Assembly: GCA_029204225.1 (NCBI GenBank) | Contig: CM055094.1 | Span: forward strand, 21,626,346 to 21,690,345 | DNA: 64,000 nt | Origin: Diphasiastrum complanatum | Taxonomy: Eukaryota; Streptophyta; Lycopodiopsida; Lycopodiales; Lycopodiaceae | Direction of reading: 5' to 3' | Shown here: positions 1 through 64,000 of the stretch, piece by piece | Layout: each line of letters begins with the position of its first letter | How positions within the stretch are numbered: the first letter of the stretch is position 1 | The notes under the pieces: generated by a model | What the model was told of the DNA's origin: nothing | Seen by the model: only the letters and a program-made list of their open reading frames with translations | Database searches by the model: none | Translations under genes and position numbers: made by a program

Positions 1-820
1 CCAAAATTGCCAAATACAAAACCAAAACTAGTTGACAATTTTTCACACCATGTCCTCTAGACATCTCCATTGATGAATACAATTTATAAGTTTTTGAAAG
101 CAATTCCGAATGCAATCAGGTCATGTTTTAGCTCAGTGATCTCTCTTTCACATTACAAAAGTTTTTAAAATACATCGTTCTAGGATTCGAGAATGGATTT
201 TGGAATGAATTATATTTCATTGAAGTTTGAACGAGCTTGGAAATTTGAAGATTGAATGAAGCTGTAATCTAGGATTTTTAAAACTCAAAGTTGTTCATGC
301 AAATTAAGTCATTTTTGTTAATATATTAAAATGTTGTAATCTAGGGTTTCCAAAAACAAATTGAAAATTTGTTAAAAAGAATGCTTATTCCTTGTTACAC
401 GACTAAATAACATATAGTTAAAAAGCATATAATGAATCTATGCTATGTTCCAAACATATGCAAGTTACATTGCATTCATTCACACTTCACAAATCATTGG
501 AATTTGAATTAGAACGAAATCATTGAAATGAGTAGATCAATGTTTAAATGAAGCGATAAATATTATAATCTTCCCATTTAATTCAATTATATTTATATAT
601 TATTGGTGCATTAATAGGATAAAACCTCGTTATTATTATTTTCTTTGTTTCTATTGATTCAAGCAAGCACAGCTCGTCTAGATGATGACCACAATGCCTC
701 TAAGGAGAAATAGTTTTTCATTTTTTTTTAATTTTGATTTTTCTTCAAATTCAAATTTAATGATCTTCCCATGTGTGGTGAGTTGGTGTCTGCACTTGAG
801 TTGGGCTTGTACACTCAAGT

Positions 821-1140
821 TCGATTCTTTGCAATCCCCCCAAATTAATATAACCATTAACATTATTCTCAAAGCATGTACTATGAGCTAAAAACAACAC
901 TTGGAGAGTAAAGAGTTAGGAATATGTCAAACACTTTTACACCTAGTATTTGGCAAGGTCGGATTCTTTGCAATAACACCCCCCCCCCCCCCCCCCCCCC
1001 CCCCTATTTCTTAATATAACTTCTCACAGCATCTAGTATGAGCTACAAACAACACTTGGTAAGTCTTAAGACTTGGAGAGTAAAGAGTTATGCATTTGTC
1101 AAATACTTTTACACCTAGCATTTGGCAAGTTAGACACAAT
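821..1140 (+). repeat. Imperfect tandem duplication with C26 tract
   Basis: A block running from GATTCTTTGCAAT through a C-rich tract to ATTTGGCAAG occurs twice in a row (about 821-957 and 961-1140). The second unit holds 26 consecutive C (979-1004). The same position has C14 at 40752-40765 and an interrupted tract near 63567-63579, so the homopolymer changes length between copies. Confidence 0.75.
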
Positions 1141-1737
1141 GGTAGTAATTATAGGAATGAGTTAGACAAGCTTGTGAAGCCATCTAGAGGTGATTTTTTG
1201 TTTAGTTGCCTAGCTACATATCAAGCTACCCCAAGTTACCTACCAATTTACTATTATTTTGAGTGACAACCGTGAAGCTATCATGATTTGAAATGACATC
1301 AATATATTAAGCTACTCCCAAGTTGGCCCTTTCCCAGGAAGCTTCTCTCTTGAAACTATAGCAAAAAGCTCTTATTCAAAGGAACAATCAAGGGTCGAGT
1401 ACTTACCATACGAGATGAAGACCAACAAGTAGGGCAAGGAAAGAATATGTACGGTTTACTTTGCTATGTGCTTGGAGGTATGCTGAGCATGCTTAGAATA
1501 TGAAGAACATGTGTTTTCCAAAAGTATTAGTAGTCTTACAAAAAGGCTTGGAGTAACATTAGAATTTGGAAGTGGTGCACCTACTTTGGATGGATGATCA
1601 ATAACAAACAATTTCTGTCTAGTCCTTTTGTCGTGATATGTTCCCTCTTTGATATGTTCCCTCTTGTCGATATGATATTTTCATTGTGTGTCTAAATATT
1701 TTTTGAACAGAATATGTGTAACCTAATTATTGTTGAT

Positions 1738-1783
1738 TTTGATTTAATGAGCATTCAATGTTCATTTAATACATTAAATCAAA
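1738..1783. other. Inverted repeat (possible hairpin)
   Basis: TTTGATTTAATG at 1738-1749 is exactly complementary to CATTAAATCAAA at 1772-1783, leaving a 22-nt loop. The structure is retained in the X copy near 41430-41480. It lies in non-coding AT-rich sequence and has no terminator-like context. Confidence 0.5.
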
Positions 1784-2025
1784 TATCAACGATGAGAACA
1801 TATATATATACACAACGAGAAGAAGGTATATCTAGATCATAGATTATGAACTAAAGTGGACATTTCAAAAGCAGTGGAGAGATAGATTAGCAGTTGAGTG
1901 CCATATACATTGGCCCTAGATGGCTATAATGGTCAATCTTAAAAGCTCCAATCAACAAATGTTGATGTTTTCAATGTTCTCAATTCAAAAAATTGTGCCT
2001 AAAGGATTTTGTTCATAACATTTGT

Positions 2026-3768
2026 TCAGGAATAGTGGGCATCATGCTTATGATATTGCTCGCGCAGCCACTTGGAGCAGGTTCGAGTCAGCATTTGTCT
2101 TCGACCAGCAAATGCTTTTGATCTCTGGGTGTAAGCCTTATCAGCATTGATGATAAAGCCTAAAGTGCACATCTCTTTGAAGATTTGTATGGGGTCTGCA
2201 GGAAAGTATTGTATCCGTAAATAGATCCGTGTATCCTCCATGTGAAGCGCCGGTTTGTTGGGATTGATGAAAAATTGTGGATCCTGCTCAAACCTTCGGC
2301 CCATGACAGTCATCAGAAACTGGCAGAACTTGTGTTGTAGCTTGATTGTAGGATCGTCAGAATCGGAAGTTAATTTGCAAAAATTCTTGATGGATGTATG
2401 ACATTCCTTCTGAGAAGAGAACGAGCCATCTATTATCGCAAAGTTGCAAGGATATGCTGATATGTTGTCTTCCGATCTCCATGCTAGCGCTCGTCTTCTA
2501 CGAAAACTTGGGTCGAAAGGAGGATCATTCTGAATTTGCTTTGTTGATTGATCAAGCATTTCATAGACGTACGTATCTTTGAGAAATGGAGCTCTCAAAC
2601 CGGTCGACGCAATTAAATCTGGCTGAGAAGATCTCCCGATCGAATTAGATGCCGTCGTTGGAACTGACTTGTCCCCGTCTTTTCGTCCTATCAGAGTCGA
2701 CTTACTGGCATGCTTATGATTTTGCTCACGTAGCCAGTTGAAGCAGTTTTGAGTCAGTATTTGTCTTCGACCAGTAAATGCTTTTGATCTCTGGGTGTAC
2801 ATGTAACCCTCATCAGCATTGATGATAAATCCTGAAGTGCACATCTCTTCGAAGATATGTATGGAGTCTGCAGGAAAGTATTGAATCCGTAAATAGATCC
2901 TGGTATCCTCCATGTGAAGGACCGCTTTGTTGGGATTGATGGAAAATTGTGGATCTTGCTCAAACCTTTGGCCCATGACAGTCATCAGAAACTGGCAGAA
3001 CTTGTGTTGTACCTTGATTGTAGGATCGCGAGAATCGGAACTCAGTTCCCAAAAATTATTGATTGATGTATGACATTCCTTCTGAGAAGAGAACGAGCCA
3101 TCTATTATCGCAAAGTTGCAAGGATATGCTGATATGTTGTCTTCCGATCTGCATGCTCGTCTTCTACATCGAAAGAAGGATCATTCCGGACTTGCTTTGG
3201 TGCTTACTCAAGCCTTTCATTCACATGCGTATCTTTGAGGACTGGAGCTCTCCAACCGGTAGACGCCATTAATTCTGGCTGAGAAGAGCTCCCGATCAAA
3301 TTAGATGCCGTCGTTGGAACTAACTTGTCCGCGTCTTTGCGTCCTACCAGAATCGAATTACTAATATCATGTGCCTCCAAATCTCTTCCGCATATAGATT
3401 TCGTAGTTTCTGATATTTTGGCCAAACGGATTTTCTCAGCCGCCGATACTATGTTCATTTCTAGGTCCTGCTCCATCTTCCTAAGTCGATGCTGGATCAA
3501 CAATCCTTTTCTGAGAGTCTTCAGCCTCTTGTAAATGACGAAAATAAGAGGTGAAATCAGAAGGACAGAGAACATCGATAATGCAGAGAGAGAGAGAGAG
3601 ATATTCCATGCATTGCATTCTATTTGTACTATTTCGGGTTAGACGTTGAGGCATTGTAGTCATATGTATAGAGCATCCCATCCTTAAAGGAGAACTTGTG
3701 ACCATTCTCTAGGTGACTTGGATAAGCCCGCCCTCCATTCATTTCAAAGTCAAGAATAATCCATGTCC
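2026..3768 (-). pseudogene. Family A unrecognised protein, copy 1 (broken)
   Basis: I do not recognise the protein. Read leftwards from about 3575, it has an N-terminal hydrophobic helix (FSVLLISPLIFVIY), a basic stretch, a charged probably helical segment of about 50 residues, then two near-identical 222-residue units. Each unit carries TASTGWRAP-like, FRRRRA, AIIDGSFSSQKE, HKFCQFLMTVMG and YLRIQYFPAD motifs. Frame 3575-3204 is open through the junction that is TGA in the other copies (here TTA) and ends at a Q-to-stop change. A short deletion near 3160-3175 breaks unit 1. Unit 2 is open from 2985 to 2026 and retains the complete C-terminus (KHDAHYS then stop), missing elsewhere. The leader to 3768 includes a 17-nt AG run. 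Confidence 0.7.
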
Positions 3769-5065
3769 CTTCGGCCCATGACAGTCATCAGAAACTGGCA
3801 GAACTTGTGTTGTAGCTTGATTGTAGGATCGTCAGAATCAGAAGTTAATTTGCAAAAATTCTTGATGGATGTATGACATTCCTTCTGAGAAAAGAACGAG
3901 CCATCTATTATCGCAAAGTTGCAAGGATAAGCTGATATGTTGTCTTCCGATCTCCATGCTAGCGCTCGTCTTCTACGAAAACTTGGGTCGAAAGGAGGAT
4001 CATTCTGAATTTGCTTTGTTGATTGATCAAGCATTTCATAGACGTACGTATCTTTGAGGAATGGAGCTCTCCAACCGGTAGACGCAATTAAATCTGGCTG
4101 AGGAGAGCTCCCGATCGAATTAGATGCCATCGTTGGAACTGACTTGTCCCCTTCTTTTCGTCCTATCAGAGTCGACTTACTGGCATGCTTATGATTTTGC
4201 TCACGTAGCCAGTTGAAACAGTTTCGAGTCAGTATTTGTCTTCGACCAGTAAATGCTTTTGATCTCTGGGTGTACATGTAACCCTCATCAGCATTGATGA
4301 TAAATCCTGAAGTGCACATCTCTTCGAAGATATGTATGGAGTCTGCAGGAAAGTATTGAATCCGTAAATAGATCCTGGTATCCTCCATGTGAAGGACCGC
4401 TTTGTTGGGATTGATGGAAAATTGTGGATCTTGCTCAAAGCTTTGGCCCATGACAGTCATCGAAAACTGGCAGAACTTGTGTTGTAGCTGGATTGTAGGA
4501 TCGCGAGAATCGGAACTCAGTTCCCAAAAATTATTGATTGATGTATGACATTCCTTCTGAGAAGAGAACGAGCCATCTATTATCGCAAAGTTGCAAGGAT
4601 ATGCTGATATGTTGTCTTCCGATCTCCATGCTCGTCTTCTACGAAATCTTGGGTCGAAAGAAGGATCATTCTGGACTTGCTTTGGTGCTTGCTCAAGCCT
4701 TTCATTCACGTGCGTATCTTTGAGGACTGGAGCTCTCCAACCGGTAGACGCCATTAATTTTGGCTGAGAAAAGCTCCCGATCAAATTAGATGCCGTCGTT
4801 GGAACTCACTTGTCCGCGTCGTTGCGTCCTACCAGAATCGAATTACTGATATCAAGTGCCTCCAAATCTCTTCCACATATAGATTTCGTAGTTTCTGATA
4901 TTTTGGCCAAACGGATTTTCTCAGCCGCCGATACTATGTTCATTTCTAGGTCCTGCTCCATCTTGCTAAGCCGATGTTGGATCAACAATCCTTTTCTGAG
5001 ACTCTTCAGCCTCTTGTAAATGACGAAAATAAGAGGTGAAATCAGAAGGACAGAGAACATCGATA

Positions 5066-5116
<51 letters not shown>

Positions 5117-5299
5117 TTCCATGCATTGCATTCTATTTGTACTATTTCGGGTTAGACGTTGAGGCATTGTAGTCATATGTATAGAGCATCCCATCCTTAA
5201 GGAGAACTTGTGACCATTCTCTAGGTGACTTGAATAAGCCCGCCCTCCATTCATTTCAAAGTCAAGAATAATCCATGCCCCTTTCACACTCATAGTCAT
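3769..5299 (-). pseudogene. Family A, copy 2 (3'-truncated, in tandem with copy 1)
   Basis: Blocks 5126-4806 (hydrophobic N-terminus and helical segment) and 4784-3750 (nearly two repeat units, 344 codons open) are separated only by an in-frame TGA in GACAAGTGAGTTCC. That string also looks like a splice donor (GTGAGT), so the stop could be an unspliced site, but the matching place in unit 2 reads TCA. The second unit is cut after MTVMGRR and runs straight into the leader of copy 1, so copies 1 and 2 form a head-to-tail tandem with a deletion at the joint. The leader has a 45-nt AG run (5070-5114). Function unknown. Confidence 0.7.
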
Positions 5300-6420
5300 C
5301 TATACTATACACCCCCCCCCCTTTACAACAATCAAATTTTACTTGTCCAAGAATAGGAGAAAGATAAGCACGAGAAAAGGTCACAATTGTATCACATTTT
5401 AGTTGCCCAAGACAAAGCTAGTGCATGAGAAATTAAGGCAACAGGAAAGGCACATTCACAGGTTTGTTTGAAGTGAGCTTTTCATGTCGCATAAGCACGA
5501 AGAGATGTGACAAAATAAAAGGTGAAAGTAGATTAATATTGATGTGTGATGTCCCTTTGTGTGAATATTTTCTGGATCCAAACATCTAGTGTGTGGCTGT
5601 TAGGCTAGAGATAGCATGATATATTAATCTCAACATCCATTGGAGCGAGCTTCCGATCCACTTGAACACAAAACTTACAAGACTATTTGCTTCATGATGT
5701 AAATGTGAATCCAACTTATCAACCATTACAGAAAATTTGAGCACAAAAGGGACCTTTCAAAGACATACCTTTTATTTTTTTTCTCAAAAGTTTCTTCCAC
5801 ATGGTCCAATCAAAACACTCAAATTTGAAATTTACGTAACGTAGCTCCTTCAAATTGATTTTCTTTTCTTTTTAAAAGAACTGTAATTTTGCGTCGGGGC
5901 AGCCCGTAAATGAGCCATTTTATTTGTAGTATAGTATGCAACTCAGTAAAAAAACTGTGTAACTTTTGAACGGCAACTCAAATAGAGACGATTACAGTGC
6001 CATTAGAAAGCCCTCGACGAGAACTTTTTCAATGACACCCAACATGACCCAGTTCCGAGCTACGGTGAAGAGGTCATGGCCAGTAAGGGAGTAGCATTAT
6101 GGTGCATTTAAGAGTAAAGGATCAAGCAAATACTTATAAAACTGGTATATGGCAAGTTAGACACAATGATAAATTCATGAGAATAAGTTAGTGAAGCTCA
6201 AAAAGTTATTTGGAGTGAGTTCTTGCCGAGTCCCAATTTGTTATCTTGCTATTTGTGAACTTGCCCCAAGATAAGGTGAAAAAACCCTTTTAATATTACA
6301 AATGACAACCACGAAGCTATCATAGTTTCAATCAACATCAATATAATTAAACAACAAAAATCATCACATACATGGGAACATTACAAAAAATCACAATATC
6401 ACGCTTTACTGCCATGCTGC
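5300..6420 (+). repeat. Module Y, copy 1
   Basis: Non-coding module following family A, repeated at 43462-44500 and inverted at 34976-36080. It starts with a C10 tract (5312-5321; G11 at 36015-36025 in the inverted copy) and contains the 173-bp dispersed block (5550-5722) also present in copia leaders. It ends in about 240 bp (6110-6350) resembling part of X (about 1080-1310). Confidence 0.75.
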
Positions 6421-7262
6421 CATGCATGCTTTTTAGGAAATGAAAACAAACTCTGATGGGAGAAGATTTGATGCTGGCACTTCCTTCTTCAGGCATGGAA
6501 ATGAAATTCATAAGCCTTGAAAAGCTATAACTTCAAAGGATCGATTCTCCATCTTTTAGTGGTGATCTATCATTCGCTACGACAGTGCTTGATTACTCCT
6601 TCGCATCCTTGGACACCATCTACATACATCCACCACGGATCCGGAGCGCCATCATCATCCATTTTCAAAAACCCTAAGCTGTCGAGATCTGCTACATTAC
6701 ACAAAAATCATCACATCTAGCACGAGACAAATGCTGAGGGGTAGTGCTCCTGAAGCTTGTCAAAACCCCACATTCAACACCGATTTGGGTTGAAAGCTCG
6801 CTACTAGTATGTTACTACAAAGAAACATCATCGTTTCCACATCCTATCAGAACGACATTGCTCCAAATTTTTCCACAAATTTCTAGTCTCCATACACTGC
6901 CGAGCAATACTCTACATACAATGCTCATAGAGCCGAGCCCCCATACTCTGCATTCACTATGGACCGAGCGGAGCATCCATACTCTGCATACAAAGTTGAC
7001 CGAGACGAGTCCAACAAAAGTCGACCGATCCGAAGCCCTCCACAGTCGACCGAGCCAAGACTCCACTTGTCTGTTACCAGAGCCGAACCTTCAACAGAGT
7101 CATCAGCCGAGTCCAGAACATGTCTGCCACAACATCTTCCAGTTCTGATGACCCAACTCTAGAAAGAATTGACATCACCATGGAAAGCCTCGATATCTAT
7201 GAGATGAACACTTGGTACCAGGAGGCACACTAGTTCCTGAGCCACATAGAGTTCCAACTTCC
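6421..7262 (+). repeat. Module B, copy 1
   Basis: Recurrent module beginning near CATGCATGCTTTTTAGG. From about 6900 it carries imperfect 36-bp units that in one frame read as 12-residue repeats of the type D-R-A-E-x-P-Y-S-A-x-x-V, followed by a Pro/Ser-rich stretch. Frames differ between copies and most are broken, so coding is doubtful. This copy continues into U; others continue into gypsy sequence. Confidence 0.7.
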
Positions 7263-7866
7263 TCTTTTGATCAGTGGCTATCAGAGCCCATTTCGATTGC
7301 ATATTGCTTATAACCCCACCGACAGATTTTCCAGTTCATGTTACCTCCTAACCAAAATTTTGTTTATATTATCCCTAATTCTGGAGCTGACCTCAATACA
7401 TTTGGCATCCCTAGGGGACCGAACACATTTAGTAGGACCCTCAAAAAAATTGAATCCATAGCATACTTCAAATACATAGACCCCTCAGCGGACAAATGGA
7501 AAAAAACGATGGTTACCGTATTGAGGTCATAAATGATAAGCCCTTAGCTGCTCCATGTGCCTATCTAGCGAGATATACACAGCGGTATAGGTCCAAGATC
7601 ACGCGTATCCCCATGAAACTATTCCACATGATGGTTGATTCTAGACTACACAATGAGAACCTTTATGACTGGGCCCAGTTTGCTTCCAACTACCTCCATG
7701 ACTATATCAAGAACAAGCAAACCTCCACGTTATTAGGCTATTTTCTGATAGATGTCACTTTGCAGCAGTTGAGCCACCGACCTCGAGTTCGAGACCAGTT
7801 GATAGTAGCAGATAAAAGCTTGGGAGACTCCCTCGGAACCAGCGATCCACTATTCTCACCTTGAGT
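7263..7866 (+). pseudogene. Module U protein fragment, copy 1
   Basis: Unrecognised protein fragment shared with 33486-34066 (minus), 45391-45955, 57395-57960 and partly 10941-11300. An early frame (MESLDIYEMNTWYQEAH, about 7180-7234) ends in a stop present in all four copies that reach it. A +1 shift is then needed to enter LPPNQNFVYIIP, and another to enter the block at 7496-7864 with INDKPLAAPCAYLARYTQRY, IPMKLFHMM and LYDWAQFAS. The last block is the best conserved and ends at a junction with antisense copia sequence near 7866. No catalytic motif is evident. Confidence 0.55.
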
Positions 7867-9243
7867 GTGAGGCTTCTGCTATTGCTGCTGCACTTGATTC
7901 TTGCCCTTGGAATAGTCTTTCTTCTTGGTGTACAGGGCCATGGATTTGTCTTTGATGGACATGCTGTTGGTCTTTCTGCGCATTTCTTCAAGAAGAAGAT
8001 GACCGATCACCTTTTGAAGAGTGAGGCCGGGTTGTGTGGAGATCATCACCCCTTTAGCAATGATCTTGCCATCCTTCTTGATGTTACATGTATTTGTGGC
8101 GAACTCCACAATCAAACCATTGTCAGGCAATTGCCCCACACTAAGCAAGTTCTTAGTGATACTGAAAATGTAAAGCACTCCATCAATCTTGATCTTCCTT
8201 GAAGATCCCAAGCATAAAGGTATGGATCCTATTCCTTCTATCTTATAAGCATAATTAGTTGTTGTAAAAATTTACGTGATAGGTCCTTCATAGGTAGATA
8301 AGGTTAAAAAATACTCCCTCTTACTTGTCATGTGGGAGGTAGCCCCACTATCTATCCACCAAGGGTCTTCACCTCTTATGCTTGAAGATGAGAAACTTGA
8401 CATCATGACAAAATCTTTATGAGAGCCCTCCTCTTCCTCTTGACCAAGGTTTTCTTGACTTTGAGTTTGCTTCTTCTTGAAGAACTCCGAGGCATAGTGC
8501 CTCGTCTTGCCACAAAAGTAGCATTTGATCTTCGACTTATCCTTCTTTGGCTTGCTCGAGCTTTGACTTAGTTCTTCTTGAATGCAACACCTTTGCCTTT
8601 GTATTTTCTCTTGATCTTGATGAAAAGACCCTTGTCATCTCCATCATTGAGGGAGAGCTTCTCCATCCTTGACTTGATGTGAGTTCTCCTACTCTCCTCG
8701 ACCATGAGGAATCCTTGGAGATCTTCAAGTGAAGGCAACTTGCCCATGACTGCATAGCCTTGCACCAAGTTAGCAAAATCCATACTTAAACCATTCAAGA
8801 TTGGTTGAACAAGTTCACTTTCCTTAATGGAATCTCCTATGTAAGCAAGCTCTTTGTTTAAGTCCTTGACTCTCAGCACATATGGATTTGATTCTTCAAG
8901 GATATCAACCTTGAAGTATTCTTGGATTCATATATCTTTTGAAGAGTTTCCCATGATTCTTGAGCCAAGATGCAAGCACCTACCTCCTTAAGAAGCTCAT
9001 GAGCTACATTCATTTTATACAATGGAGAGCAACCTTGCACCTCCTTTTGTATTTTGTAGCTTCTTGAGGGTGAATAGGCTCATCCTCTTCGCCACTCACT
9101 ATATCCATTAGATATTGTAAAATAAGGATTGATTCCATTCTTAGCTTCCAAATTGAATAATTAGAAGCATTCAATCTATCATGTGAATCCAAAAGATATG
9201 CATTCATTGATCTCGACTGCCTCCTCCTTGATCTCGACTTCAC
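7867..9243 (-). pseudogene. Ty1/copia gag-protease remnant, copy 1
   Basis: Read leftwards: a gag start (LDSHDRLNASNYSIWKLRME) at 9243-9010, a broken middle, then 8879-8568 (VKDLNKELAYIGDSI, gag of the UBN2 type). A degraded CCHC knuckle near 8475-8525 has its last Cys changed to Phe (ASEFF). The protease start WWIDSGATSHM lies near 8340-8375, and protease continues at 8211-8080. After GKIIAKG the frame passes into LTLQKVIGHLLQEEMRRK and a Lys/Gln-rich stretch that looks like the gag end of another copia lineage, so the element is chimeric. Integrase, RT and RNase H are absent. The opposite-strand frame at 7861-8202 is a shadow. Confidence 0.8.
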
Positions 9244-9885
9244 AAGGATATAGGATTCACCTAACCTGAACCAAAAGGAATCATATGCACATAAATATGC
9301 CTCTTCAAATCATTACTACAAGATCAGTTGAATCATCATGCAATAATCAATCCAAATATCTCACAAATCAAGTAAAATTGAACACAATCTTGACTAGAAT
9401 TGCATTCACTTGATGAGCACTTGTCAAAAACTTTGGGCTGACCCTAAAATTTAATCTCTAAGATCTCAATAAGTCTAAGAACTAGCTATTATAGTACCAA
9501 AGATAAGGATCTACCTTTCTTTTGATTCGTTGAAAACTACGTGGCAGACCTACGTTGTAGACCTATGTCCCTTTGTGTGAATATTTTCTGGATCCAAACA
9601 TCTAGTGTGTGGCTATTAGGCTAGAGATAGCATGATATATTAATCTCAACATCAATTGGAGCGAGCTTCTGATCCACTTGAACACGAAACTTACAAGACT
9701 ATTTGCTTCATGATGTAAATGTCAATCCAAATTATCAACAATGTGATTCCCTAGTGCACAATGTATCACTATCATCACATGGCAGAAAGTGATTCACTTT
9801 TGTGCATATGTTCCATAGAGATGTGAGACACTTTACCACAAATAGGCTTGAAAAAATCAGAAGGTAATTTGGTTGTACAAGAAGC
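9244..9885 (-). repeat. Copia 5' leader
   Basis: Non-coding sequence upstream of the copia gag start, recurring at 12679-13060, 17531-18200 (plus), 23411-24180, 28940-29610, 45956-46485 and 51300-51910. It includes a 170-bp block (9566-9740) that also occurs alone inside module Y. No LTR edge or primer-binding site could be placed. Confidence 0.65.
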
Positions 9886-10384
9886 AAGCGTTAATACATC
9901 CACCATGGATCCAGAGCGCCATCATCATCCATTTTCAAAAACCCTAAGCTGCCGAGATCTGCTACATTACACAAAAATCGTCGCATCTAGCACGAGCCAA
10001 ATGCTGAGGGGTAGTGCTACTGGAGCTTGTCAAAACCACACATTCAACATCGATTTGGGTGGAAAGCTCTCTACTAGTACGTTATCGCGAAGAAACATTA
10101 TCGTTTCCACATCCTATCAGAGCGACATTGCTCCAAATTTTTCCACAAATTTCTAGTCTCCATACACTGCCGAGCAATACTCTACATACACTGCTCATAG
10201 AGCCGAGCCCCCATACTCTGCAATCACCGTGGACCGAGCCGAGCGTCCATACTATGCATTCACTATGGACCAAGCTGAGCGTCCATACTCTGCATACAAA
10301 GTTGACTGAGCCGAGTCCATCAAAAGTCGACCGATCCGAAGCCCTCCACAGTCGATCGAGCCGAGACTCCACTTGTAAATAGAT
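9886..10384 (+). repeat. Module B, copy 2
   Basis: B sequence beginning abruptly at the CCACCATGGATCC region, so its upstream TATA part is missing. The 36-bp units are at about 10170-10310. It is joined to gypsy sequence at CACTTGTAAATAGATTT, the same junction seen at about 13945, 21890, 25270 and 47580. Confidence 0.7.
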
Positions 10385-10680
10385 TTAAAAAACCATACTA
10401 TGGTATTTAAAGATAAGTTTGACAAGATAGTCACTATTTATGGGGAGACTAATGTACTCCCATCATCGATGGTTTGCTCGGCGGAAGTTATGGAAAAACT
10501 ACATGATTCTAAGTATGAGCTTTTTCATCTTGTCTTGAAATCTCGTATGCATTGTGATGTGAATGATGATGTGAATGTGTTAACATGCTTTAACACCAAA
10601 AATTAGCATTAAGAACAGCTTTTGATGGAAGATTTAAAACAAGAGTTCAATGATGTTTTTCCTAAATAGGTAAGATTCTC
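10385..10680 (+). pseudogene. Ty3/gypsy protease-RT linker fragment
   Basis: An open frame (10400-10606) reads MVFKDKFD..IV.IYGE.NVLPSSMVCSAE, then a stop and, in frame, EDLKQEFNDVFPK. The pattern is the linker between retropepsin and reverse transcriptase in plant Ty3/gypsy polyproteins, where EF.DVFP marks the RT start. The sequence leaves homology right after this point, so no RT motif is present. A longer version at 54781-55980 contains the protease itself. Confidence 0.7.
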
Positions 10681-10940
10681 TGAGGTACATACTTCTAATT
10701 ATATTGCAGTTCGTTTTAAGCACATATTCAAATTTTTCCAAAATGAAATCTTTGAAATGTTTCAGAAAAGAGCAAGAACATAAAGATAGATTTTCAATTT
10801 CAAAATTGCAGAAAACATCAAACAAAAAGTACCATTCACTTGTGATGCTAGGTAAGTATGACCAAGCAAACACAATATCATGGAAGGACACAATATAAGG
10901 CCAAAGATCCGTAATAAAATACAAGTGTAAAAGTGTCTCA
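10681..10940 (+). repeat. Module P fragment
   Basis: Non-coding sequence that follows gypsy pieces, cut short here at GTCTCACATGAATGG, where it joins U. Fuller copies are at 14230-15090, 25561-26440 and 47871-48720. Confidence 0.6.
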
Positions 10941-11300
10941 CATGAATGGTTACCGTATTGAGGTCATAAATGATAAGCCCTTAGCTGCTCCATGTGCCTA
11001 TCTAGCGAGATATACACAGCGGTATAGGTCCAAGATCACGCGTATCCCCATGAAACTATTCCACATGATGGTTGATTCTAGACTACACAATGAGAACCTT
11101 TATGACTGGGCCCAGTTTGCTTCCCACTACCTCCATGACTATATCAAGAACAAGCAAACCTCCACGTTATTAGGCTATTTTCTGATAGATGTCACTTTGC
11201 AGCAGTTGAGCCACCGACCTCGAGTTCGAGACCAGTTGATAGTAGCAGATAAAAGCTTGGGAGACTCCCTCGGAACCAGCAATCCACTATTCTCACCTTG
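10941..11300 (+). pseudogene. Module U protein fragment, partial
   Basis: The conserved 120-codon block of U alone (INDKPLAAPCAYLARYTQRY to SLGDSLGT), without the upstream B sequence. Its right junction with antisense copia is the same as at 7866, so this copy and copy 1 share an ancestor rather than arising by separate insertions. Confidence 0.55.
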
Positions 11301-12678
11301 AGTGTGAGGCTTTCGCTGTTGCTGCTGCACTTGATTCTTGCCCTTGGAATAGTCTTTCTTATTGGTGTACAGGGCCATGGATTTGTCTTTGATGGACAGG
11401 CCGTTGGCCTTTCTTCGCATTTCTTCCTGAAGAAGATGACCGATCACCTTTTGAAGAGTGAGGCTGGGTTGTGTGGAGATCATCACCCCTTTAGCAATGA
11501 TCTTGCCATCCTTCTTGATGTTACATGTATTTGTGGCGAACTCCACAATCAAACCATTGTCAAGCAATTGCCCTACACTAAGCAAGTTCTTAGTGATACT
11601 GAAAATGTAAAGCACTCCATCAATCTTGATCTTCCTTGAAGATCCCAAGCATAAAGGTATGGATCCTATTCCTTCTATCTTATAGGCATAATTATTTGCT
11701 GTAAAAATTTACGTGATAGGTCCTTCATAGGTAGATAAGGTTAAAAAATACTCCCTCTTACTTATCATGTGGGAGGTAGCCCCACTATCTATCCAACAAG
11801 GGTCTTCACCTCTTATGCTTGAAGATGAGAAACTTGACATCATGACAAAATCTTCATGAGAGCTCTCCTCTTCCTCTTGAACAAGGTTTTCTTGACTTTG
11901 AGTTTGATTCTTCTTGAAGCACTCCGAGGCATAGTGCCTCGTCTTGCCACAAAAGTAGCATTTGTTCTTTGACTTATCCTTCTTTGGCTTGCTCGAGCTT
12001 TGACTTGGTTCTTCTTGAATGCAACACCTTTGCCTTTGTATTTTCTTGATCTTGATGAAAAGAGCCTTGTCATCTCCATCATTGAGGGAGAGCTTCTCCA
12101 TCCTTGACTTGATGTGAGTTCTCCTATTCTCCTCGACCATGAGGAATCCTTGGAGATCTTCAAGTGAAGGCAACTTGCCCATGACTGCATAGCCTTGCAC
12201 CAAGTTAGCAAAATCCATACTTAAACCATTCAAGATTGGTTGAACAAGTTCACTTTCCTTAATGGAATCTCCTATGTAAGCAAGCTCTTTGTTTAAGTCC
12301 TTGACTCTCAGCACATATGGATTCGATTCTTCAAGGATATCAACCTTGAAGTATTCTTGGATTCATATATCTTTTGAAGAGTTTCCCATGATTCTTGAGC
12401 CAAGATGCAAGCACCTACCTCCTTAAGAAGCTCATGAGCTACATTCATTTTATACAATGGATGGCAACCTTGCACCTCCTTTTGTATTTTGTAGCTTCTT
12501 GAGGGTAAATAGGCTCATCCTCTTCGCCACTCACTATATCCATTAGATCTTGTAAAATAAGGATTGATTCCATTCTTAGCTTCCAAATTGAATAATTAGA
12601 AGCATTCAATCTATCATGTGAATCCAAAAGATATGCATTCATTGATCTCGACTGCCTCCTCCTTGATCTCGACTTCAC
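11301..12678 (-). pseudogene. Ty1/copia gag-protease remnant, copy 2
   Basis: Best copia gag in the window. The gag start is at 12678-12445. A 201-codon frame at 12314-11709 runs through UBN2-type gag, an intact CCHC knuckle (C-x2-C-x4-H-x4-C, about 11919-11962) and the protease start WIDSGATSHM (about 11768-11800), ending at a stop after TYEGPIT. Protease resumes at 11648 (KIKIDGVLYI, NLLSVGQLLDNG) and then switches to the foreign gag-like LTLQKVIGHLLQ segment and Gln run. The stop after GPIT is shared with copies at 8.3 and 50.9 kb but absent at 18.6 kb (GPIKS). No integrase, RT or RNase H follows; the left side joins U. Confidence 0.82.
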
Positions 12679-13060
12679 AAGGATATAGGATTCACCTACG
12701 TGGCAGACCTACATTGTAGACCTATGTCCCTTTGTGTGAATATTTTCAGGATCCAAACATCTAGTGTGTGGCTATTAGGCTAGAGATAGCATGATATATT
12801 AATCTCAACATCAATTGGAGCGAGCTTCCGATCCACGTGAACACGAAACTTACAAGACTATTTGCTTCATGATGTAAATGTGAATCCAACTTATCAACAA
12901 AGTGATTCCCTAGTGCACAATGTATCACTATCATCACGTGGCAGAAAGTGATTCACTTTTGTGCATATGTTCCATAGAGATGTGAGACACTTTACCGCAA
13001 ATAGGCTTGAAAAAATCGGAAGGTAATTTGGTTGTACAAGAAGCAAGCGTTAAAGATTGT
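12679..13060 (-). repeat. Copia 5' leader, shortened
   Basis: Same leader as at 9244-9885 but lacking about 270 bp next to the gag start (jump at ATTCACCTACGTGGCAGACC). The 170-bp dispersed block is at about 12726-12900. Confidence 0.6.
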
Positions 13061-13545
13061 GCTCTCTTTCTCTTACCTTAAATGGCGCAAAAAAGCTACT
13101 AGAATATCGAACCAATAATATCACAAGCTACATTCAAATGTGCTAAGATAACACGAAAGTGCAACACAATTTGCTCATAATAGGCTACTTGCAAATGATC
13201 ATAATCATGGTGAGCTGCAAACTCGATCTTTTCCATTACAAATTAGCCTACACTTGGTATAAATAGCTTCATTTCCACAAAAAAGAAACTTTCAGAGGAA
13301 GTTGATTTGCAGAAAACTAGAATTTCAACCTCATAAAACTCTTTAAGAATCTAGGTCCTTAATTTTCTCATTTGGTGTAGCTATGTATGTAAGCAAATGT
13401 TGCAGAACATTACAAAAAGTCACAATATCACGCTTTACTGCCATGCTGCCATGCATGCTTTTTAGGAAATACAAACAAACTCTGATGGGAGAAGATTTGA
13501 TGCTGGCACTTCCTTCTTCAGGCATGGAAATGGAATTCAGAAGCT
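13061..13545 (+). promoter_or_regulatory. B upstream region with TATA box
   Basis: Non-coding stretch containing TATAAATAG at 13258-13266, retained at 24388-24396 and 46694-46702. About 110-150 bp downstream is TAAGCAAATGTTGCAG, a plausible splice acceptor, before the B body. This looks like a core promoter and leader of the B transcription unit; transcription is inferred only. Confidence 0.4.
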
Positions 13546-13944
13546 TTGAAAAGCTATAGCTTCAAAGGATGGATTTTCCATCTTTTAGTGGTGATCTACC
13601 ATTTGCTACGACCGTGCTTGATTACTCCCTCGCATCCTTGGACACCATCTACATACATCCACCATGGATCTAGAGCGCCATCATCATCCATTTTCAAAAA
13701 CCCTAAGCTGCCGAGATCTGCTACATTGCACAAAAATCGTCACATCTAGCACGAGCCAAATGCTGAGGGGTAGAACCACACATTCAACATCGATTTGGGT
13801 TGAAAGCTCTCTACTAGTACATTATCGCAAAGAAACATCATCGTTTCCACATCCTATCAGAGCGACATTGATCCTAATTTTTCCACAGTTGACCGATCCG
13901 AAGCCCTCCACAGTCGATCGAGCCGAGACTCCACTTGTAAATAG
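13546..13944 (+). repeat. Module B, copy 3 (internally deleted)
   Basis: The same body as copy 2 but lacking most of the 36-bp minisatellite: sequence jumps from TTTTTCCACA to GTTGACCGATCC near 13889. It ends at the standard gypsy junction. Confidence 0.65.
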
Positions 13945-14229
13945 ATTTTAAAAATCTTACTATGGTATTTAAAGATAAGTTTGACCAGATAGTCTCTATT
14001 TATGGGGAGACTAATGTACTCCCATCATCGATGGTTTGCTCGGCGGAAGTTATGGAAAAACTACATGATATTAAGTATGAGCTTTTTCATCTTGTTTTGA
14101 AATCTCGTGTGCATTGTGATGTGAATGATGATGTGAATGTCTTAACACGCTTTAACACCAAAAATTAGCATCAAGAACAGCTTTTGATGGAAGATTTAAA
14201 ACAAGAGTTCAATGATGTTTTTCCTAAAT
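13945..14229 (+). pseudogene. Ty3/gypsy linker fragment
   Basis: Frame 13962-14168 repeats the FKDKFDQIVSIYGE..LPSSMVCSAEVMEKL segment, then a stop and the EDLKQEFNDVFPK end. Single-residue differences (HDIKYE for HDSKYE) set it apart from the 10.4 kb copy. No RT core follows. Confidence 0.65.
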
Positions 14230-15090
14230 AGGTAAGATTCTCTGAGGTACATACTTCTAATTATATTGCAGTCCGTTTTAAGCACATATTCAAATTTTTC
14301 CAAAATGAAATCTTTGAAATGTTTCAGAAAAGAGCAAGAACATAAAGATAGATTTTCAATTTCAAAATTGCAGAAAACATCAAACAGAAAGTACCATTCA
14401 CTTTTGATGTTAGGTAAGTATGACCAAGCAAACACAATATCATGGAAGGACTTATGTGTATAAGGCCAAAGATTGTAATAAAATACGAGTGTAGAAGTGT
14501 GTCACATGAATTGTCTCAAACATTCTATTACAGTAGTGTAAATGTAAAAATATCTCTGCCTTGTCCTTGCGCGTGCTGAGCTGTAGTCGATCCACCGTAT
14601 TCCTAGTGAGAGTTCTTCTATGTAGATCCTCGTCATCCTACAAGCTAGTTAATACTTGTAAAAGTTCAGTCTTTTAGCCAGTAAGTCTTCTTTTGCACCA
14701 CTGCCTTGTCCTTCCTTCCATTATATCATGTATACTTCTTTCTTTTTTCCATATTTTGTCCAGAAACCACCGAACTAGGGTTGTTTAGGTTGGAAGAACC
14801 AGGCCTTTCATTTGAGTTTTGGAAGAATTTATCTTGGACAGTGAAAAAACGTGGTCTTTTGAGGAGGCGTTCAATCTCTCTGATGTTTTCAGCATCTCCT
14901 AAGTTGGCAAGGAGTTCAGCAGAAGGGCTTACAGTAAATCAATCATGTGCTGGCGTAAAAAGAGAAAAGTAGGTGTGACTTGACAACATCTCTAGAGAGC
15001 TTGTGTAGCCAAAGAAAAAAGCCATTCATCTGATCTTGGAAGAATGCACCAGGGAAGAATTTACTAAGATTGTTCATCATGAAACACGAT
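14230..15090 (+). repeat. Module P with short conserved frame
   Basis: Mostly non-coding. A frame at about 14785-14972 (EPGLSFEFWKNLSW to GVKREK then stop) recurs at 48416-48607 and in altered form at 26120-26301 and 21149-20925 (minus). It may be a captured exon; I do not recognise it. TGTATAAGGCC and AATAAAATAC near 14455-14485 resemble a TATA box and a polyadenylation signal. Confidence 0.4.
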
Positions 15091-15790
15091 GACCCAAAAA
15101 AAAAAAATGACATGGAGACCCATTTTTTTTTGTCGCTTTTTTTTTTTTTAATTTTATAAAAAAAATACCCATATTTAAAATGCTTCAAATAAAGATATTG
15201 TAATGCTAAAAAAAATGTTGTATTTTGCAAGAAAATTAATCAACCTACTAAAATTTTGTTAATAGATTTTTGTTAATAATTGCGATTTAGCTTATATGAA
15301 ATAATAATACTATTCAAAATAAAATCATTGGACACAACCATTAGAATAACTAAAAAAAACCTTTTTGCTTATTAAAACAAAAGTTTTCAATGTTTTTTTA
15401 TAAATTTTAAAAGTGTTTTAAATTACAATTCTTGTATCAAGAAAAATATTTTTTAAATTATGACAAAATTTTAATCAGTATTTAAATCTTTACTTATATT
15501 TAAACATTAAATGATTGCAAATGAAATTATTTCTAAAAACTTCTTATAAAAACACAACGAAAAATTAAAATATTAAAAACCTGACAGTTCATTGCAATTT
15601 TTGTTTTGCTAATATTTAAATCATTAAAAAACTACTAAATCTATATTTTTAATACAAACAAATTTAAAAACATTAAATTAATCAAAAAGATTTCAATACA
15701 CAATATTTCAAGAAATATAAACGCAATTGTTTTCCATAATAAAAGAGAATTTATTAGTCCCAAAAATCATCAAGATCATTTACATTTTTT
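15091..15790 (+). repeat. AT-rich module T, copy 1
   Basis: About 700 bp, very AT-rich, with A and T runs at its left edge and no sustained reading frame. Copies: 20100-20815 (minus), 26441-27130, 48721-49440 and a 350-bp truncated one at 56475-56825. Its length and edges are conserved in four copies despite the absence of coding. Confidence 0.7.
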
Positions 15791-16460
15791 GTTTTTTTTA
15801 AGGAGCCATTGTAGTGTCAATTGGCACCTCTTCCTGCTTGACAATTGTAACCACATTTAACCTGAACTAGGACATCAGCAAACTCCCCTTTATCACCCAC
15901 TTTTCCACTAGTAGGAGGTTGGTCGCCATGAAACTTGATGATTTATTTTCCCTCTCGGATCTATGTTTGGCATGATGCCCAAGTTTGTTGGCAAGCAGTA
16001 GCTTCTAGTTCATCAAAAAATAGATTTTTTATCTTATTATTTTTTGGCTTTTCATTCTTAGGCTTTTGGGCTGATTGGCTGTGCATACTCTTCCGTGAGG
16101 CAATCACGGTGCTATCGTAGGCTTTAGCTACTCGGATAGCATCTTTCAATATGGAGGACATTCCATTTGCACTCCTTTTGGTAATCGGCTGACAATTCAT
16201 ACTATCAATTGCCACTGTGGCAACTTCCAATCAAGTGACCCTTAAGTGATTATTAGAAGCCTTTTTTAAATGGAAAAAAATAGCATACACCTCTAAAAGG
16301 ATACGGATGCTAGGTCTACAAAGTACTCAACAAAAATTGCTTTTTTTTTTAAGGCTTTCAATTGCCTTAACCCAAAAAAGTAAATAGGGAAAAAGTAATG
16401 GCAAATCTAATGCAATAAAGGAACTTCCAAAATCCCTATTCAAGAGCAAAAACTCCAAAA
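15791..16460 (-). pseudogene. Ty3/gypsy gag-like fragment
   Basis: Frame 16230-15961 on the minus strand (QPITKRSANGMSSILKDAIR, then a Lys/Asn-rich stretch, FFDELEATACQQTWASCQT) matches 54955-55242, where it lies directly upstream of a gypsy retropepsin. I therefore infer a gag end or gag-protease linker, although no zinc knuckle is visible. Sequence 15791-15930 on the same strand (PPTSGKVGDKGEFADVLVQ) is shared with the T flank at about 20000, 27200 and 49500. Positions 16231-16460 hold the non-coding upstream part. Confidence 0.5.
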
Positions 16461-16695
16461 TCTCCGCCCCCCCCAATTAATATAACTAGTAACATTATTC
16501 TCAAAGCATCTACGATGAGCTACAAACAACACTTGGAGAGTAAAGAATCAGGAATCTGTCAAATACTCTTGCATCTAGTATTTGGAAAGTTAGACATAAT
16601 GATAGTATCATAAGAATGAGTTAGAGCTTGTGAAGCCATCCAGAGGTGTGTTGTTGTTTTATTAGTTGCCTAGATACATATCAAGCTACCCCAAG
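16461..16695 (+). repeat. X-type end repeat
   Basis: Short copy of the X end (ATTCTCAAAGCATCTACGATG to CAAGCTACCCCAAGTTACC) with a C-rich tract at its start, abutting RT copy 1. The same end repeat, inverted, abuts RT copy 3 at 54451-54780. Confidence 0.6.
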
Positions 16696-17062
16696 TTACC
16701 ACAGATCTATTATATGAGTGAAACACGAAAGGTGTATATATTGCAAAAACCGAAAAGGAAGGTCTCCCCTTTTATCATATTTGGACATATGTGTACAGCC
16801 GGTAATTGGGTTAAAGGTAATTGTAATATTCAGAAAGTTCACCAAATTACATGTGTTGTCGTTTTCGTCTATCTCAAGATATTCCAGGGGATAGATCCAA
16901 AAAGGATTGTCAGGTGTTCTTGGTTGAGTCTTGTCTAGGAAACGTCCAACTGTATGATTATTGATAAAGCATATATCGTCAATGTACTTGAATGAATATT
17001 TGAAGTCGTTTATAAATTTAATTTCCCCTAATCTTGCAAGCCTCTTAATAAACTGCATTTTA
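16696..17062 (-). pseudogene. YIDD reverse transcriptase fragment, copy 1
   Basis: Minus-strand 120-codon frame from MQFIKRLARLGE through KYIDDICFINN (catalytic YIDD at 16975-16986), FWIYPLEYLEI, VNFLNITITF and YDKRGDLPF. The N-terminal half including GIPMG is missing. Spacing and motifs are unlike copia (YVDDM) or gypsy (YLDD) and resemble the group with GIPMG...YIDD...YP.EL...FLDI...YDKR that includes Penelope-like enzymes. It diverges from copies 2 and 3 at its 3' end. Confidence 0.65.
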
Positions 17063-17530
17063 AAAAAAGTTTTTTTTCACCTTATCTTGGGGCAAGTTCA
17101 CAAATAGCAAGGTAACAAATTGGGACTCGGCAAGAACTCACCCCAAATGACTTTTTGAGCTTTATTAACTTGTTCTCATGAATTTATCATTGTGTCTAAC
17201 TTGCCATATACCAATTTTATAAGTATTTGCTTGATCCTTTACTCTTAAATGCACCATAATGGTGCCGCCCTTTGCATGTGCCATAGTCCTAAAGCTCTAA
17301 AATTAACAATGTATACACATGTATGGAAGTTTTCAAGACATACTGATGTTTTTGCATCCACTTGTCTTTAAGGTTAAACATGTTCTTTGTAGTTCCTGAA
17401 GAAGTCTTGAAAGTTTGAAGCTTGTGTGTTAAGCCAAGTGTTGTTGTAGTTCATCGTAGATGCTTGGAGTTGATTATTGGCCACCTCCAAGGACATAGCC
17501 TTGAAAAAATTTGTCTAGGCCCCTTCATTT
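17063..17530 (-). repeat. Y end plus linker
   Basis: 17075-17230 is the inverted end of Y; 17231-17530 is a linker seen again at 29610-29870 and 51910-52170 in the opposite orientation. From about 17155 rightward this is the outer part of the left arm of the large inverted repeat. Confidence 0.6.
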
Positions 17531-18200
17531 TTTAACGCTTGCTACTTGTACAACCAAATTACCTTCCAATTTTTTCAAGCCTATGGTAAAGTGTCTCACA
17601 TCTCTATGGAACATATGCACAAAAGTGAATCACTTTTTGCCACGTGATGATAGTGATACATTGTGCACTAGGGAATCACATTGTTGATAAGTTGGATTCA
17701 CATTTACATCATGAAGCAAATAGTCTTGTAAGTTTCGTGTTCAAGTGGATCGGAAGCTCACTCCAATGGATGTTGAGATTAATATATCATGCTATCTCTA
17801 GCCTAATAGCCACACACTAGATGTTTGGATCCAGAAAATATTCACACAAAGGGACACGGGTCTACCACGTAGGTCTGCCACGTAGTTTTCAATCAATCAA
17901 AAGGAAGGTAGATCCTTATCTTTGGTACTGTGATAGTTAGTTCTTAGACTTATTGAGATCTTAGAAATTAAATTTTAGGGTCATCCCAAAGTTTTTGACA
18001 ATTGCTCATCAAGTGAATGCAATTCTAGTCAAAATTGTGTTCAATTTTGTTTGATTTGTGATATAGTTTGGATTGATTATTGCTTCATGATTCAACTGAT
18101 CTTGTAGGAATTATTTGAAGAGGCATATTTATGTGCATATGATTCCTTTTGGTTCAGGTTAGGTGAATCCTATATCCTTGTGAAGTCGAGATCAAGGAGG
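17531..18200 (+). repeat. Copia 5' leader (plus strand)
   Basis: Leader in forward orientation, reaching the GAAGTCGAGATCAAGGAGGAGG region that precedes the gag ATG in copies 1 and 2. The gag itself is missing here; unrelated sequence follows. Confidence 0.65.
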
Positions 18201-19277
18201 AGGCAGTTCTACATCCAATTTTTATGCAAATTCAAGCTAGTTTCCATTCTTGTTAACATTAATAGATATGATTTGGCTTAATATCGGGTAGGATCTTATT
18301 GAGAGGTCAAGTTTTGAGCTTTCTCAAGTCCCTAGGTAGTGGGATATCTAGTCTTTTAATCATTTCTATTTTGCATCTATTCAAGAAGAAGCAAACTCAA
18401 AGTCCAGCAAATCTTGGTCAAGAGGGAGAGGAGAGCTCTCATGAAGATTTTGTCATGATGCCAAGTTTCTCTTCTTCAAGCATAAGAGGTGAAGACCCTT
18501 GGTGGATAGATAGTGGGGCTAGCTCCCACATGACAAGTAAGAGGGAGTATTTTTCAACCTTAGCTACCTATGAAGGACCTATCAAGTCAATTTTTACAGC
18601 AAATAATTATGCTTGTAAGATAGAAGGAATAGGATCCATACCTTTATTCTTGGGATTTTCAAGGAAAATCAAGATTGACGGAGTACTTTACATTTCTAGT
18701 ATCACTAAGAACTTGCTTAGTGTAGGACAATTGCTTGACAATGGTTTGATTGTGGAGTTCGCCACAAATACATGTAACATCAAGAAGGGTGGGAAGATCA
18801 TTGCTAAAGGCATAAGGTTTGGAAGATTGTTCAAACTAGATGCCTATGTGGATGCTAATATTGTGATGCTAGCCAAGGAGACCAAGCTATCCAACCATAT
18901 TCTACGGCACAAAAGACTTGGCCACATCAACTCAAAATCCATGGAGATCATGTGCAAGGAGGAACTTGCCTCAGGACTTCCAAGATCGTTAGCAAAGTTT
19001 ATATGATGTTCCAACTCTCTATAATGACAACATTTCAGTCCAACACCTTGCAACCAACCCAATCTTCCATGCAAGACCAAAACATATCGAGATCTCTCAT
19101 CATTTTGTGTCAGAGAAGGTGCAATCTAAGGAGGTATCTTTGGAGCATGTGACAAGTAGTGAATGTGTTGCTGATATCCTCACTAAACCACTTCAAAGAG
19201 CTGCATTTGTGAAGTTAAGGTCAGCCCTAGGGTTGATAGCAATTCTATGTTATCTTCAAACTAGTTGTGAGGAGGAG
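18201..19277 (+). pseudogene. Internally deleted copia element, copy 3
   Basis: About 170 bp of non-gag sequence leads into the frame 18299-19006: FKKKQTQS, protease WWIDSGASSHMTS (about 18500-18540), KIKIDGVLYI, NLLSVGQLLDNG, then a GAG-pre-integrase-like HKRLGHINSKSMEIMCKEEL. It then jumps directly to the RNase H tail. A frame without ATG at about 19000-19283 reads LYNDNISVQHLATNPIFHA, RPKHIEISHHFVSEK, VADILTKPL and LRSALGL. Integrase and RT are gone. The same joint occurs in the copies at 28.2 and 50.5 kb, so the deletion derivative itself multiplied. A polypurine GAGGAGGAG (19269-19277) abuts TGTTAAAT. Confidence 0.82.
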
Positions 19278-19805
19278 TGTTAAATTTACACAAGCTAGTT
19301 TGCATAAATTCCACTTGTAAATGACTTTGAGGCCATGATGTGGGATGTCACACATGCCAAAAGCATAGGATACCTTATTCTAAGTCAAATTATTAACCTA
19401 GCTTTGGAACGGTACCTTTGGAATGTGTCCAAAGAGTGCACAGATAGGGTAGAAAAAAAGTAGGAGCTTAAAATAGCAGTTTTTGCATTGTTTTTGGATC
19501 TCGAGGCATCGACCCTAAATAGGGTGGATCAATTGGATCTTGAGGTTGGATGTTAGGGTTAGGTTGTGATGATTACATAGAAGCCGTAATACGCTCAAAT
19601 TCGAGCTCTACATGTATAAATATGTGATGGGATTTCCATCCGATTATGAGCAAAATTGAGATTTTCCTTCTTGACTAGTTTGAGTCTATGATTTGACTGA
19701 TGAATGCTATTGGCTTATGATTTTTTATGATCATTGAATGAGATTGGAGTTGCAGGTACAGTATGCACACAGCAGCAAGCCGTACATCCACATGTGTGAG
19801 TTTTG
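19278..19805 (+). mobile_element. Copia LTR-like sequence
   Basis: Begins TGTTAAATTTACAC directly after the polypurine tract, the usual start of a plant copia 3' LTR. It contains a TATAAATA-like box near 19613-19622. The right end is uncertain because flanks are shared by all three copies; no second LTR or target duplication was found. Confidence 0.6.
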
Positions 19806-20815
19806 GAGATAATTCATGGAGTTCAAGCCAAGATAAACTAGGAATCAATGCATTGATTAGTAATCTAGCTTCTAGATCTTGTTTGCATTTTAACTAGGTG
19901 TTTTCTCCATCATTTCTAGAATCAAATGGGTTTATTTTGCTGTATTTTTATCAAAAAGAACCCCAACCTCCTACTAGTGGAAAAGTGGGTGATAAAGGGG
20001 AGTTTGCTGATGTCCTAGTTCAGGATAAATGTGGTTATAGTTGTCAAGGAAATTGTGGAAGAGGTGCCAATTGACACTGCAATGGCTCCTTCAAAAAAAC
20101 AAAAAATGTAAATGATCTTGATGATTTCTGGGAGTAATAAATTCTCATTTATTTTAGAAAAAAATTGCGTTTATATTTCTTGAAATATTGTGTATTGAAA
20201 TCTTTTTGATTAATTTAATGTTTTTAGATTTGTTTGTATTAAAAAAATAGATTTAGTAGTTTTTTAATGATTTAAATATTAGCAAAACTAAAATTGCAAC
20301 GAACTGTCAGATTTTTAATATTTTAATTTTTCGTTGTGTTTTTATAAGAAGTTTTTAGAAATAATTTCATTTGCAATCATTAATGTTTAAATATAAGTAA
20401 AGATTTAAATATTGATTAAAATTTTGTCATAATTTGAAAAATATTTTTCTTGATACAAGAATTGTAATTTAAAACACTTTTAAAATTTTTAAAAAAACAT
20501 TGAAAACTTTTGTTTTAATAAGCAAAAAGGTTTTTTTTAGTTACTATAATGGTTGTGTCCAATGATTTTATTTTGAACAGTATTATTATTTCATATAGGC
20601 TAATGTGCCATTATTAACAAAAATCTATTAACAAAATTTTAGTAGGTTGATTAATTTTCTTGCAAAATACAACATTTTTTTTTAGCATTACAATATCTTT
20701 ATTTGAAGCATTTTAAATGTGGATATTTTTTCTATAAATTTTTTTAAAAAAAAAGTGACAGAAAAAAAAAGGGTCTCCATGTCATTTTTTTTTTTTTTGG
20801 GTCATCGTGTTTCAT
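19806..20815 (-). repeat. T module, copy 2, with shared flank
   Basis: 19806-20095 is the flank between LTR and T, with CCAACCTCCTACTAGTGG as a recurrent joint. 20100-20815 is the AT-rich T module inverted relative to copy 1. No coding seen. Confidence 0.7.
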
Positions 20816-21640
20816 GATGAACAATATTAGTAAATTCTTCCCTGGTGCATTCTTTCAAAATCAGATGAATGGCTTTTTTCTTTGGCTACACAAGCTCGCC
20901 AGAGATGTTGTCAAGTCACACGATTGATTTTTCTCTTTTTACGTCAGCACATGATTGATTTGCTGCAAACCCTTCTACTAAACTCCTTGCCAAGTTAGGA
21001 GATGCTGAAAACATCAGAGAGATTGAACGCCTCCTCAAAAGACCAAATTTTTTCGCTGTCGAAGATAAATTCTTCCAAAACTCAAATGAAAGGCCTGGTT
21101 CTTTCAACCTAATGATATAAAGGAAACAAAGGACAAGGGAGTGGTGCAAAAGAAGACTTACCGGCTAAAAGACTAAACTTTTACAAGGATTAACTGGCTC
21201 GTAGGATGTTGAGGATCTGCATAGAAGAACTCTCACTAGGAATACGGTGGATCGACTACAACTAAGCACGCACAAGGACAAGACAAAGATATTTTTACAT
21301 TTACGCTATTGTAATAGAATGTTTGAGACCATTCGTGTGAGACACTTTTACACTTATATTTTATTATGGATCTTTGGCCTTATATAGACAAGTCCTTCCA
21401 TGATATTGTGTTTGCTTGGTCATACTTACCTAACATCAAAAGTGAATGGTACTTTTGGTTTTTTGTGCAATTTTGAAATTGAAAATCTATCTTTATGTTC
21501 TTGCTCTTTTCTGAAACATTTCAAAGATTTCGTTTCGGAGAAATTTGATTATGTGCTTAAAATGGACTGCAATATAATTAGAAGTATGTACCTCAAAAAA
21601 TCTTACCTATTTAGAAAAAACATCATTGAACTCTTGTTTT
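20816..21640 (-). repeat. Module P, inverted
   Basis: Mirror of 25561-26440. The short frame ending GADVKREK-like is at 21149-20925 on the minus strand with substitutions. Otherwise non-coding. Confidence 0.55.
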
Positions 21641-21890
21641 ATATCTTGCATTGAAAGTTGTTCTTGATGCTAATTTTTGGTGTTAAAGCATGTTAACACA
21701 TTCACATCATCGTTCACATCACAATGCATACGAGATTTCAAAACAAGATGAAAAAGCTCATACTTAGAATCATGTAGTTTTTTCATAACTTCCGCCGAGC
21801 AAACCATCGATGACGGGAGTACATTAGTCTCCCCATAAATAGAGACTATCTGGTCAAACTTATCTTTAAATACCGTAGTATGATTTTTAA
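21641..21890 (-). pseudogene. Ty3/gypsy linker fragment, inverted
   Basis: Minus-strand FKDKFDQIVSIYGE..LPSSMVCSAE segment ending at the B junction (AAATCTATTTACAAGTGG). Codons match the plus-strand copies with scattered substitutions (CCGTCATCG for CCATCATCG). No RT core. Confidence 0.6.
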
Positions 21891-22600
21891 AATCTATTTA
21901 CAAGTGGAGTCTCGGCTCGATCGACTGTGGAGGGCTTCGGATCGGTCGACTTTTGATGGACTCGGCTCAGTCAACTTTGTATGCAGAGTATGGACGCTCA
22001 GCTTGGTCCACAGTGAATGCATAGTATGGACGCTCGGCTCAGTCCATGGTGATTGCAGAGTATGTAGAGTATTGCTCGGCAGTTTATGGAGACTAGAAAT
22101 TTGTGGAAAAATTTGGAGCAATGTCTCTCTGATAGGATGTGGAAACGATGATGTTTCTTCGCGATAACGTACTAGTAGAGAGCTTTTAACCCAAATCGGT
22201 GTTGAATGTGTGGTTTTGACAAGCTCCAGTAGCACTACCCCTCAGCATTTGGCTCGTGCTAGATGTGACGATTTTTGTGTAATGTAACAGGTCTCGGCAG
22301 CTTAGGGTTTTTGAAAATGGATGATGATGGCGCTCTGGATCCATGGTGGATGTATGTAGATGGTGTCCAAGGATGCGAAGGAGTAATCAAGCACAGTCGT
22401 AGGAAAATCAATCTTTTGAAGCTATAGCTTTTCAAAGCTTCTGAATTCCATTTCCATGCCTGAAGAAGGAAGTGCCAACATCAAATCTTCTCCCATCAGA
22501 GTTTGTTTGCATTTCCTAATTAGCATGCATGGCAGCATGGCAGTAAAGCATGATATTGTGACTTTTTGTAATGTTCTGCAACATTTGCTTACATACATAG
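21891..22600 (-). repeat. Module B, copy 4
   Basis: Inverted B with the 36-bp units at about 21960-22070, one unit shorter than the 25.1 kb copy. Its outer end is fused directly to X at about 22600, omitting A and Y, unlike the 6.4 and 44.5 kb copies. Confidence 0.65.
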
Positions 22601-23410
22601 TACAAGCCCAACTCAAGTGCAGACACCAACTCACCACACATGGGAAGATCATTAAATTTGAATTTGAAGAAAAATCAAAGTTAAAAAAAAATCAAAAACT
22701 ATTTCTCCTTAAGGGCATTGTGGTCATCATCTAGACGAGTTGTGCTTGCTTGAATCAATAGAAACAAAGAAAATAATAATAACAAGTTTTTATCCTATTA
22801 ATGCACCAATAATATATAAATATAATTGAATTAAATGGGACGATTATAATATTTATCGCTTCATTTAGACATTGATCTACTAATTTCAATGATTTCAATC
22901 AAATTCAAATTTCAATGATTTGCGAAGTGTGAACGAATGCAATGTAACTTGCATATGTTTGGAACATAGCATAGATTCATTATATGCTTTTTAACTATAT
23001 GTTATTTAGTTGTGTAACAAGCAATAAGCATTTTTCTTAACATATTTTCAATTTGTTTTTGGAAACCCTAGATTACAACATTTTAATATATTATTAAAAA
23101 TGACTTAATTTGCATGAACAACTTTGAGTTTTGAAAATCCTAGATTATAGCTTCATTCAATCTTCAAATTTCCAAGCTCGTTCAAACTTCAATGAAATAT
23201 AATTCATTCCAAAATCCATTCTCGAATCCTAGAACGATGTATTTTAAAAACTTTTGTAATGTAAAAGAGAGATCACTGAGCTAAAACATGACCCTGATTG
23301 CATTCGGAATTGCTTTCAAAAACTTATAAATTGTATTCATCAATGGAGATGTCTAGAGGACATGGTGTGAAAAATTGTCAACTAGTTTGGTTTTTTATTT
23401 GGCAATTTTG
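22601..23410 (-). repeat. Module X, copy 4 (partial, inverted)
   Basis: Inverted copy of the left 800 bp of X, lacking the C-tract duplication. It forms the centre of the inverted repeat together with the leader that follows. Confidence 0.7.
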
Positions 23411-24180
23411 GAGGACAAAATGAATCTCAACTTCGAGTTAGTTTCATATTTATTAGAAGCATTCAATCTATCATGTGAATCCAAAACATATGCATTCATT
23501 GATCTCGACTGCCTCCTCCTTGATCTCGACTTCGCAAGGATATAGGATTCACCTAACCTGAACCAAAAGAATCATTGTGCACATAAATATGCCTCTTCAA
23601 ATCATTCCTACAAGATCAGTTGAATCATCATGCAATAATGAATCCAAATATCTCACAAATCAAGCAAAAGTGAACACAAACTTGACTAGAATTGCATTCA
23701 CTTGATGAGCACTTGTCAAAAACTTTGGGTTGACCCTAAAATTTAATTTCTAAGATCTCAATAAGTGTAAGAACTAACTATTATAGTACCAAAGATAAGG
23801 ATCGTTCCTTTTGATTGATTGAAAACTACGTGGCAGACCTACGTGGTAGACCTATGTCCCTTTGTGTGAATATTTTCTAGATCCAAACATCTAGTGTGTG
23901 GCTATTAGGCTAGAGATAGCATGATATATTTATCTCAACATCAATTGGAGCGAGCTTCCGATCCACTTGAACACGAAACTTACAAGACTATTTGCTTCAT
24001 GATGTAAATGTGAATCCAACTTATCAACAATGTGATTCCCTAGTGCACAATGTATCACTATTATCACGTGGCAGAAAGTGATTCACTTTTGTGCATATGT
24101 TCCATAGAGATGTGAGACACTTTACCGCAAATAGGCTTGAAAAAATTGGAAGGTAATTTGGTTGTACAAGAAGCAAGCGT
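23411..24180 (-). repeat. Copia 5' leader with gag-start scrap
   Basis: Starts with about 60 bp of copia gag start (LDSHDRLNAS region, minus strand, about 23455-23530), then the leader to AAGCAAGCGTTAA. No further coding. Confidence 0.6.
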
Positions 24181-25270
24181 TAAAGATTGTGCTCTCTTTC
24201 TCTTACCTTAAATGGCGCAAAAAAGCTACTAGAATATCGAACCAATAATATCACAAGCTACATTCAAATGTGCTAAGATAACACGAAAGTGCAGCACAAT
24301 TTGCTTATGATAGGCTACTTGCAAATGATCATAATCATGGTGAGCTGCAAACTCGATCTTTGCCATTAGAAATTAGCCTACACTTGGTATAAATAGCATC
24401 ATTTTCACCAAAAAGAAACTTTCAGAGGAAGTTGATTTGTAGAAAAACTAGAATTTCAACCTCATAAAACTCTTTAAGAATCTAGGTCCTTAATTTTGTC
24501 ATTTCGTGTAGCTATGTATGTAAGCAAATGTTGCAGAACATAACAAAAAGTCACAATATCATGCTTTACTGCCATGCTGCCATGCATGCTTTTAGGAAAT
24601 GCAAACAAACTCTGATGGGAGAAGATTTGATGTTAACACTTCCTTCTTCAGGCATGGAAATGGAATTCAGAAGCTTTGAAAAGCTTTAGCTTCAAAGGAC
24701 TGATTTTCCATCTTTTAGTGGCGATCTATCATTTGCTGCGACCATGCTTGATTACTCCTTCACATCCTTGGAAACCATCTACATACGGCCACCATGGATC
24801 CAGAGCATCATCATCATCCATTTTCAAAAACCCTAAGCTGTCGAGACCTGCTACATTACACAAAAATCGTCACATCTAGCACGAGCCAAATGCTGAGGGG
24901 TAGTGCTACTGGAGCTTGTCAAAACCACACATTCAACACCGATTTGGGCTGAAAGCTCTCTACTAGTATGTTATCGCGAAGAAACATCATCGTTTTCACA
25001 TCCTATCAGAGAGACATTGCTACAAATTCTTCCACAAATTTCTAGTCTACATACACTGCCGAGCAATACTCTACATACACTGCTCATAGAGCCGAGCCCC
25101 CATACTCTGCAATCATCGTGGACCGAGCCGAGCGTCCATACTATGCATTCACTGTGGACCAAGCTGAGCGTCCATACTTTGCATACAAAGTTGACTGAGC
25201 CGAGTCCATCAAAAGTCGACCGATCCGAAGCCCTCCACAGTCGATCGAGCCGAGACTCCACTTGTAAATA
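24181..25270 (+). repeat. Module B, copy 5, with upstream TATA region
   Basis: Upstream part includes TATAAATAG at 24388-24396; the B body follows at 24540 with full 36-bp minisatellite (about 25060-25200). It starts the right arm of the inverted repeat at about 24500 and joins gypsy at the standard point. Confidence 0.65.
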
Positions 25271-25560
25271 GATTTAGAAAACCATACTATGGTATTTAAA
25301 GATAAGTTTGACCAGATAGTCACTATTTATGGGGAGACTGATGTACTCCCATCATCGATGGTTTGCTCGGCGGAAGTTATGGAAAAACTACATGATTCTA
25401 AGTGTGAGCTTTTTCATCTTGTTTTGAAATCTCGTATGCATTGTGATGTGAATGATGATGTGAATGTGTTAACATGCTTTAACACCAAAAATTAGCATCA
25501 AGAACAGCTTTCAATGCAAGATTTAAAACAAGAGTTCAATGATGTTTTTCCTAAATAGGT
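25271..25560 (+). pseudogene. Ty3/gypsy linker fragment
   Basis: Frame 25289-25495, with GETDVLPSSMVCSAE (D for the usual N), then a stop and the QEFNDVFPK end. No RT core. Confidence 0.62.
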
Positions 25561-26440
25561 AAGATTTTCTGAGGTACATACTTCTAATTATATTGCAGTC
25601 CATTTTAAGCACATAATCAAATTTCTCCGAAATGAAATCTTTGAAATGTTTCAGAAAAGAGCAAGAACATAAAGATAGATTTTCAATTTCAAAATTGCAC
25701 AAAACATCAAACCAAAAGTACCATTCACTTTTGATGTTAGGTAAGTATGACCAAGCAAACACAATATCATGGAAGGACTTGTGTATATAAGGCCAAAGAT
25801 CTGTAATAAAATACAAGTATAAAAGTGTCTCACATGAATGCTCTCAAACATTCTATTACAATAGCGTAAATGTAAAAATATCTTTGCCTTGTCCTTGTGC
25901 GTGCTGAGTTGTAGTCGATCCACCGTATTCCTAGTGAGAGTTCTTCTATGCAGATCCTTAACATCCTGCGAGCCAGTTAATCCCTGTAAATGTTTAGTCT
26001 TTTAGCCGGTAAGTCTTCTTTTGAACCACTCCCTTGTCCTTTCTTTCCTTTACATCATGTATACTTTTTTCTTTTTCCCATACTTTGTCCAGAAACCACC
26101 AAACTAGGGTTGTTTAGGTTGAAAGAACCAGGCCGTTCATTTGAGTTTTGAAAGAATTTATCTTGGACAGCAAAAAAATTTGGTCTTTTGAGGAGACGTT
26201 CAATCTCTCTGATGTTTTCAGCATCTCCTAAGTTGGCTAGGAGTTTAGCAGAAGGGTTTGCAGCAAATCAATCATGTGCTGGCGTAAAAAGAGAAAAGTA
26301 GGTGTGACTTGACAACATCTCTGGCGAGCTTGTGTAGCCAAAGAAAAAAGCCATTTATCTGTTTTTGGAAGAATGCACTAGGGAAGAATTTACTAAGATT
26401 GTTCATCATGAAACACGATGACCCCAAAAAAAAAGAAATG
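25561..26440 (+). repeat. Module P
   Basis: Includes GTGTATATAAGGCC near 25785 and AATAAAATAC about 20 bp later, then the short FEF-type frame at 26120-26301, altered here. Non-coding otherwise. Confidence 0.5.
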
Positions 26441-27419
26441 ACATGGAGACCCATTTTTTTTAGTCGTTTTTTTTTTTAATTTTATAAAAAAAATATCCAT
26501 ATTCAAAATGCTTCAAATAAAGATATTGTAATGCTAAAAAAAAAGTTGTATTTTGCAAGAAAATTAATCAACCTACTAAAATTTTGTTAATAGATTTTTG
26601 TTAATAATTGCGAATTAGCTTATATAAAATAATAATACTATTCAAAATAAAATCATTGGACACAACCATTAGAATAACTAAAAAAAACCTTTTTGCTTAT
26701 TAAAACAAAAGTTTTCAATATTTTTTTAAAAATTTTAAAAGTGTTTTAAATTACAATTCTTGTATCAAGAAAAATATTTTTTAAATTATGACAAAATTTT
26801 AATCAGTATTTAAATCTTTACTTATATTTAAACATTAAATGATTGCAAATGAAATTATTTCTAAAAACTTTTTATAAAAACACAACCAAAAATTAAAATA
26901 TTAAAAACTTGACAGTTCATTGCAATTTTAGTTTTGCTAATATTTAAATCATTAAAAAATTGCTAAATCTATATTTTTAATACAAACAAATCTAAAAACA
27001 TTAAATTAATCAAAAAGATTTTAATACACAATATTTCAAGAAATATAAACGCAATTGTTTTCTAAAATAAAAGAAAATTTATTACTCCCAGAAATCATCA
27101 AGATCATTTACATTTTTTGTTTTTTTGAGGGAGCCATTGCAGTGTCAATTGGCACCTCTTCCACAATTTCCTTGACAACTATAACCACATTTATCCTGAA
27201 CTAGGACATCAGCAAACTCCTCTTTATTACCCACTTTTCCACTAGTAGGAGGTTGGGGTTCTTTTTGATAAAAATACAGCAATATAAACCCATTTGATTC
27301 TAGAAATGATGGAGAAAGCACCTACTTAAAATCCAAACAAGATCTAGAAGCTAGATTACTAATCAATGCAGTGATTCCTAGTTTATCTTGGCTTGAACTC
27401 CATGAATTATCTCCAAAAC
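26441..27419 (+). repeat. T module, copy 3, with shared flank
   Basis: AT-rich T to about 27130, then the flank to the LTR edge. The CCACTAGTAGGAGGTTGG joint is at about 27238-27255. Confidence 0.7.
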
Positions 27420-27944
27420 TCTTCACACATGTGGATGTACGGCTTGCTGCTGCCTGCGTACTGTACCTGCAACTCCAATCTCATTCAATGATCATAAAAA
27501 ATCATAAGCCAATAGCATTCATCAGTCAAATCATAGACTCAAACTAGTCAAGAAGGAAAATCTCAATTTTGCTCATAATTGAATGGAAGTCCCATCACAT
27601 ATTCATACATGTAGAGCTCGAATTTGAGCGTATTACGGCTTCTATGTAATCATCACAACCTAACCCTAACATCCAACCTAAAGATCCAATTGATCCACCC
27701 TATTTAGGGTCGATACCTCGAGATCCAAAAACAATGCAAAATTGCTATTTTAAGCTCCTACTTTTTTTCTACCCTATCTATGCACTCTTTGGACACATTC
27801 CAAAGGTACCATTACAAAGCTAGGTTAATAATTTGACTTAGAATAAGGTATCCTATGCTTTTGGCATCTGTGACATCCCACATCATGGCCTCAAAGACAT
27901 TTACAAGTGGAATTTATGCAAACTAGCTTGTGTAAATTTAACAC
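27420..27944 (-). mobile_element. Copia LTR-like sequence, inverted
   Basis: Minus-strand copy of the LTR; its TGTTAAATTT start is at 27944 next to the polypurine complement CTCCTCCTC (27945-27953). The inner end was set by comparison and is approximate. Confidence 0.55.
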
Positions 27945-28870
27945 TCCTCCTCACAACTAGTTTGAAGATAACAGAGAATTGCTATCAACCCTAGGGCTGA
28001 CCTTAACTTCACAAATGTAGCTCTTTGAAGTGGTTTAGTGAGGATATCAGCAACACATTCACTACTTGCCACATGCTCCAAAGATATCTCCTTAGATTGC
28101 ACCTTCTCTGACACAAAATGATGAGAGATCTCGATATGTTTTGGTCTTGCATGGAAGATTGGGCTGGTTGCAAGGTGTTGGACTGAAATGTTGTCATTGT
28201 AGAGAGTTGGAACATCATATAAACTTTGCTAAGGATCTTGGAAGTCCTGAGGCAAGCTCCTCCTTGCACATGATCTCCATGGATTTTGAGTTGATGTGGC
28301 CAAGTCTTTTGTGCCATAGAATATGGTTGGATAGCTTGGTCTCCTTGGCTAGCATCACAATATTAGCATCCACATAGGCATCTAGTTTGAACAATCTTCC
28401 AAACCTTATGCCTTAGCAATTGTCCTACACTAAGCAAGTTCTTAGTGATACTAGAAATGTAAAGTACTCCATCAATCTTCATTTTCCTTGAAAATCCCAA
28501 GCATAAAGGTATGGATCCTATTCCTTCTATCTTACAAGCATAATTATTTGCGATACAAATTGACTTGATAGGTCCTTCATAGGTAGATAAGGTTGAAAAA
28601 CACTCCCTCTTACTTGTCATGTGGGAGCTATCCCCACTATCTATCCACCAAGGGTCTTCACCTCTTATGCTTGAAGAAGAGAAACTTGGCATCATTACAA
28701 AATCTTCATGAGAGCTTTCCTCTTCCTCTTGACCAAGATTTGCTAGACTTTGAGTTTGCTTCTTCTTGAATAGATGCAAAATAGAAATGATTAAAAGACT
28801 AGATATCCCACTACCTAGGGACTTGATAAAGCCCAAAACTTGACCTCTCAATAAGATCCTACCCGATCTT
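27945..28870 (-). pseudogene. Internally deleted copia element, copy 4
   Basis: Same deletion structure as at 18.2-19.3 kb. The protease start is mutated to WWIDSGDSSHM. A further in-frame loss removes the segment after VGQLL (DNGLIVEF to AKG), so the frame from 28851 ends at 28363 in unrelated residues. The RNase H tail (RPKHIEISHHF, VADILTKPL) is at about 28190-27945. Confidence 0.75.
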
Positions 28871-29949
28871 TAGCCAAATCATATCTATTAATGTTAACAA
28901 AAATGGAAACTAGCTTGAATTTGCATAGAAATTGGATGTAGAACTGCCTCCTCCTTGATCTCGACTTCACAAGGATATAGGATTCACCTAACCTGAACCA
29001 AAAGGAATCATATGCACATAAATATGCCTCTTCAAATAGTTTCTAATCAATCCAAACTATATCACAAATCAAGCAAAATTGAGCACAATCTTGACTAGAA
29101 TTGCATTCACTTGATGAGCACTTGTCAAAAACTTTGGGCTAACCCTAAAATTTAATTTCTAAGATCTCAATAAGTCTAAGAACTAACTATTACAGTACCA
29201 AAGATAAGGATCTACCTTCCTTTTGATTGATTGAAAACTACGTGGCAGACCTACGTGGTAGACCTGTGTCCCTTTGTGTGAATATTTTCTGGATCCAAAT
29301 ATCTAATCCAAATATCTAGTGTGTGGCTATTAGGCTAGAGATAGCATGATATATTAATCTCAACATCCATTGGAGTGAGCTTCCGATCCACTTGAACTCG
29401 AAACTTACAAGACTATTTTCTTCATGATATAATGTGAATCCAACTTATCAACAATGTGATTCCCTTAGTGCACAATGTATCACTATCATCACGTGGCAGA
29501 AAGTGATTCACTTTTGTGCATATGTTCCCTAGAGATGTGAGACACTTTACCACAAATAGGCTTGAAAAATTTGGAAGGTAATTTGGTTGTACAAGAAGCA
29601 AGCGTTAAAAAATAAAGGGGCCTAGACAAATTTTTTCAAGGCTATGTCCTTGGAGGTGGCCAATAATCAACTCCAAGCATCTACGATGAACTACAACAAC
29701 ACTTGGCTTAACACACAAGCTTCAAACTTTCAAGACTTCTTCAGGAACTACAAAGAACATGTTTAACCTTAAAGACAAGTGGATGCAAAAACATCAGTAT
29801 GTCTTGAAAACTTCCATACATGTGTATACATTGTTAATTTTAGAGCTTTAGGACTATGGCACATGCAAAGGGCGGCACCATTATGGTGCATTTAAGAGTA
29901 AAGGATCAAGCAAATACTTATAAAACTGGTATATGACACAATGATAAAT
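28871..29949 (-). repeat. Leader, linker and Y end
   Basis: 28940-29610 copia leader with a small internal duplication (CCAAATATCTAATCCAAATATC near 29296), 29610-29870 linker, 29870-29949 Y end. This mirrors 17155-18200 and is the outer part of the right arm of the inverted repeat. Confidence 0.6.
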
Positions 29950-30768
29950 TCATGAGAACAAAAAAATGGGTCTATATGAGACAAGGTGTATATATTGCAA
30001 AAAGTGAAAAGGAAGGTCTCCCCTTTTATCATATTTGGACAGATGTGTACAACCGGTAATTGGGTTAAAGGTAATTGTAATATTCAGAAAGTTCACCAAA
30101 TTACATGTGTTGTCGTTTCCGTCTATCTCAAGGTATTCCAGGGGATAGATCCAAAAAGGATTGTCAGGTTTTCTTGGTTGAGTCTTGTCTAGGAAATGTC
30201 CAACCGTATGATTATTGATAAAGCATATATCGTCAATGTACCTGAACGAATATTTGAAGTCGTTTATAAATTTAATTTCCCCTAATCTTGCAAGCCCCTT
30301 AATAAACTGCATTTTTAAAAAAGAAAGGTGCCAATTACAAGACATTGGTGAATATGAAAAACCCATTGGTATTCCCCCGACCTGTCGCCAAGTATGATCC
30401 CCAAGTCTGATAATGCAATTGTCCATCAAATAGGAATTCCAAATGCATAAGGTATTCTTGCGGTCTATAGTACTCCATTCATATGAACCTGTATTTTACG
30501 AAACCCATTTAAAATTATTGGTTCCAGATATTTGTTTGTATTTGAGCAATTTGATTTTGGAAATTTTAAATGCCAAAAAAATCATTTCAGTCATAATAGT
30601 TTTCAAATCGTCAATCCCGTTCAAAGGAATATTGCTTTTTTGGGGGTAACCTAATTCTTTGCTTGCTGGTTTTTTGAGTTTGTAATGCAATTTCAGGCTG
30701 AAATTTTCAGCACACAAGGCTTGTAGGAGGGCGAGTTCCTGCATCCATCTAATGTGTGGTTTCGACAC
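29950..30768 (-). pseudogene. YIDD reverse transcriptase, copy 2
   Basis: One continuous frame of about 273 codons with a single nonsense codon: TAA replaces an AAA Lys codon after FKWVS (30496-30498). It keeps an intact GIPMG (about 30362-30376), which copy 3 has lost, then SPMSCN, RYIDDICFINN (YIDD at 30229-30240), FWIYPLEYLEI, FLNITITF and YDKRGDLPF. The thumb-side end stops at CTCATATAGACCC. No GIY-YIG endonuclease, RNase H or integrase was seen on either side. Upstream on the same strand lie (TA)n, minisatellite, promoter array and an E remnant. Confidence 0.75.
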
Positions 30769-31394
30769 ATTTTGGTGCTGGTTTTTTACATTTGATACTT
30801 GCTATTTTTTGTGTCTTGTAGGGCACATTTAGGGTTTGAAAAAGTTTATCTTCTTGGCTGGTTTTTATGGCAAGAGATTTGAGCCCACCTATATATATAT
30901 ATATATATATCTCTAGGTCCACTCAAGCCTACGTGGCACAGGGCCCAGTTGACTTGACATACAAGGTTATGGTAGGCCTACATGGCTTGCCACATGGCAA
31001 CCCTCAAGCCTGCATGATTTGCCATGTGGTAGACCTACGTGGCTTGCCATGTGGTAGTGTGCGATAGGCTTCGCAAATAGTAGACCACACGTAGGCAGAG
31101 CCTGGTTAGCTTGCCAGCCTATGATGGGCCTACGTGGCTTGCCACGTGGCTAGCCCCAAGCCTGCATGACTTGCCGCATGGCAGTGATACGTGACTTGAC
31201 ACGTGGGCACCTATGACAACATTGGTCAATCGCAGGCCTATGTGGCCTGCTACACAAGTCTATGGTAGGCCATGTGGTAAACCACACAAGCCTATGGTAG
31301 GACTATGTGGTTGTAGTTGTAGCCTCAACTCGTCATATGTTGACCTTTCTGAAATCCCTGGAATCATCGGCCATTGTACAATCCCCGGGAATGG
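30769..31394 (-). repeat. RT leader, (TA)n and CATGTGGC minisatellite
   Basis: 30769-30889 is the RT 5' region, including one TTTAGGGTTTG. 30890-30910 is a TA run. 30915-31330 is an array of diverged units built around GCCACGTGGC/GCCATGTGGC and CAAGCC.TGTAGGC. It corresponds to 38440-39250 and 61800-62030, but here the histone-like ORF between promoter and minisatellite is deleted. Confidence 0.65.
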
Positions 31395-31800
31395 ACTTAT
31401 ATAGGAGGAAACAGTTGGCACGAGTGATTTCCAGCGACACGTGGCCCAGTCAGTAGCTGACATGTGGAACCACACATTTGTATACGCATGTGTGAAACTG
31501 CACGTCTAGATCAACACGTGTGGGATCCCATATGGGGACACGTGGCCGAATGGATCAGCGACATGTGTTCTTGCACGTATCGGCTCGCACGTGTGGTCAC
31601 ATGGCCCAATCAGTAACTGACGTGTGGGACCACACTTCTGTATCCGCACGTGTGAAACTTGCACATGTGGCCATGTGGTCGAATGGTTTGGTGACGTGTG
31701 TTCTGGCACGTGTTAGCTCGCACGTGTGGGCACATGGCCGAATGGAAGACTGACGTGTATTGTAGCACGTGTGGTCTCACACGTGTGGATGGTTGTATTA
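31395..31800 (-). promoter_or_regulatory. G-box/hexamer promoter array, copy 1
   Basis: On the minus strand TATATAAG (31396-31403) is preceded by about 400 bp with nine CACGTG cores and at least three ACGTCA hexamers (read as TGACGT on the plus strand). Other sites are near-variants (CACATG, ACGTAT). The arrangement matches 60650-61070. Downstream of the TATA box about 30 bp of leader remain before divergence. Confidence 0.55.
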
Positions 31801-31892
31801 CGCGCCATAGATCTGATCCGTTGTTGGATCGACGAGTGTACGGCTTGGGTTTTATTGGTTTTAGCTATATAAATGTTGTTTGATCAGTTAAA

Positions 31893-32260
31893 ACATTTCG
31901 CTAAGTTTTGGATTTTCACTCCTTGTAGCTCTTGGTGTGTGAACCAAATGCCATTCCACCTTAAAATCACCTATTCTAGGAACATTGAGTGGTGTGTCGC
32001 TCATATGATTCTTAATTATCTCTAGATATTCTGTTTTACTAAAAATCCAAAATAGAATTTCATGATTTCTTTAAAACCTGTTTGAAACTTGTTTCCTGTC
32101 TTTTGTCCTTTGGTGAGCTGGTAAGGTAGTTCCTTTCAGATTTTTTCTTGACGGTGGAGCATATTTTGTGGGAAGATCAATATGGAGATGATATTTAGAC
32201 ATCTTAATAATCGATAGATTAATCTAGTAGAAAACCAACTTGTTATATATCTTGTAAGCG
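31893..32260 (-). pseudogene. Gene E remnant (both ends, middle lost)
   Basis: Minus strand: the start MSKYHLHIDLP (about 32193-32161) through LPAHQRTKD (about 32095), then an 8-bp filler and a jump to the last exon (MSDTPL.VPRIGDFKVEWHL to LSEMF, stop near 31893). About 1.4 kb present at 58.99-60.38 kb is missing. A 1-base loss relative to that copy also shifts the last exon. Confidence 0.55.
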
Positions 32261-33010
32261 ATTAAAACTCGTCTTAATTATAAAAAAAAATTAATTGGAA
32301 AAGTTTGAAATGACCTTGGCACTCTTTTTGATCCATCGCACTCCAAGTTTCTTGCTTTATATGCAAAATCAAAGCTTTGCAGTTATGAGCAAAATTAGCA
32401 AAATATTTTTTCAATAGATGTGTGTTGAAATTGCAAATTTCTGAATTGCAAAACTTTGAAATAAACTTGCCGCTCCATTTGAAACAATACACTTCGTATT
32501 TTCTGAATTTCAAGATTCACGTTGGCACTCATTGTGATCCAAAATATTCAAAGTTTCTTGCCATGATTTTCAGATCGATAAGACTGTTTTTCTTTTATGT
32601 GAACGCTTTGAGTAGTTGGAAAGAAAACTTTGATGTGCAATACGATTTGCATTTACATGAGAAGTTATGTTAGTTAATGGTAGAAAATAGAATCCTGAAG
32701 TATGGACCCCACGCATTGCGGCTATCCAACTTCCAGTTAACTACATACGTTACTAGTGAGGTCAAGCTCTATATCATCTGAGTCTGTTTCATCTGATGAA
32801 GCATGACGCTTCCCTCATATCTTGGTCCTTTGCCTGGATTGTTGTGTTGGGGGTGCTTGGACCAGTGTTATCTTAGCACATTTGAATGTAGCTTGTGATA
32901 TTATTGGTTCGATATTCTAGTAGCTTTTTTGCACCATTTAAGAAGAGAAAGAGAGCACAATCAAATAATGATGCAATAGGTCCTAGAAAAATGTAAATTT
33001 GTTGTTCCGG
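32261..33010 (-). repeat. Region upstream of E
   Basis: Shared with 52436-53350 and 58261-58859. It holds diverged units with GGATCA-A...GCCAA...AAACTTTT.CAATT and, farther out, a short frame with a basic then acidic composition (RTK.R.KRHASSDETDSDD) that recalls a nuclear protein but is broken here. Otherwise no gene seen. Confidence 0.45.
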
Positions 33011-33190
33011 TATCTCCAATTTCTAGGAATTGGGGCATGAAGACAATCCGGCTCGAATCATGCACAGAAAAATTGATGAGTGTTTGTCATCTTGTTTGCA
33101 TGTATGTGATGATTTTTGTTGTTTAATTATATCGATGTCGATTGAAACTATGATAGCTTCGTGGTTGTCATTCGTAATATTAAAAGTTAT
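33011..33190 (-). repeat. Y end fragment
   Basis: Inverted Y end (about 33112-33190) joined to the region upstream of E on one side and to copia sequence on the other. Non-coding. Confidence 0.5.
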
Positions 33191-33485
33191 TAAAACTTGC
33201 TTAGTGTAGGGCAATTGCCTGACAATGGTTTGATTGTGGAGTTCGCCACAAATACATGTAACATCAAGAAGGATGACAAGATCGTTGCTAAAGGGGTGAT
33301 GATCTCCACACAACCCGACCTCACTCTTCAAAAGGTGATCGGTCATCTTCTTCAGGAAGAAATGTGAAGAAAGAGCAACGGCCTGTCCATCAAAGACAAA
33401 TCCATGGCACTGTACACCAAGAAGAAAGACTATTCCAAGGGCAAGAATCAAGTGCAGCAGCAATAGCAGAAGCTTCACACTCAAG
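33191..33485 (+). pseudogene. Copia protease-gag chimera fragment
   Basis: Plus-strand LLSVGQLPDNGLIVEFATNT, then the switch to LTLQKVIGHLLQEEM, a stop, and the Lys/Gln-rich stretch. It has the same chimeric joint as the copies at 8.0 and 11.5 kb, in the opposite orientation and next to inverted U, so the U-copia junction predates these duplications. The minus-strand frame here is a shadow. Confidence 0.65.
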
Positions 33486-34066
33486 GTGAGAATAGTGGAT
33501 CGCTGGTTCCGAGGGAGTCTCCCAAGCTTTTATCTGCTAGTATCAACTGGTCTCGAACTCGAGGTCGGTGGCTCAACTGCTTCAAAGTGACATCTATCAG
33601 AAGATAGCCTAATAATGTGCAGGTTTGCTTGTTCTTGATATAGTCATGGTCGGAAGCAAACTGGGCCCAGTCATAAAGGTTCTCATTGTGTAGTCTAGAA
33701 TCAGCCATCATGTGGAATAGTTTCATGGGGATACGCATGATCTTGGACCTATAGCTTTATGTATATTGCGCTAGATAGGCACATGGAGCAGCTAAGGGCT
33801 TATCATTTATGACCTCAATACGGTAACCATTTTTTTTTTTTGCATTTGTCTGCTAAGGGGTCTATGTATTTGAAGTATGCTATGCATTCAATTTTTTTGA
33901 GGGTCCTACTAACTGTGTTTGGTCCCCTAGAAAAGCCAAATGTATTCAGGTCAGCTCCAGAAATAGGGATAATATAAACAAAATTTTGGCTAGGAGGTAA
34001 CATGAACTAGAAAATCTGTCGGTGGGGTTATAAGCAATATGCAATCGAAATGGGCTCTGATAACCA
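33486..34066 (-). pseudogene. Module U protein fragment, inverted
   Basis: Minus-strand blocks 34003-33815 (LPPSQNFVYIIPISGADLNT) and 33738-33481 (RIPMKLFHMMADSRLHNENL), interrupted by an A/T-run frameshift near 33830 and a small loss (QFASDHDYIK). No recognised domain. Confidence 0.5.
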
Positions 34067-34975
34067 CTGATCAAAAGAGGAAGTTGGAACTCTATGTGGC
34101 TCAGGAACTAGTGTGCCTCCTGGTACCAAGTGTTCATCTCATAGATATCGAGGCTTTCCATGGTGATTTCAATTCTGTCTAGAGTTGGGTCATCAGAACT
34201 GGAAGATGTTGTGGCAGACATGTTCTGGACTCGGTTGAGGACTCTGTTGAAGGTTCGGCTCTGGTAACAGACAAGTGGAGTCTCGGCTAGGTCGACTGTG
34301 GAGGGCTTCGGATCGGTCGACTTTTGATGGACTCGTCTCGATCAACTTTGTATGCAGAGTATGGACGCTCAGCTCGGTCCATAGTGAATGCAGAGTATGG
34401 GGAATCGGCTCTATGAGCAGTGTATGTAGAGTATTGCTCGGCAGTGTATGGAGACTAGAAATTTGTGGAAAAATTTGGAGCAATGTCGTTCTGATAGGAT
34501 GTGGAAATGATGATGTTTCTTTGTAGTAACGTACTAGTAGCGAGCTTTCAACCCAAATCGGTGCTGAATGTGGGGTTTTGACAAGCTTCAAGAGCACTAC
34601 CCCTCAGCATTTGGCTCGTGATAGATGTGATGATTTTTGTGTAATGTAGCAGATCTCGGCAGCTGAGGGTTTTTGAAAATGGATGATGATGGCGCTCCGG
34701 ATCCATGGTGGACGTATGTAGATGGTGTCCAAGGATGTGAAGGAGTAATCAAGCACTATCGTAGCAAATGATAGATCGCCACTAAAAGATGGAGAATCGA
34801 TCCTTTGAAGTTATAGCTTTTCAAGGCTTCTGAATTTCATTTCCATGCCTAAAGAAGGAAGTGCCAGCATCAAATCTTCTCCCATCAGAGTTTGTTTTCA
34901 TTTCCTAAAAAGCATGCATGGCAGCATGGCAGTAAAGCGTGATATTGTGATTTTTTGTAATGGTCCCATGTATGT
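34067..34975 (-). repeat. Module B, copy 6
   Basis: Inverted B. A 134-codon minus-strand frame (34597-34193) crosses the minisatellite, but the frame used differs from that open in the 44.9 kb copy, which argues against real coding. Only two clear 36-bp units remain. Confidence 0.6.
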
Positions 34976-36080
34976 GATGATTTTTGTTGTTTAATTATAT
35001 CGATGTTGATTGAAACTATGATAGCTTCATGGTTGTCATTCGTAATATTAAAAGGTATTTTTCACCTTATCTTGGGGCAAGTTCACAAATAGCAAGGTAA
35101 CAAATTGGGACTCGGCAAGAACTCACTCCAAATGACTTTTTGAGCTTCACTAACTTATTCTCATGAATTTATCATTGTGTCTAACTTGCCATATACCAGT
35201 TTTATAAGTATTTGCTTGATCCTTTACTCATAAATGCACCATAATGCTACTCCCTTACTGGCCATGGCTTCTTCACCGTAGTTCGGAACTGGGTCATGTT
35301 GGGTGTCATTGAGAAGGCTCTCGTCGAGGGCTTTCTAATGGCACCGTAATCGTCTCTATTTGAGTTGCCGTTCAAAAGTTACACTGTTTTTTTGCTGAGT
35401 TGCATACTATACTACAAATAAAATGGCTTATTTACGGGCTGCCCCGACGCAAAATTACAGTCCTTTAAAAAGAAAAGAAAATCAATTTGAAGGAGCTACG
35501 TTACGTAGATTTGAAATTTGAGTGTTTTGATTGGACCATGTGGAAGAAACTTTTGAGAAAAAAAATAAAAGGTATGTTTTTGAAAGGCCCCTTTTGTGCT
35601 CAAATTTTCTGTAATGGTTGATAAGTTGGATTCACATTTACATCATGAAGCAAATAGTCTTGTAAGTTTTGTGTTCAAGTGGATCGGAAGCTCGCTCCAA
35701 TGGATGTTGCGATTAATATATCATGCTATCTCTAGCCTAACACCCACACACTAGATGTTTGGATCCAGAAAATATTCACACAAAGGGACATCACACAATA
35801 TTAATCTACTTTTACCTTTTATTTCGTCACATCTCTTCGTGCTTATGCGACATGAAAAGCTCCCTTCAAACAAACCTGTGAATGTGCCTTTCCTGTTGCC
35901 TTAATTTCTCATGCACTACCCTTGTCTTGGGCAACTAAAATGTGATACAATTGTGACCTTTTCTCATGCTTATCTTTCTCCTATTCTTGGACAAGTAAAA
36001 TTTGATTGTTGTAAGGGGGGGGGGGCTGTGTGTATAGTATAGATGGCTATGAGTGTGTAAGGGGCATGGATTATTCTTGA
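34976..36080 (-). repeat. Module Y, inverted
   Basis: Mirror of 5300-6420 with G11 (36015-36025) in place of the C tract. Joined to family A at the same point as the other two Y copies. Confidence 0.7.
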
Positions 36081-36087
36081 CTTTGAA

Positions 36088-37590
36088 ATGAATGGAGGGC
36101 GGGCTTATTCAAGTCACCTAGAGAATGGTCACAAGTTCTCCTTAAGGATGGGATGCTCTATACATATGACTACAATGCCTCAACGTCTAACCCGAAATAG
36201 TACAAATAGAATGCAATGCATGGAATATCTCTCTCTCTCTCTCTGCATTATCGATGTTCTCTGTCCTTCTGATTTCACCTCTTATTTTCGTCATTTACAG
36301 GAGGCTGAAGAGTCTCAGAAAAGGATTGTTGATCCAACATTGGCTTAGGAAGATGGAGCAGGACCTAGAAATGAACATAGTATCGGCGGCTGAGAAAATC
36401 CGTTTGGCCAAAATATCAGAAACTACGAAACCTATATGCGGAAGAGATTTGGAGGCACATGATATCAATAATTCGATTCTGGTAGGACGCAAAGACGCGG
36501 ACAAGTGAGTTCCAACGACGGCATCTAATTTGATCGGGAGCTCTTCTCAGCCAGAATTAATGGTGTCTACCGGTTGGAGAGCTCCAGTCCTCAAAGATAC
36601 GCACGTGAATGAAAGGCTTGAGAAAGCACCAAAGCAAGTCCAGAATGATCCTTCTTTCGACCCAAGATTTCGTAGAAGACGAGCATGGAGATCGGAAGAC
36701 AACATATCAGCATATCCTTGCAACTTTGCGATAATAGATGGCTCGTTCTCTTCTCAGAAGGAATGTCATACATCAATCAATAATTTCTGAGAACTGAGTT
36801 CCGATTCTCGCGATCCTACAATCCAGCTACAACACAAGTTCTGCCAGTTTCTGATGACTGTCATCGGCCAAAGGTCTGAGCAAGATCCACAATTTTCCAT
36901 CAATCCCAACAAAGCAGTCCTTCACATGGAGGATACCAGGATCTATTTACGGATTCAATACTTTCCTGCAGACTCCATACATATCTTCGAAGAGATGTGC
37001 ACTTCAGGATTTATCATCAATGCTGATGAGGGTTACATGTACACCCAGAGATCAAAAGCATTTACTGGTCGAAGACAAATACTGACTCGAAACTGCTTCA
37101 GCTGGCTACGTGAGCAAAATCATAAGCATGCCAGTAAGTCGACTCTGATAGGACGAAAAGACGGGGACAAGTCAGTTCCAACAACGACATCTAATTCGAT
37201 CGGGAGCTCTTCTCAGCCAGATTTAATTGCGTCGACCGGTTGGAGAGCTCCATTCCTCAAAGATACGTACGTCTATGAAATGCTTGATCAATCACCAAAG
37301 CAAATTCAGAATGATCCTTCTTTCGACCCAAGTTTTCGTAGAAGACGAGCGCTAGCATGGAGATCGGAAGACAACATATCAGCATATCCTTGCAACTTTG
37401 CGATAATAGATGGCTCGTTCTCTTCTCAGAAGGAATGCCATACATCCATCAAGAATTTTTGCAAATTAACTTCCGATTCTGACGATCCTACAATCAAGCT
37501 ACAACACAAGTTCTGCCAGTTTCTGATGACTGTCATGGGCCAAAGGTTTGAGCAGGATCCACAATTTCTCATCAATCCCAACCGATATCA
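36088..37590 (+). pseudogene. Family A, copy 3 (most complete frame)
   Basis: The best copy. From 36254 a single frame runs about 445 codons with only two TGA codons: 36506-36508 (after GRKDADK, shared with two other copies) and 36788-36790 (INNF-stop, where others have TGG Trp). It has an N-terminal hydrophobic helix (about residues 2-15), a basic segment, a charged helical segment to residue 84, then repeat unit 1 and most of unit 2, offset by exactly 666 nt (222 codons). The frame leaves homology at LINPN (about 37582), where it is cut by the promoter array. Membrane anchoring is inferred from the helix only. Confidence 0.7.
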
Positions 37591-38041
37591 TGGGATTGAT
37601 CTAGACGTGCAATTTCACACATGCATATACAAACGTGTGGTTCCACATGTCAACTATTGACTGGGCCACATGTGGCTGGGATTCACACGTGCCAACTTTT
37701 TTCTCCTATATAAGTCCATTCCCGGGGATTGTATAGGTTTTCGCGTAATTTGCTGTCATATTTGATTGCTTCCATACGACCTGCATTCGTGATATCGCCA
37801 TCATGCGAGCGACCTCATCCCCGGGCCTATTTCTTACACCCTCTCACGTCGAAGCGATATCAGCCTGACTTTCCCAGTATCGCCATCATGCAAGCACCTG
37901 CCTCTCCCCGCCTGTCTCTGCCACTCTCTCACGTTGTAGCGATATCACCCTTAGAGTTCTCAGTGTCGCCATTACGCGAGATAATTTAGCTCTCTCTTCT
38001 GCTGTATCTCTGTCCTCGCATGGTATAGATATCCAGCCTCA
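37591..38041 (+). promoter_or_regulatory. Histone-like promoter and 5' leader, copy A
   Basis: Only the last 110 bp of the G-box array remain (one CACGTG at 37686-37691) because family A is fused here. TATATAAG is at 37707-37714. The 5' leader carries three imperfect 85-bp units, marked by TATCGCCATCATGC-like motifs at 37793, 37878 and 37964, and upstream ATGs. It ends at the ATG at 38042. Confidence 0.5.
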
Positions 38042-38500
38042 ATGGCTCGGACGAAGCAAACTGCTAGGCTTACCCATTTTGTTCAATCGTCCCGTCCACA
38101 GACATCTGAACCCATACGTCTGCAAAGACGCGGAAGACCTCGCCGTCCATGGTTGAGGGGCATTAGGGCCTTGTAGAGGTACACCAAACTTGTGATCCTG
38201 AAAGCAGCCTTGTACCGGGCTGTGAGGGAGGTTACACAAGATATGACCACACATCTGCCCTATGCAGTGAGGTGGAATATTGCTACATTGGAGGCCCTCC
38301 ATATTGCATACGGGGACTTCCAGACAAAATTGTTTGAGGATTCGATGCTGTGTTCCATTCATGGCAAGAGGGTGACACTGATGCCCAAGGACATGCTTCT
38401 TGTCATGAGGTTTCAAGACACCTATGACAGCGGTATGCCACATGGCAAATCATGCAGGCTTGAGGGTTGCCATGTGGCAAGCCATGTAGGCCTACCATAA
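38042..38500 (+). pseudogene. Histone H3 / CENH3-like ORF, copy A
   Basis: 152 codons with one TAG (codon 45, 38174-38176; CAG in copy B). Residues 1-9 are MARTKQTAR, identical to histone H3. Residues 29-33 form an AT-hook-like RRGRP. From about 46 to 124 the sequence follows the H3 fold: AVREVTQDM for the end of alpha-1 and the loop, a Trp at 78, then ALHIAYGDF..KLFED, and HGKRVTLMPKD for alpha-3. CENH3-type signs are loop 1 about four residues longer than canonical H3, Trp where H3 has Phe, and a D after the alpha-2 AY.. stretch. The last 28 codons come from the minisatellite, not from histone. H3-fold membership is strong; CENH3 assignment is moderate. Confidence 0.8.
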
Positions 38501-39240
38501 CCTTGTATGTCAAGCTAACTGAGCCCTGTGCCACGTAGGCTTGAGTGGACCTAGAGATCTATATATATATATATAGGTGGGCTCAAAAGTTGCCACTTGG
38601 CAAACCACACAGGCCTACCATAGGCTTGCGTGGCAGGCCACATAGGCATGGCATGTTTCTGATGCTTCCTACGTAAGCATGTCGTAGGCTACCACATAGG
38701 CTTGCCATAGGCTTGTGTGGCAAGCAAACCAGGCTCTGCCATGTAGGCTTGAGTGGAGCTAGAGAGAGAGAGCTGGGGCTCCCAAGTTGCCATGTGGCAA
38801 GCCATGTAGGCATGTCATGAGATAAACCATAGGCTTGCGTGACAGGCCACATAGGCATGGCATATTTCTGATGCTTCCCATATAAGCATGTCGCAGGATA
38901 CCACATAGGCTTGCCATTGGCTTGTGTGGCATTCCAACCAAGCTCTTCCATGTAGGCTTGAGTGGAGCTAGAGAGAGAGAGCTGGGGCTCCTAAGTTGCC
39001 ATGTGGCAAGCCATGTAGGCATGTCATGAGATAAACCACACAGGCTGGGGACTTGCCATGTGGCAAGCCATGTAGGCCTATCATAGGCTTGCGTGGTAGG
39101 TCATATAGGCATGACATAGACTTGATGCTAGTATGTTCATGCTGGTATGTTGCAGTCTGCCATATAGGCTTGACATAGGCTTGTGTGGCAAGCCAACTAA
39201 GCTATACCACATGGGTTTGCCATGTAGGCTTGAGTGGAAT

Positions 39241-39271
<31 letters not shown>
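38501..39271 (+). repeat. CATGTGGC minisatellite, (TA)n and (GA)n
   Basis: A TA run at 38560-38575, then at least two and a half units of about 210 bp, each containing GAGCTGGGGCTCC, TGCCATGTGGCAAGCCATG and a short AG run (unit marks at about 38770 and 38980). It ends in an AG run at about 39244-39271. Minus-strand frames through it reflect the repeat only. Function unknown. Confidence 0.65.
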
Positions 39272-39777
39272 TCTGAGTGAGGAGTCACACATAAATTACT
39301 TCCCTGTGGTATGGCCTAGCATCAACGTTGAAAAAAATATTTGATGGAGATAAGAAGGGTCCCAAGCAAATTTCAAATGAGAATCTTCACGTGTGGAATC
39401 AAGATCTACAAGAAAATCAACATTCTACACATAGAAAACCAAGATAGAGAAAATCACATGAGATGGACATAAGAGATGAATTCTCCACAAAGAAAGAAAC
39501 TTTGATGATTATTTCTCCACTTAGGTATAGATATTTATAGCTTCCAAAATGTCATTTGGCCACTTGCCCCAAACTTGACCTAATTTGGAAACTTCTAGAT
39601 ACTTTATCAAAAACCTAGAAAATCTAGTCTAGATGCAATGTACCAAAATTAGCCAATTAGAATGGGTCCAAACTCGACCTCATCCACTTATCTACTTGCC
39701 AGAGGTAGTTAAACCACTATTTAGGCCCTTATTAACAAATATGAAACTAACTCGAAGTTGAGATTCATTTTGGCCTC
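39272..39777 (+). repeat. Spacer Z, copy 1
   Basis: About 500 bp from CTGAGTGAGGAGTCACAC to the X edge, repeated at 62084-62590. No frame or motif seen. It shows that histone-like unit, minisatellite, Z and X were duplicated together. Confidence 0.6.
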
Positions 39778-41690
39778 CAAAATTGCCAAATAAAAAAGCA
39801 AACTAGTTGACAATTTTTCACACCATGTCCTCTAGACATCTCCATTGATGAATACAATTTATAAGTTTTTGAAAGCAATTCCGAATGCAATCAGGGTCAT
39901 GTTTTAGCTCAGTGATCTCTATTTCACATTACAAAAGTTTCTAAAATACATCGTTCTAGGATTCGAGAATGGATTTTGGAACGAATTATATTTCATTGAA
40001 GTTTGAACGAGCTTGGAAATTTGAAGATTGAATGAAGCTGTAATCTAGGATTTTCAAAACTCAAAGTTGTTCATGCAAATTAAGTCATTTTTAATAATAT
40101 ATTAAAATGTTGTAATCTAGGGTTTCCAAAAACAAATTGAAAATTTGTTAAAAAAAATGCTTATTCCTTGTTACACGACTAAATAACATATAGTTAAAAA
40201 GCATATAATGAATCTATGCTATGTTCCAAACATATGCAAGTTACATTGCATTCATTCACACTTCACAAATCATTGGAATTTGAATTTGAATGAAATCATT
40301 GAAATGAGTAGATAAATGTTTAAATGAAGCGATAAATATTATATTCTTCCCATTTAATTCAATTATATTTATATATTATTGGTGCATTAATAGGATAAAA
40401 ACTTGTTATTATTATTTTCTTTGTTTCTATTGATTCAAGCAAGCACAGCTCGTCTAGATGATGACCACAATGCCTCTAAGGAGAAATAGTTTTTCATTTT
40501 TTTTAACTTTGATTTTTCTTCAAATTCAAATTTAATGATCTTCCCATGTGTGGTGAGTTGGTGTCTGCACTTGAGTTGGGCTTGTACACTCAAGTTTGAT
40601 TCTTTGCAATCCCCCTAAATTAATATAACCAGTAACATTATTCTCAAAGCATGTACTATGAGCTAAAAACAACACTTGGAGAGTAAAGAGTTAGGAATAT
40701 GTCAAACACTTTTACACCTAGTATTTGGCAAGATCGGATTCTTTGCGATAACCCCCCCCCCCCCCAATTCTTAATATAACTTCTCAAAGCATCTAGTATG
40801 AGCTACAAACAACACTTGGTAAGTCTTAAGACTTGGAGAATAAAGAGTTATGCATTTGTCAAATACTTTTACACCTAGCATTTGGCAAGTTAGACGCAAT
40901 GGTAGTAATTATAAGAGGTGATTGTGAAGCCATCTAGAGGTGATTTGTTGTTTAGTTGCCTAGCTACATATCAAGCTACGCCAAGTTACCAAACAATTTA
41001 CTATTATTTTGAGTGACAACCATCAAGCTATCATGATTTGAAAGCTTCTCTCTTGAAACTATAGCAAAAAGCTCTTATTCAAAGGAACAATCAAGGGTCG
41101 AGTACTTACCATACGAGATGAAGACCAACAAGTAGGGCAAGGAAAGAAGATGTACGGTTTACTTTGCTATGTGCTTGGAGGTATGTTGAGCATGCTTGGA
41201 ATATGAAGAACATGTGTTTTCCAAAAATATTAGTAGTCTCACAAAAAGGCTTGGAGTAACATTAGAATTTGGAAGTGGTGCACCTACTTTGGATGGATGA
41301 TCACTAACAAACAATTTCTGTCTAGTCCTTTTGCCATGATATGTTTCCTCTTGTCGATATGATATTTTCATTGTGTGTCTAAATATTTTTTGAACAGAAT
41401 ATGTGTAACCTAATTATTGTTGATTTTGATTTAATGAGCATTCAATGTTCATTTAATACATTAAATCAAATATCAACGATGAGAACATATATATATACAC
41501 AACGAGAAGAAGGTATATCTAGATCATAGATTATGAACGAAAGTGGACATTTCAAAAGAGATAGATTAGCAGTTGAGTGCCATATACATTGGCCCTAGAT
41601 GACTATAATGGTCAATCTTAAAAGCTCCAATCAACAAATGTTGATGTTTTCAATGTACTCAATTCAAAAAATTGCACCTAAAGGATTTTC
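39778..41690 (+). repeat. Module X, copy 2
   Basis: As copy 1, with C14 at 40752-40765 and a roughly 70-bp deletion near 41040 relative to copy 1. Leads into family A. Confidence 0.8.
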
Positions 41691-41699
41691 TTCATAACA

Positions 41700-43461
<1,762 letters not shown>

Positions 43462-44500
43462 ATTTTACTTGTCCAAGAATAGGAGAAAGATAAGCAGGAG
43501 AAAAGGTCACAATTGTATCACATTTTAGTTGCCCAAGACAAAGGTAGTGCATGAGAAATTAAGGCAACAGGAAAGGCACATTCACAGGTTTGTTTGAAGT
43601 GAGCTTTTCATGTCGCATAAGCATGAAGAGATGTGACGAAATAAAAGGTGAAAGTAGATTAATATTGATGTGTGATGTCCCTTTGTGTGAATATTTTCTG
43701 GATCCAAACATCTAGTGTGTGGCTGTTAGGCTAGAGATAGCATGATATATTAATCTCAACATCCATTGGAGCGAGCTTCCGATCCACTTGAACACAAAAC
43801 TTACAAGACTATTTGCTTCATGATGTAAATGTGAATCCAACTTATCAACCGTTATAGAAAATTTGAGCACAAAAGGGGCCTTTAAAAAACATCCCTTTTA
43901 TTTTTTTTCTCAAAAGTTTCTTCCACATGGTCCAATCAAAACACTCAAATTTCAAATCTACGTAACGTAGCTCCTTCAAATTGATTTTCTTTTCTTTTTA
44001 AAAGAACTGTAATTTTGCGTCGGGGCAGCCCGTAAATAAGCCATTTTATTTGTAGTATAGTATGCAACTCAGCAAAAAAACAGTGTAACTTTTGAACGGC
44101 AACTCGGATAGAGACGATTACGGTGCCATTAGAAAGCCCTCAACGAGAGCTTTTTCAACGACACCCAACATGACCCAGTTCCGAGCTACGGTGAAGAAGT
44201 TATGGCCAGTAAGGGAGTAGCATTATGGTGCATTTAAGAGTAAAGGATCAAGCAAATACTTATAAAACTGGTATATGGCAAGTTAGACACAATGATAAAT
44301 TCATGAGAATAAGTTAGTGAAGCTCAAAAAGTCATTTGGAGTGAGTTCTTGCCGAGTCCCAATTTGTTACCTTGCTATTTGTGAACTTGCCCCAAGATAA
44401 GGTGAAAAAAAACTTTTAATATTACGAATGAAAACCACGAAGCTATCATAGTTTCAATCAACATCGATATAATTAAACAACAAAAATCATCACATACATG
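43462..44500 (+). repeat. Module Y, copy 2
   Basis: As 5300-6420 but missing about 110 bp at its start, including the C tract and the CTAGGTGACTTG region. The 170-bp dispersed block is at about 43677-43850. Confidence 0.7.
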
Positions 44501-45390
44501 GGAACATTACAAAAAATCACAATATCACGCTTTACTGCCATGCTGCCATGCTGCCATGCATGCTTTTTAGGAAATGAAAACAAACTCTGATGGGAGAAGA
44601 TTTGATGCTGGCACTTCCTTCTTCAGACATGGAAATGAAATTCAGAAGCCTTGATAAGCTATTAGAGGATCGATTTTCCATCTTTTAGTGGCGATCTATC
44701 ATTCGCTACGACATTGCTTGATTACTCCTTCGCATCCTTGGACACCGTCTACATACATCCACCACGGATGCGGAGCGCCATCTTCATCCTTTTTCAAAAA
44801 CCCTCAGCTGCCGAGATCTGCTACATTACACAAAAATCGTCACGTCTAGCACGAGCCAAATGCTGAGGGGCAGTGCTCCTGGAGCTTGTCAAAACCGCAC
44901 ATTCAACACCGATTTGGGTTGAAAGCTCACTAATAGTACGTTACTACGAAGAAACATCATCGTTTCCACATCCTATCACAACGACATTGCTCCAAATTTT
45001 TCCACAAATTTCTAGTCTCATACACGGCTCATACACGGCTCATAGAGCCGATCCCCCATACTCTGCATTCACTATGGACCGAGCTGAGCGTCAATACTCT
45101 GCATACAAAGTTGACCGAGACGAGTCCATCAAAAGTCGACCGATCCGAAGCCCTCCACAGTCGACCGAGCCGAGACTCCACTTGTCTGTTACCAGAGCCG
45201 AACCTTCAACAGAGTCCCTCAGCCGAGTCCAGAACATGTCTGCCACAACATCTTCCAGTTCTGATGACCCAACTCTAGACAGAATTGACATCACCATGGA
45301 AAGCCTCGATATCTATGAGATGAACACTTGGTACCAGGAGGCACACTAATTCCTGAGCCACATAGAGTTCCAACTTCCTCTTTTGATCAG
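44501..45390 (+). repeat. Module B, copy 7, with longest frame
   Basis: Contains the only B frame that runs unbroken (44873-45349, 158 codons) through the minisatellite and the Pro/Ser-rich part into MSATTSSSSDDPTLD and MESLDIYEMNTWYQEAH. It has no recognised domain and no signal peptide. If B ever coded, this is the frame to test; other copies disagree in the first half. Confidence 0.45.
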
Positions 45391-45955
45391 TGGCTATCAG
45401 AGCCCATTTCCATTGCATATTGCGTATAACCCCACCGACAGATTTTCCAGTTCATGTTACCTCCTAACCAAAATTTTGTTTATATTATCCCTATTTCTGG
45501 AGCTGACCTCAATACATTTGGCTTCCCTAGGGGACCGAACACAGTTAGTAGGACCCTCAAAAAAATTGAATCCATAGCATACTTAAAATACATAGACCCC
45601 TTAGCGGACAAATGGAAAAAAAAAGATGGTTACCGTGTTGAGGTCATAAATGATAAGCCCTTAGCTGCTCCATGTGCCTATCTAGCGAAATATACACAGC
45701 GCTATAGGACCAAGATCACGCGTATCCCCATGAAACTATTCCACATGATGGCTGATTCTAGACTACACAATGAAAACCTTTATGACTGGGCCCAGTTTGC
45801 TGCCAACTGCCTCCATGACTATATCAAGAACAAGCAAACCTCCATGTTATCTTTTGATAGATGTCACTTTGCAACACTTGAGCCACCGACCTCGAGTTCG
45901 AGACCAGTTGATACTAGCAGATAAAAGCTTGGGAGACTACCTCAGAACTAGCGAT
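45391..45955 (+). pseudogene. Module U protein fragment, best copy
   Basis: Frame 45454-45924 joins the two blocks that are separate elsewhere: LPPNQNFVYIIPISGADLNT, then KYIDPLADKWKKKDGYRVEV, INDKPLAAPCAYLAKYTQRY and LYDWAQFAANCLHDYIKNK. A loss of about 7 nt near 45850 (compare LGYFLIDVTLQQ elsewhere) shifts the end. It is rich in aromatic and basic residues with no catalytic motif I can name. Confidence 0.5.
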
Positions 45956-46485
45956 CAGTTGAATCATCATGCAATAATCAATCCAAATATCTCACAAATC
46001 AAGCAAAATTGAACACAATCTTGACTAGAATTGCATTCACTTGATGAGCACTTGTCAAAAACTTTGGGCTGACCCTAAAATTTAATTTCTAAGATCTCAA
46101 TAAGTCTACCTTCCTTTTGATTGATTGAAAACTACGTGGCAGACCTACGTGGTAGACCTGTGTCCCTTTGTGTGAATATTTTCTGGATCCAAACATCTAG
46201 TGTGTGGCTATTAGGCTAGAGATAGCATGATATATTAATCTCAACATCCATTGGAGTGAGCTTCCGATCCACTTGAACACGAAACTTACAAGATTATTTG
46301 CTTCATGATGTAAATGTGAATCCAACTTATCAACAATGTGATTCCCTAGTGCACAATGTATCACTATCATCACGTGGCAGAAAGTGATTCACTTTTGTGC
46401 ATATGTTCCATAGAGATGTGAGACACTTTACAGCAAATAGGCTTGAAAAAATTGGAAGGTAATTTGGTTGTACAAGAAGCAAGCG
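45956..46485 (-). repeat. Copia leader, truncated
   Basis: Starts inside the leader (CAGTTGAATCATCATGCAATAATC), with a 27-bp loss at AATAAGTCTACC. The gag is absent; the leader is joined directly to U. Confidence 0.6.
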
Positions 46486-47580
46486 TTAAAGATTGTGCTC
46501 TCTTTCTCTTACCTTAAATGGCGCAAAAAAGCTACTAGAATATCGAACCAATAATATCACAAGCTACATTCAAATGTGCTAAGATAGCATGAAAGTGCAG
46601 CACAATTTGCTTATAATAGGCTACTTGCAAATGATCATAATCATGGTGAGCTGCAAACTCGATCTTTGCCATTAGAAATTAGCCTACACTTGGTATAAAT
46701 AGCATCATTTCCACCAAAAAGAAACTTTCAGAGAAAGTTGATTTGTAGAAAAACTAGAATTTCAACCTCATAAAACTCTTGAAGGATTTAGGTCCTTAAT
46801 TTTCTCATTTGGTGTAGCTATGTATGTAAGCAAATGTTGCAGAACATTACAAAAAGTCACAATATCATGCTTTACTGCCATGCTGCCATGCATGCTTTTT
46901 AGGAAATGCAAACAAACTCTGATGGGAGAAGATTCGATGCTGGCACTTCCTTCTTCAAGCATGGAAATGGAATTCGGAAGCTTCGAAAAGCTATAGCTTC
47001 AAAGGATTGATTTTCCATCTTTTAGTGGTGATCTATCATTTGCTACGACCATGCTTGATTACTCCTTCGCATCCTTGGACACCATCTACATACATCCACC
47101 AGGGATCCAGAGCGCCATCATCATCCATTTTCAAAAATCCTAAGCTGCCGAGATCTGGTACATTACACAAAAATCGTCACATCTAACACGAGCCAAATGT
47201 TGAGGGGTAGTGCTACTGGAGCTTGTCAAAACCACACATTCAACACCGATTTGGTTGAAAGCTCTCTACTAGTATGTTATCGCGAAGAAACCTCATCGTT
47301 TCCACATCCTATTAGAGCGACATTGCTCCAATTTTTTTCACAAATTTCTAGTCTCCATACATTGCCGAGCAATACTCTACATACACTGCTCATAGAGCTG
47401 AGCCCCCATACTCTGCAAGCACCATGGACCGAGCCGAGCGTCCATACTATGCATTCACTATGGACCAAGCTGAGCGTCCATACTCTGCATACAAACTTGA
47501 CTGAGCCGAGTCCATCAAAAGTCCACCGATCCGGAGCCCTACACAGTCGATCGAGCCGAGACTCCACTTGTAAATAGATT
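46486..47580 (+). repeat. Module B, copy 8, with upstream TATA region
   Basis: TATAAATAG at 46694-46702; B body from about 46830, minisatellite at about 47360-47500. A parallel copy of 24181-25270. Confidence 0.65.
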
Positions 47581-47870
47581 TTAAAAATCATACTATGGTA
47601 TTTAAAGATAAGTTTGACCAGATAGTCTCTATTTATGGGGAGACTAATGTACTCCCGTCATCGATGGTTTGCTCGGCGGAAGTTATGGAAAAACTACATG
47701 ATTCTAAGTATGAGCTTTTTCATCTTGTTTTGAAATCTCGTATGCATTGTGATGTGAATGATGATGTGAATGTGTTAACATGCTTTAACACCAAAAATTA
47801 GCATCAAGAACATCTTTTAATGCAAGATTTAAAACAAGAGTTCAATGATGCTTTTCCTAAATAGGTACGA
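47581..47870 (+). pseudogene. Ty3/gypsy linker fragment
   Basis: Frame 47595-47801 (FKDKFDQIVSIYGE, LPSSMVCSAEVMEKL), then stop and QEFNDAFPK. No RT core. Confidence 0.62.
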
Positions 47871-48720
47871 TTCTCTGAGGTACATACTTCTAATTATATT
47901 GCAGTCCGTTTTAAGCACATAATCAAATTTTTCCAAAATGAAATCTTTGAAATGTTTCATAAAAGAGCAAGAACATAAAGATAGATTTTCAATTTCAAAA
48001 TTGCAGAAAACATCAAACAGAAAGTACCATTCACTTTTGATGTTAAGTAAGTATGACCAAGCAAACACAATATCATGGAAGGACTTGTGTATATAAGGCC
48101 AAAGATCTGTAATAAAATACAAGTGTAAAAGTGTCTCACATGAATGGTCTCAAACATTCTATTATAGTAGCGCAAATGTAAAAATATCTTTGCCTTGTCA
48201 TTTTGCGTGCTGAGTTGTAGTCGATCCACCGTATTCCTAGTGAGAGTTCTTCTATGTAGATCCTCAACATCTTGCGAGCCAATTAATCCCTGTAAAAGTT
48301 TAGTCTTTTAGCCGGTAAGTCTTCTTTTGCACCACTCCCTTGTCCTTTCTTTCCTTTACATCATGTATACTTCTTTCTTTTTCCCATATTTTGTCCAAAA
48401 ACCACTGAACTAGGGTTGTTTAGGTTGAAAGAACCAGGCCTTTCATTTGAGTTTTGGAAGAATTTATCTTGGACAGTGAAAAAACTTGGTCTTTTGAGGA
48501 GACGTTCAATCTCTTTGATGTTTTCAGCATCTCCTAAGTTGGCAAGGAGTTTAGCAGAAGGGTTTGCAGCAAATCAATCATGTGCTGGCGTAAAAAGAGA
48601 AAAGTAGGTGTGACTTGGCAACATCTCTGGCAAGCTTGTGTAGCCAAAGAAAAAAGCCATTCATCTGATTTTGGAAGAATGCACCAGGAAAGAATTTACT
48701 AAGATTGTTCATCATGAAAC
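47871..48720 (+). repeat. Module P with best short frame
   Basis: The frame 48416-48607 (FRLKEPGLSFEFWKNLSW, RRRSISLMFSASPKLARS, to VKREK stop) is the clearest version of the P peptide. It could be a captured exon; not recognised. Confidence 0.45.
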
Positions 48721-49700
48721 ACGATGACCCAAAAAAGAAAAGAAATGACATGGAGACCCATTTTTTTGTTTGTCGTTTTTTTGTTTAATTTTATAAAAAA
48801 TATATCCATTTTTAAAATGTTTTAAATAAAGATATTGTAATGCTAAAAAAAATGTTGTATTTTGCAAGAAAATTAATCAACCTACCTAAATTTTGTTAAT
48901 AGATTTTTGTTAATAATTGCAAATTAGCTTATATGAAATAATAATACTGTTCAAAATGAAATCATTGGACACAATCATTTGAATAACTAAAAAAAATCTT
49001 TTTGCTTATTAAAACAAAAGTTTTCAATGTTTTTTTAAGAATTTTAAAAGTGTTTTGAATTACAATTCTTGTATCAAGAAAAATATTTTTTAAATTATGA
49101 CAAAATTTTAATCAGTATTTAAATCTTTACTTATATTTAAACATTAAATGATTGCAAATGAAATTATTTCTAAAAACTTCTTATAAAAACACAACGAAAA
49201 ATTAAAATATTAAAAACCTGCAGTTCGTTGCAATTTTAGTTTTGCTAATATTTAAATCATGAAAAAACTACTAAATCTATATTTTTAATACAAACAAATT
49301 TAAAAACATTAAATTAATCAAAAATATTTCAATACACAATATTTCAAAAAATATAAACGCAATTGTTTTCTAAAATAAAACTGAATTTATTACTCCCAGA
49401 AATCATCAAGATCATTTACATTTTTTGTTTTTTTTAAGAAGCAATTGTAGTGTCAATTGGCACCTCTTCTTCCTTGACAACTGTAACCACATTTATCCTG
49501 AACTAGGACATCAGCAAGCTCCCCTTTATCACCCACTTTTCCACTAGTAGGAGGTTGGGGTTCTTTTTGATAAAAATACAGCAAAATAAATCCATTTGAT
49601 TCTAGAAATGATGGAGAAAGCACCTACTTAAAATCCAAACAAGATCTAGAAGCTAGATTACTAATCAATGCATTGATTCCTAGTTTATCTTGGCTTGAAC
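48721..49700 (+). repeat. T module, copy 4, with shared flank
   Basis: AT-rich T to about 49440, then the flank leading to the LTR. No coding seen. Confidence 0.7.
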
Positions 49701-50245
49701 TCCATGAATTATCTCCAAAACTCTTCACACATGTGGATGTACGGCTTGCTGCTGCCTGCGTACTGTACCTGCAACTCCAATCTCATTCAATGATCATAAA
49801 AATCATAAGCCAATAGCATTCATCAGTCAAATCATAGACTCAAACTAGTCAAGAAGGAAAATCTTAATTTTGCTCATAATTGGATGGAAATCCCATCACA
49901 TATTTATACATGTAGAGCTCGAATTTGAGTGTATTACGACTTCTATGTAATCATCACAACCTAACCCTAACATCCAACCTAAAGATCTTGTTGATCCACC
50001 CTAGTTAGGATCGATACCTCGAGATCCAAAAACAATGCAAAAACTACTATTTTAAGCTCCTACTTTTTTTCTACCCTATCTATGCACTCTTTGGACACAT
50101 TCCAAAGGTACCATTCCAAAGCTAGGTTAATAATTTGACTTAAAATAAGGTATCCTATGCTTCTGGCATGTGTGACATCCCACATCATGGCCTCAAAGTC
50201 ATTTACAAGTGGAATTTATGCAAACTAGCTTGTGTAAATTTAACA
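49701..50245 (-). mobile_element. Copia LTR-like sequence, inverted
   Basis: TGTTAAATTT start at 50245 on the minus strand, polypurine complement CTCCTCCTC at 50246-50254. The TATAAATA-like box is changed here (CATATTTATACATG near 49897-49910). Inner end approximate. Confidence 0.55.
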
Positions 50246-51240
50246 CTCCTCCTCACAACTAGTTTGAAGATAACATAGAGTTGCTATCAACCCTAGGGCT
50301 GACCTTAACTTCACAAATGCAGCTCTTTGAAGTGGTTTAGTGAGGATATCAGCAACACATTCACTACTTGCCACATGCTCCAAAGATATCTCCTTAGATT
50401 GCACCTTCTCTGACACAAAATGATGAGAGATCTCGATATGTTTTGGTCTTGCATGGAAGATTGGGTTGGTTGCAAGGTGTTGGACTGAAATGTTGTCATT
50501 GTAGAGAGTTGGAACATCATATAAACTTTGCTAAGGATCTTGGAAGTCCTGAGGCAAGCTCCTCCTTGCACATGATCTCCATGGATTTTGAGTTGATGTG
50601 GCCAAGTCTTTTGTGCCGTAGAATATGGTTGGATAGCTTGGTCTCCTTGGCTAGCATCACAATATTAGCATCCACATAGGCATCTAGTTTGAACAATCTT
50701 CCAAACCTTATGTCTTTAGCAATGATCTTGCCATCCTTCTTGATGTTACATGTATTTGTGGAGAACTCCACAATCAAACCATTGTCAAGCAATTGTCCTA
50801 CACTAAGCAAGTTCTTAGTGATACTAGAAATGTAAAGTACTCCATCAATCTTCATTTTCCTTGAAAATCCCAAGCATAAAGGTATGGATCCTATTCCTTC
50901 TATATTATAAGCATAATTATTTGCTATAAAAATTTACGTGATAGGTCCTTCATATGTAGATAAGGTTGAAAAACACTCCCTCTTACTTGTCATGTGGGAG
51001 CTAGCCCCACTATCTATCCACCAAGGGTCTTCACCTCTTATGCTTGAAGAAGAGAAAGTTGACATCATGACAAAATCTTCATGAGAGCTTTCCTCTTCCT
51101 CTTGACCAAGATTTGCTAGACTTTGAGTTTGCTTCTTCTTGAATAGATGCAAAATAGAAATGATTAAAAGACTAGATATCCCACTACCTAGGGACTTGAT
51201 AAAGCCCAAAACTTGACCTCTCAATAAGATCCTACCCGAT
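50246..51240 (-). pseudogene. Internally deleted copia element, copy 5
   Basis: Frame 51224-50934 with FKKKQTQSLANLGQEEEE and WWIDSGASSHMTS, ending at the shared stop after TYEGPIT. 50873-50517 continues through NLLSVGQLLDNG, LAKETKLSNHILRHKRLGHI and MCKEEL, then the deletion joint. The RNase H tail (RPKHIEISHHF, VADILTKPL, LRSALGL) follows to 50246. It is the most complete copy of the deletion derivative after 18.2-19.3 kb. Confidence 0.8.
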
Positions 51241-52435
51241 CTTAAGCCAAATCATATCTATTAATGTTAACAAGAATGGAAACTAGCTTGAATTTGCATA
51301 GAAATTGGATGTAGAACTGCCTCCTCCTTGATCTCGACTTCACAAGGATATAGGATTCACCTAACCTGAACCAAAAGGAATCATATGCACATAAATATGC
51401 CTCTTCAAATAATTCCTACAAGATCAGTTGAATCATCAAGCAATAATCAATCCAAACTATATCACAAATCAAGCAAAATTGAGCACAATCTTGACTAGAA
51501 TTGCATTCACTTGATGAGCAATTGTCAAAAACTTTGGGCTGACCCTAAAATTTAATTTCTAAGATCTCAATAAGTCTAAGAACTAACTATCACAGTACCA
51601 AAGATAAGGATCTACCTTCCTTTTGATTGATTGAAAACTACGTGGCGATATATTAATCTCAACATCCATTGGAGTGAGCTTCCGATCCACTTGAACACGA
51701 AACTTACAAGACTATTTGCTTCATGATGTAAATGTGAATCCAACTTATCAACAATGTGATTCCCTAGTGCACAATGTGTCACTATCATCACGTGGCAGAA
51801 AGTGATTCACTTTTGTGCATATGTTCCATAGAGATGTGAGACACTTTACCGCAAATAGGCTTGAAAAAATTGGAAGGTAATTTGGTTGTACAAGAAGCAA
51901 GCGTTAAAAAATGAAGGGGCCTAGACAAATTTTTTCAAGGCTATGTCCTTGGAGGTGGCCAATAATCAACTCCAAGCATCTACGATGAACTACAACAACA
52001 CTTGGCTTAACACACAAGCTTCAAACTTTCAAGAATTCTTCAGGAACTACAAAGAACATGTTTAAGCTTAAAGACAAGTGGATGCAAAAACATCAGTATG
52101 TCTTGAAAACTTCCATACATGTGTATACATTGTTAATTTTAGAGCTCTAGGACTATGGCACATGCAAAGGGGGGTACCATTATGTTGCATTTAAGAGTTA
52201 AGGATCAAGCAAATACTTATAAAACTGGTATATGACAAGTTAGACACAATGATAAATTCATGAGAACAAGTTAGTGAAGCTCAAGTTAGTGAGTCCCAAT
52301 TTGTTACCTTGCTATTTGTGAACTTCCCCAAGATAAGATCAAAAAAACTTTTAATATTACGAATGACAACCACGAAGCTATCATAGTTTCAATCGACATC
52401 GATATAAATAAACAACAAAAATCATCACATACATG
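51241..52435 (-). repeat. Leader, linker and Y end
   Basis: Copia leader 51300-51910, with about 120 bp lost at ACGTGGCGATATATTAATC, linker to 52170, Y end to 52435. Same order as 28871-29949. Confidence 0.6.
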
Positions 52436-53370
52436 CAAACAAGATGGCAAACACTCATCAATTTTTCTGTGCATGATTCGAGCCGGATTGTCTTCATGCC
52501 CAAATTCCTAGAAATTGGAGATACCGGAACAACAAATTTACATTTTTCTAGAACCTATTGCATCATTATTTGATTGTGCTCTCTTTCTCTTACCTTAAAT
52601 GGTGCAAAAAAGCTACTAGAATATCGAACCAATAATATCACAAGCTACATTCAAATGTGCTAAGATAACATTGGTCCAACCACCACCAACACAACAATCC
52701 AGGCAAAGGACCAAGATACGAGCGAAGCGTCATGCTTCATCAGATGAAACAGACTCAGATGATATGGAGCTTGACCTCACTAGTAACGTATGTAGTTAAC
52801 TGGAAGTTGGATAGCCGCAACGCGTGGGGTCCATACTTCAAGATTCTATTTTCTACCATTAACTAACATAACTTCTCATGTAAATGCAAATCGTATTGCA
52901 CATCAAAGTTTTCTTCCCATCTACTCAAAGCGTTCACATAAAAGAAAAACAGTCTTATCAATCTGAAAATCATGGCAAGAAACTTTGAATATTTTGGATC
53001 ACAATGAGCGCCAACGTGAATCTTGAAATTCAGAAAATACGAAGTGTGTTGGATCAAATGGAACGGCAAGTTTATTCCAAACTTTTGCAATTCAGAAATT
53101 TGCAATTTCAACACACATCTATTGAAAAAATATTTTGCTTATTTTGCTCATAACTGCAAAGCTTTGATTTTGCATATAAAGCAAGAAACTTGGAGTGTGA
53201 TGGATCAAAAAGAGTGCCAAGGTCATTTCAAACTTTTCCAATTAATTTTTTCTATAATTAAGACGAGTTTTAATAGATTACAAGATATATAACAAGTTGG
53301 TTTTCTACTAGATTAATCTATCGATTATTAAGATGTCTAAATATCATCTCCATATTGAAGTCATGTCAAC
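52436..53370 (+). repeat. Region upstream of E, plus-strand copy
   Basis: Contains a short frame with PPPTQQSRQRTKIRAKRHAS followed by an acidic DETDSDDMELD run (about 52677-52790), then the GGATCA-type diverged units and, near 52995-53150, a frame NVNLEIQKIRSVLDQMER. It reaches the E start codon region (MSKYHLHIE, about 53333-53360) and is cut there by minisatellite and (TA)n sequence. Confidence 0.45.
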
Positions 53371-53490
53371 TAGGCCCTGTGCCACGTAGGCTTGAGTGGA
53401 CCTAGAGATCTATATATATATATATAGGTGGGCTCAAATCTCTTGCCATAAAAACCAGCCAAGAAGATAAACTTTCTCAAACCCTAAATA
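53371..53490 (+). repeat. Minisatellite edge and (TA)n before RT
   Basis: CCACGTAGGCTTGAGTGGAC, then a TA run (53411-53426) and GGTGGGCTCAAA. The same edge occurs at 30890-30960 (minus), 38520-38585 and 61880-61925, linking the histone-like unit to the RT unit. One CAAACCCTAAAT lies at about 53480-53491. Confidence 0.65.
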
Positions 53491-54351
53491 TGCCCTACAA
53501 GACACAAAAAACAGCAAGTATCAAATCTAAAAAATCAGCACCAAAATGTGTCGAAACCACACATTAGATGGATGCAAGAACTCGCCCTCCTACAAGCCTT
53601 GTGTGCTGAAAATTTCAGCCTGAAATTGCATTACAAACTCAAAAAACCAACAAGCAAAGAATTAGGTTACCCCCAAAAAAGCAATATTTCTTTGAACGGG
53701 ATTGACGATTTGAAAACTATTATTTCTAAAATGAGTTGTTCGGCATTTAAAATTGCCAAAATGAAATTGCTCAAATACAAACGAATATCCAGAACCAATG
53801 ATTTTAAATGGGTTTCGAAAAATACAGGTTCATATGAATGGAGTACTATAGACCGCAAGAACACTTTATGCATTTGGAATTCCTATTTGATAGACAATTG
53901 CATTATCAGACTTGGGGATCATACTTGGCGACAGGTCGGGGGAATACCAATGGATTTTTCATATTAACCAATGTCTTGTAATTGGTACCTTTCTTTTTTT
54001 AAAATGCAGTTTATTAAGAGGCTTGCAAGATTAGGGGAAATTAAATTTATAAACGACATCAAATATTCGTTCAGGTACATTGACGATATATGCTTTATCA
54101 ATAATCATACGGTTGGACGTTTCCTAGACAAGACTCAAGCAAGAACACCTGACAATCCTTTTTGGATCTATCCCCTGGAATACCTTGAGATAGACGGGAA
54201 CGACAACACATGTAATTTGGTGAACTTTCTGAATATTACATTTACCTTTAACCCGATTACCGGTTGTACACATCTATCCAAATATGATAAAAGAGGAGAC
54301 CTTCCTTTTTGCTTTTTGCAATATATACACCTTGCCTCATATAGACCCTAA
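53491..54351 (+). pseudogene. YIDD reverse transcriptase, copy 3 (longest)
   Basis: One frame of about 285 codons, open upstream to a stop at about 53487, so the true start is unknown. Order: basic Gln/Lys-rich start, WMQELALLQALCAENFSL, SWT-like EWSTIDRKNTLCIWNSYLID, GGIPMD (53938-53955; Gly to Asp in the usual GIPMG), an in-frame TAA (53965-53967; TCA Ser in copy 2), then FRYIDDICFINN (YIDD 54076-54087), FWIYPLEYLEI, FLNITFTF and YDKRGDLPF. The motif order matches RTs near the Penelope-like/TERT side rather than LTR elements. No endonuclease domain was seen. Confidence 0.75.
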
Positions 54352-54363
54352 ACCCTAAACCCC
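54346..54363 (+). repeat. Telomere-type repeat at RT 3' end
   Basis: CCCTAAACCCTAAACCCC, two and a half plant-type telomere units, begins exactly where RT copies 2 and 3 stop matching (after CATATAGACCC). It is followed by a second, 5'-truncated RT tail. The C-rich strand is on the RT sense strand. Confidence 0.65.
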
Positions 54364-54450
54364 ATTACCGGTTGTACACATTTGTCCAAATATGATAAAA
54401 GGGGAGACCTTCCTTTTTGCTTTTTGCAATATATACACCTTGCCGAATAT
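54364..54450 (+). pseudogene. 5'-truncated second RT tail
   Basis: About 87 bp matching the end of RT (ITGCTHLSKYDKRGDLPF and QYIHL), with the same reading frame content but silent and missense differences (CATTTGTCC for CATCTATCC), so it is an independent older copy rather than a polymerase slip of the adjacent one. Confidence 0.65.
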
Positions 54451-54780
54451 AGACTTGTGTTTAACGCATACAATAGATCTGTGGTAGCTCGGGTTAGCTT
54501 GATATGTATCTAGGCAACTAATAAAACAACAACATACCTCTGGATGGCTTCACAAGCTTCTCTAACTCATTCTTATGATACTATCGTTATGTCTAACTTT
54601 CCAAATACTAGATGCAAGAGTATTTGACAGATTCCTAATTCTTTACTCTCCAAGTGTTGTTTGTAGCTCATCGTAGATGCTTTGAGAATAATGTTACTAG
54701 TTATATTAATTGGGGGGGGGGGATTTTGGATTTTTTGCTCTTGAATAGGGATTTTGGAAGTTCCTTTATTGCATTTAGGT
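54451..54780 (-). repeat. X-type end repeat with G11
   Basis: Inverted version of 16461-16695, with a G run at 54712-54722. Together with 16461-16695 it shows that RT tails repeatedly abut this end repeat. Confidence 0.6.
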
Positions 54781-55980
54781 TTGCCATTACTTTTTCCCTA
54801 TTTACGTTTTTGGGTTAAGGCAATTGAAAGCCTTAAAAAAAAAAGCAATTTTTGTTGAGTACTTTGTAGACCTAGCAACCGTATCCTTTTAGAGGTGTAT
54901 GCTATTTTTTTCCATTTGAAAAGGGCTTCTAATAATCACTTAAGGGTCAATTGATTGGAAATTGGCACATTGGCAATTCATAGTATGGATTGTCAGCCGA
55001 TTACCAAAAGGAGTGCAAAGGGAATGTCCTCCATATTGAAAGATGCTATCCGAGTAGCTAAAGCCTATGATAGCACCGTGATTGCCTCACGGAAGAGTAT
55101 GCACAGCCAATCAGCCCAAAAGCCTAAGAATGAAAATCCAAAAAATAATAAGATAAAAAATCTATTTTTTGATGAACTAGAAGCTACTGCTTGCCAACAA
55201 ACTTGGGCATCATGTCAAACAGAGATCCGAGAGGAAAAATAAATCAACAAGTTTCATGGCGATGGATTTACCGACAGGTAAATTGAAAGTCGATTTGTTA
55301 AATGGTTGTGAATTGAAAGTTGATTTGTTAAATGGTTGTGAATATACCTGTAACTTCAGTACACTTTCTTTCAAGTCTAATCAATGGTTTCAAGTTAAAG
55401 GCAATATTCTAGGGAAAGACATAAGTATAATGTTTGATTTTGGAGGTACTCACAACTTTTTGAATGTGCGGCTTGTATAGAAGCTTCGAGTGCCCACCAT
55501 GGCCAGTGATCAACATTATGTGGTCATCTAGCCTCAGGGTCAGACACAGAAGTTTGGGATGCGAAAGTCCCTAATTTGGAGGTTCGGGTGCAAGATTATG
55601 TTGAGCGGCTCGACTTCCATGTTATGAATCTTGATAGAACTTATGTAATCCTATGATATGAATGGTTTTTTGATAAATCAGATTCGTTGAAAATAGATTT
55701 TAAAAACCATACTATTGTATTTAAAGATAAGTTTGACCAGATAGTCTCTATTTATAGGTAGACTAATGTACTCCCATCACCGATGGTTTCCTCTGCGGAA
55801 GTTATGGAAAAACTACATAATTCTAAGTATGAGCTTTTTCATCTTGTTTTGAAATCTCGTATGCATTGTGATGTGAATGTGTTAACATGCTTTAACACCA
55901 AAAATTAGCATCAAGAACAGCTTTTAATGCAATATGTAAAACAAGAGTTCAATGATGTTTTTCCTAAATAGCTAAGATTT
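54781..55980 (+). pseudogene. Ty3/gypsy gag-protease fragment (longest gypsy copy)
   Basis: Gag-like frame 54955-55242 (QPITKRSAKGMSSILKDAIR to QTEIREEK stop), then a protease frame 55256-55480. The latter starts with a 30-bp direct duplication (KVDLLNGCE twice) and contains WFQVKGNILGKDISIMFDFGGTHNFLN. D-F-G stands where retropepsins have D-S/T-G (55436-55444). After frameshifts, DYVERLDFHVMNLDRTYVIL and YEWFFDKS follow, then FKDKFDQIVSIY and QEFNDVFPK at the RT border. RT, RNase H and integrase are absent. This copy shows that the shorter G fragments elsewhere are gypsy. Confidence 0.75.
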
Positions 55981-56474
55981 TCTGAGGTACATACTTCTAA
56001 TTATATTGCAGTCCGTTGTTAGCACAAAATCAAATTTTTCTGAAATGAAATCTTTGAAATGTTTTAGAAAATAACAAGAACGTAAAGATAGGTTTTCAAT
56101 TTCAAAATTGTAGAAAACATCAAACAGAAAGTACCATTCACTTTTGATGTTAGGTAAGTATGACCAAGCAAACACAATATCATGGAAGGACTTGTGTATA
56201 TAAGGCCAAAGATTGTAATAAAATACGAGTGTAAAAGTGTCTCACATGAATGGTCTCAAACATTCTATTACAGTAGCGTAAATGTAAAAAGAGTTTAGCA
56301 TAAGGGTTTGCAGCAAATCAATCATGTGCTGGCGTAAAAAGAGAAAAGTATATGTGACTTGACAACATCTCTGGCGAGCTTGTGTAGCCAAAGAAAAAAG
56401 CCATTCATCTAATTTTGGAAGGATGCACCAGGGAAGAATTTACTAAGATTGTTCATCATGAAACACGATGATCC
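55981..56474 (+). repeat. Module P, internally deleted
   Basis: P sequence with a jump at GTAAATGTAAAAAGAGTTTAGC (about 56290), removing roughly 390 bp including most of the short frame. Non-coding. Confidence 0.55.
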
Positions 56475-56825
56475 CAAAAAAAATAAATGACATGGAGACC
56501 CATTTTTTTTTAATTTTATAAAAAAAATATCCATATTTAAAATGCTTCAAATAAAGATATTGTAATGCTAAAAAAAATGTTGTATTTTGCAAGAAAATTA
56601 ATCAAGCTACTAAAATTTTGTTAATAGATTTTTATTAATAATTGCACATCAGCTTATATGAAATAATAATACTATTCAAAATAAAATCATTGGACACAAC
56701 CATTAGAATAACTAAAAAAAAACTTTTTGCTTATTAAAACAAAAGTTTTTAATTTTTTTTTAAAAATTTTAAAAGTGTTTTAAATTACAATTCTTGTATC
56801 AAGAAAAATATTTTTTAAATTATGA
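56475..56825 (+). repeat. T module, copy 5 (truncated)
   Basis: Left half of T only, cut at TTAAATTATGACC and joined to a scrap of copia leader. Confidence 0.65.
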
Positions 56826-57394
56826 CCTAACCCGAACCAAAAGGAATCATATGCACATAAATATGCCTCTTCAAATCATTCCTACAAGATCAGTTGAATC
56901 ATCATGCAATAATCAGCGTTTCCACATCCTATCAGAGCAACATTGCTCCAAAGTTTTTCACAAATTTCTAGTCTCCATACATTGCCGAGCAATACTCTAC
57001 ATACACTGCTCAGAGAGCCTAGCCCCCATGTTCTGCAATCACTGTGGACCAAGCCAAGCGTCCATACTCTGCATTCACTGTAGACTGAACTGAACGTCCA
57101 TACTCTGCATACAAAGTTGACTGAACTGAGTCCATCCAAAGATGACCGATCCGAAGCCCTCCACAGTCGACCGAGCCGAGACTCCATTTGTCTGTTACCA
57201 GAGCCGAACCTTCAACAGAGTCATCAGCCGAGTCCAGAATTGTCTGCCACAACATCTTCCAGTTCTGATGACCCAACTCAAGACATAATTGACATCACCA
57301 TGGAAAGCCTCGATATCTCTGAGATGAACACTTGGTACCAGGAGACACACTAGTTCCTGAGCCACATAGAGTTCCAACTTCCTCTTTTGATCAG
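56826..57394 (+). repeat. Copia leader scrap and module B, copy 9
   Basis: 56826-56915 is inverted copia leader; B enters at CGTTTCCACATCC (about 56917). The minisatellite (about 56985-57120) is more diverged than elsewhere, with AACTGAACGTCC for AGCCGAGCGTCC, suggesting an older copy. Confidence 0.55.
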
Positions 57395-58260
57395 TGGCTA
57401 TCAGAGCCCGTTTCGATTGCATATTGCTTATAACCACATCGACAGATTTTCCAGTTCATGTTACCTCCTAACCAAAATTTTGTTTATATTATCCCTATTT
57501 CTGGAGCTGACCTCAATACATTTGACTTCCCTAGGGGACCAAACACAGTCAATATGACCCTCAAAAAGATTGAATCCACAACATACTTCAAATATAGAGA
57601 CCCCTCAGTGGACAAACGGGAAAAAAAGATGGTTACCGTATCGAGGTCATAAATGATAAGCCCTTAGCTGCTCCGTGCGCCTATCTAACGAAATATACAT
57701 AGGGCTATAGGTCCAAGATCACGCGTATCCCCATGAAAATATTCCACATGATGGCTGATTCTAAACTACACGATCAGAACCTTTATGATTGGGCCCAGTT
57801 TGCTTCCAACTGTCTCCATGACTATATCAAGAACAAGCAAACCTCCAGTCATTGGGCTATCTTCTGATAGATGTCACTTTGCAGCAGTTGAGCCACTGAC
57901 CTCGATTTTGAGACCACTTGATGCTAGCAGATAAAAGCTTGGGAGACTCCCTCAGAACCACCCAATAATACCAACTCTACTTCCAGGCCTATTGCAACAG
58001 ATTCCACGCAAGCGGCTTCTCAAAAGAGAAAGAGTTCCTTCTCTCCACAAGGGCCAACTGCAAAGCACCAAACGGTCGACCTAGTGAAGCTTACATCGAG
58101 AAAGACACCCATGTACTCTATGTCACAGACGAAGGATCGATACAAGCGAAGTGTCATGCTTCATCAGATGAAACAGACTCAAATGATATGGAGATTACAT
58201 TCGAGGAGTTCCATGGCCCAAAAGGGCTATCTAATAAATGCCACGTAAGAGAGAGAAATC
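57395..58260 (+). pseudogene. Module U protein fragment with extended 3' part
   Basis: U blocks to about 57960 with frameshifts, then sequence not present in the other copies. A frame without ATG at about 57968-58264 reads YQLYFQAYCNRFHASGFSKE, KCHASSDETDSNDMEITFEE and FHGPKGLSNKCHVRERNH stop. The DETDSND stretch is shared with the region upstream of E, suggesting that U and the E upstream frame were parts of one larger unit. No domain recognised. Confidence 0.45.
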
Positions 58261-58859
58261 ATTGAATTTTAAAACTCCGACCGAGTTTTTGGTCTGCCCA
58301 CACAACTCCGATGACTTGACCTCACTAGTAACATATGTAGTTAACTGGAAGTTGGGTAGCCGCAACGCATGGGGTCCATACTTCAAGATTCTATTTTCTA
58401 CCATTAACTAACATGACTTCTCATGTAAATGCAAATCGTATTGCACATCAAAGTTTTCTTTCCATCTACTAAAGCGTTCACATCAAAGAAAAACACTTAT
58501 CGATCAGCAAATCATGGCAAGAAACTTTGACTATTTTGGATCACAATGAGTGTCATCGTGAATTTAAATTTTTGAAATTCAGAAAATACGGAGTGTGTTG
58601 GATCAAATGGAGCGGCAAGGTTATCTCAAACTTTTGCAATTCAAAAATTTGCAATTTCAACATACATCTATTGAAAAAATATTTTGCTTATTTTGCTCAT
58701 AACTGCAAAGCTTTGATTTTGCATATAAAGCAAGAAACATAGAGTGTGATGGATCAAAAAGAGTGCCAAGGTCATTTCAAACTTTTCCAATTATTATTTT
58801 TTTTATAATTAAGACGAGTTTTAATAGCTTACAAGGTATATAACAAGTGGGTTTTCTAC
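58261..58859 (+). repeat. Region upstream of E
   Basis: Third copy of the upstream region with the GGATCA-type units; leads without interruption into E. The frame 58527-58742 is not conserved as an ORF at 53.0 kb. Confidence 0.45.
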
Positions 58860-60590
58860 TTGATTAATCTATCGATTATTAAGATGTCTAAATATCATCT
58901 CCATATTGATCTTCCCAGAGAATATGCTCCACTGTCGAGCAAACATCTGAAAGGATCCACCTTACCAGCTCACCAAAGGACGAAAGACATAAAACATTGT
59001 GATCTATGGGTTGATGGATGTTTGTATCCAATCGATCCAAGCTCAATGCAACATCCAAATTTTAGATCGGTCACACAACTCATATTGTTTTTGTGTGAAG
59101 GACACAATAGTCTATTGCGTTATTGTGAAAGATTGAAAAGTTATGGCATTAGTTATTAAATGAAAAAAATCCACTGTTTGGAAAATATGTTGAATGGTTT
59201 GCTTACTGACTACCAAGAAAAAGAAACTTTTTTTTGCAAACAAAAGAAGAAAATGAAATCTTGAAGATAGATAATTCTCGTTTGTAAGATATTATATTAA
59301 ACCTCAACCAAGAAACTGACAATATGAAACTAATTGTACAAACATTGTGTACCTCATATTGTCAAATAAATGTAGAAGTAAACACATTACGGAAGAAAAT
59401 ATTGAACAATAAGCAAAAAAGAGTTATTTTAAAAAGTATTGACGAGCTCTCAACAATTGGGGGTCAACAGAAAAAAAGAATATATGCTTTCAAGTAGGAT
59501 TATGTTTTAAACTATTCATGTGTTTTGTTTCATCTAGCACATCAATGGTTGTGAATTGTTTTTTTCTAAATCTTATTTTTTTTTTTGCAGATAAGCTTTA
59601 GTCACCAATGAAAATCCGAAAGACAAGGACATGATTGGAAAGTCTTTGAGTGCAGTACTTAAAGCCAAGTCAATGACGAGTCTACTTGGAAATCAACGAT
59701 ATTCTCGAATCAAGCCCAAGATTGCAGAGGCCCTTATGGGCGAAGTCGGCAAGATCATTGTCCGAAAATTGATACAAGGAGCATGTGATTATTTTGGTAT
59801 TAGCAGGGATGCATATGACACGATGTTTAAAATTATCAAAGAGGCATTTGGACAAGTACATATAAAACAATTTCCTATTCCCCGGCCCTTTCAAATCAAA
59901 TTAGAGAGGGATGTGTTAAACAGGGGTTTGCAAAACATCATTGGTATTCCTTACCATATCAATGAAATTTATAACTCAAAACATGGCACTTTGTCATATG
60001 ATTCTACCAGTATGTTTGTAGATCTGAATCATTTATAAAGATTTATTGTAAAGTTTTATGGAAACGAAATTGTTGAAAAATTGATATTAGTTCTCCAAGT
60101 TAGATGAATCCGAAGTAATAAAGGGACAAAAGCTGGAAAGGGTTAGTGTTACACTTATGAATGGAACATTAAGCAATACGATAAACTCGGAGAGTCTTGA
60201 TTCAGTGTCCAGTCCGAAAATAATATTTGGTGGTTGGCAACTTTCCAGGTTTAAATCTATTCTATTGAGTACTAGCAACTAATTCATTTTGAGAATTAAT
60301 GGTTTTGTGTTTTAAGCGTTATTGTTTTGTTATTATAGGTCCTAGTTCAATTCTCTGAAAATAGTTCATGATTTTGTGTTTCAAACAGGTTTTAAAGAAG
60401 ATCATGAAATTCTATTTTGGATTTTTAGTAAAACAGAATATCCAGAGATAATTAAGAATCATATGAGCGACACACCACTCACTGTTCCTAGAATAGGTGA
60501 TTTTAAGGTGGAATGGTATTTGGTTCACACACCAAGAGCTAGAAGGAGCCAAAATCCAAAACTTAGCGAAATGTTTTAACTGATCAAACA
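58860..60590 (+). pseudogene. Gene E, unrecognised coiled-coil protein with likely introns
   Basis: Blocks in order: MSKYHLHIDLP to YCERLKSYGISY (58884-59159); after a T-run frameshift, a coiled-coil-like EENEILKIDNSRL...MKLIVQTL...VNTLRKKIL (about 59240-59490); a T-rich stretch ending TTTTTGCAG (near 59590), a good splice acceptor; a compact domain 59631-60038 (KPKIAEALMGEVGKIIVRKL, GACDYFGISRDAYDTMFKII); LDESEVIKGQKLERVSVTLM to IIFGGWQLSR (about 60099-60250); CAG/GTTTAA donor and TTTCAAACAG acceptor near 60248 and 60388; last block FKEDHEILFW to LSEMF stop (60576-60578). I could not make all splice phases agree, so the gene is probably decayed. Family unknown. Confidence 0.5.
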
Positions 60591-60649
60591 ACATTTATAT
60601 AGCTAAACCAATAAAACCCAAGCCGTACACTCGTCGATCCAACAGCGGA

Positions 60650-61070
60650 TCAGATCTATGGCGCGTAATACAACCATCCACACATGTGAGACCACACGTG
60701 CTACAGTACACGTCAATCTGCCATACGGCCGCGTGCCCACACGTGCGAGCTAAGACGTGCCAGAACACACGTCACCACACCATTCGACCACATGGCCACA
60801 TGTGCAAGTTTCACACGTGTGGATACAGAAGTGTGGTCCCACACGTCAGTTACTGATTGGGCCACGTGACCACACGTGCGAGCCGATATGTGCAAGAACA
60901 CATGTCGTTGACCCATTCGGCCATGTGTCCCCACATGGGATCCCAGACGTAATGATCCAGACGTGTAGTTTTACACATGCGTATACAAACGTGTGGTTCC
61001 ACATGTCAGCTATTGACTGGGCCACGTGTCGCTGGGATTCACACGTGCCAACTTTTTTCTCCTATATAAG
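60650..61070 (+). promoter_or_regulatory. G-box/hexamer promoter array, copy 2 (most complete)
   Basis: Seven CACGTG cores (60695, 60740, 60814, 60863, 60873, 61023, 61042) and three ACGTCA hexamers (60710, 60769, 60843), then TATATAAG at 61063-61070. ACGTCA is the hexamer element known from plant histone H3/H4 promoters, and CACGTG is the G-box bound by bZIP and bHLH factors. The array reads as diverged repeats with CCACACGTG and ATTCGGCCACATG themes. It lies between E and the histone-like ORF. Confidence 0.6.
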
Positions 61071-61397
61071 TCCATTCTCGGGGATTGTATAGGGTTTCAC
61101 GTAATTTGCGGTCATGTTAGATTGCTTCCATACGACCTGCATTCGTGATATCGCCATCATGCGACCGACCTCGTCCCTAGGCCTATTCCTTACACCCTCT
61201 CACGTCGTAGCGATATCAGCCTGACTTTTCCAGTATCGCCATCATGCAAGCCCCTGCCTCTCCCTACCTGTCTCTGCCACTCTCTCGCGTTGTAGCAATA
61301 TCACCCTTAGAGTTCTCAGTGTCGCCATTATGCGAGATAATTTAGCTCTCTCTTCTGCTGTATCTTTGTCCTCACATGGTATAGATATCCGACCTCA
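61071..61397 (+). promoter_or_regulatory. 5' leader of histone-like ORF, copy B
   Basis: 327 bp between TATA and ATG with the same three 85-bp units as copy A (TATCGCCATCATGC-like marks). Several short upstream ATGs. No intron signals that I can defend. Confidence 0.5.
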
Positions 61398-61856
61398 ATG
61401 GCTCGGATGAAGCAAACTGCTAGGCTTACCCATTTTGTTCAACCGTCCCGTCCCTAGACATCTGAACCCATGCATCTGCAAAGATGCGGAAGACCTCGCC
61501 GTCCATGGTTGAGGGACATCACGGCCTTGCAGAGGTACGCCAAACTTGTGATCCTGAAAGCAGCCTTGTACCGGGCTGTGAGGGAGGTTACACAAGATAT
61601 GACCACGCATTTGCCCTATGCAGTGAGGTGGAATATTGCTGCATTGGAGGCCCTCCATGTTGCATACGAGGACTTCCAGACAAAATTGTTTGAGGATTCG
61701 ATGTCGTGTTCCATTCATGGCAAGAGGGTGACACTGATGCCCAAGGACATGCTTCTTGTCATGAGGTTTCAGAACACCTATGACAACGGTATGCCACATG
61801 GCAAATCATGCAGGCTTCAGGGTTGCCATGTGGCAAGCCATGTAGGCCTACCATAA
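61398..61856 (+). pseudogene. Histone H3 / CENH3-like ORF, copy B
   Basis: Same length and frame as copy A. Start MARMKQTAR (Thr4 to Met). TAG at codon 20 (61455-61457; CAG in copy A); codon 45 is CAG, so the second half is open from 61458 to 61856. The fold region reads ALQRYAKLVILKAALYRAVR, EVTQDM, the long loop ending VRW, then EALHVAYEDFQTKLFED and CSIHGKRVTLMPKDMLL. The AYED here matches the ED of plant CENH3 better than copy A (AYGD). About 17 amino-acid-changing against 4-5 silent differences separate the copies, so neither seems under purifying selection. The C-terminal 28 codons are minisatellite-derived. Confidence 0.8.
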
Positions 61857-62028
61857 CCTTGTATGTCAAGCCAACTGGGCCCTATGCCACGTAGGCTTGA
61901 GTGGACCTAGAGATCTATATATATATTCATGCTGGTATGTTGCAGTCTGTCATATAGGCTTGACGTAGGCTTGTGTGGCAAGCCAACTAAGCTGTACCAC
62001 GTGGGTTTTCCATGTAGGCTTGAGAGGA

Positions 62029-62083
<55 letters not shown>
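61857..62083 (+). repeat. Short minisatellite and (TG)n(AG)n
   Basis: Shortened version of 38501-39271: the 210-bp units are deleted between the TA run (about 61915-61926) and TTCATGCTGGTATG. It ends with TG repeats changing to AG repeats (about 62029-62083). Confidence 0.65.
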
Positions 62084-62085
<2 letters not shown>

Positions 62086-62590
62086 TGAGTGAGGAGTCAC
62101 ACATGAACTACTTCCCTGTGGTATGGCCTAGCATCAACGTTGAAAAAAATATCTGATGGAGATAAGAAGGGTCCCAAGCAAATTTCAAATGAGAATCTTC
62201 ACATGTGTGGAATCAAGATCTACAAGAAAATCAACATTCTACACATAGAAAACCAAGATAGAGAAAATCACATGAGATGGACATAAGAGATGAACTCTCC
62301 ACAAAGAAAGAAACTTTGATGATTATTTCTCCACTTAGGTACAACTATTTATAGCTTCCAAAATGTCATTTGGCCACTTGCCCCAAACTTGACCTAATTT
62401 GGAAACTTCTAGATACTTTATCAAAAACCTAGAAAATCTAGTCTAGATGCAATGTACCAAAATTAGCCAATTAGAATGGGTCCAAACTCGACCTCATCCA
62501 CTTATCTACTTGCCAGAGGTAGTTAAACCACTATTAAGGCCCTTATTAACAAATATGAAACTAACTCGAAGTTGAGATTCATTTTGGCCT
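62084..62590 (+). repeat. Spacer Z, copy 2
   Basis: Colinear with 39272-39777, with a few substitutions and a 2-bp insertion (CACATGTGTGG). Nothing recognisable. Confidence 0.6.
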
Positions 62591-64000
62591 CCAAAATTGC
62601 CAAATAAAAAACCAAACTAGTTGACAGTTTTTCACACCATGTCCTCTAGACATCTCCATTCATGAAGACAATTTATAAGTTTTTGAAAGCAATTTCGAAT
62701 GCAATCAGGGTCATGTTTTAGCTCAGTGCTCTCTCTTTCACTTTACAAAAGTTTTTAAAATACGTTGTTCTGGGATTCGAGAATGGATTTTGGAATGAAT
62801 TATATTTCATTGAAGTTTGAACGAGCTTGGAAATTTGAAGATTGAATGAAGCTGTAATCTAGGATTTTCAAAACTCAAAGTTGTTCATGCAAATTAAGTC
62901 ATTTTTGTTAATATATTAAAATGTTGTAATCTAGGGTTTCCAAAAACAGATTGAAAATTTGTTAAAAAAATGCTTATTCCTTGTTACACGACTAAATAAC
63001 ATATAGTTAAGAAGCATATAATGAATCTATGCTATGTTCCAAACATATGCAAGTTACATTGCATTCATTCACACTTCACAAATCATTGGAATTCGAATTT
63101 AAACAAAATCATTGAAATGAGTAGATCAATGTTTAAATGAAGCGATAAATATTATAATCTTCCCATTTAATTCAATTATATTTATATATTATTGGTGCAT
63201 TAATAGGATACAAACTCGTTATTATTATTTTCTTTGTTTCTATTGATTCAAGCAAGCACAGCTCGTCTAGATGATGACCACAATGCCTCTAAGGAGAAAT
63301 AGTTTTTCATTTTTTTTTTAATTTTGATTTTTCTTCAAATTCAAATTTAATGATCTTCCCATGTGTGGTGAATTGGTGTCTGCACTTGAGTTGGGCTTGT
63401 ACACTCAAGTTTGATTTTTTGCAATCCCCCCAAATTAATATAACCAGTAACATTATTCTCAAAGCATGTACTATGAGCTAAAAACAACTCTTGGAGAGTA
63501 AAGAGTTAGGAATATGTCAAACACTGTTACACCTAGTATTTGGCAAGATCGGATTCTTTGCGATAACCCCCCCCGCCCCAATTCTTAATATAACTTCTCA
63601 AAGCATCTAGTATGAGCTACAAACAACACTTGGTAAGTCTTAAGACTTGGAGAGTAAAGAGTTATGCATTTGTCAAATACTTTTACACCTAGCATTTGGC
63701 AAGTTAGACACAATGGTAGTAATTATAGGAATGAGTTAGACAAGCTTGTGAAGCCATCTAGAGGTGATTTGTTGTTTAGTTGCCTAGCTACATATCAAGC
63801 TACCCCAAGTTACCAAACAATTTACTATTATTTTGAGTGACAACCATGAAGCTATCATGATTTGAAATGACATCAATATATTAAGCTACTCCCAAGTTGA
63901 CCCTTTCCCAGGAAGCTTCTCTCTTCAAACTATAGCAAAAAGCTCTTATTCAAAGGAACAATCAAGGGTCGAGTACTTACCATACGAGATGAAGACCAAC
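62591..64000 (+). repeat. Module X, copy 3 (cut by window end)
   Basis: Colinear with 1-1420. C tract interrupted by G near 63575. Family A would be expected beyond the window edge. Confidence 0.75.

Follow-up and report, generated by a model that had tools for sequence, protein, structure and literature searches.

The window analysed here is a 64,000-nt stretch of the genome of the clubmoss Diphasiastrum complanatum, family Lycopodiaceae (C3:21626346-21690345 of a 1.745-Gb assembly). It contains two H3-like open reading frames (ORFs), each interrupted by a TAG codon (Table 1), and the surrounding sequence is repeated without gaps (37603-38570 versus 60959-61926, 968 nt, 94.2% identity). An initial annotation had described a frame that starts MARTKQTAR and continues through an H3-type fold, present twice, and both copies read as it described. 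Stop-free pieces of the two copies match the Pfam Histone family (PF00125) with E-values of 2.6e-14 and 7.4e-17, and a sequence search with the copy-2 piece matches H3.3 in the PDB (E = 9.8e-16). These matches are far above chance, and both ORFs are H3-like. When aligned to H3.3, copy 2 has a 4-residue insertion in loop 1 that ends RW, and a Trp precedes alpha-2. For the H3 piece from the window, AlphaFold gave a model with a pLDDT of 53, too low for use.

Table 1. Features of the window; element positions are those of copies aligned on the histone ORF.
Feature	Position	Strand	Details
H3-like ORF, copy 1	38042..38500	+	TAG at 38174-38176 (codon 45)
H3-like ORF, copy 2	61398..61856	+	TAG at 61455-61457 (codon 20)
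TATA-box-like TATATAAG	37707..37714	+	328 nt upstream of copy-1 ATG; putative function
TATA-box-like TATATAAG	61063..61070	+	328 nt upstream of copy-2 ATG; putative function
Deleted transposon copy carrying H3 copy 2	58198..61787	+	two element segments joined
Left terminal inverted repeat	58198..58219	+	3 mismatches to CATTAYAGGAGTTCCAAGGCCC; 0 in 100 shuffles
Transposase remnant	59607..60522	+	three matches that overlap and cover 25-289 of the 552 profile positions
Remnant with H3 copy 1	37596..38429	+	element -480..+327, 84.8%
Third remnant	31375..32766	-	-907/-3770 junction plus further deletion; no H3 ORF
Transposase piece in third remnant	31945-32067	-	inside 31375..32766
Fourth remnant	52770..53358	+	element -5988..-5394 only, 93%

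Both ORFs lie in remnants of a larger parent element, four of which were found in the window by comparison with copy L023. The remnant with H3 copy 2 combines 58198-60523, corresponding to element positions -6105 to -3770 (92.9% identity), with 60523-61787, corresponding to -907 to +329 (84.7%), and is the one of the four in which the left terminal repeat is preserved. Its junction of -3770 with -907 also occurs in the third remnant, so a single deleted founder is the probable ancestor of both. Element homology of the histone frame stops at +327 in copy 1 (38429) and +329 in copy 2 (61787), so the C-terminal domain of the full-length protein is missing from both, and the final ~23 codons of either ORF are beyond element homology. 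The window copies are non-autonomous derivatives of one family, here called A, and copy 2 also lacks the later, catalytic part of the transposase.

After the truncated frames, repeats around GCCATGTGGCAAGCCATGTAGGC (38440-39200 and 61800-62000) replace the remainder of the element. On its upstream side, the remnant bearing H3 copy 1 is adjoined by a repeated ORF family (MTVMGQRFEQDPQF...), which occurs at 2026-4784 (-), 36228-37660 (+) and 42170-42970 (-) and has an internal duplication of ~655 nt; the one copy tested had no Pfam match. Another ORF (29950-30429, minus strand, with a second copy near 53404-54348) has the look of a reverse transcriptase, perhaps a Penelope-like one, with GGIPMGFSYSP and FRYIDD motifs; searches gave no match for it in Pfam at E 1 or among PDB sequences at E 10.

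Family A was sampled as 20 dispersed copies with flanks (L009-L028), with upstream extensions for seven. They come from a ranking by protein score, and a long open frame was the reason for choosing some of them. With the histone ORF as the anchor of the alignment, the most complete copies have common sequence from about -6105 to +3873, i.e., the element is ~10 kb long. Both ends are present in three copies, the left end in two more and the right end in three more. The ends are inverted repeats that start CATTA and are alike at 23 of 29 positions. By eye, target-site duplications are absent from all three two-ended copies, a small and possibly rearranged sample. From left to right, the element consists of a multi-exon transposase and a gene on the minus strand, then a spacer rich in CACGTG, followed by the H3 gene and more minus-strand frames. 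Retrotransposition of the element was rejected in view of its terminal inverted repeat (TIR) ends and the transposase introns, and a viral origin was rejected when a viral_contigs scan with the transposase alignment gave no relative.

The histone frame is intron-free in the family-A copies read and encodes a 357-aa fusion protein: an H3 tail and fold, a basic Pro/Ser linker and a conserved C-terminal domain. The whole frame is open from its ATG in three of the 20 copies (L020, L026 and L027), and the full ORF of L027 matches PF00125 with an E-value of 1.5e-22. A protein search with the full fusion found three eukaryotic H3 proteins that match 30-34% of the query; outside the D. complanatum genome, nothing related to the C-terminal domain was found. 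A 36-nt family-A histone motif has 395 matches in the genome (at most three mismatches) versus 0 for the reversed motif, bearing out the earlier view of a repeat family. Sixty of the first 100 of these matches lie between C3:18.53 and 21.76 Mb, and the deleted type has multiplied locally in one chromosome region. Exact family-A left ends have an H3 frame downstream on the same strand in 19 of 41 cases and in none of the control arrangements.

The transposase appears to be of the RAG1/Transib fold, RAG1 being the enzyme that rearranges human antibody genes. A structure model search found this fold for a metagenomic relative (P0008), not for the Diphasiastrum transposase itself; the modelled relative is 37% identical, with a mean pLDDT of 62 that becomes very low near the last E, and lineages without a solved structure (EnSpm, Chapaev and Mirage) stay as candidates in such a search. 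The DDE triad, C(2)C and H(4)H are complete in P0008 and another relative (P0010). Among 13 relatives, C(2)C is found in 12, and the Hx4H and E motifs are reached in two only; in copy L019 the same motif order is legible despite stops. We also take the C-terminal sequence of the transposase to resemble RAG1. No meaningful match came from a profile search of the PDB with the transposase alignment, and the basis of the RAG1 link is therefore the fold model together with the motif spacing and this presumed C-terminal likeness. None of the 13 relatives has a precomputed Pfam domain, and there was no transposase among 25 of the 30 Pfam families matched weakly. The structure matches listed include no kelch, PHD or CACTA structure, which is not a test of those families.

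Among the matches listed for a canonical H3 query were 13 loci of host H3 (97-99%), together with a single broken copy (82%) and eight partial matches (79-93%), possibly host H3 exons. A further 128 frames on the list are H3-like, at 44-57%. The non-canonical H3-like places listed number 136 of 6060 first-look candidates. Two transposase queries gave 81 distinct loci among the matches listed, and for 32 of these an H3-like frame is listed no more than 12 kb away, where 0.15 pairs would be expected by chance; none of the 81 is near a canonical H3 locus. The listed pairs are mostly convergent (30 of 32, with two tandem), and their spacing is 2.3-3.1 kb in all except two (0.6 and 7.5 kb). In families A and B the transposase and H3 gene are on the same strand, as judged for B from matches. 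The other 49 transposase loci are without a listed H3-like partner. Like the same-strand layout of A and B, this is a point against a constitutive partner gene, though the listing comprised only 136 of the 6060 candidates.

Two further transposon families, D and B, carry H3-like genes. In family D (L037) the complete frame is 337 aa long and aligns with that of family A at 30%, the C-terminal domain included; the family exists in at least 119 copies at 78-100%, with 26 of the 119 listed copies free of stops. Family B, represented by L034 with a single stop, retains MARTKSTAH and, at 47%, the fold; its fourfold sites are saturated. All three families keep K4 and have lost the K9 of H3; in family D, the tail beyond K4 is only partially conserved. 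Another H3-like frame, L036 (C10:47288700-47290050), has a proline-rich stretch ahead of the fold and no recognised C-terminal domain.

Selection was assessed on 19 dispersed family-A copies (L016 was dropped as a duplicate of L021), using a mutation model with sequence context, given the CG/CHG decay of these copies. The C-terminal part has an omega of ~0.72 (p = 6e-5). Because long frames had been favoured in the choice of copies, the analysis was repeated without the eight copies with frames of at least 330 aa, giving 0.80 (p = 0.018). Intergenic control frames range from 0.84 to 1.22, the lowest at p = 0.058. Omega for the H3 part, on which the copies were ranked, is 0.53 (0.57 without the eight long-frame copies). 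For the transposase, two of three exons are not significant (p = 0.10 and 0.07), both weaker than under a simple mutation model. These values suggest purifying selection on the C-terminal part near that on the transposase, a signal weakened without the long-frame copies. When the dispersed and the cluster groups are compared, their majority differences (9 synonymous and 18 nonsynonymous, ratio 0.57) are indistinguishable from within-group changes (Fisher p = 0.31 and 0.82).

In the ORF region of the same family-A copies (L009-L028 without L016), C>T changes affect 12.0% of CG, 9.6% of CHG and 2.5% of CHH sites. In family D, 135 of 171 in-frame stops are TAG, as are both stops in the window. 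Deamination of methylated CG and CAG gives this pattern of C-to-T changes and TAG codons, so host silencing of element copies is likely.

Both window ORFs are pseudogenes that derive from an accessory gene of a TIR DNA transposon lineage in D. complanatum, and we put the probability that the H3-like gene is a constitutive transposon gene at roughly 85%. It does not look like a passive passenger, because it recurs beside the transposase and has a conserved extra domain. Passive transduplication, in which a DNA transposon captured a host H3 gene or mRNA copy and multiplied it without function, compare the fungal hAT elements, would accommodate the lack of introns and the stops in the window copies and in many others, such as most listed family-D copies, and it has the fungal case as precedent. 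We nonetheless consider it unlikely, as the same fusion of H3 and C-terminal domain occurs in two families at only 30% identity, the C-terminal domain appears to be under purifying selection near the transposase level, and linkage is recurrent with near-constant spacing.

The initial annotation had proposed that a centromeric histone (CENH3) was captured, possibly yielding dominant-negative CENH3 fragments or small RNAs. Its view that a mobile repeat has multiplied an H3-type histone stands on the motif count, but descent from CENH3 is not supported by the loop distribution or the tree. Family A does share with plant CENH3 the H3 fold, a longer loop 1 and the Trp before alpha-2, and its SMLCSIH..RVTLM stretch resembles Arabidopsis CENH3. 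However, this supposed CENH3 mark is restricted to one subfamily: relative to H3, loop 1 is longer by four residues in family A, by one in D and by none in B, and the residue before alpha-2 is Phe in D and not Trp in B. In a tree of 97 columns, with plant CENH3 sequences other than the host's own, families A, B and D are placed apart (80/77, weak support) from the branch of H3 and plant CENH3. The plant CENH3 pair has support of 94/89, and L036 is on the H3 side with weak support. Identity of family A to canonical H3 (42-49%) and plant CENH3 (41-47%) is about equal, and family-A copies keep K4 and the MARTKQTAR start. The element H3 also differs from plant CENH3 in being multicopy and transposon-borne with its own C-terminal domain. 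We therefore reject CENH3 capture as the best reading and regard it as very improbable.

For a constitutive transposon gene with the anatomy, ends, linkage, architecture, selection and decay observed here, a mode of action can be proposed tentatively. The fusion protein would be made from the element's own promoter, using the TATA-like site upstream of the ATG, and its histone fold might take it into nucleosomes or an H3-H4-like complex. The C-terminal domain could then connect chromatin with the transposase or with the ends of the element, or provide a link to host factors; alternatively, it could keep element chromatin permissive. The main alternative to transposase tethering is a decoy, i.e., the H3 tail and fold would mimic the host histone and occupy its readers, writers or chaperones, weakening silencing. 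Retention of K4 with loss of K9 fits this model, as does the methylation-type decay of family A, which makes silencing a likely pressure. It leaves unexplained both the conserved C-terminal domain and the recurrent pairing with the transposase, and the tail of family D is only partly conserved beyond K4, so we think a decoy possible and somewhat less probable than tethering.

Histone H3 in DNA transposons is already known from fungi with hAT elements. Pyrenophora tritici-repentis has hAT transposons with an H3-like gene, H3L (Manning et al. 2013, PMC3538342), with 26 H3L genes in the reference genome and a shortened form as well (PMC3538342). H3-carrying hAT elements also occur in Pseudocercospora, Cercospora and Sphaerulina (Dhillon et al. 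2019, PMC6710886), including hundreds of RIP-inactivated copies in Pseudocercospora fijiensis (PMC6710886). The Diphasiastrum element is likewise a TIR DNA transposon that carries and multiplies an H3-like gene and has shortened forms. It differs in its plant host, its several divergent families, an apparent RAG1/Transib-fold rather than hAT transposase, and an H3 whose fusion partner is a conserved extra domain; in 30 of 32 listed pairs, the H3-like gene and the transposase are convergent.

With RAGL and Transib elements, the predicted transposase shares the fold and the order of DDE and zinc motifs (Martin et al. 2020, PMC7204232; Kapitonov and Koonin 2015, PMC4411706; PMC8355894), and RAGL elements likewise have a second gene convergent with the transposase. 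In the Diphasiastrum element, the partner recognised so far, with some of the minus-strand frames scanned, is an H3 fusion and not a kelch/PHD protein; its TIRs start CATTA in place of an RSS-like CAC, the two-ended copies have no 5-bp target-site duplication, and the host is a plant. RAG2 has a PHD finger that reads the H3 K4 tail (PMC8355894). The CMCT group (EnSpm/CACTA, Mirage, Chapaev, Transib, Plavaka, ESTA and Lanisha) is marked by C(2)C and H(3-4)H motifs that separate the second D from the last E, as here, and offers a parallel in elements carrying a chromatin-modifying TET/JBP gene (PMC12730594); a difference is that the Pfam searches above gave no significant transposase match for the Diphasiastrum element. 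It differs from EnSpm/CACTA in its CATTA, not CACTA, ends and in the absence of a 3-bp target-site duplication from the same three copies. Among the papers listed in literature searches we found no case of a transposon-borne histone in plants, which is weak evidence of absence, most subscription papers being beyond reach.

Taken at its fullest, this would be a RAG1-fold transposon lineage in a vascular plant whose second gene, convergent like RAG2 with RAG1, is itself an H3 fused to a new domain, a reading to which we give somewhat below even odds. If true, the element would, instead of reading the K4 tail as RAG2 does, supply an H3 with K4, and a transposon-made nucleosome subunit would link transposase and chromatin. 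It would place a two-gene convergent RAG1-fold transposon in a vascular plant, show that a transposon can retain a histone as a lasting partner gene, and represent a very large expansion of histone genes, in which no fewer than two families (A and D) reach a hundred copies or more. The encounter of transposase and nucleosome would become testable, with an outside comparison for how RAG1 gained a chromatin-reading partner. Lycophyte histone annotation may also pick up transposon genes: for example, the annotated protein O6H91_14G014700, with a 100% match at two places on contig C14, clusters with family A.
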